Source: an uncultured Paraglaciecola sp. (GTDB lineage: Bacteria > Pseudomonadota > Gammaproteobacteria > Enterobacterales > Alteromonadaceae). From it: 45,161 nucleotides of DNA. This document shows positions 1 to 45,161 of this stretch, in pieces. The notes beneath the pieces are model-generated. The model saw nothing but the letters and a program-made list of their open reading frames with translations. It made no database searches and had not been told where the DNA came from. Every line of letters starts with the position of its first letter. Within the stretch, counting starts at the first letter, position 1. Position numbers and translations under genes: made by a program. The stretch spans positions 1 through 45,161 of the forward strand of contig NZ_CAJWCF010000027.1 of the NCBI RefSeq assembly GCF_913020055.1, read 5' to 3'.

Positions 1-80
1 ACATCAGGAACGGAATAGCCTTTTTCAACCACTTGGCGAACGGCTTCTTGTTTAAATTCATCGGGATATTTTTTATTCAT
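1..80 (-). CDS. IS3-family transposase OrfA (N-terminal 26 residues only)
   Basis: An ATG at 80-78 opens a frame reading MNKKYPDEFKQEAVRQVV and then EKGYSVPDV before the window edge. This is the typical start of the helix-turn-helix OrfA (HTH_Tnp_1 type) of IS3-family transposases. OrfA binds the element's ends and normally yields the full transposase by frameshifting into OrfB, which would lie outside the window. The gene is partial here only because the window ends. Confidence 0.82.
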   Translation of the reverse strand, partial: MNKKYPDEFKQEAVRQVVEKGYSVPD

Positions 81-142
81 AACACTTTTTACCTTACTTC
101 GGTTTCTAAGTAAAAAGTGTCTACAGATTTAGGGGAAGATCA
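1..142 (-). mobile_element. IS3-family insertion sequence, left end (element continues outside the window)
   Basis: The first 142 bases read on the minus strand as the left end of an IS3-type element. The proposed tip is at 142 (TGATCTTCCCCTAAAT, then CTGTAGACAC), followed by the start of an OrfA gene. Between tip and gene lies a near-perfect hairpin: ACACTTTTTAC at 82-92 pairs with GTAAAAAGTGT at 110-120, and the stem extends inward past one bulged base. The tip was placed by resemblance to IS3 ends (TG..CCCC..GTAGACA). The other end and the target duplication are outside the window, so the boundary is approximate. Confidence 0.7.
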
Positions 143-400
143 ATATAGTGTTTCAAAATGACGTCAGTGAGTTCGTTCTTTTCAGTAACTAGTAAAAAAA
201 TATTTAATGGAATGGTTGGCAGATTGAATTTTTGAAGTACCTATTTACTTGTTGAGGGGTAATCGAATGTATTAAAACAAGTCATCTAGATATAAATGTA
301 AACATTTCTCTGTTTAGGTAGGACGACCTATGGCCGTCCACCAATAAACACAATACCGGTCTTATAAAGTTGAAAAATCAAAGACCGACACCTTTAGTTG
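143..400. other. Gene-free interval between the IS end and the quinone oxidoreductase gene
   Basis: No convincing reading frame is seen. Two weak inverted repeats are present: GGACGACC at 321-328 against GGCCGTCC at 332-339 (one mismatch, 3-base loop), and CGGTCTT at 357-363 against AAGACCG at 381-387. Both lie downstream of the leftward operon ending at 401 and could help end transcription, but neither is followed by a clear U tract. Confidence 0.4.
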
Positions 401-1375
401 TTAAGGTCGTAAGGTCATCTTTCCCTTCACCTCTCGGTTCATAACCTTATTTAAGGCGTCTTTGGCATATTGCAAAGGTACCACTTCATCAACCACCACT
501 TTGACTTTACCTTGTACATACCACTTTAATAACTCTTTCATGTTGTCGGCAAAATCCTTGGGTTGATGTTGGGTAAATGAGCCCCAAAAGACCCCCATAA
601 CCGAGTAACCTTTTACCAATGCTAGGTTGACAGGAAATTCAGGAATAGTGCCACCAGCAAAACCAACGACTAACAATCTGCCATTCCAAGCCATGCTTCT
701 TGAACAGGCGTGAAAGGTATCGCCGCCCACACATTCGTAAACCACATCAACACCTTTGCCATCAGTCACTTCTTTAATGGCTGTTTTTAAATCGGTTTCT
801 GTGTAGTTTATTAGAATGTCTGCGCCATTAGCTTTGGCCATATCTAACTTTTCTTGAGTAGAACAAACGGCAATAACAGTAGCGCCCATTTCTTTACCAA
901 TTTGCACCGCAGCTAAGCCAGTTCCACCAGCAGCACCCGTTACTAATAACGTTTCACCAGGCTGGATTTGAGCACGCTGTTTAAGTGCGTGATGAGCTGT
1001 TGCATGGGCAGTTACTAATGCAGCTGCTTCTTCATCAGGAATTTCATCGGGAATAGGCATAATGTGCGAAGCAGGACATAACACTTTTTCAGCGTAACCA
1101 CCTAACATCACCATAGCTATGACGCGCATACCCACTTTAAGATAAGGAACACCCTCGCCTACCTCGCTGATGACACCAGCGACTTCATTACCTGGTACAA
1201 AAGGAAAAGGAGGTTTCATCTGATACAAACCTTGTACCAATAATCCATCTGGAAAATTAACCCCACATGCTGTTACATCGACCACTACATGGCCTTTTTT
1301 AGCCACCGGATCAGGCACATCTTTATATTGCAGTTTTTCAACTGGGGCAAATTCTTCACATACTATGGCTTTCAT
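401..1375 (-). CDS. NADPH:quinone oxidoreductase family protein (zinc-independent MDR)
   Basis: This 324-residue medium-chain dehydrogenase/reductase probably reduces a quinone or enone using NADPH in the cytoplasm. An N-terminal GroES-like domain carries the family signature around GNEVAGVISEVGEGV. The Rossmann domain has the nucleotide motif TGAAGGTGLAAVQIGKEMGA. The zinc-binding cysteine cluster of alcohol dehydrogenases is absent, which places it with quinone reductases. The start is set at the ATG at 1375 (MKAIVCEEF) because GGAGA lies just upstream; an ATG 10 codons earlier is also possible. It is last in a leftward operon with a kinase, an acyl-CoA dehydrogenase and a histidine phosphatase, so its natural substrate may be an acyl-CoA-derived enone. 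The substrate itself is not readable from sequence. Confidence 0.88.
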   Translation of the reverse strand: MKAIVCEEFAPVEKLQYKDVPDPVAKKGHVVVDVTACGVNFPDGLLVQGLYQMKPPFPFVPGNEVAGVISEVGEGVPYLKVGMRVIAMVMLGGYAEKVLCPASHIMPIPDEIPDEEAAALVTAHATAHHALKQRAQIQPGETLLVTGAAGGTGLAAVQIGKEMGATVIAVCSTQEKLDMAKANGADILINYTETDLKTAIKEVTDGKGVDVVYECVGGDTFHACSRSMAWNGRLLVVGFAGGTIPEFPVNLALVKGYSVMGVFWGSFTQHQPKDFADNMKELLKWYVQGKVKVVVDEVVPLQYAKDALNKVMNREVKGKMTLRP

Positions 1376-1431
1376 TACATTCTCCATTAACTGTCTGATA
1401 TTCAAACAAAACCAAAGGTTTTATTTTTATA

Positions 1432-2466
1432 CTATTTGGTTAGTTTTAACGCGTATTGGGCTAAAGGTTTAACAATGGCACCTACCGCTTGCGCTTCTTT
1501 ATTAGACGCATTGCCGTCCTCTGCACGTTTTGCCACACCTTGAGCAATAGCGCCCAAGCGGAAAAAACTAAAGGCTAAATAGAAATTCCAATTGTCGATT
1601 TTGTCGATACCTACTAATTTACAGTAAGCATCCACATATTCTTGCTCTTCTGGGATCCCCAGTGGTGCCCTTTCAATACCGCCAAGGCCAGTCGCTTTGC
1701 CAACATTTTCAGGTAAACGTAATTGCATACACTGATAAGCTAAATCCGCATAAGGGTGACCTAAGGTAGATAACTCCCAGTCCAATACAGCCAATATTCT
1801 AGGCTCTGATGGATGGAACATTAAGTTGTCCATACGATAATCACCGTGTACTAGGGATATCTTACCGTCATCTTCTGGCAAATGTTTTTCGAGCCAGGCA
1901 ATTAATTGGTCCATTTCAGGGATATCTTGGGTCTCGGACAACTTGTATTGTTTACTCCAACGACTAAATTGGCGTTCGTAATAGTTACCGGGCTTACCGT
2001 AATCACTCAAACCAACTTTTTCGATGTCCACACTATGCAACGCAGCCATGACCTCAACCATATTTTGATACATTTGGCTGCGAACTTGATTGTCGGAAAT
2101 TTCTGGTAAAGCACTGTCCCAAAAAACTCGTCCCTCAACATATTCCATAATATAAAACATGCTACCAATTAGGCTTGTGTCTTCACAAAGATGGTAAACC
2201 TTGGCCACTGGTACAGAAGAGTTTTCGAGTGCGGCCAATACTTTATATTCTCGGTCAACAGCATGGGCAGACTTAAGTAACTTACCCGGAGGTTGGCGAC
2301 GTAAAACATAAGACTGATTGGCAGTCTGCAACTTAAAGGTGGGGTTTGATTGGCCACCTGCAAATTTAGTTGCCGTGACAGGCCCTTCAAAACCGGCAAC
2401 ATGCTGGGTTAAGTAGTCTGCCAAAAGCTGCTCGTCTAATTGATCAACTGAGCCTCTATCAGTCAT
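1432..2466 (-). CDS. APH/choline-kinase-fold phosphotransferase (ACAD10/11 kinase-like)
   Basis: This 344-residue protein has the aminoglycoside phosphotransferase fold. Visible motifs are the glycine-rich loop FAGGQSNPTFKL (35-46), the catalytic loop HGDYRMDN (207-214) and the metal-binding DWE (229-231). This subfamily usually sits beside an acyl-CoA dehydrogenase and matches the N-terminal kinase part of animal ACAD10/ACAD11; drug resistance is not expected. In the levulinate (lva) pathway of Pseudomonas putida a related kinase phosphorylates a 4-hydroxyacyl-CoA, and that role is inferred here from family and context. The ATG at 2466 has a good ribosome site (GAGAGGAAAA). The acyl-CoA dehydrogenase gene lies 27 bases upstream and the quinone oxidoreductase gene downstream. 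Confidence 0.87.
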   Translation of the reverse strand: MTDRGSVDQLDEQLLADYLTQHVAGFEGPVTATKFAGGQSNPTFKLQTANQSYVLRRQPPGKLLKSAHAVDREYKVLAALENSSVPVAKVYHLCEDTSLIGSMFYIMEYVEGRVFWDSALPEISDNQVRSQMYQNMVEVMAALHSVDIEKVGLSDYGKPGNYYERQFSRWSKQYKLSETQDIPEMDQLIAWLEKHLPEDDGKISLVHGDYRMDNLMFHPSEPRILAVLDWELSTLGHPYADLAYQCMQLRLPENVGKATGLGGIERAPLGIPEEQEYVDAYCKLVGIDKIDNWNFYLAFSFFRLGAIAQGVAKRAEDGNASNKEAQAVGAIVKPLAQYALKLTK

Positions 2467-2493
2467 AACATTTTCCTCTCTATCATGTGTTTA

Positions 2494-3708
2494 TTAGGCA
2501 TTTTTATCTTTTATTAGATTACGACCTAATTGCATCATGTGCACTTCATCAGGACCATCAGCTAAACGGATAGTACGAGCATAAGCATAGGTGGCAGACA
2601 GAATAAAGTCTTGGCTAGTACCTGCAGCGCCATGCATTTGGATAGCTTGGTCGATAACATTACATGCCATTTTTGGTGCCACAATTTTAATTGCAGCAAT
2701 AATATCACGACTCACTTTGTTGCCGTATCTGTCCATACTGTCAGCCGCTTTCAAAGTTAACAAACGTGCCTGTTCAATATCACAATGCATTTGCGCAATT
2801 CGTTCGCGAATAGACTGCTGTTTACTCAAAGGTTGGCCAAAAGCAATACGTGTTTCGACTCGTTCACAAGCCAAGTCTAAAGCACGCTGAGCACAACCAA
2901 TTAAACGCATACAATGATGAATTCTACCCGGCCCTAAACGACCTTGTGCGATAGCAAAACCTTCACCCTCACCGACCAATAAATTAGCCGCTGGCACTCG
3001 GACATTGTCGAATGATACTTCTGCGTGTCCAATGGGTTCATCAAAATGCCCCATCGCGGCCATGGGACGAACCACTGTTACACCCTTAGTATCTAAAGGC
3101 ACCAAAATTTGTGATTGTTGCTGATGACGAGGGGCAGATGTATCAGTTTTACCCATGACTACCATAATTTTACAGTTGGCATTCATTGCACCACTGGTAT
3201 ACCACTTAAGCCCATTAATCACATATTCGTCACCATCGCGCACAATGGAAGTTTCGATATTAGTCGCATCTGATGAAGCAACGGCAGGCTCTGTCATAGC
3301 AAATGCAGAACGAATTTCTCCTTCTAACAATGGCACTAGCCATTTCTTCTTATCTTCTTCTGAGCCATAACGTGCCAATACTTCCATATTGCCGGTATCA
3401 GGCGCGCTACAGTTAAAAACTTCACCACTCCACATCACACGGCCCATAAGTTCGCATAAAGGCGCATATTCCAAATTCGTTAGGCCTGCTCCATAAGGCA
3501 GGTAGTCTTCTGGTAAAAACAAGTTCCATAAACCTGCATCTTTAGCCTTTTGCTTAAGCTCTTCCATAATGGGAGGCGTAGCCCAACGATCAGCACTATT
3601 ATGAACTGCATCAATATACTCCTGTTCAACAGGGTAAATATGCTCATCCATAAAAGCTTGTAAACGGTCAATAAGTTTTTGCGATTTGTCGGAGTAATCA
3701 AAATTCAT
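2494..3708 (-). CDS. Acyl-CoA dehydrogenase family protein (ACAD10/11-like)
   Basis: This 404-residue flavoprotein covers the whole acyl-CoA dehydrogenase fold. It shows the FAD/substrate loop [13 protein letters not shown], the middle-domain run [16 protein letters not shown], and the C-terminal stretch [12 protein letters not shown] followed by [11 protein letters not shown]. These features fit the ACAD10/11 branch. Family members oxidise acyl-CoA; with the neighbouring kinase the likely substrate is a phosphorylated hydroxyacyl-CoA, although ordinary or branched acyl-CoA remains possible. The ATG at 3708 follows AGGAAATACAAGC. The gene sits 13 bases downstream of the histidine phosphatase gene and 27 bases upstream of the kinase gene, consistent with one transcript. 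Confidence 0.93.
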
Positions 3709-3721
3709 GCTTGTATTTCCT

Positions 3722-4399
3722 TTAGCTAAAGGTGATGGAGTCCAGTCTATCTGGACTATCTAAATGTGGAACATTATTAAAACTGGCTAAACGTATATTA
3801 TTTTTGTTGAAGTAAAAATGGCTGATACTGGTATTACGGACTTGCATGTTCATTTCAATCACCTGTTTAGCATCAAATCCTAAAACCAGGCTCATTAACA
3901 TGGATATAGCGCCCCCCGAGCTCACAATCAAAATAGGCTTATCGCTATCTTGTTGGCAAACAATATTGAGGGAACGTTGTACTCTATTTCTAAATCCTAG
4001 CCAGCTCTCATCTAATTCAGACTCAGGCAACAAGTCCTCAGACCATGCATACATGGCTAGTTTTAATAACCGATAAAAATCAGCGGGTTTAGGGGTTGTG
4101 GGTAAAGTATGTTGTGGATTTAATGCCAAAAAACTTTTACCAATATTTTGAAAATTAAATTCGTTAAAACCCGAGTCTATAGTCACTTCAGGAGAGTGAG
4201 CTAAACCATCGACAATGCCTTGGGTGGTTTCTTGATGCCGAACCAAATCACCCATAAATGCCTGTGAAAAGGAAATGTCACGTGAAGTAAAATAATCGCC
4301 CAACCAACGCGCCTGTTGATGACCCAAATCACTTAACTTGTCGTAATTTTTTGCTCCAAATGAAGCTTGTCCATGACGGACTAAATAGAACTCAGACAC
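3722..4399 (-). CDS. Histidine phosphatase family protein (phosphoglycerate mutase-like)
   Basis: This 225-residue cytoplasmic protein of the histidine phosphatase superfamily begins with the phosphohistidine motif [10 protein letters not shown] near residue 6. [12 protein letters not shown] follows at about 24-35, and a later SSGG segment (about 160) carries the expected turn but not an obvious second catalytic histidine at the usual place. The start is GTG at 4399 with GGTGA upstream; no ATG fits the conserved N-terminus. It is first in the leftward operon. Family members remove phosphate from small molecules or proteins; here it may act on a phosphorylated intermediate made by the operon's kinase, which is speculative. 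A promoter should lie in 4400-4500 but was not resolved. Confidence 0.85.
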
Positions 4400-4880
4400 G
4401 TATTCACCGTTAATTTTTTAACTTTATTGATAGTATTCTCAATAGATCTATTAGTTGAATTTATTATTTTAATAAAATTACATTTAGTAAATTTATATCG
4501 GCTAATAGGATTAAACAGTCCATCTCGCTATTTACCCATTTGGAAGCGTATCTGCCACTCCTTCTGGGTGAGGTTAGAACTGCTTTTACTTTTATAAGGA
4601 TTTTTCTACCTAGCCCAGTAAACCTAAAGTATCTAGACGCGATTGAAGCAATTATAACCATCGCTAAATGGCAAGATTGTTAGATGTTCCGTTATAACAC
4701 CACCAGCCTATTAACATTTAACAAACCAAACGTTTACTTTTAACTAATTTTATTGATAAAGTAACAGGTCTGATGAGTGGGTTTTTGCAAGTTGTAAATA
4801 AACACAAAGATTCATTTTCACCAAAACGATTTTAAAACCCAAAAAATAGACTAGCGACGCTAGCAAAAAGAGAACATACA
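4400..4880. other. Divergent intergenic region before the TonB-dependent receptor
   Basis: This 481-base AT-rich stretch lies between divergent genes and must hold both promoters. Two palindromes are visible. CTAGCG-A-CGCTAG at 4851-4863 ends 17 bases before the receptor ATG, next to its ribosome site, and could be an operator or a 5'-UTR hairpin. AAACGTTT at 4728-4735 (inside CAAACGTTTACT) resembles the core of LacI-family operators, but the flanks are not fully symmetrical. No gene is supported. Confidence 0.4.
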
Positions 4881-7460
4881 ATGAAACAGACACTGCCAAT
4901 ACGTTTTAAACCCTCCGCTCTATCAAGCATAGTTGCATTATCACTTGCACTATCTAGTTCTATGTCTTTTGCTCAAGAAGCCGAAGATGAAGGCCGCTTA
5001 GAAACCATCACTGTTACCGCACAAAAAAGAGCACAAAATCTTCAAGAAGTACCCGTCTCTGTTACTGCATTTACCGGTGATGAAATGGCTGAAGCGGTCA
5101 TCAAAGACATGTACGACTTACAAACAAACGTACCTGGTTTAGGTGCTTTTCAAAGCCAAAGCGCAACCAACTCAAGCTTTTCTATTCGAGGCGTAGGGAC
5201 TTCATCACAAAACTTTGGACTTGAGTCTTCTGTAGGTTTGTATGTGGACGGTGTATACCGTGCGCGTCAAAACTCAATGATCAATAACTTAGTCGATGTG
5301 GCAGCAGTAGAAGTATTACGTGGTCCTCAAGGTACACTTTTTGGTAAAAACACGCCTTCTGGTGCAATCTTAGTTAGCACTGCTAAGCCTAGTCATGACG
5401 GTGATGATGGTTTTGTTGAGGCAACTGTTGGTAATTACGGATTAGTCAATTTGTCTGGCGCCATGTCATTCTCGGCCATTGAAGATGTATTGGCTTTCAG
5501 AGCAACTGCTTTCAGTAGTTCAAGAGACGGCACAATTAGCGATGTGAATTTAGGTGAAGATACCCTGAATGATAGAAATCGCTGGGGTGCGCGTTTACAA
5601 GCTTTGTATACACCTGGTGACGATGTGTCGCTAAGAATTATCGCTGATTATTCCGATATCGATGAGATATGCTGTGGTGCACCAGTACAGTTAAGTAACG
5701 TTCAAGCTCTTGAACTTCCTGGAACGTTTGGCTCAGATGCAGCGTTACCTAGTCTAGGCGGTACTGTATTCACAGGTGGTGATGCGTTTTACGACAGAGA
5801 AGTAGCCTTGTCGTTTTTACCTGAGTCAACCATGACAGACAAAGGTTTGTCTGCTGAGCTTAACTGGGACATTGATGACAACTATACTTTAGTCTCTATC
5901 TCAGCTTATCGTAACTTTGAATCTTTCGATAATATCGATACTGATTTTACCGATGCGGATTTGTTTGGAACAAGTAACCTATCAGCACAAAAATCATTCT
6001 CACAAGAACTTCGTCTAGATTACACAGGCGATAAAGTGAATTATATTTTAGGTGCCTACTACTTCACCCAAGAATTAGATTTAGAATACAGTCTCTATAC
6101 TGATTCACTGTTTAATTCCTTTTTCTTATCTCAATTTGAAGGTGCATTTGACCCACTTTTTGCAGGGTTGGATGAAATAAGCGCCTTAACAGGCGGATTT
6201 ATTGCTCCAACAGCGGTAGCTGCGCCAGCAGGTACAGGGTTCGATCATGTTGCAGCGCAAGAACACGAGAGTTACGCACTTTTCGCACAGTTTGATTATC
6301 AGTTTACAGATGAGTTAACTCTAACAGCCGGTATTCGATATACAGATGAGTCAAAAGACTTAGCCACTGAGTTTACTGAGAATTTGCCAAGCGGCGAAGA
6401 CTTCCCTACCTTCTTTTCTAATACTACAGAGCTAGCAATTGGAGGAGGCTTAGCAGGCGCAGCATTGCAAAACATTGGTGCCGCATTGCTCTCGGGACAA
6501 GCTCCATCAGCTGCTGATTTAGAAGCTATTCGACCTTTTCAAACAATAGGTTGGGGATTTAATGCATTAGGCGCTACAACAGCTGCTCGTCCTAACATTG
6601 TAGAAGAATTATCTGATGACCAGATTACCGGTACCGTTAAATTAAGCTGGCAACCAAACCGAGATACGTTGGTTTATGGTTCATTTGGTACAGGTTACAA
6701 GTCTGGTGGAACAAATACAGACCGTATTGCAAATGGTTTTGCGCCTTTGTTTGATGCTGAAACATCTGAATCTTTCGAACTTGGTATTAAGAAAGACTTA
6801 CGCGATTATGATTTACGTATAAATGCAGCAGCTCACTACACCACAGTTGAAGATTTCCAAGCGAATACCTTTACAGGTAATGGTTTTAACTTGCAAAACG
6901 CTGGAGATTATGAAATTTCTGGCTTCGAAGTTGAAGCGACTTGGGTACCTATGGACGACCTTGAAGTGAACTTAGCTTGGGCATTTGTGGACGCTGAATA
7001 TAAGACGTTCACAGGAGGAAATTGCTGGGTAGCTTATACATTCCATACTGGCATTGACGATCCAGGTCGCCAAAATGCAACTGACCAGTTCTGTGATCGT
7101 TCAGGCGACAGACCAGGTGGCGAGCCGAAGAACTATGCTGTAATCAGTGTGAAAAAAGACTTCGAGTTAGCCGATGATATATATAGTTACATACAAGGTG
7201 ATTTCAGCCATACAAGCGAAATTATCCTTGATGGCAGTAACGACCCTTATGCTATTCAAGATGCATATAACATCGTTAACCTAAGACTCTTCATGAACTT
7301 TGAAGACATGGATATGGATGTAGTAGTTTGGGCCCGTAACCTTCTTGACGAAGAATACATTAACCGCACTAACTTCAACGCACCACTACAAACAGGTAAG
7401 TTGAATGCGTATATGGCTGAGCCTACTACTTTTGGTGTGACAGTTAAAAAACGTTTTTAA
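4881..7460 (+). CDS. TonB-dependent receptor
   Basis: This 859-residue outer-membrane receptor imports a ligand into the periplasm using TonB-ExbBD energy. Residues 1-31 are a signal peptide ending SFA. A TonB-box-like ETITVTAQK is near 40-48, and a plug domain follows with VEVLRGPQGTLFGKNTPSGA. A long 22-strand-type barrel ends in phenylalanine (VKKRF), as the BAM complex requires. Loops are rich in Asp, Glu and Gly. No neighbouring gene reveals the ligand: glutathione peroxidase follows, and carbohydrate enzymes are over 10 kb away. Receptors with this N-terminal pattern in marine bacteria often serve carbohydrates or aromatics, but siderophores are not excluded. The ribosome site is AAAAGAGAA. 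A strong terminator follows, so it is probably monocistronic. Confidence 0.95.
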   Translation: MKQTLPIRFKPSALSSIVALSLALSSSMSFAQEAEDEGRLETITVTAQKRAQNLQEVPVSVTAFTGDEMAEAVIKDMYDLQTNVPGLGAFQSQSATNSSFSIRGVGTSSQNFGLESSVGLYVDGVYRARQNSMINNLVDVAAVEVLRGPQGTLFGKNTPSGAILVSTAKPSHDGDDGFVEATVGNYGLVNLSGAMSFSAIEDVLAFRATAFSSSRDGTISDVNLGEDTLNDRNRWGARLQALYTPGDDVSLRIIADYSDIDEICCGAPVQLSNVQALELPGTFGSDAALPSLGGTVFTGGDAFYDREVALSFLPESTMTDKGLSAELNWDIDDNYTLVSISAYRNFESFDNIDTDFTDADLFGTSNLSAQKSFSQELRLDYTGDKVNYILGAYYFTQELDLEYSLYTDSLFNSFFLSQFEGAFDPLFAGLDEISALTGGFIAPTAVAAPAGTGFDHVAAQEHESYALFAQFDYQFTDELTLTAGIRYTDESKDLATEFTENLPSGEDFPTFFSNTTELAIGGGLAGAALQNIGAALLSGQAPSAADLEAIRPFQTIGWGFNALGATTAARPNIVEELSDDQITGTVKLSWQPNRDTLVYGSFGTGYKSGGTNTDRIANGFAPLFDAETSESFELGIKKDLRDYDLRINAAAHYTTVEDFQANTFTGNGFNLQNAGDYEISGFEVEATWVPMDDLEVNLAWAFVDAEYKTFTGGNCWVAYTFHTGIDDPGRQNATDQFCDRSGDRPGGEPKNYAVISVKKDFELADDIYSYIQGDFSHTSEIILDGSNDPYAIQDAYNIVNLRLFMNFEDMDMDVVVWARNLLDEEYINRTNFNAPLQTGKLNAYMAEPTTFGVTVKKRF

Positions 7461-7486
7461 TTTGTGCCCATTTAGTTAGATTTTTT

Positions 7487-7510
7487 AAGCCGGCTTTTGC
7501 CGGCTTTTTA
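7487..7510 (+). terminator. Rho-independent terminator after the TonB-dependent receptor
   Basis: AAGCCGGC (7487-7494) and GCCGGCTT (7499-7506) form a perfect GC-rich stem around a TTTT loop, followed by a T-rich tail. It lies 27 bases after the receptor stop codon. Confidence 0.88.
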
Positions 7511-7646
7511 TTGCCTAATAAATAATTGAAAGTGATCCATTAGGCGGCTTTAATCACTAAGTACTAAGGTAAATACACAACCACACTAATTAAACGCCAA
7601 TACAATCCGCTATTATTATTGGTCTAATGAAATAAGGCACAAAATC

Positions 7647-8207
7647 ATGAAATTTTTAACCAAGGCTAAGATACTGGTTACCGTTGCATTACTGTCGGTT
7701 ACGTCAATAAGTGCCAATGCAAGCGACTGTCCAGATTTGCTCAAGTTTGTAAAACGTAAACTTAACTCCCAAGATACAGTTAATATGTGTGAGGCTTATC
7801 ACGGTAAAACAATCCTATTTGTGAATACAGCCAGTTACTGTGGCTTTACTCCTCAGTTTGAAGGTCTTGAAGCCTTGTATAGCCAATATAACGATAAAGG
7901 GTTTGTGGTCCTAGGCTTCCCTTCTCATGACTTCAACCAAGAGGACAAAAGTGAAGTCAAAACAGGACAAATATGCCGATTAACTTACGGGGTTAAATTT
8001 CCCATGTTTGAGGCGATGTCGGTGAAAGGCGAAGACGTCGACCCACTGTATCGAATGCTAGCCAATAAATCTGGGCAAGCGCCAAAGTGGAACTTCTTTA
8101 AGTACTTAATGGATAAAAATGGCAATATTGTTAATGCTTACGCTTCTGCAGTCAAACCTACAGATGAAGCTTTGATGAATGATATTGAAAAGGCATTGCA
8201 GTTGTAA
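7647..8207 (+). CDS. Glutathione peroxidase family protein, exported
   Basis: This 186-residue thiol peroxidase reduces hydroperoxides. A signal peptide (1-25, ending SANA) predicts a periplasmic location, whereas many bacterial homologues are cytosolic. The peroxidatic cysteine is C65 in NTASYCGFTPQF, and a second cysteine in QICRLTYGVKFPMF may be the resolving one. The usual FPCNQF motif appears as FPSHDF, so a conserved cysteine is replaced by serine, while the following NQED is retained. The catalytic tryptophan and asparagine are in WNFFKYLMDKNG. It is a cysteine enzyme, with no selenocysteine codon. It is likely monocistronic, between two terminators, and the ribosome site is AAGGCAC. 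Confidence 0.93.
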   Translation: MKFLTKAKILVTVALLSVTSISANASDCPDLLKFVKRKLNSQDTVNMCEAYHGKTILFVNTASYCGFTPQFEGLEALYSQYNDKGFVVLGFPSHDFNQEDKSEVKTGQICRLTYGVKFPMFEAMSVKGEDVDPLYRMLANKSGQAPKWNFFKYLMDKNGNIVNAYASAVKPTDEALMNDIEKALQL

Positions 8208-8256
8208 TTCACTGAAATATGTTTGCAAGAGTAACCTGCCAAAAAAACCTTAAATG

Positions 8257-8285
8257 TGCGAACACTTCAGTGTTCGCAATTTTTT
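8257..8285. terminator. Bidirectional terminator between convergent genes
   Basis: TGCGAACAC (8257-8265) and GTGTTCGCA (8270-8278) pair perfectly around TTCA and are followed by ATTTTTTT. It lies between the glutathione peroxidase gene and the leftward gene at 8348. The A-rich flank on the other side lets it work for both strands. Confidence 0.85.
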
Positions 8286-8347
8286 TGCTTGGTGTGATGT
8301 TCCGTTTAGCAGCTTACAAAACCTAAGAACCCGCCAAACTGATCTTA

Positions 8348-8632
8348 TCAAGATTTTATATTAACGCTATCGTCCAGAGTGACCGTTTTCGCATCCACCC
8401 TGTCGATGATTTTAATGATAGTCGTTTGTACCGTCTTATCCTGACGAATATCCGTTTCGCTATTAAAGGTTTCTAACATAGGCTCGGCATTTTCTTGTTC
8501 GATAAAACCTACTTCAACTTTTGTAGCTATTGCTTCACTAGGACCAAAATATTGAATACTAATCATCGGGTAACCATGAAACCCTCGTTTCACTCGTTTA
8601 CTAATACGTTTTTGTGACTTATCTAAGTTCAT
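8348..8632 (-). CDS. Conserved hypothetical protein (94 aa)
   Basis: This small basic-to-acidic soluble protein has no signal or membrane segment. The N-terminal half contains KRVKRGFHGYPMISIQYFGP followed by a segment ending ATKVEVGF, a pattern I associate with an uncharacterised proteobacterial family in which RKGF.G.P...V..YGP..ATKV is conserved. The C-terminal half is predicted alpha/beta (TIIKIIDRVDAKTVTLDDSV). The ATG at 8632 is followed by a lysine-rich stretch typical of genuine starts. It lies on its own between a terminator and the kinase gene's 3' end. No function can be assigned. Confidence 0.65.
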   Translation of the reverse strand: MNLDKSQKRISKRVKRGFHGYPMISIQYFGPSEAIATKVEVGFIEQENAEPMLETFNSETDIRQDKTVQTTIIKIIDRVDAKTVTLDDSVNIKS

Positions 8633-8711
8633 TTATGCTCTCAATGATTGATTTAAGGTAGATATTAACTGAGTCGGCAAACAATTGGCTAACTTAATGG
8701 GACTCAACAAT

Positions 8712-10375
8712 CTAATGATTGAGCTTAGGCACGGAAATACTAAAACACAGACCGAGTCCGGTGTTATCTACAATTGTAATTTCACCCTTCAATTGCTGGG
8801 TGACTAAATTATAAATGATATGCGTGCCGAGGTCGCTGCCTCCCGCCTGTCGATTAGTAGTAAAGAAAGGTTCGAATATCACTTTTTAATGTCGCTAGAG
8901 ATTCCTTTTCCATTGTCGCAGTATAAAAGTTGTACATGATTATCTAATTCAGTCACCACAATTTTTATGGTTCCCTCACTATTATTGGCAAAAGCATGAG
9001 TCAAACTATTCATGATCAAGTTGGTGGAAATTTGAATAAGCGCGCCGGGATAACTGTTTATAACGGTTTGTGTGGGACAATTGACAATAATATTGTGCCC
9101 GGCTTTTTTAATCCGTGGTTTTAGCGACATTAGAATGTCTTCCAGATAGGATTTTAAATTCACTTGTCGTATTTCATCGACAGTGGTGTCGACTGCCACC
9201 AGTTTAAAACTTCTGATTTGTTCTGCTGCTCGTTGCACACTTGTGAGTGAAATCGAGTAACTTTCATCAATGGCAACTAATCCATCTGTTAGTTTTCGTT
9301 TGGTTAAGTTGTCTTCAGCTAAATCACGCAGGATATCTTTAATTTTGTGTTGAATTACAGTGATGCTCATTAATGCTGTGCCAATGGGCGTATTGAGCTC
9401 ATGTGCTATACCGGCAACCAGTCCGCCTAACGCCGCCATTTTATCGTTCTCAATTAACTTTTTCTGCGTCTGCTTAAGTTCTTCCAAAGCGCTAATAAGA
9501 TCATCATTGCTCTTCTGTAAATCCTCAGTTCTGCTTGCTACCCGACTTTCTAATTCGTTATTGAGCTGGAGTGCACTTTCTTCGGCTTTTATACGGCTAC
9601 TAACTTCTAATTCCAGTTGTTTAATTGCTTCTTTAACTTGTTCAGCAACCAAGCTCAGTGTTTGTATTTCGTTGTTTTCAACGTCAATTTTTTTCTCGCC
9701 CAACTCACTTTTGACCAATATTTTCCGCAGATAACCAATTAAATATCGCAGTTTCTTTGACAGCTGTGATGAAAACAAAATACTGATGCTGGTTGAAATA
9801 ATAATCAGCAACAAGGCAAATACAATAAACAGGTTGGCTTCTTTTTTTAACTCTTCTCGTTTCAGAACCATAGTCGATTGAATTGTTTTTTGGGTGTTTT
9901 CACTTAAAGTAAGCAATTGATTATTAAGCTGATTAAACATAGTCGTTGAATCGTTCATGATGCCAAACGCCAGATCTAAATCGACTGAAGCGGTAAGAAT
10001 TACATTCGCGGTCGTTGCTCGATATTGAATCAATTTATCTTTAATCGCCTGAGGAATAGCCCCTTCTAAGTTGGTTTCAGCAAATTGTGACTCAATACGA
10101 TGAATTTTAAGCAAATAACTCCGACCTAGATCATAGAATATGCCTTCGTCATTAATTTTTGGGGCATCTCGCAGAAGTGAAAATATATCGGTGTGATTAA
10201 TCGCTAATTGATTAGCAATGGATGTGTATCTGTAGGAAGTTGCTTGTTGCTCTGTTTGTGAATATTCAAGAATGTCGCTTTGTTTATCGATGATGTAATA
10301 AAAAATTCCAATTAGAATAAGAATAGTAAATAGCGCCATAATTGGCGCAAACATAAACTTCCACTTAAGAGACAT
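8712..10375 (-). CDS. Sensor histidine kinase with a -1 frameshift near its C-terminus
   Basis: This membrane sensor kinase has TM1 at about 7-29, a roughly 150-residue periplasmic helical sensor region, TM2 at 181-203, then a HAMP-like segment and a coiled coil to about 310. The H box is AGIAHELNTP with phospho-acceptor H325. The ATPase domain shows NLIMNSLTHAF (N box) and DNGKGI (G1, near 487). The first frame stops at TGA (8881-8879) directly after DIKK. In the -1 frame, 56 further residues, beginning VIFEPFFTTNRQAGGSDLG, restore the F and G2 boxes and run to TAG at 8714-8712, giving about 554 residues. The junction is AAA AAG TGA, so the cause could be one lost A, a sequencing error, or true slippage. 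No response regulator is nearby. Confidence 0.85.
8879..8887 (-). other. Frameshift point in the histidine kinase
   Basis: On the minus strand the sequence is ATT AAA AAG TGA. Stepping back one base after AAG reads GTG ATA TTC and continues the conserved kinase C-terminus. One extra A in the A run would restore the frame equally well. Confidence 0.85.
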
Positions 10376-10387
10376 ACAATATCCGTA

Positions 10388-10990
10388 CTACTTATCTTGT
10401 GTTAAATGTTGCTGCCATTGAACCGGCGTTATTCTACCAATATGTTGGTAATTATCACCACTTGGCTTAAAAATATGCACTACACCTTCCGGTTTTGGCC
10501 ATATGTTAGTTACTTCTCGAAGATTCGCGGTGTGTGAGACTAGAACAGTATTTGAGCCAGGGGGCGGAAGTGCTTTTAATTTTACCGACAAACTATCAAT
10601 TAATTTCTGTGTCACTTCGGCATTTTCATTAAGAATAGCCCTAAGTTGATTATCAATTTCAACTTTGTTGAATGCAAAGATTGCGGTATCAACACATCTG
10701 CAATACGGACTCGAAATAACCCTATCAACCTGAATATTAAATTTTCGAATCGCTTCGCCTAATTTTCGTGAGTCCTTAATACCTTGCTCTGATAAATTCC
10801 GTTGTTTGTTGCAGTTTCGTAAATCGGAGAAGTCACTATCGGCTTGGCTAAGATCAGTTGCTCCATGACGAACATAAAGAATGTAACCGCCCTGTTGTAA
10901 CATTTTTATTATTTCCTCGGTCGTGATTTCTTCTGCAGAAAGTGTAGAGCTAAAAACCAATGCGATTAGAATAAATCCAAACAATTTCAT
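10388..10990 (-). CDS. Exported histidine phosphatase family protein
   Basis: This 200-residue protein has a signal peptide (MKLFGFILIALVFSSTLSA) and a histidine phosphatase domain, so it should act in the periplasm. The phosphohistidine motif is LYVRHGATDL, and the second half has VLVSHTANLREVTN, where the histidine matches the other catalytic one. RVISSPYCRCVDTA is the usual substrate-side arginine segment. The start is the ATG at 10990; an upstream in-frame TTG at 11011 would add seven residues before the signal peptide and is less likely. The sensor kinase begins 12 bases after the stop, so the two are probably one transcript. Substrate unknown; a periplasmic phosphate ester is the simplest guess. 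Confidence 0.88.
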   Translation of the reverse strand: MKLFGFILIALVFSSTLSAEEITTEEIIKMLQQGGYILYVRHGATDLSQADSDFSDLRNCNKQRNLSEQGIKDSRKLGEAIRKFNIQVDRVISSPYCRCVDTAIFAFNKVEIDNQLRAILNENAEVTQKLIDSLSVKLKALPPPGSNTVLVSHTANLREVTNIWPKPEGVVHIFKPSGDNYQHIGRITPVQWQQHLTQDK

Positions 10991-11218
10991 TCTATTACCT
11001 GTTTTAATCAACGGAACTAGTGTTATAGGTTTACCATCGAGTTGCCGTTAAAGAAAAAGCAATATTTTATTTGGGTCATTAATTTAACCACAAAAACCAC
11101 TTCCCCTCTTAAAATCCATCTTAGTGTGTGCAATCATTTTTCAAACAGATTGTGTTCGCAGATTATTTGGTATGTCAGATAAGTGGGTTATTAGACATGA
11201 AAATGGAAGGTAAACTGG

Positions 11219-11338
11219 ATGATTGAATTTCACGATGACAGATTAAAAAAACATCTGTTATTTTCAGCGGCAGTGTTTTCCTTTGATATTCAGGCATATA
11301 CCCCGGTAAATGTGGATAAAGTCACGGTAGATAGCTAG
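11219..11338 (+). CDS. Possible small ORF or gene remnant (39 aa)
   Basis: An ATG with AAGG about 10 bases upstream opens a 39-residue frame starting MIEFHDDRLKKHLLFSAAVF and ending VTVDS before TAG. The charged start followed by a hydrophobic patch resembles a signal peptide, and the stop comes soon after a plausible cleavage site. It may be a short secreted peptide or the head of a decayed exported protein, but chance is a strong alternative. Confidence 0.15.
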   Translation: MIEFHDDRLKKHLLFSAAVFSFDIQAYTPVNVDKVTVDS

Positions 11339-11479
11339 TCAATAACCTTTGCTGTCAAGTGCGTAACCTCATTCAAAATATGACCAATGTAAAGCTACTT
11401 AGAGCTACAAGGTACTACAGTCAATATCAATCACACTTGTTACTGAATATTTAAGATTCGTCTAGCAGCAAAACTATCG

Positions 11480-11485
11480 TATAAT
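11480..11485 (+). promoter_or_regulatory. Probable -10 box of the rimO promoter
   Basis: A perfect TATAAT lies 30 bases before the rimO ATG. The -35 region about 17 bases upstream (TTCGTC) is a poor match, so the promoter is tentative. Confidence 0.4.
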
Positions 11486-11515
11486 CGCCGTAATTACCTT
11501 GCTTAAGATACCACC

Positions 11516-12943
11516 ATGACAGTAGAACAATTTACCCCAAACAAAACCACCACCTTAGAAACGCCAGTCAAAATTTTAGAAGACTCGCCTGTACAAAAAA
11601 CCAATGGTACTAAAATTGGCTTTGTCAGCTTGGGCTGCCCTAAGAATTTAGTCGACTCAGAGCGTATTTTAACTCAGCTGCGCACTGAAGGTTACGACGT
11701 AGTGCCTACTTATAACGATTCTGATTTAGTGATTGTGAACACTTGTGGCTTTATTGATTCGGCGGTGCAGGAGTCTTTGGATACTATTGGTGAAGCGTTG
11801 GCCGAAAACGGTAAAGTGATAGTTACAGGTTGTTTGGGTATTAAAGAAGATGAAATTCGTGAAGTACATCCAAATGTATTAGCTATTACTGGCCCCCATG
11901 CCTATGAAGAAGTGGTGAATCAGGTACATGAACATTTACCGCAACCTGAACATAATCCTTATTTAAACTTAGTGCCAGATATTGGCGTAAAGCTTACGCC
12001 TAGGCATTATGCCTATTTGAAAATATCTGAAGGCTGTAACCATAGGTGCACCTTTTGTATCATCCCGTCTATGCGTGGCGACTTAGTCAGCCGTCCTATT
12101 GGTAGCATTTTAGACGAAGCAAAACGTTTGAAAAATGCTGGGGTAAAAGAGTTATTGGTTATTTCTCAAGATACCAGTGCGTATGGCGTAGACGTCAAAA
12201 GCAAAACTGATTTTTGGGATGGTATGCCGGTGAAAACCGACATGAAATCTTTGTGTGAAAAGCTCGGTGAAATGGGTATTTGGGTGCGACTGCATTATGT
12301 TTACCCCTACCCTTCAGTAGACAAAATTATGCCACTGATGGCTGAAGGTAAAATTTTGCCTTATTTGGATATTCCTTTTCAACATGCCAGCCCGCGTATT
12401 CTTAAACTAATGAAACGTCCTGCTGCTGCCGAGCGCACTATGGCGCGTATCAATGCATGGCGTGAGGTGTGTCCGAATATCGTTATTCGTTCGACCTTTA
12501 TTGTGGGTTTCCCCGGTGAAACTGAAGAAGATTTTCAGATGTTGTTAGACTTTTTAGATGAAGCCCAACTCGACCGTGTAGGTTGTTTTAAATATTCAGA
12601 TGTAGATGGCGCAAAAGCCAACGACTTGCCCGATCCGGTAAGCGAAGATATCAAACAACAACGTTACGACCGCTTTATGCAAAAACAATCACTGATCAGC
12701 ACTGCTAAGCTAAAAGAAAAAATTGGCTTAGAGTATCAAGTGATTATTGATGAGGTCACACCAGAAGGCGCGGTTGGCCGTTGTTATGCCGATGCACCTG
12801 AGATTGATGGCAATGTGCATTTAACTGATGAATTTGATGTAGAGCCTGGGGATATTATTTGGGCACAAGTCATTCATAGTAACGAATACGACTTATGGGC
12901 AGTAAAAGTAGCTGACGATGAAGAAACCGAAATCGTCGAATAA
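11516..12943 (+). CDS. rimO: Ribosomal protein S12 methylthiotransferase RimO
   Basis: This 475-residue radical-SAM enzyme adds a methylthio group to an aspartate of ribosomal protein S12 (Asp89 in E. coli). The N-terminal UPF0004 domain has [18 protein letters not shown] with the auxiliary-cluster cysteines, including the NTCGF cysteine. The radical-SAM cluster is CNHRCTFC, followed by [13 protein letters not shown]. The C-terminal TRAM domain (about 400-470) binds S12. The first roughly 30 residues precede the conserved IGFVSLG start and form a non-conserved extension similar to that of Alteromonas relatives. The gene is probably alone in its transcript, because a palindromic element begins 4 bases after the stop. 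Confidence 0.97.
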
Positions 12944-12946
12944 TTA

Positions 12947-13210
12947 AGGGGCTGTTTATCTTTCATATGTCCCCGAGATTATCCTCAAAATGTACTCAAT
13001 CAAGGCAAAACCTGTGAAGTTTGGCCACCCAAATAAACAGATTTTAACGCTGAGTGAGGGCGTTTTGAGGAAAACCCTTCGGGCTGGGACATTTATTCGC
13101 CTACCTTCGTTGTTTACCTTTCGTTTAGAATACTAAACTTCAAGGAAAACGCCTCGGTATACAATTAAATGACCTCAGTCTCGAGTATATATGAAAGATA
13201 AACAGCCCCT
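12947..13210. mobile_element. MITE-like element with 22-bp perfect terminal inverted repeats
   Basis: The left end AGGGGCTGTTTATC... (12947-12968) and the right end ...GATAAACAGCCCCT (13189-13210) are perfect inverted copies over 22 bases. Beyond them, imperfect symmetry continues (CGAGA on both arms; TGAGGGCGTTTT against CGAGGCGTTTT in inverted sense), so the 264-bp unit could fold as a long interrupted hairpin. No protein is encoded. No clear target duplication was found: TTA lies on the left and ATAA on the right. It starts 4 bases after the rimO stop and ends 14 bases before the next gene's ATG, leaving that ribosome site intact. It is either a non-autonomous mobile element or an intergenic repeat, and transcripts reading into it would probably end there. 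Confidence 0.72.
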
Positions 13211-13224
13211 ATAAGGACTTAACT

Positions 13225-13677
13225 ATGTCAACCTCTGTTAACGATCTCGCTCAGGTCATCCAAATTGTGGTGGCGCCTATCTTTATGTTGACCGGTATTG
13301 CTGGTTTTTTAAATGTAATGTCTGGGCGTTTAGGGCGGATCGTTGATAGAGCACGTATTATGGAGCGGCGTGTTTCTACCATTAAAAACCCAGAGTTTTT
13401 AGAACAGTCAGAAAACGAGTTAAAAAATATATGGCGTAGAATCAAATTGATCAACCGCTCAATTGGTTTATGTACCGCCTCAGCCTTATTTGTTTGCGCT
13501 GTTGTAGTGCTCTTGTTTTTGGGTGATCTATTGATGTTTGATTTGAGTCAATTGATTGTCACACTGTTTGTTATTGCACTGTTTTTATTGATTTTTGCCC
13601 TACTCACTTTTTTAAAAGAAGTACAACTAGCCACCAGAACATTACAAATGGGTAAAGAGAAAATATTTAACGATTAA
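13225..13677 (+). CDS. DUF2721 family membrane protein
   Basis: This 150-residue inner-membrane protein fits the DUF2721 family. The first hydrophobic helix (about 8-30) leads into the family's conserved MSGRLGRIVDRARIMERR. Two adjacent helices follow at about 80-100 and 107-130. The central 45-75 region is charged and probably cytoplasmic. Function is unknown. The ribosome site (AAGGAC) lies just outside the palindromic element, so the element may supply or block the promoter. The gene converges on the AEC transporter with only 4 bases between stop codons, and no terminator hairpin is visible there. Confidence 0.9.
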   Translation: MSTSVNDLAQVIQIVVAPIFMLTGIAGFLNVMSGRLGRIVDRARIMERRVSTIKNPEFLEQSENELKNIWRRIKLINRSIGLCTASALFVCAVVVLLFLGDLLMFDLSQLIVTLFVIALFLLIFALLTFLKEVQLATRTLQMGKEKIFND

Positions 13678-13681
13678 CCCC

Positions 13682-14617
13682 TTATACCCATTGCATTTCA
13701 CGCAAAACAAACAAGCCCAGTGTTGAGCTAACAATCGACATAAGCGTGCTGCCAGCGATAATAGCGGCGGTTAAATGGTAATCGCCACCAATACTTCTAA
13801 CCATTGGATAGGCTGCAGCCGCTGTAGGTGCAGCAGTCATCATAAAGAGTACGCCAAGCTCTTCGCCCCTAAGCCCCAAATAAAAACCCAATGCAGTCGC
13901 TACCATTGGGATAAACACAATTTTACTGCCAATTGCCCAATACAAGATGTTTGAAGAACGAAACTCTTGCCAACGAATGGTGGCGCCCACACAAAGCAGA
14001 GCTAAAGGCAGGGTCATTTTTGCTAAATAATTACCGGTATCTAAGATTAACTTCGGAACTTGAATTGGTAATAAGGCCACCACTATTGCCAACGAAATGG
14101 CGATAGCCAAAGGATTTGTTAACACACTTCGCGCCACTTCTTTAACTCTTGGGGTTTTTTCTTGGTGATAATACAAGGTCAATATAGAGAAGATGTTTAA
14201 CGGCACCACCAGTACAGCAAGATACATAGAAGCAATCGCTAAGGCCGACTCACCAAAGGCATTGACTGACAAGGCCAAACCTACAATTGCCATATTACCT
14301 CTGCACGCCCCTTGCACAAAGGCGCCTCTAGCCAATTTGTTAGTGATGCCATATGCTAGAAAATGAAAAATAATAAAGGCCCCCGTCATGACACTGCCAG
14401 CAAAAACAAGTAAGAATGTAGGGAAATGGTCGGTTAGATTGGTGGTAGCAATATTAACAAACAACAAGCAGGGTAAAGTGAGATTAAAAACCAATTCTGA
14501 GCCGGTTTTAGCAAATTCGTCGGTTATCCAATTTATACGTTTTAACAAAATTCCTAAACCAATAATCAGGCTAATGGGCAATGTTACGTCTAAGGCATAG
14601 GTTAAAGAGTCAAACAT
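13682..14617 (-). CDS. AEC (auxin efflux carrier) family transporter
   Basis: This 311-residue inner-membrane protein has about ten hydrophobic segments in the bile/arsenite/riboflavin-like fold. The family pattern is visible in the N-terminal half (LPISLIIGLGILLKRINWI) and in the C-terminal AAPTAAAAYPMV segment, where small residues line the crossing region. AEC members move organic anions such as malate or malonate; the substrate here is unknown. The start is taken as ATG at 14617. A TTG at 14641 would add eight residues with no better ribosome site. The gene follows tamB in the same direction at 35 bases, so it may be co-transcribed, but a functional link is not implied. Confidence 0.9.
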   Translation of the reverse strand: MFDSLTYALDVTLPISLIIGLGILLKRINWITDEFAKTGSELVFNLTLPCLLFVNIATTNLTDHFPTFLLVFAGSVMTGAFIIFHFLAYGITNKLARGAFVQGACRGNMAIVGLALSVNAFGESALAIASMYLAVLVVPLNIFSILTLYYHQEKTPRVKEVARSVLTNPLAIAISLAIVVALLPIQVPKLILDTGNYLAKMTLPLALLCVGATIRWQEFRSSNILYWAIGSKIVFIPMVATALGFYLGLRGEELGVLFMMTAAPTAAAAYPMVRSIGGDYHLTAAIIAGSTLMSIVSSTLGLFVLREMQWV

Positions 14618-14652
14618 AGGCTTGAGCCCTGTTGTCACCAAGCGAATGTAAT

Positions 14653-17600
14653 CTAGTCATCTTTTACCTGCTTATTTTGCTTACCTTCAATACTAAATTG
14701 ATAATAAATATCAATTGCGGCATTCGCACCACCACTGACAGCCTCTAAATATAGTTTGGGTAGTAACTCGTATCTAATGGCCACTTCTGCAACCGAGTCA
14801 AACACCGGCACGCTATAACGTAATTGCACCCCCGGAGCTAAAGTGCCCGTTAAGGATAACTGGGTACCTTCGCCCTGCCCAGATGTATCTAAACTCACAT
14901 CTTCAAAGCCTAATTTATTGCCTACTTTACTGATCAGGTTTTCACTTTGGCCTAAGCCCAGCGCCAATAAAGCATTTCTTAACATTACATCTTGGCTATC
15001 GCCGCTGGAACCGCCCAAACCTCTTCCGGTTAAGATATAAGATAAGCTTTGTTGTTGTTCCATAGTAGGTTCAGAAAACACACTGATAGTGGGGTTTTGT
15101 GCAACGCCCTGTACTTTTATGCCAGCAACTACACCGTCGGCAGTTAAATCAGGATCTCTGACAGCTTCGATATTCAAAAATGGCCGATCAAGAGAACTAG
15201 TAAATAATATATCACCTTCACGAATAATCAGGTTTTGCCCGTATGCCTTGTAGCGGCCATTAACCAATTGCACTTCGCCGCCACCAAATATTTCACTCTT
15301 ATTGTTTTGCAATTTCAGTTGGCCTTGCAAATCGGTGGTAAGACCAAAGGCATCCAATTTCACTTGGTTATTACTCAGGGGATCAACTTTTAATAAAACA
15401 TTCAGAGCTAACCTTTGTTGAGAGGCTTCTTGCTCGGCTTGTTTCTCAACTAAAATCACATCTTTTGACGGAGAAATAGACCCCTTGGGTAACTCACGCA
15501 CTTTGACACGAGCATAAGGGATAGTCACCTCGCCCTTTATCTCTAAATTATCGGGTTCGAACATTAGACTGATATTTGGGCTGACTTTAGCCTTGATCAT
15601 GCTCTGATAATCAAACTCCAATTCTTCACCAGATATATGCAAATTACCTTTGAGTGTTGGTTCCCAAGCAATGTCGCCATACATTTCACCTAGGCCTTTA
15701 CCCAATTTATAACTACCTTTGAAATCAGCATTTTGCCCTTTTAAGCTAATACTTTGTTCAATTTCACTTAACGCCACAGGCAGCGATTCGTCTTTTAACG
15801 CACCGCTAGTTAAGGTCAATTCACCGGTTAACAAAGGACTACCAAATGTGCCGTTTATTTGTGTTTGCCCATTAATATTGCCTTGTAACACATCTAGTTC
15901 AGGGACTAGCGCTTTGAAAGCGGCTAAATCAAAACGCTCAATAAGTAACTCACCTTGTAGGGGTCTATTTAGTGGCTCAGCATAGACACCAGACTGCGCC
16001 TCAATACTGGCACTCACAGTACCTATTTTGTTACCAGACAAATGAATTTTAGCCAGAACACTGTTTTGATTAACCTGCGCTTCTACCAAGGTTTCGTTTA
16101 ATGCAAGTTTAAGATTATTCTGCTCGCTAAAAGTCCACTCGCCAGAACTCAGGCTGGCACTTAACATAGCATTAGGCATGCTTTCGATATTCCAGTCACC
16201 GGACATATCCAAATTTAAACGACTCTTGGTTTGAATTTTAGGTATACCCGGCATCACACGTCGAACAACTGACAGCAAATCAAATTCTTTAAGTGACACA
16301 TCCCAAGCCAGGGCATTGTCCTTAAACTCTGCCAGTTTAATGCAAAGTTCATTGTCCGAGTGGCTCCAGCAATGAGGAGCAATAAGGTATTGCTGTTTGT
16401 GCCAATCCGCTTCAATCTTAAAAGGTTCATCTAAGCTCAAATTGGCATAGGACGATACAATATCGCCAGATAACCAATTACCCTGCCAAGACGTTTGATT
16501 AAGCTGCCCTTGAATACTCACATTAACGCTAGTGCTTTGTCCGCTGGTGGTTAATTCAAATTGGTGGTCATTCGCATCACCACTTAACACCATCTGCGCA
16601 CTATCAACTTGGTTACTAATACCTTGAATACCCTTCAACTCTAAATTCAACTCGACCGGCTTTTGCTCGTTCCATTTTAGGTTACCCTTACCTATAGCTT
16701 GTTGAACAAACACCTCTGAAGCCAATAAATCATTGCCTGATAGCTGATAACTAATTTCTGGTTTCTCAGCACTACCACTCAAATCACCAACTAAATTAAG
16801 TGAACCGCCAAGTTGTGGAAGTGTGGTAGATAGGTCTGCGGCATCTAAAGTAAATTTGATATCCAATGCCTGATCCCTTGATACTCTGCCGTCTAGTAAT
16901 AAGACGTTTTCAGCATTTTTTAGCGACAAAGCCTGAAACTGTAAACCCTCATTTTGCTGAAAATCAACACTGCCTGATGCACTTAAAGGATAACCTTGCC
17001 ATTGTCCATTTATGTCTAATTTGGTTAAATTTGCTTTCCAAATACCTTGACTATTATAGGCTTGAGTCGAAATATCACCATTAATATCTGCCGTAAATTC
17101 AGGCCAAAAAACACTTGGATCAATATGTTTAATAGTAGAACTACCTTGCCAATCGATAAATTCAGAAAAGGTTAACTTACCCTGACTCAAAATTTGCCCG
17201 CCTAGGGTTTCTAGCAACAACTCATTCAGCTCAAAACGCTTATTTTGCGCAGTTGATGCACCAGTGGCACTAAGGTTGATTTTGGTATCTGGTACATCTT
17301 TACCAGATACCATTGTCATAATTGACATTTTCAATGCGTTTAAATTGCCCCCTATTTCAATCACACCCGTTTCAGATTTAAAATCTGCTGAAACTAAAGG
17401 CCACTGCAATTGCTTCCAATCTAGTCTCATTTTGACTGGCAAGGTGCTCTTAGCGGGTTGTGCCGTAAAGTCCATTGTGAGTTTTAAAGGTTTAGCATTA
17501 GAAGGTACGGGGTCTGTAGATAAAGTCGTGTCAATTAATTCAACTTTTGTAGTCAAAGAATTAATATTACCTGATGAACGTAATGTTAGTTTTAATGGTG

Positions 17601-18528
17601 TTTTATCTTCCAGCAAAGCATTAGCGTCAACTGAAAATACATGTTCAAACTGACCATTTAACTGCACGTTACCTTTTGCTATTAATCGGCCTTGTTGATG
17701 CTCAACTAGCAACTCATTTAATTGTACTTTTTTCTTGCTGCCGCTTGCTTTAAGGCTGACTTTTGCAAGCTTTATTTCTTCTTGCCCAGCCAACTGCAAT
17801 CGAGCTTCAGACAGATTAAAAGCCAACACATCAAAATGGAGTGGTAACACAATAGGTGTTGGGATAACGGGCTGATATTGCCAGCTAGTCCAATCAAAGG
17901 GCTCTTGAGTGGGCAGCGATGAATTTTGTATGGCATAGGTGGTGAGGTCAAACCCATGTAATTGCATATTTTCAATACGAAGGCGCTGATAAAAGTCCAA
18001 TTTCCCTGTCAGTTTTTGCCACATAATATCTGCTGTATCTTTAATTTTTAGAGATACCTTATTTAAGCTGATATTTTTGATGCTAACTGGAATAGGTAAC
18101 GTTAGCGCTGCGCCTGCAGGCTCTGTTTTAGGTGATGCATTACTGGGTTGTATTTGCACAACCGTTTTGTCGGTACTTAATGAATCAATACAAACAGTTA
18201 ACTTCCAAACACAAGACAGTTGTATTGATACACTTAGGTTATAAATATCGACTTGGCTACCAACTTGCTGCCACTTCACCGAAGAAAGGTGCAACTCTGA
18301 CCCCATACCGCCACTGGCATAATCAATAGTCAATTCATCAACTAAACTATTCGCAGTGCCAATAACGGCCTGTGAGCCCCAAGGTGTGAGTGTTAGCCCA
18401 ATCAACAGGCATAAAACAGTCACCAACACTAACCCAAGCTTTAATATGCCAGAAACAAGTTTGCTGATTAAGCTAGGCTTTTTGGGCTGTTTTTCGCTAG
18501 CGTTTTGCACAGCCGATTCGGAGCTCAT
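14653..18528 (-). CDS. tamB: Translocation and assembly module inner-membrane component TamB
   Basis: This 1291-residue AsmA-like/DUF490 protein spans the periplasm as a long beta-taco bridge. A single N-terminal anchor is at about 30-50 (LGLVLVTVLCLLIGLTL). Beta-rich repeats fill the middle. The conserved C-terminal domain (about 950-1280) includes NPTISVFSEPTMEQQQSLSY, then ILTGRGLGG. It partners TamA in inserting certain outer-membrane proteins, and TamB-like proteins also help move phospholipids to the outer membrane. Its ATG overlaps the tamA stop by four bases (ATGA), indicating translational coupling. The length is close to E. coli TamB (1259). Confidence 0.96.
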   Translation of the reverse strand: MSSESAVQNASEKQPKKPSLISKLVSGILKLGLVLVTVLCLLIGLTLTPWGSQAVIGTANSLVDELTIDYASGGMGSELHLSSVKWQQVGSQVDIYNLSVSIQLSCVWKLTVCIDSLSTDKTVVQIQPSNASPKTEPAGAALTLPIPVSIKNISLNKVSLKIKDTADIMWQKLTGKLDFYQRLRIENMQLHGFDLTTYAIQNSSLPTQEPFDWTSWQYQPVIPTPIVLPLHFDVLAFNLSEARLQLAGQEEIKLAKVSLKASGSKKKVQLNELLVEHQQGRLIAKGNVQLNGQFEHVFSVDANALLEDKTPLKLTLRSSGNINSLTTKVELIDTTLSTDPVPSNAKPLKLTMDFTAQPAKSTLPVKMRLDWKQLQWPLVSADFKSETGVIEIGGNLNALKMSIMTMVSGKDVPDTKINLSATGASTAQNKRFELNELLLETLGGQILSQGKLTFSEFIDWQGSSTIKHIDPSVFWPEFTADINGDISTQAYNSQGIWKANLTKLDINGQWQGYPLSASGSVDFQQNEGLQFQALSLKNAENVLLLDGRVSRDQALDIKFTLDAADLSTTLPQLGGSLNLVGDLSGSAEKPEISYQLSGNDLLASEVFVQQAIGKGNLKWNEQKPVELNLELKGIQGISNQVDSAQMVLSGDANDHQFELTTSGQSTSVNVSIQGQLNQTSWQGNWLSGDIVSSYANLSLDEPFKIEADWHKQQYLIAPHCWSHSDNELCIKLAEFKDNALAWDVSLKEFDLLSVVRRVMPGIPKIQTKSRLNLDMSGDWNIESMPNAMLSASLSSGEWTFSEQNNLKLALNETLVEAQVNQNSVLAKIHLSGNKIGTVSASIEAQSGVYAEPLNRPLQGELLIERFDLAAFKALVPELDVLQGNINGQTQINGTFGSPLLTGELTLTSGALKDESLPVALSEIEQSISLKGQNADFKGSYKLGKGLGEMYGDIAWEPTLKGNLHISGEELEFDYQSMIKAKVSPNISLMFEPDNLEIKGEVTIPYARVKVRELPKGSISPSKDVILVEKQAEQEASQQRLALNVLLKVDPLSNNQVKLDAFGLTTDLQGQLKLQNNKSEIFGGGEVQLVNGRYKAYGQNLIIREGDILFTSSLDRPFLNIEAVRDPDLTADGVVAGIKVQGVAQNPTISVFSEPTMEQQQSLSYILTGRGLGGSSGDSQDVMLRNALLALGLGQSENLISKVGNKLGFEDVSLDTSGQGEGTQLSLTGTLAPGVQLRYSVPVFDSVAEVAIRYELLPKLYLEAVSGGANAAIDIYYQFSIEGKQNKQVKDD

Positions 18529-20288
18529 AAAGAAGGCCCCATGGAAATATGGAAATATCGTGTTTTACCAAAATCACTCTTACCTTTGGCTAAATACAAG
18601 CGAACCGGTCCAATTGGAGAATTCCAGATTGCGCCAAAACCAACACCGATAGCGGGATCTTTAAATAACTCTTCAGTGGCATTACCAACATCTACAAAGA
18701 CAGCCGCACGCCAACTTTCGACAACGGGATACGAGTATTCAATACTGGCAACCGCTAGGTATTGCCCACCGGTCAGTTCGCGTTCGCCATTAGAGTCTAA
18801 TTCGAAAGGTGATAACGTTTTGTAATTAAAGCCACGTACACTTTGGTCTCCACCTGTAAAAAAGCGCAAACTTGATGGAACTTGGTCAAAATCATTGGTG
18901 ACTATGCCACCCAATTCAGCCCGCAATAAAAAACGATGTTGATCGAAACTTCTAACCCACTTCGATGAGGCTGTTACTCGAAACACATTGATATCTGACA
19001 ACAGGGACTCTGATGCAAATTCAGTTGTTAAGCTTTGTTTGTCGCCCCAACTGATGTCTAAGCCACCTTTACTGCGTAATCGGCTTAGGGTAAAACCCGG
19101 AGTCAGCAAACGAGTGGTTTGTTCTGGCTCTAACCCTTGAGTAAAGGTTTCTTGCTCGAGCTTAAGGAAAGCCGAACGCTGCCAATCTGAATTCTCAACT
19201 GTCCAATGCCGAGTCGCGGATACAGACCATTTTTGACTTCTGGTATCATTTTCATTTTCTGCTTGGAATCCCGCCTGATAACTCAAATAATTTTGGATGG
19301 CGTCTTCTAGAGGTACTTTATAATCTACCGACACATATTGCTCCGGCGATGAAACATACACTTCACCTCCAATAGAATGACCACTTTCATTGACCCAAGG
19401 CCGTTTCCATTTCCCAGTGAAACGTGGACCAACATTAGACGAATAGCCTAATCCCACATCAAAATTATCTCTTGGTTTATGAGTCAAAATAATCTCAATT
19501 GGCACAGCAGTATCTTGCGCATCTACAACTAAGGGTCGAACGATGACATGACGAAAGTATTGAGTTTGTTTAAGCCTTTGATTGAGTAATCCTAGTTGAC
19601 CGGCTTGATATAAATCCCCCGTTTTAAAAGGCGTTAAACTCTTAACTAATTTTTGCGAACGATCATCCTTACCAAAACGCAACTCGCCAAATTTGTAACG
19701 TACACCACTATTAATCTGAATAGTGATATCAGCGACATTTAGCGACTCAAATACTTTTATGCTGCTTTCGTCAAATTCAAAATCAAAATAGCCCTTTGAT
19801 AAAGCGATACTTTGTAGTTCATATTTAACATTTTCGTATGCCGAATGTTCGAGTGGTTTACCTTGTTTAAGCTTATAGGCGTTAAGTGGCCCTTGCAGAT
19901 CTTTGTCTTGTGCGCCCTGTCCTTCAATCTGAATTTTTAATTCTCTGATTAGAGTGATGGGGCCCAATTTAATCAGTAAACGCCAATTTTCATTTTTGGC
20001 TAGATTACTGGAACCAAGATTAGGAGGGGTAATCTCTATCGTTGCTTGGTAATAACCAAATACCTGAGTGGCCGCTTGCACTTTTAACTGCAAGTTTTCT
20101 TGATATTGCCGAAATTGATAACTTGCGGTGGGCATATCTAGGTTATCGATATGCGCTCGAACATTTTTTAACACAAGATCATTTTCAACGCCTTTAATCT
20201 CGACTTCTGCTCCGTGCACTTCAAACAAAACAAAAACCAATAGGGATAGTAAAAAATATGTTCTTGAAAAAGAGATATTAAGAGACAA
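18525..20288 (-). CDS. tamA: Translocation and assembly module outer-membrane component TamA
   Basis: This 587-residue Omp85-family protein has a signal peptide (to about residue 26), three POTRA domains (about 28-270) and a 16-strand beta-barrel. The barrel contains the conserved SVRGFNYKTLSPF lid-lock motif near 480 and the C-terminal strand ending HISMGPSL. It assembles selected outer-membrane proteins together with TamB, encoded next. The start is a TTG at 20288: no in-frame ATG lies before the signal peptide, and the upstream GAGAAG is only a modest ribosome site, so weak initiation may limit expression. The promoter must lie in 20289-20470, facing the SDR gene. Confidence 0.95.
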   Translation of the reverse strand: MSLNISFSRTYFLLSLLVFVLFEVHGAEVEIKGVENDLVLKNVRAHIDNLDMPTASYQFRQYQENLQLKVQAATQVFGYYQATIEITPPNLGSSNLAKNENWRLLIKLGPITLIRELKIQIEGQGAQDKDLQGPLNAYKLKQGKPLEHSAYENVKYELQSIALSKGYFDFEFDESSIKVFESLNVADITIQINSGVRYKFGELRFGKDDRSQKLVKSLTPFKTGDLYQAGQLGLLNQRLKQTQYFRHVIVRPLVVDAQDTAVPIEIILTHKPRDNFDVGLGYSSNVGPRFTGKWKRPWVNESGHSIGGEVYVSSPEQYVSVDYKVPLEDAIQNYLSYQAGFQAENENDTRSQKWSVSATRHWTVENSDWQRSAFLKLEQETFTQGLEPEQTTRLLTPGFTLSRLRSKGGLDISWGDKQSLTTEFASESLLSDINVFRVTASSKWVRSFDQHRFLLRAELGGIVTNDFDQVPSSLRFFTGGDQSVRGFNYKTLSPFELDSNGERELTGGQYLAVASIEYSYPVVESWRAAVFVDVGNATEELFKDPAIGVGFGAIWNSPIGPVRLYLAKGKSDFGKTRYFHISMGPSL

Positions 20289-20470
20289 AACTTCTCGCTT
20301 TTAAAATAAGCCGACCTATGAAGAATCAACAGCTCTAGTATTACAAAATAATTGCGCGCTATTCTACAATAGGCCTGTACAAGTGTATTGCACAAAATGC
20401 GTATTTATACTTGGTCAACAACCCATGTTGCATTACCCTTGTAGGATAATTTAAATAAAAATAAGTTCAC

Positions 20471-21241
20471 ATGCCAAAACCAATAACTCCCCTTGAATTA
20501 GGTAAACCAGTTTGTATTGTCACTGGTGGCAGCTATGGCATAGGTGATGCTGTCTGCGAAAAGTTTAATGCCCATGGTTACACCGTCATAAACCTCGATA
20601 TAAAAGCTAATCCGGCACAAGCAGAAGCTATTAACTGGCTAAAATGTGACATGTCAGTGGCATCTGAAGTCAATCAAGCCATTCAACAAACTATAAAACA
20701 ATATGGTTCAGTAGACTGCCTAGTTTCAAACGCAGGCATACACTTTTCAGCAACCATAGAAGACACATCTGAAGAAGACTTTGAACGGGTATTTGCGTTA
20801 AATGTAAAAGGTGCCATTGCAGCGACTAAAGCCGTGTTAGGCCAAATGAAAACTCAACAAAATGGGGTGATTTTGTATATGGCTTCTGACCAAGCTGTCA
20901 TAGCCAAACATAACTCATTTGCTTATAACATGAGTAAAGCAGCGCTGGCTTCTATGGCTAAAACCACTGCATTGGATTATGCCAAATACCAAATAAGAGC
21001 CAATGCAATTTGCCCTGGCACCATCGAAACACCGCTATACCACAAAGCGATTAATAGTTATGTCGCCAAATCCGGTGCAGATCTAGACCAAGTACATGCT
21101 GAAGAAGCCGCTCTGCAACCTATTGGACGCTTAGGGAAAGCCATCGAAGTCGCTGCTTTGGCCTATTTTTTAGCCTCTGATGATGCCAAATTTATTACTG
21201 GCAGTTTGCAAATGATCGACGGTGGGTACACTACCCAGTAG
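20471..21241 (+). CDS. SDR family oxidoreductase (probable sugar or aldose dehydrogenase)
   Basis: This 256-residue classical short-chain dehydrogenase has the cofactor motif TGGSYGIG (18-25), an aspartate near 43 (NLDIKA) favouring NAD, NAG (87-89), and the catalytic set N111, S139, Y152 and K156 (YNMSK). The C-terminal FITGSLQMIDGGYTTQ is typical. The next gene, 12 bases downstream, encodes a lactonase-type amidohydrolase. Together they suggest oxidation of an aldose such as L-fucose or L-rhamnose to its lactone, then hydrolysis to the aldonate. The sugar is inferred from the family partner and is not proven. The ribosome site is weak (TAAG). It diverges from tamA. Confidence 0.92.
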   Translation: MPKPITPLELGKPVCIVTGGSYGIGDAVCEKFNAHGYTVINLDIKANPAQAEAINWLKCDMSVASEVNQAIQQTIKQYGSVDCLVSNAGIHFSATIEDTSEEDFERVFALNVKGAIAATKAVLGQMKTQQNGVILYMASDQAVIAKHNSFAYNMSKAALASMAKTTALDYAKYQIRANAICPGTIETPLYHKAINSYVAKSGADLDQVHAEEAALQPIGRLGKAIEVAALAYFLASDDAKFITGSLQMIDGGYTTQ

Positions 21242-21253
21242 CGGCCAAATATC

Positions 21254-22126
21254 ATGACTAAAATCCTGAATAAAATTATCGATCCCCATTTGCACATATT
21301 CAATATGCAGAAAGGCGATTACTTTTGGTTAAAACCGCAAAGTCCACCATTTTGGCCAGACAAACATCTGATCAATAAAGACTTTATCGAAGCAGATGTC
21401 ATGCTGAATCCGCCCAATCAACTGGCTGCCTTTGTGCATATTGAAGCAGGCTTTGATAATCAGCAACCCTGGCGAGAAATAGATTGGTTAGAACAACACT
21501 GTACCCTACCCTTTAAAAGTGTGGCCTTTGCCGATATCACCGCCGCCACTTTTGCCGAACATATACACCTGCTGAAACAACGTCAATCAGTGACAGGCAT
21601 TCGGCACCTTCTCGATGATCAGGCTGAATCAATCCTTAGTTCGCCATTGATACACCGCACTTTTTCATTATTGGCAGAATTGGAACTCAGCTTTGATGCA
21701 CAAATGTCATTAGTTGACAGTCGAGCGGTGGAATTATTAGTTGCTTTGGCCAGTCAACATAAAACCATGGGGATCATTATTAATCACGCTGGATGGGCAC
21801 CAGAAGAAAACAATGTTAATGCACGAAAACAGTGGAAACTGAATCTAGCCAAAATAGCGAAGTGTGAAAACATAGCCATAAAACTATCAGGCTGGGAAAT
21901 GTCGAGCCGCACATGGCAACCGCAGCATGTCTCTACTGTGATACAAGATTGCTTAACATTATTAGGTGAGACAAGAGTGATGTTGGCCAGTAACTTCCCT
22001 TTGTGTTTGTTCTCAATGTCATACACAGAGTTATGGAATACTTACGCAGAATTACCTGATATTAGTGCCCAATGTTTTGAAAACATCATCTTCAGTAATG
22101 CTAAACATTGGTACAGTTTGAATTGA
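21254..22126 (+). CDS. Amidohydrolase family protein (COG3618-type, probable sugar lactonase)
   Basis: This 290-residue TIM-barrel metal-dependent hydrolase has the N-terminal DPHLHIF with H12 and H14, a central IINHAGW histidine, and a C-terminal LASNFPLC where family members usually carry an SN(F/Y)P motif. COG3618 proteins hydrolyse lactones such as L-fuconolactone, L-rhamnonolactone or 2-pyrone-4,6-dicarboxylate. Coupling to the upstream dehydrogenase supports an aldonolactone. It is the second gene of a two-gene operon and converges on the YkgJ-type gene with an 8-base gap. Cytoplasmic; no signal peptide. Confidence 0.88.
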   Translation: MTKILNKIIDPHLHIFNMQKGDYFWLKPQSPPFWPDKHLINKDFIEADVMLNPPNQLAAFVHIEAGFDNQQPWREIDWLEQHCTLPFKSVAFADITAATFAEHIHLLKQRQSVTGIRHLLDDQAESILSSPLIHRTFSLLAELELSFDAQMSLVDSRAVELLVALASQHKTMGIIINHAGWAPEENNVNARKQWKLNLAKIAKCENIAIKLSGWEMSSRTWQPQHVSTVIQDCLTLLGETRVMLASNFPLCLFSMSYTELWNTYAELPDISAQCFENIIFSNAKHWYSLN

Positions 22127-22134
22127 ACTAAAAG

Positions 22135-22431
22135 CTACAATTTTTCTAATCGTTCATTGATACATTCGTAAGAGCCCATTTCAAACTCTCGACAAATCCA
22201 TGGGCGATTTTCATAGATGGAACACATTAACGTATCCCTATCTAAAGCTGAACACCAGCCATCATCCAAGCGCAACATGGTTTCACTGCCATGTTCATCA
22301 ACAGAGATATGCTGACTAGGCACCCCTGTTTCTGAAATGACCATCACTTCTAAACTACAACAACATGCCTGACAGTTTGCACATGTCACTTCTGTTGCCG
22401 GAATATTTTTTACTTTAATGATAATGAACAA
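22135..22431 (-). CDS. YkgJ family cysteine-cluster protein
   Basis: This 98-residue protein of the YkgJ/UPF0153 family is thought to bind zinc or iron. Its cysteines are CANCQACCC near residue 17, a WCSALDR cysteine, the MCSIYENRPWICREF pair, and one near the C-terminus (YECINE). No signal peptide or membrane helix is seen. The only suitable start found is TTG at 22431, with GGAG about 13 bases before it, so the N-terminus is uncertain; an ATG four bases upstream is out of frame. Biological role unknown. Confidence 0.85.
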   Translation of the reverse strand: MFIIIKVKNIPATEVTCANCQACCCSLEVMVISETGVPSQHISVDEHGSETMLRLDDGWCSALDRDTLMCSIYENRPWICREFEMGSYECINERLEKL

Positions 22432-22546
22432 CCATGAATGAAATCTCCGCTAGGATACGCTAGAAAATCAACATTCTCGAGTTCTCAAATTTGCTGTTAG
22501 TATGAGTGGTATTAATAGATGTTCAGTTATCTTAAGTGAAAAATAC

Positions 22547-22918
22547 ATGTCTAAGCAAAAAACGGGGGCAGACAGTTATGATCAAGTGTTCGCTCAGCAG
22601 CAAGAGTACATAGCCAAACGTGCATCGGGTTACCGTGAACAAGCACTTAAGATATACCCTTGGATCTGTGGCCGATGTCGCCGTGAATTTACCCACAGAA
22701 ACCTCTCGGAGTTAACGGTACACCACGTCGATCATAATCATGGCAATAATCCCAGCGATGGCAGTAATTGGGAATTGTTATGTTTGTATTGTCATGATGA
22801 AGAGCATTCTAAGTTTGAAAACTTCGTACGCTACGGCAGTACACAAGATACTGAAATCAAAACCAGTACTTACAATCCATTTGCCGATCTAAAAGATCGA
22901 ATGCAGCAAAAAAAGTAG
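22547..22918 (+). CDS. yajD: HNH nuclease family protein, YajD-like
   Basis: This 123-residue protein matches E. coli YajD in length and motifs. A zinc pair is in WICGRCRREF, the HNH core is LTVHHVDHNHGNNPSDGSNW, and the second zinc pair is in LLCLYCHDEEHSKFE. HNH enzymes cut DNA with a single metal, but YajD itself has no established role. The start is set at 22547 (MSKQKTG), where similarity should begin; an ATG at 22502 would add 15 unconserved residues. The small membrane protein gene begins 21 bases after the stop. Confidence 0.9.
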   Translation: MSKQKTGADSYDQVFAQQQEYIAKRASGYREQALKIYPWICGRCRREFTHRNLSELTVHHVDHNHGNNPSDGSNWELLCLYCHDEEHSKFENFVRYGSTQDTEIKTSTYNPFADLKDRMQQKK

Positions 22919-22939
22919 GCTGGAGGTTACAAACTCACT

Positions 22940-23149
22940 ATGAATACAGCGTTACTTTTATGGACCATAGTCTTTAGCTCAATAAGTATGGGTTATTTTA
23001 TGTATGGCAAAAAACGAGCAAGTTTAGTCATTCGTTACACTGGTGTAACACTTATCCTCTTTCCGTATTTTATTAATGATTCCTTTGTTCTGGTGTTGGT
23101 AGGTTTAATTCTGGTGGTTTTACCAAAACTGGTTACTCGGTATATCTGA
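22940..23149 (+). CDS. Small conserved membrane protein (69 aa)
   Basis: This protein is almost entirely hydrophobic: one helix at about 2-21 ends in YGKKRAS, and a second hairpin of helices spans about 29-66. The KK-R cluster suggests a cytoplasmic loop. Similar small proteins are often labelled amino-acid transport-like, without evidence. A strong ribosome site (TGGAGG) precedes the ATG, and it probably shares a transcript with yajD. Function unknown. Confidence 0.75.
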   Translation: MNTALLLWTIVFSSISMGYFMYGKKRASLVIRYTGVTLILFPYFINDSFVLVLVGLILVVLPKLVTRYI

Positions 23150-23185
23150 TCTCCCTGCAAAACTGGGGAATATGCCAATTCAAAA

Positions 23186-23222
23186 ACACCCATTACAAAT
23201 TAGCTAGAATCGCAATGGGTGT
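23186..23222. terminator. Possible terminator between convergent genes
   Basis: ACACCCATT (23186-23194) and AATGGGTGT (23214-23222) form a perfect nine-base stem with a 19-base loop. There are A residues before it and CATTTTA after it. It is well placed between the small membrane protein gene and the leftward isomerase gene, but the loop is large. Confidence 0.5.
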
Positions 23223-23234
23223 CATTTTAGAGCA

Positions 23235-24125
23235 TTAAGAATTTGATAGGGCTGAAACGGCTTTATAGCCTTGCTGCAACGTTTTAACTATATTGTCGGT
23301 TCTGTCTCGTTCAACAACTTTGTGCTCAACACCCGCTTGTTCGGCGTGAGCAAAAATAGTGGCAAAGTCGATAACGCCAGTACCCACATCGGCAAATGCA
23401 CCTTGTTTATCCATGTCTTTAACATGCCACAATTTAAAGCGACCAGGATGACGTTTGAAATAGGCTAAAGGATCTTGCTTTGCCTTCGCCATCCAATACA
23501 GGTCCATTTCCATGGCCATTAAATCGGCGTCAACGTTTTGTAGTAATACATCATAAGGTAATAAGCCATCACGCATTTCAAATTCAAAATCATGATTATG
23601 ATAAGCCAATTTTAATCCCGCTTTTTTACACGCTTCACCATACAGATTACATTTGTCGGCCAGCTTTTTATACACATCAATGCCAGTGCCACGTTGCTCA
23701 ACTGTTAGGTATGGAACAACGACATAGTCATGACCAATTTCTTTGGCGGTGTCGATGACTTCATTCAGGCTGTTCTCAAATAAATCCAATCTAATGTGTG
23801 CCGAAGGTGCCTTTAGCCCTTCACCGTCTAACATTTTACGAAATTCTCTAGGTGAATGGTCAAAATACCCTGCGGTTTCCACCTCTTTATAGCCTACAGC
23901 CGAGACCAGTTTTAAGGTCGCCGGAACACTGACTGCCATCATGTCGCGCAAAGTGTATAGCTGTAAACCAATTGAGCTTGGTGAAGCGGCGGCAAAAGCC
24001 AGTGAGCCGGGCAACAAACTTGCCCCAACAATGGCGCTACTGAGTTTTATAAAGCGCCTGCGATCAATTGCAGTTGTCAGTTGTGGAGCAGCTGAATTCA
24101 AGGCATGGATATTTTTGTCATTCAT
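23235..24125 (-). CDS. Tat-exported sugar phosphate isomerase/epimerase-like TIM-barrel protein
   Basis: This 296-residue protein has a twin-arginine signal (DRRRFIKLSSAIVG, followed by an Ala-rich stretch) and an AP_endonuc_2/xylose-isomerase-like barrel. The barrel has IGLQLYTLRD at its start, the metal-site segment LAYHNHDFEF, and MEMDLYWMAKA and LWHVKDMD later. Export in folded form suggests metal loading in the cytoplasm and action in the periplasm. Such proteins often pair with exported Gfo/Idh/MocA enzymes in sugar modification, and one is encoded at 37257. The start is the ATG at 24125, with GGA nine bases upstream; an ATG at 24134 is too close to that site. Confidence 0.88.
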   Translation of the reverse strand: MNDKNIHALNSAAPQLTTAIDRRRFIKLSSAIVGASLLPGSLAFAAASPSSIGLQLYTLRDMMAVSVPATLKLVSAVGYKEVETAGYFDHSPREFRKMLDGEGLKAPSAHIRLDLFENSLNEVIDTAKEIGHDYVVVPYLTVEQRGTGIDVYKKLADKCNLYGEACKKAGLKLAYHNHDFEFEMRDGLLPYDVLLQNVDADLMAMEMDLYWMAKAKQDPLAYFKRHPGRFKLWHVKDMDKQGAFADVGTGVIDFATIFAHAEQAGVEHKVVERDRTDNIVKTLQQGYKAVSALSNS

Positions 24126-24612
24126 TTTTATCATTCCAATTCATAGTTGTTTTAATTCACGGATATTTGATTTTTCTTATTATTTACCAATAAATTACGC
24201 AGATACTGTGATAATTCAATCAAATTTGTATATTGATTTAGCCGTCCTTAATTCAAAGTACCGAAGCCTGTTTGATATAAGCAGCCAATGACTGTGTCAA
24301 TCTTGAACATCCTTAAAGATTTTATTCTGGGACAGAAGAGGTAGTCCCAAGCTTTTAAAATGAGGAAAACTTCACAAATATGAGTTACAGGCTAGGTAGT
24401 AGACTTTAAATTTAGTTTTAGAATCATCAGAAGGGCAGTATGAGTTTTTATCGTCTTGAATAGCGGATCTAAAACAACATCACTTAATAGTGACCCTATC
24501 GTTAATGAAAAGCAGGAAATGACAAGGTGTGTACTTCTATCACATCTGAAACTTCGCTGCTTTTTGTGGTTAAATTCTTTACGCTTTTAGTTCATATCGT
24601 CTGGCGACTGGC
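24126..24612. other. Gene-free interval
   Basis: This 487-base AT-rich interval lies between two leftward genes and presumably carries the isomerase promoter. I see no open frame with a plausible start, no clear hairpin with a U tract after the gene that ends at 24613, and no repeat. Confidence 0.4.
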
Positions 24613-25230
24613 TCAAAAATTGTAACGCAACCCTATATTAGCAGTCGTAACCGTTAAATTATCTTGCCCTTTTATATATTCTATCTCAGCTCGCAGCATA
24701 GTTCGGGCACCAACAAAGTAGTCAAAACCAATACCAAAAACCCCTGCTACGCCACTTTCATCATAATCACACATAGTAGCACTACCAAAATCAGTAATAG
24801 CTAAAACGTTGGCTTGACCAAACTCACACTCCCTTACACCGGCTAAAAGTTGTTGGCCTCTAACATCTGTTTTGAGCACACCCAACCGATAAAACAACTC
24901 GCCTGTTGGACTCGATGCTTTACCCAAGAACGACAAAAACAGCGCATCGCCTTGCTGTGCGACTTCTGCATTGGCGACATCTACAGCTGAGGGCAATTCG
25001 GTCGAGTACAATTTGTCATGGATCAATTGTTGGTAACCCGCTTCAACGTACCACTGGGGATCAATTTGATAACCAAAGGCCATCTTATATCCCAAACCTT
25101 TGTTGCTATCTTGGTCAAACTCAACATCTGAATAACCTACTGAAAATACAGTATAAAGATTATCTGCAGCTAAGGTTTGCAAACTAAGAATCCAACTAAG
25201 TACTAGTACACCAATCTGCTTTTTTGACAC
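24613..25230 (-). CDS. Outer-membrane beta-barrel protein (OmpA-like fold, 205 aa)
   Basis: This protein has a signal peptide (about 1-21, ending LA before ADNLY) and then alternating beta strands, probably eight, typical of small barrels: LYTVFSVGYSDVEF, YKMAFGYQID, WYVEAGYQQL, LFYRLGVLKT, and the final NIGLRYNF ending in phenylalanine. Two cysteines (CEFG and MCDYD) sit in a long extracellular-type loop and may form a disulphide. It begins with GTG at 25230, with GGA about 10 bases upstream. Its role (adhesion, surface stability or transport) is not readable. Confidence 0.85.
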   Translation of the reverse strand: MSKKQIGVLVLSWILSLQTLAADNLYTVFSVGYSDVEFDQDSNKGLGYKMAFGYQIDPQWYVEAGYQQLIHDKLYSTELPSAVDVANAEVAQQGDALFLSFLGKASSPTGELFYRLGVLKTDVRGQQLLAGVRECEFGQANVLAITDFGSATMCDYDESGVAGVFGIGFDYFVGARTMLRAEIEYIKGQDNLTVTTANIGLRYNF

Positions 25231-25471
25231 GTTAAAATTCCATGTTACTCACTATGAATAATACAATACTACATTCATACTATGCTGCAAGAGTGAGTGG
25301 CCGGATATCTTTATACGGTTGTATAAATATCCAGAATTGTACTTAAACTAGGCAAAAGTTAAATGATTGACTGATTTTTTCAATAATCGCAGATGACAAA
25401 TTGCGATCCTCTTTGACCCTGTTTAGTATTAAGCAAGGTCTGCCCTAATTACCATTAATCTGGAGTATCTT

Positions 25472-25882
25472 TTGTTCAACCACGCTTTTTCTAAGTTTTT
25501 TTGCATTAGTTTGTTGGTGAGTGCCTGTGCTAGTAACACTCCACCTATCATGACAGATGAAAAGTTTGACTCTCGAGTAACCGACAAAGGTATCACTGAA
25601 TTTGTCTATGGCATATCGTGGCAAAACACCTCTCAGGAATCTTTATTACGTGATGGACGAACAGAAATTGAACGCCCAAGAGAGAAACAAGGATTTTTAC
25701 AAGAGAAACCAAACAGATTAGCAATACAGGCCAACAATCAAACCAAACTTGACTTAGAAGACCAGGCTGCAGCAGCTTTAAAGATAAGATTATCTAAAGA
25801 GAAATTATGCGCTAAAGGGTATGAAATCAGTGATGTGCTTTGGAAGGCCGATAGCATCCGTTTGCTTGGATATTGCTTTTAG
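25472..25882 (+). CDS. Putative lipoprotein (136 aa), hypothetical
   Basis: The N-terminus is a lipoprotein signal (ISLLVSAC, lipid-attached C19). The mature part is polar, with TEIERPREKQGFLQEKPNRL and a C-terminal pair of cysteines in LCAKGYEI and LGYCF, which could form a disulphide. It starts with TTG at 25472 behind a good TGGAG ribosome site; no ATG precedes the signal. The next gene, frmA, starts 50 bases later in the same direction, but no functional link is evident. No family recognised. Confidence 0.7.
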   Translation: MFNHAFSKFFCISLLVSACASNTPPIMTDEKFDSRVTDKGITEFVYGISWQNTSQESLLRDGRTEIERPREKQGFLQEKPNRLAIQANNQTKLDLEDQAAAALKIRLSKEKLCAKGYEISDVLWKADSIRLLGYCF

Positions 25883-25923
25883 AACAACAAGCCAAAATTT
25901 TAGCTTTATGACAAATGAAGTAA

Positions 25924-27050
<1,127 letters not shown>

Positions 27051-27051
<1 letters not shown>

Positions 27052-27920
27052 TGACTGGGGTAGCTGCAGAAACAACTGGACTAGCAGAGCTCAGTGCGAA
27101 TAAGTGTTTTGGTGGCTGGCAAAAACGTTATAGCCATAAATCAAATGTACTAAAATGTGAGATGCAGTTTAGTGTATTTATTCCGCCAATTACTGATCCA
27201 AACGAAAAGCTACCTGCAATGTATTGGCTTAGTGGGCTTACTTGTACAGACGAAAACTTTGCTGCAAAGTCTGGCGCACAAAGGATCGCGGCTGAACTGG
27301 GTATCATGCTGATAATGCCCGATACAAGCCCCAGAGGCGACCACATACCCGACGCCTCTGATGCTGCTTACGACTTAGGTTTAGGTGCGGGGTTTTACCT
27401 CAATGCCACTCAAGAGCCTTGGCATGAACATTATCAAATGTATGACTACATTGTTGAAGAGTTACCCGCGCTGATTAAAAAAGAGTTTAAGGTAAAAGAA
27501 AAGTCGGCAATAGCTGGGCATTCAATGGGTGGGCATGGTGCTTTAATCATTGCTCTGTCCAATATGAAACAATATTGCTCAGTCTCAGCCTTTGCACCTA
27601 TTGTTAATCCATCAGATTGCCAGTGGGGCCAAAAAGCCTTTAATAACTATTTAGGTGAAAATAAGAAAGACTGGGAGGCTTACGATAGCTGCGCCTTAAT
27701 GCGTCAACAAGGACAGTTTTTGCATATACCCATGTTAGTGGACCAAGGCTTAGATGATAATTTTTATCATACTCAGAAACTCACTAAACCATTAGAAGAT
27801 GTGGCTTTAGAGATAGGTTATAAAGCCGAATTTCGTTATCACTCGGGTTATGATCACAGCTACTTTTTTATCGCTAGCTTTATTGAGGAACATCTGAGAT
27901 TTCACGCTAAATATTTGTAA
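27051..27920 (+). CDS. fghA: S-formylglutathione hydrolase
   Basis: This 289-residue esterase-D family enzyme hydrolyses S-formylglutathione to formate and glutathione, the second step of formaldehyde detoxification. The oxyanion region is LSGLTCTDENF, the nucleophile elbow is GHSMGGHGAL, the acid is in DQGLDDNF, and the histidine is in YDHSYFF. PDTSPRGDHIPD is a family-specific stretch. The first 15 residues or so precede the usual conserved start (NKCFGGWQKRYSH), so translation might also begin inside, but coupling to frmA supports the ATG at 27051. A strong terminator follows. Confidence 0.96.
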
Positions 27921-27953
27921 TTAGTAGTCACTTTAGTTATAGGTAATTCAATA

Positions 27954-28000
27954 AAAAAGGGGATAAGGGAATTTTTATTTCTCCCTTATCCCCTTTTTAT
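27954..28000. terminator. Strong bidirectional Rho-independent terminator
   Basis: AAAAAGGGGATAAGGGA (27954-27970) and its exact inverse (27982-27998) form a 17-base stem. The A/T ends supply a U tract in both directions. It separates convergent fghA and the outer-membrane protein gene. Confidence 0.93.
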
Positions 28001-28024
28001 TTTGGGTTCCAAGCATCTAACTAC

Positions 28025-29239
28025 TTAGAAATAATACTCTAAACTAAGTTGTGCATAATCATCACGACGTAACATATAGCTAGGTTCGACAGGTTCGTCA
28101 CTAGAAAACAGCCACGCATCGACTCGCCACTTCCAGTTATCGTTGATCCTACTAGATGCTTCAATAAAGCCAGATCTGACATTTGAATAATCGAGATCTT
28201 GCACTAAACCAAATAATATTTCTGTTCCGTCAACATCGTTAAGCACCAGTCGACTACCCATCATTAAATCGTTTTGTGTGATGACATTACTCGCATTGTC
28301 ACGATCGTCGTATTGATACTCCATCAACAAATTTATATCGTAAGCGCTGTCAAACAAGCCAACAAATGAATACTCAAAACCACCAACAAAAGCATTAATA
28401 TCCTGGTCCATGATCTTACGTTGAACACCTTCGAACTTGATTGTCCAGCCTCCCAACAAAGCCAAAACATCTATTCCTGCTTGTTGTACCAGCGGATAAA
28501 ATGGACGTAAGCTAGGCTCTAACAATTCGTTGCTGGTGAGAACAAAATCAGGTTCTCTAGAGGTACCATCAAAATAAGATAACCCCACTTCCCAATCGCC
28601 TAATGTATGCTGCCATCTGATAGCCCAATCAAGATTTTTTTCCTCATCTTCTGATTCAAAAATAGGATTGTCGGTGTCTACTGGCAAAGCTGCCCTGAAT
28701 CTACCATCATTGCCTGAAAATGTTCTCTCTCTGAAATAAGGTAATACAAACACTGTAGTATTCCCCCAATCTTTAAACAGAGAAAAGGTTACCATTGGTT
28801 GTCCCAATTTATCTTCACCATCAATGGCTTCAATCGCATCAGTTTGATTAATAATATCAACTAAATGTAATGACTCTGTTTGCCCCCAAAATACTTTACC
28901 AATGCCGGTCTGAACTTCCCACTCATCACCGCTATGTGTCCACTTAAACTCGCGGATATCACCATGAGTGCGTTCTCCATCTTGCTGGTCGAGGCGGTAA
29001 AAACCTTTAAATAATATACTGTCATTACCATCGTTAAATGAGGTATAAACTTCGGGAGCGAAATATACTGATAAATTTGCTCTTTCCTGCTGGGGGTAAA
29101 GTGCGTCTTGGAAAAAATAACGCTGTTCTACAGCAGCACTGCCGGTGTATTCAATTTCAGCGAATACAAAGGTTGGCAAAAGTGCGATAAGTGGAAGCAA
29201 TGTCTTCAATGTTGATCCTTTAAAATTTTTCGTTTGCAT
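28025..29239 (-). CDS. Outer-membrane beta-barrel protein of the RND/LolA-like operon
   Basis: This 404-residue protein has a signal peptide (about 1-27, ending VFA) and alternating amphipathic strands with aromatic ends (GFYRLDQQ, WEVQTGIGKVFWGQTES, WAIRWQHTLGDWEVGLSYF), finishing LSLEYYF with terminal phenylalanine. It resembles the DUF1302/porin-like proteins found with RND-superfamily exporters. The gene starts 8 bases after the stop of the LolA-like gene and is last in a three-gene operon, so it may be the outer-membrane exit or acceptor for whatever the system moves. The substrate is unknown; a lipid is the likeliest guess. Confidence 0.85.
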   Translation of the reverse strand: MQTKNFKGSTLKTLLPLIALLPTFVFAEIEYTGSAAVEQRYFFQDALYPQQERANLSVYFAPEVYTSFNDGNDSILFKGFYRLDQQDGERTHGDIREFKWTHSGDEWEVQTGIGKVFWGQTESLHLVDIINQTDAIEAIDGEDKLGQPMVTFSLFKDWGNTTVFVLPYFRERTFSGNDGRFRAALPVDTDNPIFESEDEEKNLDWAIRWQHTLGDWEVGLSYFDGTSREPDFVLTSNELLEPSLRPFYPLVQQAGIDVLALLGGWTIKFEGVQRKIMDQDINAFVGGFEYSFVGLFDSAYDINLLMEYQYDDRDNASNVITQNDLMMGSRLVLNDVDGTEILFGLVQDLDYSNVRSGFIEASSRINDNWKWRVDAWLFSSDEPVEPSYMLRRDDYAQLSLEYYF

Positions 29240-29247
29240 AGTGTTTA

Positions 29248-30051
29248 TTATCGGACGTTTTTCAAAGTCCCCTTGTTGAAATCATTGTCCGTTAATCCTG
29301 TGTTAAAGTTTAATTCATGGGTAACTAGCTCAGTGCTTTTACCGTTTTGTTCATTAAACATCTCAACACGCAATGGTCGCCAATACTTGCCTAAATACAA
29401 AGTAAAGTCGAAGTTAGCGAGTTCTTTTAGCAAGCTACCTTTACGATCATAAAACTCTATTTTTAGTGCTCTGTAATGTTCTTTATCGACCCAAACTATT
29501 TGTTTTGAATAACCAGAGTTTTTATCAGTAGGTATCTGTTCTAGTACAAAACTGGCCTGCCCCTCGTAGGTCTCATCTCGTAGGAACTTAAACTTATACT
29601 TTTCAATTTCAAATGAACTCATATCTTCGAAAGCAAATTCACTGCCCATAAACGGGCCAGACTTATTTCGAGAACGTATACGTTTTACTTTACTCAACTT
29701 AGGCAGGTACATCCATTGATCGTCTGGCTCAGTGGCATGAGTGAAATTTAAGAACACAGTACCTCTTACATCTAATGGTTGATCAAAAATAGTTAAGCCT
29801 TTGTCACCATCAGCAACCTGCTCCAAAGATTTCAGACGCATTTTACGCTCAACTTCTTCGCCTTGGGCATTACGTAAAATCATACTCATGTTGCCAGTAC
29901 TATCACCCCAGCCTTTATCTCTTAGTTTACGTTCTTTCGCTATAACCAAGCCTTTTTCTTGGGCGGATTGTGCATGACTACTCAAAGAATAGGTCATAAG
30001 TGACAAGACCAGAGAAATTATTGTCACACAAGGAAGAAGGTATCTATTCAT
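29248..30051 (-). CDS. Outer membrane lipoprotein-sorting (LolA-like fold) protein
   Basis: This 267-residue exported protein has a signal peptide of about 27 residues ending SHA. The mature part matches the COG2834-like family that travels with RND exporters. Visible features are MSMILRNAQGEEVERKMRLK, TVFLNFTHATEPDDQWMYLP, KRIRSRNKSGPFMGSEFAFE, and QIVWVDKEHYRALKIEFYD. The fold is an open beta-barrel that binds acyl chains in LolA and LolB, so it may ferry a hydrophobic molecule across the periplasm. The ATG at 30051 overlaps the RND gene's stop by eight bases, indicating translational coupling; an in-frame start farther upstream would run deep into the RND gene. Lipoprotein sorting itself is not implied. 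Confidence 0.87.
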   Translation of the reverse strand: MNRYLLPCVTIISLVLSLMTYSLSSHAQSAQEKGLVIAKERKLRDKGWGDSTGNMSMILRNAQGEEVERKMRLKSLEQVADGDKGLTIFDQPLDVRGTVFLNFTHATEPDDQWMYLPKLSKVKRIRSRNKSGPFMGSEFAFEDMSSFEIEKYKFKFLRDETYEGQASFVLEQIPTDKNSGYSKQIVWVDKEHYRALKIEFYDRKGSLLKELANFDFTLYLGKYWRPLRVEMFNEQNGKSTELVTHELNFNTGLTDNDFNKGTLKNVR

Positions 30052-32353
30052 GGGTAAGCTCCTGCTTAATATTTTTTCTATCAAAGGCCATTAAAAATGG
30101 CGGTAAGAACAAGAAATCAACCGCCAAGGCAACCACTATTATTATGCTGGTTAACATGCCCATCTCTGAATTCAAGGCGAATGGTGACAGCATCAGTATC
30201 GAAAATCCAGTTGCTAATACTAAAGTGGTAATCCATAAAGCTCGACCCACACTAGCAAATGCATAACGTACACTTTGTTCTGCATCATTACCGCTAACCC
30301 TTGCATGACGATATTTACTTAAAAAATGCACTGTATCATCCACTATAATGCCCAAGGTCATGCTGAGTACGATTGAAAGACCAAGATTAACTTCACCAGA
30401 ATAAATCCCCCAGATGCCAAAACCGATACCAGCAGGTAATAAGTTAGGCAGTAGGCTTATCACTCCCATTTTAAAAGACTTAAGTGCAAATACCAGAAGG
30501 CCAGATATGAGTATAAGTGCCACCAAAGTCCCCTCTAACATACTCGCCATATTCGCCTCACCTATATGCGCAAACATTAATCCAGGACTTGCCGCAGTCA
30601 GTCTTAAATTGGGCGCGTTAGCTGCAAACCATTGCTGTGCTTTTATCTCAAGGGCTGTGAGTTCCTTACTACCGACATTTTTAACCATAGTCATGACCCG
30701 GGTTGCTGACTTGTTCATGTCGAGTTGATTGGTTAAGTCCAATCCATAAGGTAATGACATTTCATAAAGCAGTAAGTATTGGGCAGCTAATTCTCTATCG
30801 TCTGGTAACTGATAATAATTAGGATCATCACCATGCATATTTTTGTTTAAACGTTTAAACGTATCTGTGATGGTAGAAACATGATCAATTTCTGGTTGAA
30901 TCCTAAGCCATTGACTAAATGCTTCAATCTGTTGCAGTGATTCTGGTTTATTAATACCTGAGTCTTGGTCGGTAAAAATCGTAAAATCCAAATTTGTCAT
31001 GCCACTGAGATGTTGTTGTTGGAAGTCAGTTGACTGCCTAAAATCGGTACTTTTATCAAAATAAGCAGTCGGAACATCATTTAAATGATTTTTAAAGGAA
31101 AAGCCAATTGCGACTACCGTGACCACTAAGGTAAAAGGCAAAATTCGTTTATGGTGCCTAATAACCCACTCGCCAAACTTTTCTGTATAATTTAAATTGT
31201 TGTTAGATAGTTGTTTCGGTAATTGTTTAATTGGCAAAACCATGATGAGTGCAGGTAAAACAGTCAGAGAGAGTACACAGGCGAAGATGACGCCTATTGC
31301 AGTTAAATTACCTAAATCAGCGAGAATAGGCACAGCCGCAAAGTTAAGCGTTAAGAAACCAACACCTGTAGTGGCACTGGTAATAAAAATGGGCGCTTTG
31401 TTAAGTGACAGGCTGTATCTTAAAGCTTCCTTCTTATCTTTACCTAAGCGCATTCCGTATAACATAGTCGATATCACATGAATACAATCAGCCACTGCTA
31501 GTGTCATCACCATAGTAGGCACATTGACTGTTGCTGAGCTCATAAACATGCCAAACCAACCGGCTACCCCCATAGTAGCGGCAATACTCGAAGCAATCAC
31601 CACCACAGTCGAAAAAGTGCCTACCGCGGTTTTTAACAATAACCACATTATTAGGAAAACGGTCAAAAACATCAGGGGTACAATAGTGCTGAAATCCTTT
31701 TTGGCAAAATCCGCAAACGAAAAATTCATCAAGACTACGCCAGTATGATAAAAATCATGTTCTGGATATTTTGTTTTATATTTATCAGTTAGCGCTTTAA
31801 TCGATGCTGTAATCTCATCCACTTCAGCCGTTTGGTCACCATCGGGCAAGTTAACAGACACATTAATAACCGCAACATCACCTTTAGGCGATATAATACG
31901 GTTGAGCAAATTAGGTTCGTTTAAGGCTATTGTGCGGATATATTCAAATCTGTTCTCATCAAGATCAGCCAAGTCATAGACTAGGTCTTCAACAATCATG
32001 TCATCATCTTCAGCCCAGGTATGCTGAAAGTTAGTTAAGGAATCGATACGTATAGATAATGGTGTTTGTTCAGCGTCTTCAGTCATTTCGTGAATCAAAG
32101 ACAAGGTTTGTAAATTAAAAACGTTGCCTGACTTGGGGGCAATGATGATGCTCGCACCATCATTTTTGCTGAAGGTTTTTTGCATTTGCTCAAATGCCAT
32201 TCGTTGGGGATTTGTTTCCTCAAAAAACACTTTGTAATCACCACGAAAATAAAGGTTCTTTGCACCAAAAGTAGTCGCAATGATCAGCATAAAACCAATA
32301 ATAAGCACTGTTTTCGGACGATTAACTGAAAAGTCTAACCAAGTATTATTCAT
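30044..32353 (-). CDS. RND superfamily (MMPL-type) exporter permease
   Basis: This 769-residue inner-membrane protein has two six-helix halves. TM1 is at about 13-31, followed by a large periplasmic domain with an FRGDYKVFFEETNPQRMAFE segment, then helices near 215-400, and the pattern repeats after about 405. The functional polar residues are visible as LAVADCIHVISTM (aspartate) and TLGIIVDDTVHFLSKYRHAR (paired aspartates), typical of MMPL/HpnN-type proton-driven exporters. There is no separate membrane-fusion protein, unlike in drug-efflux RND systems. The operon order RND, LolA-like, outer-membrane protein suggests export of a lipid or other hydrophobic compound. The ATG at 32353 begins MNNTWLDF. 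Confidence 0.93.
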   Translation of the reverse strand: MNNTWLDFSVNRPKTVLIIGFMLIIATTFGAKNLYFRGDYKVFFEETNPQRMAFEQMQKTFSKNDGASIIIAPKSGNVFNLQTLSLIHEMTEDAEQTPLSIRIDSLTNFQHTWAEDDDMIVEDLVYDLADLDENRFEYIRTIALNEPNLLNRIISPKGDVAVINVSVNLPDGDQTAEVDEITASIKALTDKYKTKYPEHDFYHTGVVLMNFSFADFAKKDFSTIVPLMFLTVFLIMWLLLKTAVGTFSTVVVIASSIAATMGVAGWFGMFMSSATVNVPTMVMTLAVADCIHVISTMLYGMRLGKDKKEALRYSLSLNKAPIFITSATTGVGFLTLNFAAVPILADLGNLTAIGVIFACVLSLTVLPALIMVLPIKQLPKQLSNNNLNYTEKFGEWVIRHHKRILPFTLVVTVVAIGFSFKNHLNDVPTAYFDKSTDFRQSTDFQQQHLSGMTNLDFTIFTDQDSGINKPESLQQIEAFSQWLRIQPEIDHVSTITDTFKRLNKNMHGDDPNYYQLPDDRELAAQYLLLYEMSLPYGLDLTNQLDMNKSATRVMTMVKNVGSKELTALEIKAQQWFAANAPNLRLTAASPGLMFAHIGEANMASMLEGTLVALILISGLLVFALKSFKMGVISLLPNLLPAGIGFGIWGIYSGEVNLGLSIVLSMTLGIIVDDTVHFLSKYRHARVSGNDAEQSVRYAFASVGRALWITTLVLATGFSILMLSPFALNSEMGMLTSIIIVVALAVDFLFLPPFLMAFDRKNIKQELTHE

Positions 32354-32664
32354 TTATTTATCCAACCACATAAATTCAATACATTCACCTTCAGTAATTA
32401 TGACGACTAACTGCAAAAAACAACCCTCACAGAATAGCATGTTAGGCATAAAATCAATGCCAAAATGTTACTAACTGACCTTTCGAATCTCCTTTGAGAT
32501 CACAAAATAATACAATAAATGCTACCAAACCCTCGAAATAACAAATTTAAAGCAACATTTCTCATACCCAACAAATATTACAATACATCATTGAAAAATA
32601 TGTACTTTTTAACTTTAAGAGTAGTCTGTTATTGGATATTAATTAATAAACATAGCAAAGAATT

Positions 32665-32692
32665 TTGATCTTTTTGTGAAAAGAAGTATTAT
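32665..32692 (+). promoter_or_regulatory. Putative fadE promoter
   Basis: TTGATC (32665-32670) and TATTAT (32687-32692) are spaced by 16 bases and fit a sigma-70 promoter. Transcription would start near 32700. Confidence 0.4.
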
Positions 32693-32699
32693 AAATCCC

Positions 32700-32716
32700 A
32701 ACTGGTCAGATGAGAG
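32700..32716 (+). promoter_or_regulatory. Possible FadR-type operator upstream of fadE
   Basis: AACTGGTCAGATGAGAG begins with the strong FadR half AACTGGTC and matches about 11 of 17 positions of an ideal AACTGGTCAGACCAGTT. It overlaps the expected transcription start, as a repressor site would. The right half is poor, and Alteromonadales may use PsrA instead. Confidence 0.35.
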
Positions 32717-32728
32717 GATGAGCTAACT

Positions 32729-34984
32729 ATGAGTATTAGAACAAGTCTTAAAAAAGTATTACCCCCTATTTCAATTACTGAGCAAGAAGCATTAGAAGCT
32801 GGTGATGTGTGGTTAGAATCATCTATTTATCAGGGCAAACCTGATATGCATGCATTGCGCGCTGTTCCTGGTGCCAAGCTTAGTGCTGACGAGCAGGCGT
32901 TTTTAGACGGTCCAGTAGCACAAGTACTGGCAATGGTAGATGACTTTGACTTACAAACAGCCAAACATCTTCCTCAAAACATTTTAGACTTTCTGTCTGT
33001 TAACAAATTTTTTGCATTAATTATCCCTAAGAAATTTGGCGGTTTAGAATTTACGCCTTATGCCAACTCCACCATAGTTGCTACATTGGCAGCTAAAAGT
33101 GGTGCGTTAGCAGTAACCGTTATGGTGCCTAATTCATTAGGTCCAGGTGAGTTATTGATGCATTACGGTACGCCTGAACAACAAGATCACTACCTACCAC
33201 GCTTAGCTGTGGGCCAGGATATCCCATGTTTTGCCTTAACTAGCCCAGAAGCTGGTTCTGATGCTGGCGCTATTCCAGACGCAGGCATCGTCACTAAAGG
33301 CATGTGGGAAGGTAAAGAAGTCATTGGCCTTAGAGTCTCTTGGGACAAGCGTTATATTACACTTGCACCTATTGCCACTGTATTAGGCTTGGCCTTTAAA
33401 GTATTTGATGTTGATGGTTTATTGGGCGATCAAGTCGAACTAGGTATTACTTGTGCCCTTATCCCTAAATCACACCCTGGTGTTGAGTTAGGTAATCGTC
33501 ATGACCCAATGGGTGTGAAGTTTTATAACGGCACAACACGCGGACAAGACGTATTTATTCCTATGGACTTTGTTATCGGCGGACAAGATAACATCGGCCG
33601 TGGTTGGCAGATGTTAGTAGCCTGTTTAGGTGCTGGCCGTGGTATTTCACTTCCCGCTATGGGCGTGGCCTCTGCGCAAACATCATTTAAATCGACTGCT
33701 GAATATTCATTTGTGCGTGAACAGTTTGGTGTACCTATTGGCCGCTTTGAAGGTATTCAAGAAGAGATGGCTGATATTGCAGGTAAAACCTTTGTACTTG
33801 AAGCCATGCGTGTATTGACGACTGAAGGTCTTAATTTAGGTCTTAAGCCTGGTGTGGTAACGGCTATTGCCAAATATCATATGACTGAATTAGGTCGTGA
33901 TGTAGTGAATTCTGCAATGGATATCCAAGCAGGTAAAGCCATTCAACGTGGACCACAAAACACCTTAGCAAGTGCCTATGTTGCCTTACCTATCGCGATT
34001 ACTGTGGAAGGGGCAAATATCCTGACACGTAGTTTGATGATATTTGGCCAAGGGACTATGCGTTGTCATCCGCACTTGAAGGAAATGGTTGATCTGATTC
34101 ACAGCACTGAAAAAGACGCTGATGCACGATTCAATAAAGTGTTAGGTAAAACTGTTGCCTTTAGTGTGAAAAACGCATTCCGTAGCTTATCTAAAAGTTA
34201 CTTACCTTTCACACGTGGTGCAGAGTCTGCATTTCCAGAAGTGCGTAAGTACGAAAAACGTATGAATGCACTTTCTGCCAAACTAGCGCCAATGGCTGAC
34301 TTGTCATTGTTAGTGTTAGGTGGTGATTTGAAAAAAGCGGAAATGTTATCTGCACGTCTTGGTGACGTAATGAGCTACATGTATGCAGCTATGGCTGTGG
34401 TACGTTTTTATGAGCAACGTGTTAAAAACCGTAATGAGGCATTACCCTACTTCGAATACGCTATTCAATGGTGTTTGAATAAAGGCGAAACCGCACTCAA
34501 CGAATTTATCGTTAATTTCCCCAACACAGCGGTACGTGGCCTAATGCGTGTGTTAACTAACACCTACACCACTGCCGTTAAAGGTATTTCAGACGACTTA
34601 AAACGTGAGTTGTCAGATGCGTCAATGCAAGACACTAGCATTAAAGCTCAGTTAACCCATTTGGTTAAAGTCATCCCGGGGGATGGCAACGACATCAACG
34701 AGCAGGCATTTAAAGCAAAACATGCGGTCATGCCTCAGCTTAAGAAAATCCATAAAGCCTTGCGTAAAGTACCAGTGGTTCCCTATGTTTCTTTCGAACA
34801 TGCGGTAGGTAAATTACAAGAAGCTGGTGAACTAACCGCACAAGAAGTCGCGCTAGTCATTGAATACAACGACAAACGTAAGTTGGCTATCCGTGTTGAC
34901 GAGTTTACTTTTGATATGGATTTGTTAGATGACAGTCTAGAGCTAGTGAACGAAAAAGAAACAACACAAGCTAACGCAGCTTAA
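32729..34984 (+). CDS. fadE: Acyl-CoA dehydrogenase, FadE type
   Basis: This 751-residue flavoenzyme catalyses the first step of fatty-acid beta-oxidation, acyl-CoA to trans-2-enoyl-CoA. It has the acyl-CoA dehydrogenase core (about 80-480), with FALTSPEAGSDAGAIPDAGI (substrate/FAD loop), GRGWQMLVACLGAGRGISLP, and REQFGVPIGRFEGIQEEMAD. The C-terminal DUF1974 region, specific to the FadE group, covers about 480-730. It is shorter than E. coli FadE (814) because the hydrophobic N-terminal extension is missing; this protein starts with MSIRTSLKKV and looks soluble. GAGG lies 11 bases before the ATG. A strong terminator follows, so it is monocistronic. Confidence 0.95.
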   Translation: MSIRTSLKKVLPPISITEQEALEAGDVWLESSIYQGKPDMHALRAVPGAKLSADEQAFLDGPVAQVLAMVDDFDLQTAKHLPQNILDFLSVNKFFALIIPKKFGGLEFTPYANSTIVATLAAKSGALAVTVMVPNSLGPGELLMHYGTPEQQDHYLPRLAVGQDIPCFALTSPEAGSDAGAIPDAGIVTKGMWEGKEVIGLRVSWDKRYITLAPIATVLGLAFKVFDVDGLLGDQVELGITCALIPKSHPGVELGNRHDPMGVKFYNGTTRGQDVFIPMDFVIGGQDNIGRGWQMLVACLGAGRGISLPAMGVASAQTSFKSTAEYSFVREQFGVPIGRFEGIQEEMADIAGKTFVLEAMRVLTTEGLNLGLKPGVVTAIAKYHMTELGRDVVNSAMDIQAGKAIQRGPQNTLASAYVALPIAITVEGANILTRSLMIFGQGTMRCHPHLKEMVDLIHSTEKDADARFNKVLGKTVAFSVKNAFRSLSKSYLPFTRGAESAFPEVRKYEKRMNALSAKLAPMADLSLLVLGGDLKKAEMLSARLGDVMSYMYAAMAVVRFYEQRVKNRNEALPYFEYAIQWCLNKGETALNEFIVNFPNTAVRGLMRVLTNTYTTAVKGISDDLKRELSDASMQDTSIKAQLTHLVKVIPGDGNDINEQAFKAKHAVMPQLKKIHKALRKVPVVPYVSFEHAVGKLQEAGELTAQEVALVIEYNDKRKLAIRVDEFTFDMDLLDDSLELVNEKETTQANAA

Positions 34985-35047
34985 GGTAGTTAAGTTTGTG
35001 ATGCAGTATTGCCTTTTCGCATAATCGTTAAGTGCAAATATCACAAC

Positions 35048-35082
35048 AACGGTATTGATAACTATCAATACCGTTTTTTTTT
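35048..35082 (+). terminator. Rho-independent terminator of fadE
   Basis: AACGGTATTGAT (35048-35059) pairs with ATCAATACCGTT (35064-35075) around a four-base loop and is followed by a run of T to 35082. Confidence 0.92.
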
Positions 35083-35115
35083 GTCCAAAATAGCGACCAA
35101 ATGAGTCTTAATTGA

Positions 35116-36291
35116 TTACTTCACTTGCATATTCGGTGAGCGATAAACCAATTCATCGTTTAGCTCAATACCAATGCCCGGCTCTTCTGATACTTCAAAA
35201 AACCCATTAACCGGCTGAGGATCTTGAATACATAACTCTCTATTCCAATCTTTAATCGCATAAGTATGATGCTCATGAATTAAGAAATTAGGGATAGCCG
35301 TTTCTAAATGTAAACTAGCAGCAGTCGCCACCGGGCCCCCACATACATGGGCTTGCACTCGAATATCGTATACATCAGCGTAATCACAGACTTTTTTAGT
35401 TTCGGTAAATCCGCCGCATAGCCCCACATCGGGTTGCAAAACATCAATACTTTGATCTTCAAAGTAAGGGCGCACATCCCAGCGATGATAAAGTCGTTCG
35501 CCACCCGCAATGGGTACTCGTACATTTTCAGCCACTTTTTTATGCACAGCAGAATTCAAGTAGTTCACTGGCTCTTCGTACATCATGCAACCTACTTCTT
35601 CCACCACTTCACCCATTTGAATCGCCGAGGCTGCGCCCATTAACGAGTGCGACTCAAATATAATATCTACATCTGGCCCTACGGCCGTGCGAATAGCCCG
35701 TAAGCGATCACCAAATAAGCGCATTTGCGGTTTAGTAAATAATTTAGTGCGGTCAAAAGAACCATTACCATCCGCATCGTACACTATGGGATCAACCTTA
35801 ACCGCATCATAACCTTCCGCTACCGCCTTAAGTGCCGCTTCTGCGTATTGTTCTGGATGAGTTAATTTTGTGATGTCTTTGTCCCAATCAAACTGCAATT
35901 GGCTAGCATAAGTGCGTAATTTACCGTTGGTTTTACCGCCAAGTAGTTGATAAACAGGCACGCCAAATATTTTGCCTTTAATGTCCCACAAGGCGGTATC
36001 AATCGCACTCATAGCCGCATATAAAACCGGCCCTCCACCTAGTCCCCAAAAGCTTTCTCGCAACATACGCGACCACAATAACTCGGTATTCATAGGGTTA
36101 AAACCAATCAACATGGCTTCGGCAATTTCTTTAATCATATGCGCAGCAGCACTATGGCCTAAATCGTAGGCTAAACCTGCTTCGCCAACGCCTGACACGC
36201 CTTCATCTGTATGAATTCGTACAAAAATCGGATTCCACATGGTGCGTTTCGGGCAATGAATGTCGAAAATTTCAACACGGTTAATTTTCAT
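35116..36291 (-). CDS. Enolase-superfamily (mandelate racemase/muconate lactonizing type) sugar-acid dehydratase
   Basis: This 391-residue protein has an N-terminal capping domain and a TIM barrel. Likely catalytic and metal residues are K165 and D167 (KVDP), E213 with H215 (FESHSLM), E239/E240 (EEP), E265 (GGER), D288, and H315 (QAHVCGGP). The E-x-H and Q-x-H pattern fits acid-sugar dehydratases of the D-galactonate dehydratase group, with Glu in place of the more common Asp as first metal ligand. These enzymes convert an aldonate to a 2-keto-3-deoxy acid. The class II aldolase gene lies 49 bases upstream in the same direction, so dehydration followed by aldol cleavage is plausible. Candidate substrates include L-fuconate, L-rhamnonate or galactonate; the sequence does not decide. 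Confidence 0.9.
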   Translation of the reverse strand: MKINRVEIFDIHCPKRTMWNPIFVRIHTDEGVSGVGEAGLAYDLGHSAAAHMIKEIAEAMLIGFNPMNTELLWSRMLRESFWGLGGGPVLYAAMSAIDTALWDIKGKIFGVPVYQLLGGKTNGKLRTYASQLQFDWDKDITKLTHPEQYAEAALKAVAEGYDAVKVDPIVYDADGNGSFDRTKLFTKPQMRLFGDRLRAIRTAVGPDVDIIFESHSLMGAASAIQMGEVVEEVGCMMYEEPVNYLNSAVHKKVAENVRVPIAGGERLYHRWDVRPYFEDQSIDVLQPDVGLCGGFTETKKVCDYADVYDIRVQAHVCGGPVATAASLHLETAIPNFLIHEHHTYAIKDWNRELCIQDPQPVNGFFEVSEEPGIGIELNDELVYRSPNMQVK

Positions 36292-36340
36292 TTTTATTTC
36301 CTATTCTTAAATTCTGGAAAGCTAAATCGCTAAAATTGGA

Positions 36341-37123
36341 TTATTCACAAAAAGTGGGGTCAAGTTTGTAAGCGCGTCTTAACATGGCTGGCCAAGCCTT
36401 CTGACCACCTGTTTTACCGCTATGCACTATATTGGCTTGTGCATAAATACCATCAACAATTTCTTGGGGAATTTCGATTACGTCTTGACCACTTTGCATT
36501 AATTCCATTTGAATCTCACACGCTCTTTGTAAATCGTAAAAACGCATAAACGCATCACCCACAGTTGCCCCTAAAGTGAGCCCACCATGATTATGTAGCA
36601 ACATGTGATTGGTCTGCCCAAGATCAGATTGCAAGCGCGCCTTTTCATTCTCATCAACCGCCAACCCTTCATAACCGTGATAACTTAACGACGACAATGA
36701 AAACATCGCATATTGACTCCAAGGTTTTAATCCACCTTGTACTGTGGCCACAGCAATGGTTGCTTTGGTATGCAAATGAATCACACATTGGGCATCATGT
36801 CGCACTTCGTGAATGGCACTATGAATGGTAAAACCCGCAGGGTTTATTTGGTAAGGCGAACCATCTAAAACATTACCTAACAAATCCACTTTGACTAAAT
36901 TAGAAGCGGTCACTTCGTCAAAGGTTAAGCCAAATGCATTCACCAAATAATGCTCAGTATTAGGCACTCTTGCCGACAAATGGGTATAAATTAAATCTCC
37001 CCATCCGTGATCAGCCACCAGCCGATAACATGCAGCTAAATCAACTCGCGTTTGCCACTCTTGCTCAGATACTTGGTCCTTTAAACTAAATTTTTCTAAT
37101 TGAAACACTGTTCTTGCACTCAA
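36341..37123 (-). CDS. Class II aldolase/adducin family protein
   Basis: This 260-residue protein has the class II aldolase fold with zinc ligands H116 and H118 (IHLHTK) and H177 or H179 (LLHNHGGL). An acidic residue near E70 (FDEVTASNLVKVD) occupies the catalytic region. Family members cleave sugar phosphates or keto-acids, or decarboxylate; the adducin-like branch is often of unknown substrate. The gene precedes the dehydratase gene by 49 bases, suggesting a shared sugar-acid pathway. The start is a TTG at 37123 with little ribosome-site support; a GTG at 37108 is an alternative. Its promoter is in the gap facing the Gfo/Idh/MocA gene. Confidence 0.87.
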   Translation of the reverse strand: MSARTVFQLEKFSLKDQVSEQEWQTRVDLAACYRLVADHGWGDLIYTHLSARVPNTEHYLVNAFGLTFDEVTASNLVKVDLLGNVLDGSPYQINPAGFTIHSAIHEVRHDAQCVIHLHTKATIAVATVQGGLKPWSQYAMFSLSSLSYHGYEGLAVDENEKARLQSDLGQTNHMLLHNHGGLTLGATVGDAFMRFYDLQRACEIQMELMQSGQDVIEIPQEIVDGIYAQANIVHSGKTGGQKAWPAMLRRAYKLDPTFCE

Positions 37124-37256
37124 CTCTATTAAAATAGCAGGGCTATATAATTTGACTCAAATACTACATTAAATAACACTGATAACAGAAACAAAACATA
37201 GGGCATAAGGATATTTCATATGCCGAAACGATAAGCCAATTAACAAAGGTGTTGTC

Positions 37257-38351
37257 ATGTCAAAATTATCACGTAGACACTTTCTACAATTTGCAGGTGC
37301 AGGGTTAGCTACCAGCCTAACAGCTGGCTTGGCATTTAATGTCCAGAGTAACCCTAAAAAGAAGATCGGTGTCGCACTGGTTGGATTAGGTTATTACAGC
37401 AAGGGTTTGTTAGCCCCTGCATTAGAGCTCACTCAGCACTGTAAACTGCGTGGTATTGTCACCGGAACCCCCAGTAAAATTCCAGAATGGCAGCAACGTT
37501 ATTCGATCCCAGATAAAAATGTGTATTCCTACGACAACATGCACGAAATCGCCAACAACCCAGATATAGACGTTATTTACGTTGTTGTACCTACTTCATT
37601 GCACCTTAAATATTGTGAGATAGGGGCCAACGCAGGCAAACATGTGTGGTGTGAAAAACCTATGGCGATGACCACCCAACAATGCCAACAAATAATCGAT
37701 GTTTGCAATAAAAACAAAGTGCAGCTGACAGTGGGCTATCGCATGCAACACGAACCCAATACACGGGCATTGATGGAATTTAAACACGCAAAGCCCTATG
37801 GCAAAGTCCAAAGTATTATCAGTCAAGCAGGTTATGGAGGTAATGGCAGGCCCGCCGACAACTGGCGGATGCAAAAGGCAATGGGCGGTGGAGCCATGTA
37901 CGATATGGGTGTCTACCCGTTAAATGGTGCCAGATTTTTAACTGGGCTTGAACCAATAGCGATAACAGCAAGACATGACAAATCACATCCACATATATTT
38001 AAAGAAGTAGATGAAACCACTTATTTTACCCTTGAGTTTCCTGAAGGGTTAATAGCAGAGTGCGCCACCAGTATGGTGAAGAGCTTTAACCAGATTAAAC
38101 TCGATTGTGAAAAAGGCTGGTATCAATTAACCCCCATGTCTGAATATAGTGGAGTGACTGGGTTAACAAGTGATGGAAAACGCTTCCCACCTATCAAAGG
38201 GCTACAACAAGCCATACAAATGGACGACGATGCACTGGCTATTCTAAATCAAGGGCCAATATTAGTGCCGGGAGAAGAAGGACTGCGTGATATCCACGTG
38301 GTGCAGGCCGCCTTTGAATCAGCGGCCAGCGGTAAACGCGTATTACTTTAA
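37257..38351 (+). CDS. Tat-exported Gfo/Idh/MocA family oxidoreductase
   Basis: This 364-residue protein has a twin-arginine signal (SRRHFLQFAGAG, then a hydrophobic stretch to about 32) and a NAD(P)-binding domain with VGLGYYSKG. The family EKP motif is in HVWCEKPMAM, and the C-terminal domain has GGGAMYDMGVYPLNGARFL. Like glucose-fructose oxidoreductase, it should be exported folded with a tightly bound cofactor and act on sugars in the periplasm. It diverges from the aldolase-dehydratase operon. The gene converges on the dioxygenase gene with a six-base gap. The exported isomerase-like protein at 23235 is a possible partner. Confidence 0.9.
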   Translation: MSKLSRRHFLQFAGAGLATSLTAGLAFNVQSNPKKKIGVALVGLGYYSKGLLAPALELTQHCKLRGIVTGTPSKIPEWQQRYSIPDKNVYSYDNMHEIANNPDIDVIYVVVPTSLHLKYCEIGANAGKHVWCEKPMAMTTQQCQQIIDVCNKNKVQLTVGYRMQHEPNTRALMEFKHAKPYGKVQSIISQAGYGGNGRPADNWRMQKAMGGGAMYDMGVYPLNGARFLTGLEPIAITARHDKSHPHIFKEVDETTYFTLEFPEGLIAECATSMVKSFNQIKLDCEKGWYQLTPMSEYSGVTGLTSDGKRFPPIKGLQQAIQMDDDALAILNQGPILVPGEEGLRDIHVVQAAFESAASGKRVLL

Positions 38352-38357
38352 ATCTGG

Positions 38358-39185
38358 CTAAAGTAGGCTTGGCGTTGCTTGTAGCCAATTTTCTTTAGCA
38401 TACAGGGTATCCGCACAAGTAATATGTAAGGTAAAGGCATGGCGCGACTTATCCGACAAATTAGGCGCACTAAAGTGGGGTAGCAGTCCATTAAATACCA
38501 CCAAGGTGCCTTTGTTAACTTCTAAAGGTTTAGCACTGTCATCATTAGGCCAAGGCATATGGTGTAAAGTTTTTAATTCTGTACTGTCATCGGGATAACG
38601 TAAAAACTGCTCTTTTAAGGGGATATCCGCTCCCCCCGACTGCACCTGCAAACAACCATTTTGTAACGTTGCATCTTCCACTGCTAGCCAAAATGTCACA
38701 ACTGAAAGAGGTGTAGTAAAGAAATAACTGGCATCCTGATGCCAGCGAATAACCCCGCCAATTTTAGGTTGTTTAAAAATGTACATGGATTGGTGAATTT
38801 GTGGTCTGGCCAAACCCAAATCTAATGCAATGTCTCTAATTTTATCGCTATGACTAAAGTCTTTAAATTCCGGTATTAATTGATGTAGAGCATGGCCAAT
38901 TTTATTAATACTCAGTGACTTATCTTGTTTAAGCTCACCTGCTTGATCAAAGGCATCTTCTTCAAAAAAACACCGCACTTTATCCCCTGAGGATAAAAAG
39001 TAATCATCACGGGTTTTACTATGATCCTCAGTAGAAAAGACGGCACGAGTAGAATTAGGATCAAACTCGGCAACTATGTTATTCGCAGAATCTTTTAGCG
39101 CACTCATCTGCTCGGCAGAAAAACACTGCTCAAGCACTAAATATCCATTTTGTTGGTAAGATTTTTTTTGTTCTGTTGTAAGCAT
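38358..39185 (-). CDS. Phytanoyl-CoA dioxygenase family protein, PHYHD1-like
   Basis: This 275-residue non-haem iron, 2-oxoglutarate-dependent oxygenase has iron ligands H149 and D151 (RWHQDASYF) and H237 (LLPHFSAP), with R248 for 2-oxoglutarate (SDKSRHAFTLH). Stretches DYFLSSGDKVRCFFEE, SINKIGHALH, QSMYIFKQPKIGG and ENWLQATP resemble animal PHYHD1 along the whole length more than they resemble phytanoyl-CoA hydroxylase. The substrate of PHYHD1 is not settled. It is cytoplasmic and alone on its strand, with an ATG at 39185 and no strong ribosome site. Confidence 0.92.
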   Translation of the reverse strand: MLTTEQKKSYQQNGYLVLEQCFSAEQMSALKDSANNIVAEFDPNSTRAVFSTEDHSKTRDDYFLSSGDKVRCFFEEDAFDQAGELKQDKSLSINKIGHALHQLIPEFKDFSHSDKIRDIALDLGLARPQIHQSMYIFKQPKIGGVIRWHQDASYFFTTPLSVVTFWLAVEDATLQNGCLQVQSGGADIPLKEQFLRYPDDSTELKTLHHMPWPNDDSAKPLEVNKGTLVVFNGLLPHFSAPNLSDKSRHAFTLHITCADTLYAKENWLQATPSLL

Positions 39186-39637
39186 TTAAAGGTCTCGAAC
39201 TACTATGAAGTGAAGCTAAAACGAGCTTAGCAAGATGGCCTATGTAAAAACAAAATTCAAGTAACTTTGTTGCTAGGTGAACAGTAAATATAATCCCGAT
39301 TGTCCGCATAACGTCCTGAACAATAAAGCAGTATTAAGGTAAACTTACTGTAGTTTCAAACAAGGTATGCCAGAACAGTCTTAACAAGCTCAAAGTAATT
39401 AACCAATTATTTGTTATTTTAACTAACTTTTTGCCATTTATTTGCGACTAACCATTAAGAAAAACCAACATAACCATAATTATCAAACACTTACATGTTT
39501 GGCACATGACGTGCAAAAGCAAAGTGCTAGTGCAAGAGCAAGTGCTGGAGTAAGTGGCTGAACCAAAGACCAAACTTGTTAAGCAATCCCAAAATTAGAA
39601 ACCAGAATAAATAACACATTACGCATAAAGGACAACT
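39186..39637. other. Divergent intergenic region with a two-copy tandem repeat
   Basis: This 452-base region lies between divergent genes. Two adjacent, imperfect copies of an 18-19 base unit are visible at 39518-39554 (AGCAAAGTGCTAGTGCAAG, then AGCAAGTGCTGGAGTAAG), about 85 bases before the lipoprotein gene. They could be binding sites for a regulator or simple slippage. No gene is seen. Confidence 0.5.
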
Positions 39638-40330
39638 ATGACACGCTCAAAATTAACAACCGCGGTACTACTAGCTGCATTAACCGTCAGTACATCTGGC
39701 TGTATCATTCATGTAGGTGGAAACGATAAGAATGACAGTGACGGCATTGAATACAGCAGTGTATTTGGCGGAGTAGACATTGCCGAAAACAAACGAGTGG
39801 GTGACCTTTCATCGGTCAATGGCAATATCACCATTCAAGACAATGTCACTGCCCGTGATGTTAGTGCAGTAAACGGTAATATCGAAATAGGTAATAACGT
39901 CACTGTAAACGATTTATCAACCGTCAATGGCGATATTCAAACTCAAAACTCTTTATCAGCACAACGTGATGTCAGCACAGTTAATGGCAACATAACATTT
40001 GGTGAAAATTCAAAGGTTGATGAAGATGTCACAACTGTAAATGGTGACATTAGCCTAACGTCCACCACAGTCGGTGATGATATTACCACTAAAAATGGCA
40101 GCATTAGCTTACTAAAAGGCTCGGTTGTAGAAGGCGATATCGAATTTGAATCACAAGATAACAGCAGTTGGTGGGGTGAAAAATCTCGTGAGCACAATCC
40201 CCCAACGTTAACCATTGATGCTTCATCTGATGTAAAAGGAATCATTATTTTGCATCAAGTGGTGATTTTGGAAATCGACAACCCAGCTGTGTTAGCAAAA
40301 GTTGAACGTCGTTACAAAGGTCAAGAATAG
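39638..40330 (+). CDS. Repeat-containing lipoprotein with a predicted beta-helix (VNGNI repeats)
   Basis: This 230-residue protein has a lipoprotein signal (LTVSTSGC, lipid-attached C22). From about residue 56 to 165 it contains roughly six repeats of 17-19 residues on the pattern D(L/V)S(S/T)VNG(N/D)I...N..V, for example DLSSVNGNITIQDNVTAR and DVSAVNGNIEIGNNVTVN. The period suits a right-handed beta-solenoid, as in bactofilin-like or DUF4097-like proteins. The C-terminal region (about 170-230) is different and includes a hydrophobic IIILHQVVILEI strand. The gene is solitary, with a good ribosome site (AAAGGACAA). Function unknown; a structural envelope role is a guess. Confidence 0.82.
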   Translation: MTRSKLTTAVLLAALTVSTSGCIIHVGGNDKNDSDGIEYSSVFGGVDIAENKRVGDLSSVNGNITIQDNVTARDVSAVNGNIEIGNNVTVNDLSTVNGDIQTQNSLSAQRDVSTVNGNITFGENSKVDEDVTTVNGDISLTSTTVGDDITTKNGSISLLKGSVVEGDIEFESQDNSSWWGEKSREHNPPTLTIDASSDVKGIIILHQVVILEIDNPAVLAKVERRYKGQE

Positions 40331-40338
40331 CTAAACTT

Positions 40339-40368
40339 GGTGAGGTCGGCTTTTGCGTCGGCCTCACC
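40339..40368 (+). terminator. Probable hairpin terminator
   Basis: GGTGAGGTCGGC (40339-40350) pairs with GTCGGCCTCACC (40357-40368) using two G-U pairs. It is a strong stem but the following ATTTAGTT is a weak U tract. It separates the convergent lipoprotein and sulfotransferase genes. Confidence 0.6.
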
Positions 40369-40388
40369 CATTTAGTTGATAAGTAAAA

Positions 40389-41126
40389 CTAAGCAATAAT
40401 TCTTTTATTATAGAGTTGCTGATAAAAAGGCTGAACTTGGTTGACCACCGAAAGCTGCTCATCATTAAGCTGCAATTGTTTCTCTGTATAAGGCGCAAAA
40501 CCAGTAGAGTTTTCGACACTGTCATACCAATGTTTTGCCCAAACCCCATCACTGGTGCGGCCGCCTTTTGGCCAGTTCAACATTTTGGGCATAAATGGCA
40601 CACCTAACTTTTCGCACAACAATCTTAACGTTCTTTCAGGGTTTTTAAGCACATCATTAGAATCGACAATAGGGATATCTTGACCGGAAGCCTGACTAAT
40701 TTCTTGATACAACTCAAACTGCCTTTTAATGCCTATATCTTCGACCGAACAGACACCACGGCTATTAGTATAAGAATTAACCACCTGAGCGGGATCACGG
40801 ATCAAAAAACAATGTTGCAGATCTTTTGCCCAGGTTAAATCGAAACCGGCTAACATATGATGTGTCATATGTTTTTGATACTGCACGTTGCTTGAACACT
40901 CACCGTTGACAAGTTCATTCGCCACTTGCTCATAACTGCTGCTTTGACTCTGTAACACTTCATCAAAACACGGGTGTGGGCTGCGGGTTTTATTCAGATA
41001 AAATCCGTAAAATGGCTCATCGACTACTTGTGAGTCACTGCGATTTTCCCAACTACGCATCATCGCCGTAGAAATATTCCGAGGACCAGACCACATAGCA
41101 ATCCTATGGGTCTCTCTTTGGGTCAT
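40389..41126 (-). CDS. Sulfotransferase-like P-loop protein, paired with the aminotransferase
   Basis: This 245-residue protein has the sulfotransferase fold. The 5'-phosphosulfate-type loop is MWSGPRNISTAMM (11-23), and the 3'-phosphate site is LIRDPAQVVNSY (R110, S118). VVDEPFYGFYL and SDGVWAKHWYDSVENSTGF further mark the subfamily. From memory these segments match the N-terminal P-loop part of plant BCAT-like proteins (Arabidopsis At5g27410 type), in which it is fused to a class IV aminotransferase. Its start overlaps the stop of the aminotransferase gene by four bases (ATGA). It may transfer sulfate to, or otherwise activate, a compound handled by the aminotransferase. No sulfotransferase activity is proven for this subgroup. 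Confidence 0.85.
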   Translation of the reverse strand: MTQRETHRIAMWSGPRNISTAMMRSWENRSDSQVVDEPFYGFYLNKTRSPHPCFDEVLQSQSSSYEQVANELVNGECSSNVQYQKHMTHHMLAGFDLTWAKDLQHCFLIRDPAQVVNSYTNSRGVCSVEDIGIKRQFELYQEISQASGQDIPIVDSNDVLKNPERTLRLLCEKLGVPFMPKMLNWPKGGRTSDGVWAKHWYDSVENSTGFAPYTEKQLQLNDEQLSVVNQVQPFYQQLYNKRIIA

Positions 41127-42043
41127 ATAGCACTGCCTTGGGTTTCGGTTTCGACCAGCTGAATGTAAAGCTGCTGAAGTCGCGCTAACATAGGTTTTTC
41201 ACCCGTACCTATTATACGTCCATCTACCTGAGCAACAGCAGACAAACCGGCAAAAGTACCAGTAATAAACGCCTCGTCAGCTCCGTATACATCGGCCAGA
41301 GTGAAGTTACGCTCAAATACTTTTATATCATTGTTTTTGCATAGGTTAATGACGTTACGGCGAGTGATCCCATCTAAACAAAAGTCACCAGAAGAGGTCC
41401 ATACTTCACCATCTCGTGCGATAAAAAAGTGAGTTGAATTACAGGTTGCCACAAAACCATGGGGATCAAGCATCAAGGCTTCGTCAGCGTGAGCCTTAGC
41501 GGCCTGAATACAAGCAAAAATACAATTTAGTTTTGAGTGAGTATTAAGCTTGGGATCTTGTACATCAGGGTAACCTCTTCTTACATGGCTGGTGAAAAGT
41601 GATATGCCTGTATTATCTATCTGTTCAATGGCCGATTTATGTTCGGCAATAATCACAATGGTTGCGCCCGAAATGGTCACTCTTGGATCTTGATAAGGCG
41701 TACTTTTAATGCCTCTGGTCACCATTAAACGAATATGAACCCCATCAAACATCTGATTAGCATCACAAGTGTGTTGAATTCGTTCGACTAACTGCTCTTT
41801 CGTTAGTCCAATATCCATGTCTAAGGCTTTGGCTCCATCATAAAGCCTACGCATATGTTGCTCGATAAACGCCAGATGACCATTGTGTAACCGAATGCCT
41901 TCCCACACGCCATCACCCAATATAAATCCACTATCAAACACCGAAATTTTGGCTTCGCTGCGAGGGAATAACTCACCATTTATATTGATTAAAATATTCT
42001 CATTACGGGGATCTTGTTGATATTGATGTGTACCAGATGCCAT
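41123..42043 (-). CDS. Class IV aminotransferase (BCAT/D-amino-acid aminotransferase-like), atypical active site
   Basis: This 306-residue fold-type IV PLP enzyme has the domain start FDSGFILGDGVWEGIRLHNG, the PLP lysine K171 (NTHSKLNCIFA), and CLDGITRRNVINLC near 222, which holds the phosphate-side loop. In standard members the segment after the lysine reads like GxVAEGxxxNIF, whose glutamate contacts the PLP ring nitrogen; here it is GFVATCNSTHFF, with T200 at that place. The enzyme may therefore have unusual chemistry or be a variant subfamily. It is first in a two-gene operon with the sulfotransferase-like gene and overlaps it by four bases. The usual amino donor is unknown. A ribosome site GGATT lies about 8 bases before the ATG. 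Confidence 0.9.
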   Translation of the reverse strand: MASGTHQYQQDPRNENILININGELFPRSEAKISVFDSGFILGDGVWEGIRLHNGHLAFIEQHMRRLYDGAKALDMDIGLTKEQLVERIQHTCDANQMFDGVHIRLMVTRGIKSTPYQDPRVTISGATIVIIAEHKSAIEQIDNTGISLFTSHVRRGYPDVQDPKLNTHSKLNCIFACIQAAKAHADEALMLDPHGFVATCNSTHFFIARDGEVWTSSGDFCLDGITRRNVINLCKNNDIKVFERNFTLADVYGADEAFITGTFAGLSAVAQVDGRIIGTGEKPMLARLQQLYIQLVETETQGSAI

Positions 42044-42147
42044 TGGGATTAATCCAAACAGTTAGAATTGGGTAATAACTTAGCATAAATGTATTAAGTA
42101 GAAATCATCTAGATACAGCACTGACAGTTACTATGAAAATTCCCCCA

Positions 42148-42708
42148 CTATTCCACCTCAACTAACTCGCTAACCCCTAGCAAAGTCTCAACAACTTTCT
42201 TCAGTAAAAACGTTTCACGTTCAATCGAAAGACCTTTTTTATCACTGTTCGCCATCACATCTTCGTTGTGCGCAATTGCTTCATGAATATTCACCCATAG
42301 AGGTGTCATGCCATTATTCACTTCATGTGACTCAAAGGCAGTGTCGCCCAACTCATCATCAATCTCACACACATAACAGTATGAAATCATATGAATAATA
42401 TCTGCATCAGCTTTATACCACGGACGATATTCATCATAACGAGCAAAAGCTTTTACATTGCGTACCCCCTGCGCCCCTGTTTCTTCCTGAAGCTCACGAA
42501 TTAAACCCGCCACTTCATCTTCACCATCGTCAATGCCACCACCAGGCAAGCTGTAATCATGATAACGCTGGGTAAAAAGCAATAAAATATCCTCGCCCTT
42601 AACCACAATAGCTCGCGCCGCGTGACGTTCAATGAGCTTTAGCTCACTAGTAGGAGAAATATCTTCAGGAGAGACATCGGAATGAAAAGCCGTTTTTAAC
42701 AGTTGCAT
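42148..42708 (-). CDS. NUDIX hydrolase
   Basis: This 186-residue protein has a complete Nudix box at 57-79: G57, E63, then RELQEETGA (71-79), matching Gx5Ex7REUxEExGU. The preceding SLPGGG and following FARYDEYRPWY fit the fold. The substrate is probably a nucleoside diphosphate linked to another group, but no specificity motif is recognisable. Cytoplasmic. The ATG at 42708 has AGG upstream. It is in the same direction as the aminotransferase gene but 104 bases apart, so co-transcription is uncertain. Confidence 0.92.
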   Translation of the reverse strand: MQLLKTAFHSDVSPEDISPTSELKLIERHAARAIVVKGEDILLLFTQRYHDYSLPGGGIDDGEDEVAGLIRELQEETGAQGVRNVKAFARYDEYRPWYKADADIIHMISYCYVCEIDDELGDTAFESHEVNNGMTPLWVNIHEAIAHNEDVMANSDKKGLSIERETFLLKKVVETLLGVSELVEVE

Positions 42709-42894
42709 AAATGATTACCTAGGGGACGTGCCGATATTTTATCACTGTTCAGATCAAATGATTTCTGATAATTGGCCGAGCTACCAAAGATAAACAGAGA
42801 TAAGCAGAGATAAAACCAATGCTTCTTCAAAAGAATTCAAAACAAACCAATCCGTTTTTCAACGAACCTGCCCCCTTTTATTTTCTTTTACTTA

Positions 42895-43815
42895 TCATAA
42901 CTCTTCTGTTTTTAGCCAATTACCCACTACTTCAACATATTCAATCGGCAATATATGGTCTTCTTCAAACGACACTATTTGCTTGTGGGTAGAAGTAATG
43001 TTGTCGAATATGAGTTGGTTCTGTTCTGGGCTAGCTACGTCATCATGTTCGCCATAAATGACCAGTACTCGCGCGGCATTGATCTTCGATACAAGATTAA
43101 GCGGTGAGACAATCGCTACTTTGTTATCAATAAATGGGGGCACAACACTGATGATTTGTTTAACTCTGTTGTCGACGGCTCCCATTAACAAAGCGACTTG
43201 GCCTCCCATACTGTAGCCTGCTAATGTTATTCGGTTTGCATCGAGCTCTGGTTGTGTTGCAATCCAATCAAGCAGTGTTCTATTGTCTATTACCGAATTT
43301 ACAATCATCTGCTGGTAATCAAATTTATCTCCAAAATAATGTAAATTGTTCCAGATTCTCCTTAATGATTTACCTTCAATTTTACGCTTACCATGAAATC
43401 TTGCGTCAATGGCCACCACTGCATAACCTTTTGATAATGCCATTTTTGTTAGCTTATCAACCTTTGTTACCGTGGCTCGCCCCTTTAACTCATCTTTGAA
43501 CCACCTTGGATAACTTCTACCCATTGCATGTAAACCAACAAGTACAGGATATGAGTCGCGTTTTTGTTCAGGAAGCTGTATTTGCCCATGAATCAACTCA
43601 CCGTCAAATGCTCTAAATGAAAAGCTACGAGTATTTCCGATCTCACTTAACACCTTAAAATTGCTGAAAGTATTAAAATACTGATACTTATCTACAATCT
43701 CAGCTTGGGTCATAGTTTGTTGTGGCAGTTTAGCAACAGCAAAGTAGTAAGTGGCGGCTATTGCTGCAAAGCTGGTTAGAATTATTGCTGACCATTTGAT
43801 TATCTTTTTCCTCAT
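42895..43815 (-). CDS. Membrane-anchored alpha/beta hydrolase
   Basis: This 306-residue protein has an N-terminal hydrophobic helix (about 8-28) flanked by KK, so it is either anchored or exported. The alpha/beta hydrolase domain shows VLVGLHAMGRSYP (oxyanion region), the nucleophile elbow AGYSMGGQVALL, the acid near VIYGEHDDVA, and the base histidine in FEEDHILPIEY. It resembles the dienelactone hydrolase/acyl-peptidase-like group; the substrate is unknown. It has a strong ribosome site (GAGGGGAACG). It is probably monocistronic. No partner gene is close: the nearest downstream gene, the Nudix hydrolase, is about 190 bases away. Confidence 0.87.
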   Translation of the reverse strand: MRKKIIKWSAIILTSFAAIAATYYFAVAKLPQQTMTQAEIVDKYQYFNTFSNFKVLSEIGNTRSFSFRAFDGELIHGQIQLPEQKRDSYPVLVGLHAMGRSYPRWFKDELKGRATVTKVDKLTKMALSKGYAVVAIDARFHGKRKIEGKSLRRIWNNLHYFGDKFDYQQMIVNSVIDNRTLLDWIATQPELDANRITLAGYSMGGQVALLMGAVDNRVKQIISVVPPFIDNKVAIVSPLNLVSKINAARVLVIYGEHDDVASPEQNQLIFDNITSTHKQIVSFEEDHILPIEYVEVVGNWLKTEEL

Positions 43816-43905
43816 ATTGCGTTCCCCTCTTAATATGTCGCTAATTTATAAGCAACCATAATTTATTGCAGGTGAAACTTTGGTGAAAAAACTAATAGTA
43901 AATAG

Positions 43906-44181
43906 AGTCAGAGAATAAAAGAGCGACAAGAAAACTACCGAAACGTACTTAAAAATCAGATCGAAGGTAAATTACTGGAAGACATCAGAAAAGCCACAAA
44001 TAAAGGATTGGCGTTAAGTAATCAGGGCTTTATCCGCGATTTCGAAGCAATTACAGGAAAACACCTCAAAGAAGGAAAAAAGGCTGGCGTAAAAAGCACT
44101 TGGTACCAATGTTTTAAAATGGCTTTATTCTTCTATTTTTTATTCTCCTTCGCGCCATCATCCCTAATAGTTTTGACTTAA
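43906..44181 (+). pseudogene. C-terminal remnant of a REP-associated tyrosine transposase (RAYT, Y1_Tnp type)
   Basis: An open frame without a start begins after a TAG at 43903 and reads RQENYRNVLKNQIEG, then LEDIRKATNKGLALSNQGF, then IRDFEAITGKHLKEGKKAG. This is the typical tail of RAYT transposases (IRxATNKGLALGN...IExLTGRR.....RG). After about 44100 it runs into unrelated hydrophobic codons to TAA at 44181. The whole catalytic N-terminal part with the HUH motif is missing, so it is a decayed fragment. Confidence 0.75.
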
Positions 44182-44254
44182 ATTCCTTCAAACACAAGTA
44201 GGTAATGGACTGCGTTAATAATGTCATCATATAGAATATACACTTAGAATAAGC

Positions 44255-44260
44255 TATAAT
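44255..44260 (+). promoter_or_regulatory. Probable -10 box for the Fic antitoxin-toxin operon
   Basis: TATAAT lies 25 bases upstream of the antitoxin ATG, which is preceded by a strong ribosome site (GGGGGGA). No good -35 match was found. Confidence 0.4.
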
Positions 44261-44284
44261 TCACGCAAATTCTGGGGGGACAAT

Positions 44285-44443
44285 ATGGCCAATTCAATTT
44301 TAAAAACTAAAGAGCAACAAGCTCGAGTTTTCACTCCTAAGATGAGCAATTTCGAGACAAGCTCTCGCTATGAAGGCTTATCCTTAAAAAAAGAAAATGA
44401 AGGCAAGTCTCTCAAAGAACTACAATTAAAGTATGCGCGATAA
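44285..44443 (+). CDS. ficA: Class I Fic antitoxin (FicA/YhfG-like), 52 aa
   Basis: This short 52-residue protein is encoded directly before the Fic toxin. It has the inhibitory-helix motif (S/T)xxxE(G/N) as SSRYEG (S26, E30, G31). In class I Fic systems the glutamate of this motif blocks productive ATP binding in the toxin. The N-terminal LKTKEQQARVF and the general layout resemble E. coli YhfG. Its last 11 bases overlap the toxin gene, which starts at 44433, so the two are translationally coupled. An exceptional GGGGGGA ribosome site precedes the ATG, which fits antitoxin being made in excess. Motif and position together make the call firm. Confidence 0.88.
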   Translation: MANSILKTKEQQARVFTPKMSNFETSSRYEGLSLKKENEGKSLKELQLKYAR

Positions 44444-45029
44444 GTACGGTGTAAGTCAGGATAATTATTGTTACCCCAACTCCGATGTACTGAAAAACAA
44501 ATTAAATATTCTAGATGAGACTACTTTAGAAGATGCAGAATTAGCATTTACCGCTGTTAGATATAGCGAATATTCTTCCGCTATATCATCCATAAATTCA
44601 TTCAATTTAACTCACCTAAAAGCGCTACACCAACACCTTTTTCAAGATGTGTTTGAATGGGCCGGGGAAATAAGAACGGTAGATATATCAAAAGGTTTGA
44701 CTCGATTTTGTACATGTCAGCGCATTGAGCAAGAAGCCACAAAACAATTTTCTAGACTCCCATTGCTTCTAAATATTAATTCGACAGAAGAGTTAATAAC
44801 AGTCATTGCTGATATCTTTTGTGAACTCAATATTATCCATCCATTTCGTGAAGGTAACGGAAGAACTCAGCGTTTTTTCTTTGAGGAATTATTCTTCTTT
44901 TTAGGATTAAATGTAGAGTGGCCAAACATCAAAAAAGACAAATGGGTTGAGGCAAATATCCATGGGTACAATGGTAATCTTAAGCCTTTAGTTCAGATAT
45001 TAACTGACGCCACATCGTTAGACATATAG
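44433..45029 (+). CDS. fic: Fic-domain toxin (adenylyltransferase), class I
   Basis: This 198-residue protein has a complete Fic motif HPFREGNGRTQR (136-147), fitting HxFx(D/E)GNGRxxR with catalytic H136, and the flap region before it (about 75-95, VDISKGLTRFC). Fic enzymes move AMP from ATP to a hydroxyl of a target protein; homologous FicT toxins modify DNA gyrase and topoisomerase IV. N-terminal similarity to E. coli Fic (DKYGVSQDNYCYPNSDVL) and the 11-base overlap with an antitoxin gene support a toxin-antitoxin system. It carries no internal SxxxEG helix of its own that I can see, as expected for class I. Confidence 0.92.
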   Translation: MRDKYGVSQDNYCYPNSDVLKNKLNILDETTLEDAELAFTAVRYSEYSSAISSINSFNLTHLKALHQHLFQDVFEWAGEIRTVDISKGLTRFCTCQRIEQEATKQFSRLPLLLNINSTEELITVIADIFCELNIIHPFREGNGRTQRFFFEELFFFLGLNVEWPNIKKDKWVEANIHGYNGNLKPLVQILTDATSLDI

Positions 45030-45157
45030 TAACAAACTGATTCTGTTACAATGGATATATCTATAGTTCTGCAATGACATATCCTGACATATATGGACGC
45101 TCCCGTGATGTCAACGTAATACCTGCCTCTTCGTGCTGATTTTCAGCATGAATTACG
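45029..45157. repeat. Inverted repeats after fic, possibly REP-like
   Basis: GTAACA (45029-45034) and TGTTAC (45044-45049) form a short hairpin at the fic stop. Farther on, CGTAAT (45115-45120) and ATTACG (45152-45157) enclose TGCTGA (45134-45139) and TCAGCA (45143-45148), giving nested palindromes. A REP-type element would be consistent with the nearby RAYT remnant, but the window ends here and no second copy was found. Confidence 0.4.
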
Positions 45158-45161
45158 CTTT

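Follow-up and report, generated by a model that had tools for sequence, protein, structure and literature searches.

On the 45,161-nt stretch of Paraglaciecola DNA that was analysed here (the window), a gene for a class IV aminotransferase-fold protein (AT) is followed by one for a P-loop protein of the Sulfotransfer_5 family (ST), and the arrangement raises the question of what reaction the two products carry out and whether they carry it out together. The genes overlap as the preliminary description of this DNA had reported: bases 41126..41123 read ATGA, which joins the ST start codon to the AT stop codon. The coordinates of the features discussed below are collected in Table 1.

Table 1. 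Features of the AT-ST region of the window, with the conservation of individual residues in the AT family, its paralogues and aligned ST sequences
Feature	Coordinates	Strand	Observation
AT, class IV aminotransferase-fold protein	41123..42043	-	306 aa; upstream gene of the pair; Schiff-base lysine absent
R66 codon, phosphate-cup Arg (Halhy R52), kept	41846..41848	-	R 142/142
N167 codon, Schiff-base lysine position	41543..41545	-	N 142/142 family loci; K 14/14 paralogues
H169 codon, new near-invariant His, two residues past N167	41537..41539	-	H 141/142; G/T/V/I in paralogues
K171 codon, position of Tyr contacting PLP phenol oxygen in Halhy	41531..41533	-	K 126, R 16 of 142
T200 codon, position of Glu contacting PLP N1	41444..41446	-	T 126, S 16 of 142; E 14/14 paralogues
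N202 codon, new invariant Asn, two residues past T200	41438..41440	-	N 142/142; A/S/T in paralogues
I226 and T227 codons, phosphate cup (Halhy I202, T203), kept	41363..41368	-	I 120, V 22; T 142/142
T263 codon, phosphate cup (Halhy T239), kept	41255..41257	-	T 141, S 1 of 142
ATGA overlap, ST start codon and AT stop codon TGA	41123..41126	-	Read from sequence
ST, Sulfotransfer_5 P-loop protein	40389..41126	-	245 aa; downstream gene of the pair
ST residues 12-23 WSGPRNISTAMM, nucleotide-binding (5'-phosphosulfate) loop	41058..41093	-	W12 S13 G14 P15 R16 N17 S19 T20 M23 invariant, 18 ST rows
ST residues 108-119 LIRDPAQVVNSY, 3'-phosphate-binding type motif	40770..40805	-	L108 R110 P112 V115 S118 Y119 invariant, 18 ST rows
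12-pair hairpin, possible shared terminator	40339..40368	.	In the gap separating the ST stop from the convergent gene 39638..40330

Terminator-like sites such as this hairpin numbered 2, against 1.5 expected in shuffled sequences. The convergent gene (39638..40330, forward strand) encodes a lipoprotein-like protein resembling DUF4097 and bactofilin proteins, with repeated VNGNI-type motifs, and a Fic/DOC protein (PF02661, 6.1e-18; the top NCBIfam match, PRK10347, was slightly below cut-off) is encoded at 44433..45029 on the forward strand. Genes of the PhyH, Gfo/Idh/MocA, aldolase II and MR/MLE families also lie in the window, and several of them are common to up to three relatives of the same genus. 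None of these four was found beside AT at loci elsewhere, so we rejected them as pathway partners and regard them as probably unrelated to the pair.

The sulfotransferase-fold partner

ST matched the Pfam family PF19798 (Sulfotransfer_5) with an E-value of 6e-59 and 199.6 bits, against a gathering cut-off of 23.2, while no NCBIfam model matched it above cut-off. Its predicted fold was confident (pLDDT 94.2, pTM 0.90). Among 30 Foldseek matches with E ≤ 0.001, the best 19 were sulfotransferases, and adenylate kinases appeared from rank 20. The nearest fold was that of the CurM domain 4gbm (E 1.2e-7), and CurM also headed the sequence matches in the PDB (3.3e-4). ST shares its fold and type of nucleotide loop with CurM and the olefin-synthase sulfotransferases (4gbm and 4gox, Foldseek ranks 1 and 5), but identity is only about 17%, and those two are domains of polyketide synthases that act on carrier-bound chains.

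The motifs WSGPRNxST and LxRxPxxVxxSY were invariant in the 18 aligned ST sequences. We presume, from the consensus of the sulfotransferase superfamily, that they form the 5'-phosphosulfate loop and the 3'-phosphate motif, respectively. In fold and in both motifs ST resembles the PAPS-dependent sulfotransferases, and sulfo transfer from PAPS is predicted. Synthesis of PAPS is possible in the genome from which the window derives, because an APS kinase gene is present there.

A rebuilt cofactor site in AT

AT matched the Pfam family PF01063 (Aminotran_4; 3.9e-42, 145.1 bits against a cut-off of 28.5). It also matched 18 NCBIfam families, none of them over the curated cut-off (the best, NF006185, scored 245.2 against 363 bits). 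The best PDB match was 7z79 (1.5e-97), followed by 9j32; by their titles, these are an aminotransferase-like protein of Variovorax paradoxus and its N174K mutant. A Foldseek search with the AT model likewise matched 7z79, together with branched-chain aminotransferases. The genome of the window holds a single AT of the lysine-less kind, and other class IV matches there were at most 32% identical to it.

Conservation was assessed across 142 AT family loci (46 from the genome set, 80 from named genome contigs and 16 from plasmids) and compared with 14 ordinary class IV paralogues. The named loci, as the best 80 of at least 582, are biased to close relatives. Two of the 142 loci, L061 and L118, belong to one genome; the plasmid loci include several near-copies, and 5 of 22 plasmid records were left out. 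The Schiff-base lysine of 5mqz aligned with Asn167 of AT in a gapless stretch, and lysine was found at positions 166-168 in none of the 142 family members. For the Halhy D-amino acid transaminase, excerpts of the published work (PMC8401098) name K143 as the Schiff-base residue, E176 as the contact of PLP N1, Y147 as that of the phenol oxygen, and R52, I202, T203 and T239 as phosphate contacts. From K143 through T239, the spacing in AT is identical residue for residue, with an offset of 24. Read against these positions, the ring and aldimine contacts of AT are all replaced (Lys by Asn, Glu by Thr or Ser, Tyr by Lys or Arg) and the phosphate cup is intact. AT shares its fold, phosphate cup and overall length with branched-chain and D-amino acid transaminases (5mqz, 5e25 and Halhy 7p7x), but differs from them in the catalytic lysine, the N1 glutamate and the phenol-oxygen tyrosine. 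Arg171 was accompanied by Ser200 in 16 of 16 loci. Beside His169 and Asn202, Asn173 (141/142) is a further new residue close to these contacts, and at a greater distance Trp47, His103, Arg105, Glu134 and Asp163 are conserved in 142/142 each. The predicted AT model is poor exactly at residues 161-169 (pLDDT about 40), and side-chain directions there are not fixed by it.

The threonine that the preliminary description placed at the usual position of the N1 glutamate was recovered in the alignment, as threonine or serine at every family locus and glutamate in every paralogue. Its wider claim of an altered PLP site was correct with respect to Thr200 and understated the change, for the catalytic lysine itself is Asn167. 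The class IV assignment is supported by the Aminotran_4 fold and profile, but the name aminotransferase is probably wrong because both the catalytic lysine and the glutamate are missing from the site. The database labels of genes of this family (aminotransferase or D-amino acid transaminase) are doubtful for want of the lysine. Since none of Lys, Glu and Tyr is retained, we set aside the ordinary transaminase as the default reading; judged from its residues, AT does not appear to be one. That it could still be an ordinary, slow transaminase, using Lys171 or no lysine at all, seems to us quite improbable. Lys171 lies four residues past Asn167 and is present in 126 of the 142 loci, and an engineered Lys-to-Asn D-amino acid transaminase reportedly keeps partial reactions. 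Against this, position 171 is arginine in 16 loci, all of them with Ser200, the glutamate and tyrosine are replaced too, and the N174K mutant of the Variovorax protein has been solved, which suggests that its depositors took the asparagine as an anomaly. A Schiff-base lysine moved to position 171 was likewise rejected as a general explanation because of the same 16 arginines.

A site in which all three ring and aldimine contacts have changed and the phosphate-cup residues have not might also belong to a protein that works without B6. In that case, the cup would grip the sulfate or phosphate of a substrate, and Asn167, His169, Lys171, Thr200 and Asn202 would make up a new active site of the hydrolase, isomerase or lyase type; the partner ST, if a true sulfotransferase, makes sulfate esters. 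We hold this to be doubtful, as a cup kept so exactly fits PMP or PLP too.

The sequences of the window and of the relative G017 gave a dN/dS of 0.045 for AT and of 0.13 (NG86) or 0.088 (YN00) for ST, values that rest on this pair only, with dS of 1.0-1.4, near saturation (two other genome pairs had reached it). Purifying selection acts on both genes. Together with the invariant new residues, the dN/dS ruled out a pseudogene; the kept cup, the near-invariance of His169 and Asn202 and the low AT ratio indicate that the site was rebuilt and has not decayed. In a quick tree of 105 rows, which retained part of the 80 named loci, left the catalytic columns in the alignment and drew long-branch warnings, the 91 Asn rows were separated as a single clade from the 14 Lys rows (SH-aLRT 100).

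The closest known protein is that of V. paradoxus (7z79, 2022; N174K mutant 9j32, 2025), which resembles AT over its whole length at about 50% identity, with asparagine at the lysine position and the same fold. It differs from the AT of the window in having arginine instead of Lys171, and it carries the motif of the Arg171 subfamily, RLNSHSRLN. To judge by the titles, the lysine-less state of this one member was evidently known to the depositors. In the open-access literature, to which our search was confined, no paper was found on the 7z79 protein or on the AT family and its gene context. The present analysis adds the loss of the lysine in every family member examined, the rebuilt site and the coupling to a sulfotransferase.

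Linkage of AT to ST, and loci without it

The preliminary description had supposed the sulfotransferase-aminotransferase pair to be conserved, and mapping across genomes agreed with it: at 107 of 142 loci, ST was encoded on the strand of AT and no more than 2.6 kb from it, so that the two genes are usually linked. In the genome set this was true of 32 of 46 loci (ST downstream in 30 and upstream in 2). ST was downstream of AT at 75 of the 80 named loci, within 207 bases at 70 and with 0.9-2.5 kb inserted at 5; at three of the five named loci without ST, the contig breaks off no more than 53 bases from the AT match. A linked ST was found at 0 of 16 plasmid loci. AT preceded ST in 105 of the 107 linked loci, none of which contained a fused AT-ST reading frame.

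Among 398 Pseudomonadota genomes, that of the window included, AT was present in 41 and ST in 38. The two occurred together in 37 genomes; 4 had AT alone, 1 had ST alone (a weak match of 62 bits) and 356 had neither (Fisher p 1.9e-46, ignoring relatedness). A lysine-less fold type IV family with a sulfotransferase is therefore carried by about a tenth of the sampled Pseudomonadota genomes. Within a set of 40 relatives, the same 7 carried intact AT and ST, 32 carried neither, and one, G020, carried fragments of both (Fisher 6.5e-8, with G020 left out and relatedness ignored). PF19798 was above cut-off in 0 of 14 control genomes, and G017 had, besides its ST, another PF19798 match, a weak one of 44.6 bits. 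These data show that AT and ST are tightly coupled and inherited together. ST is not obligatory everywhere for AT, because 4 of the 41 AT genomes were without any ST; of the 14 genomes with an unlinked AT, 10 had ST elsewhere.

In G020, which belongs to the same genus as the window, AT fragments lie in several frames with stops (locus L099, contig C297), and contig C123 carries a partial ST (profile positions 73-221); the two genes seem to be decaying together. At 19 of the 80 named loci, those of sphingomonads and relatives, the pair was seen by eye beside pyruvate dehydrogenase E2- and lipoamide dehydrogenase-like genes, a chromosomal position whose stability suggests a housekeeping role.

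After the three contig-end loci were set aside, 32 loci without a linked ST remained. Amino-acid ABC permease or binding-protein genes were found near AT at 19 of these and at 0 of the 107 linked loci (Fisher 2.9e-15, ignoring relatedness; the queries came from L214, L215 and L217, themselves among the 19 positives, and the fetched stretches differ in length). Such importer genes were present at 12 of 12 ST-less loci with Arg171 and at 7 of 20 with Lys171; in the Arg171 subfamily as a whole (n = 16), an amino-acid importer adjoins AT in 12 and ST adjoins it in 4. The locus of Thioclava electrotropha, for example, comprises genes for a GntR regulator, a binding protein, two permeases, an ATPase, AT, a chloride channel and ProC, and importer loci were also found in Agrobacterium salinitolerans and Paracoccus versutus. 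Other transporters near ST-less AT were TRAP, TAXI TRAP and, at L029, L112 and L113, an NhaC antiporter. NhaC (3 loci), a chloride channel (6), ProC (5) and MmgE/PrpD (5) are genuine recurrent neighbours, but they led to no substrate.

The tight co-occurrence with ST and the loss of the catalytic lysine in every member examined would also be consistent with AT being a non-catalytic scaffold, sensor or regulatory subunit, serving ST or amino-acid uptake. We consider such a role unlikely: His169, Asn202, Glu134 and Asp163 are invariant or nearly so, which suggests chemistry, and AT is also found without ST, in the importer operons.

Two further features of the AT neighbourhoods were recorded. 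A ClcB-like chloride channel gene lies in or near the AT operon at six loci, where an anion, chloride or some other, may arise as a by-product or serve as a counter-ion. A sulfatase beside AT was discarded as a sign of sulfated substrates, since it occurred at two loci only (L216 and L217, the latter a query); the L217 enzyme may serve choline sulfate, because it scored as a true choline-sulfatase (591.6 bits against a cut-off of 433.45).

A possible reaction of the pair

Taken together, the pair almost certainly consists of a sulfotransferase-fold protein and a fold type IV protein with replaced ring contacts and an intact cup, held under purifying selection and inherited together. We consider it reasonably probable that the two serve one pathway acting on an amino-acid-like compound. 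The lysine has been lost, yet both genes are strongly conserved and travel together, and for this reason the pair probably performs a non-standard reaction.

The CurM sulfotransferase sulfates a hydroxyl and thereby makes it a leaving group. In a comparable manner, ST would sulfate the hydroxyl of an amino- or keto-acid from PAPS. AT would hold PMP or PLP non-covalently through its phosphate cup, the bound cofactor would form an adduct with the amino- or keto-acid, and, with His169 replacing the lysine as acid/base, AT would eliminate the sulfate. At loci that lack a linked ST, an amino-acid transporter would bring the substrate in. Precedent comes from the PMP-dependent sugar 3-dehydratases ColD, E1 and SpnQ, in which, as described in excerpts of PMC8987622, an aminotransferase fold has lost its lysine to histidine and become an elimination enzyme: PMP forms a Schiff base with the keto substrate and the C3-OH is expelled. 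Elimination by AT is proposed because its kept cup, lost lysine and gained histidine recall these enzymes, which are nonetheless of fold type I, have Lys-to-His in place of Lys-to-Asn, act on nucleotide sugars and are not homologous to AT. We infer the binding of B6 or PMP, the base role of His169, the sulfation of the AT substrate and its amino-acid nature. The full mechanism, sulfation by ST and then elimination by AT with non-covalent B6, is a tentative one. So is its broader form, a widespread two-enzyme pathway not assembled before, in which ST would activate an amino- or keto-acid and the lysine-less AT, its site rebuilt around Asn-His-Lys/Arg and Thr/Ser-Asn, would remove the sulfate, in a B6-dependent or B6-free manner, perhaps with both activities fused in plants.

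The two steps might also run in the opposite order, AT generating 2-aminoacrylate or another enamine, which ST would then sulfonate, so that a carbon-sulfur bond is formed and cysteate or a similar sulfonate results. For taurine synthesis, a PAPS-dependent 2-aminoacrylate C-sulfotransferase activity has been described, and the family is common among marine alphaproteobacteria. Even so, we judge this order very unlikely, as no paper linking that activity to either family was found in the open-access literature and the gene neighbourhoods examined held no pointer to sulfonates.

Elimination by AT is the preferred, if tentative, reading. The family offers a testable case of the re-use of a B6 enzyme fold, and the importer operons offer a route to the substrate. 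According to the preliminary description, plant BCAT-like proteins of the At5g27410 type join an ST-like domain to an AT-like one that follows it in the same chain. The motifs given there (WSAPRSLSTS, VVDEPLY, DGVWAPWWY) resemble those of bacterial ST, the consensus of which reads WSGPRNxSTA, VVDEPFY and DGVWAPHWY. From a fusion of that kind the bacterial loci would differ in having separate genes in the order AT then ST. No paper containing At5g27410, At3g05190 or the motif WSAPRSLS was found in the open-access literature. Should the plant fusion prove homologous, solving the bacterial case would also assign a function to a plant enzyme that has yet to be characterised.

Finally, the neighbours of ST itself were judged by eye at two sets of loci. 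At L195-L199, where ST is separated from AT in several Rhodobacteraceae-like genomes (a family name deduced here), it lies near msrA- and argG-like genes. In two genomes of one genus (L200 and L202) it lies near adenine deaminase- and AMP nucleosidase-like genes, the products of which could recycle PAP-derived AMP.
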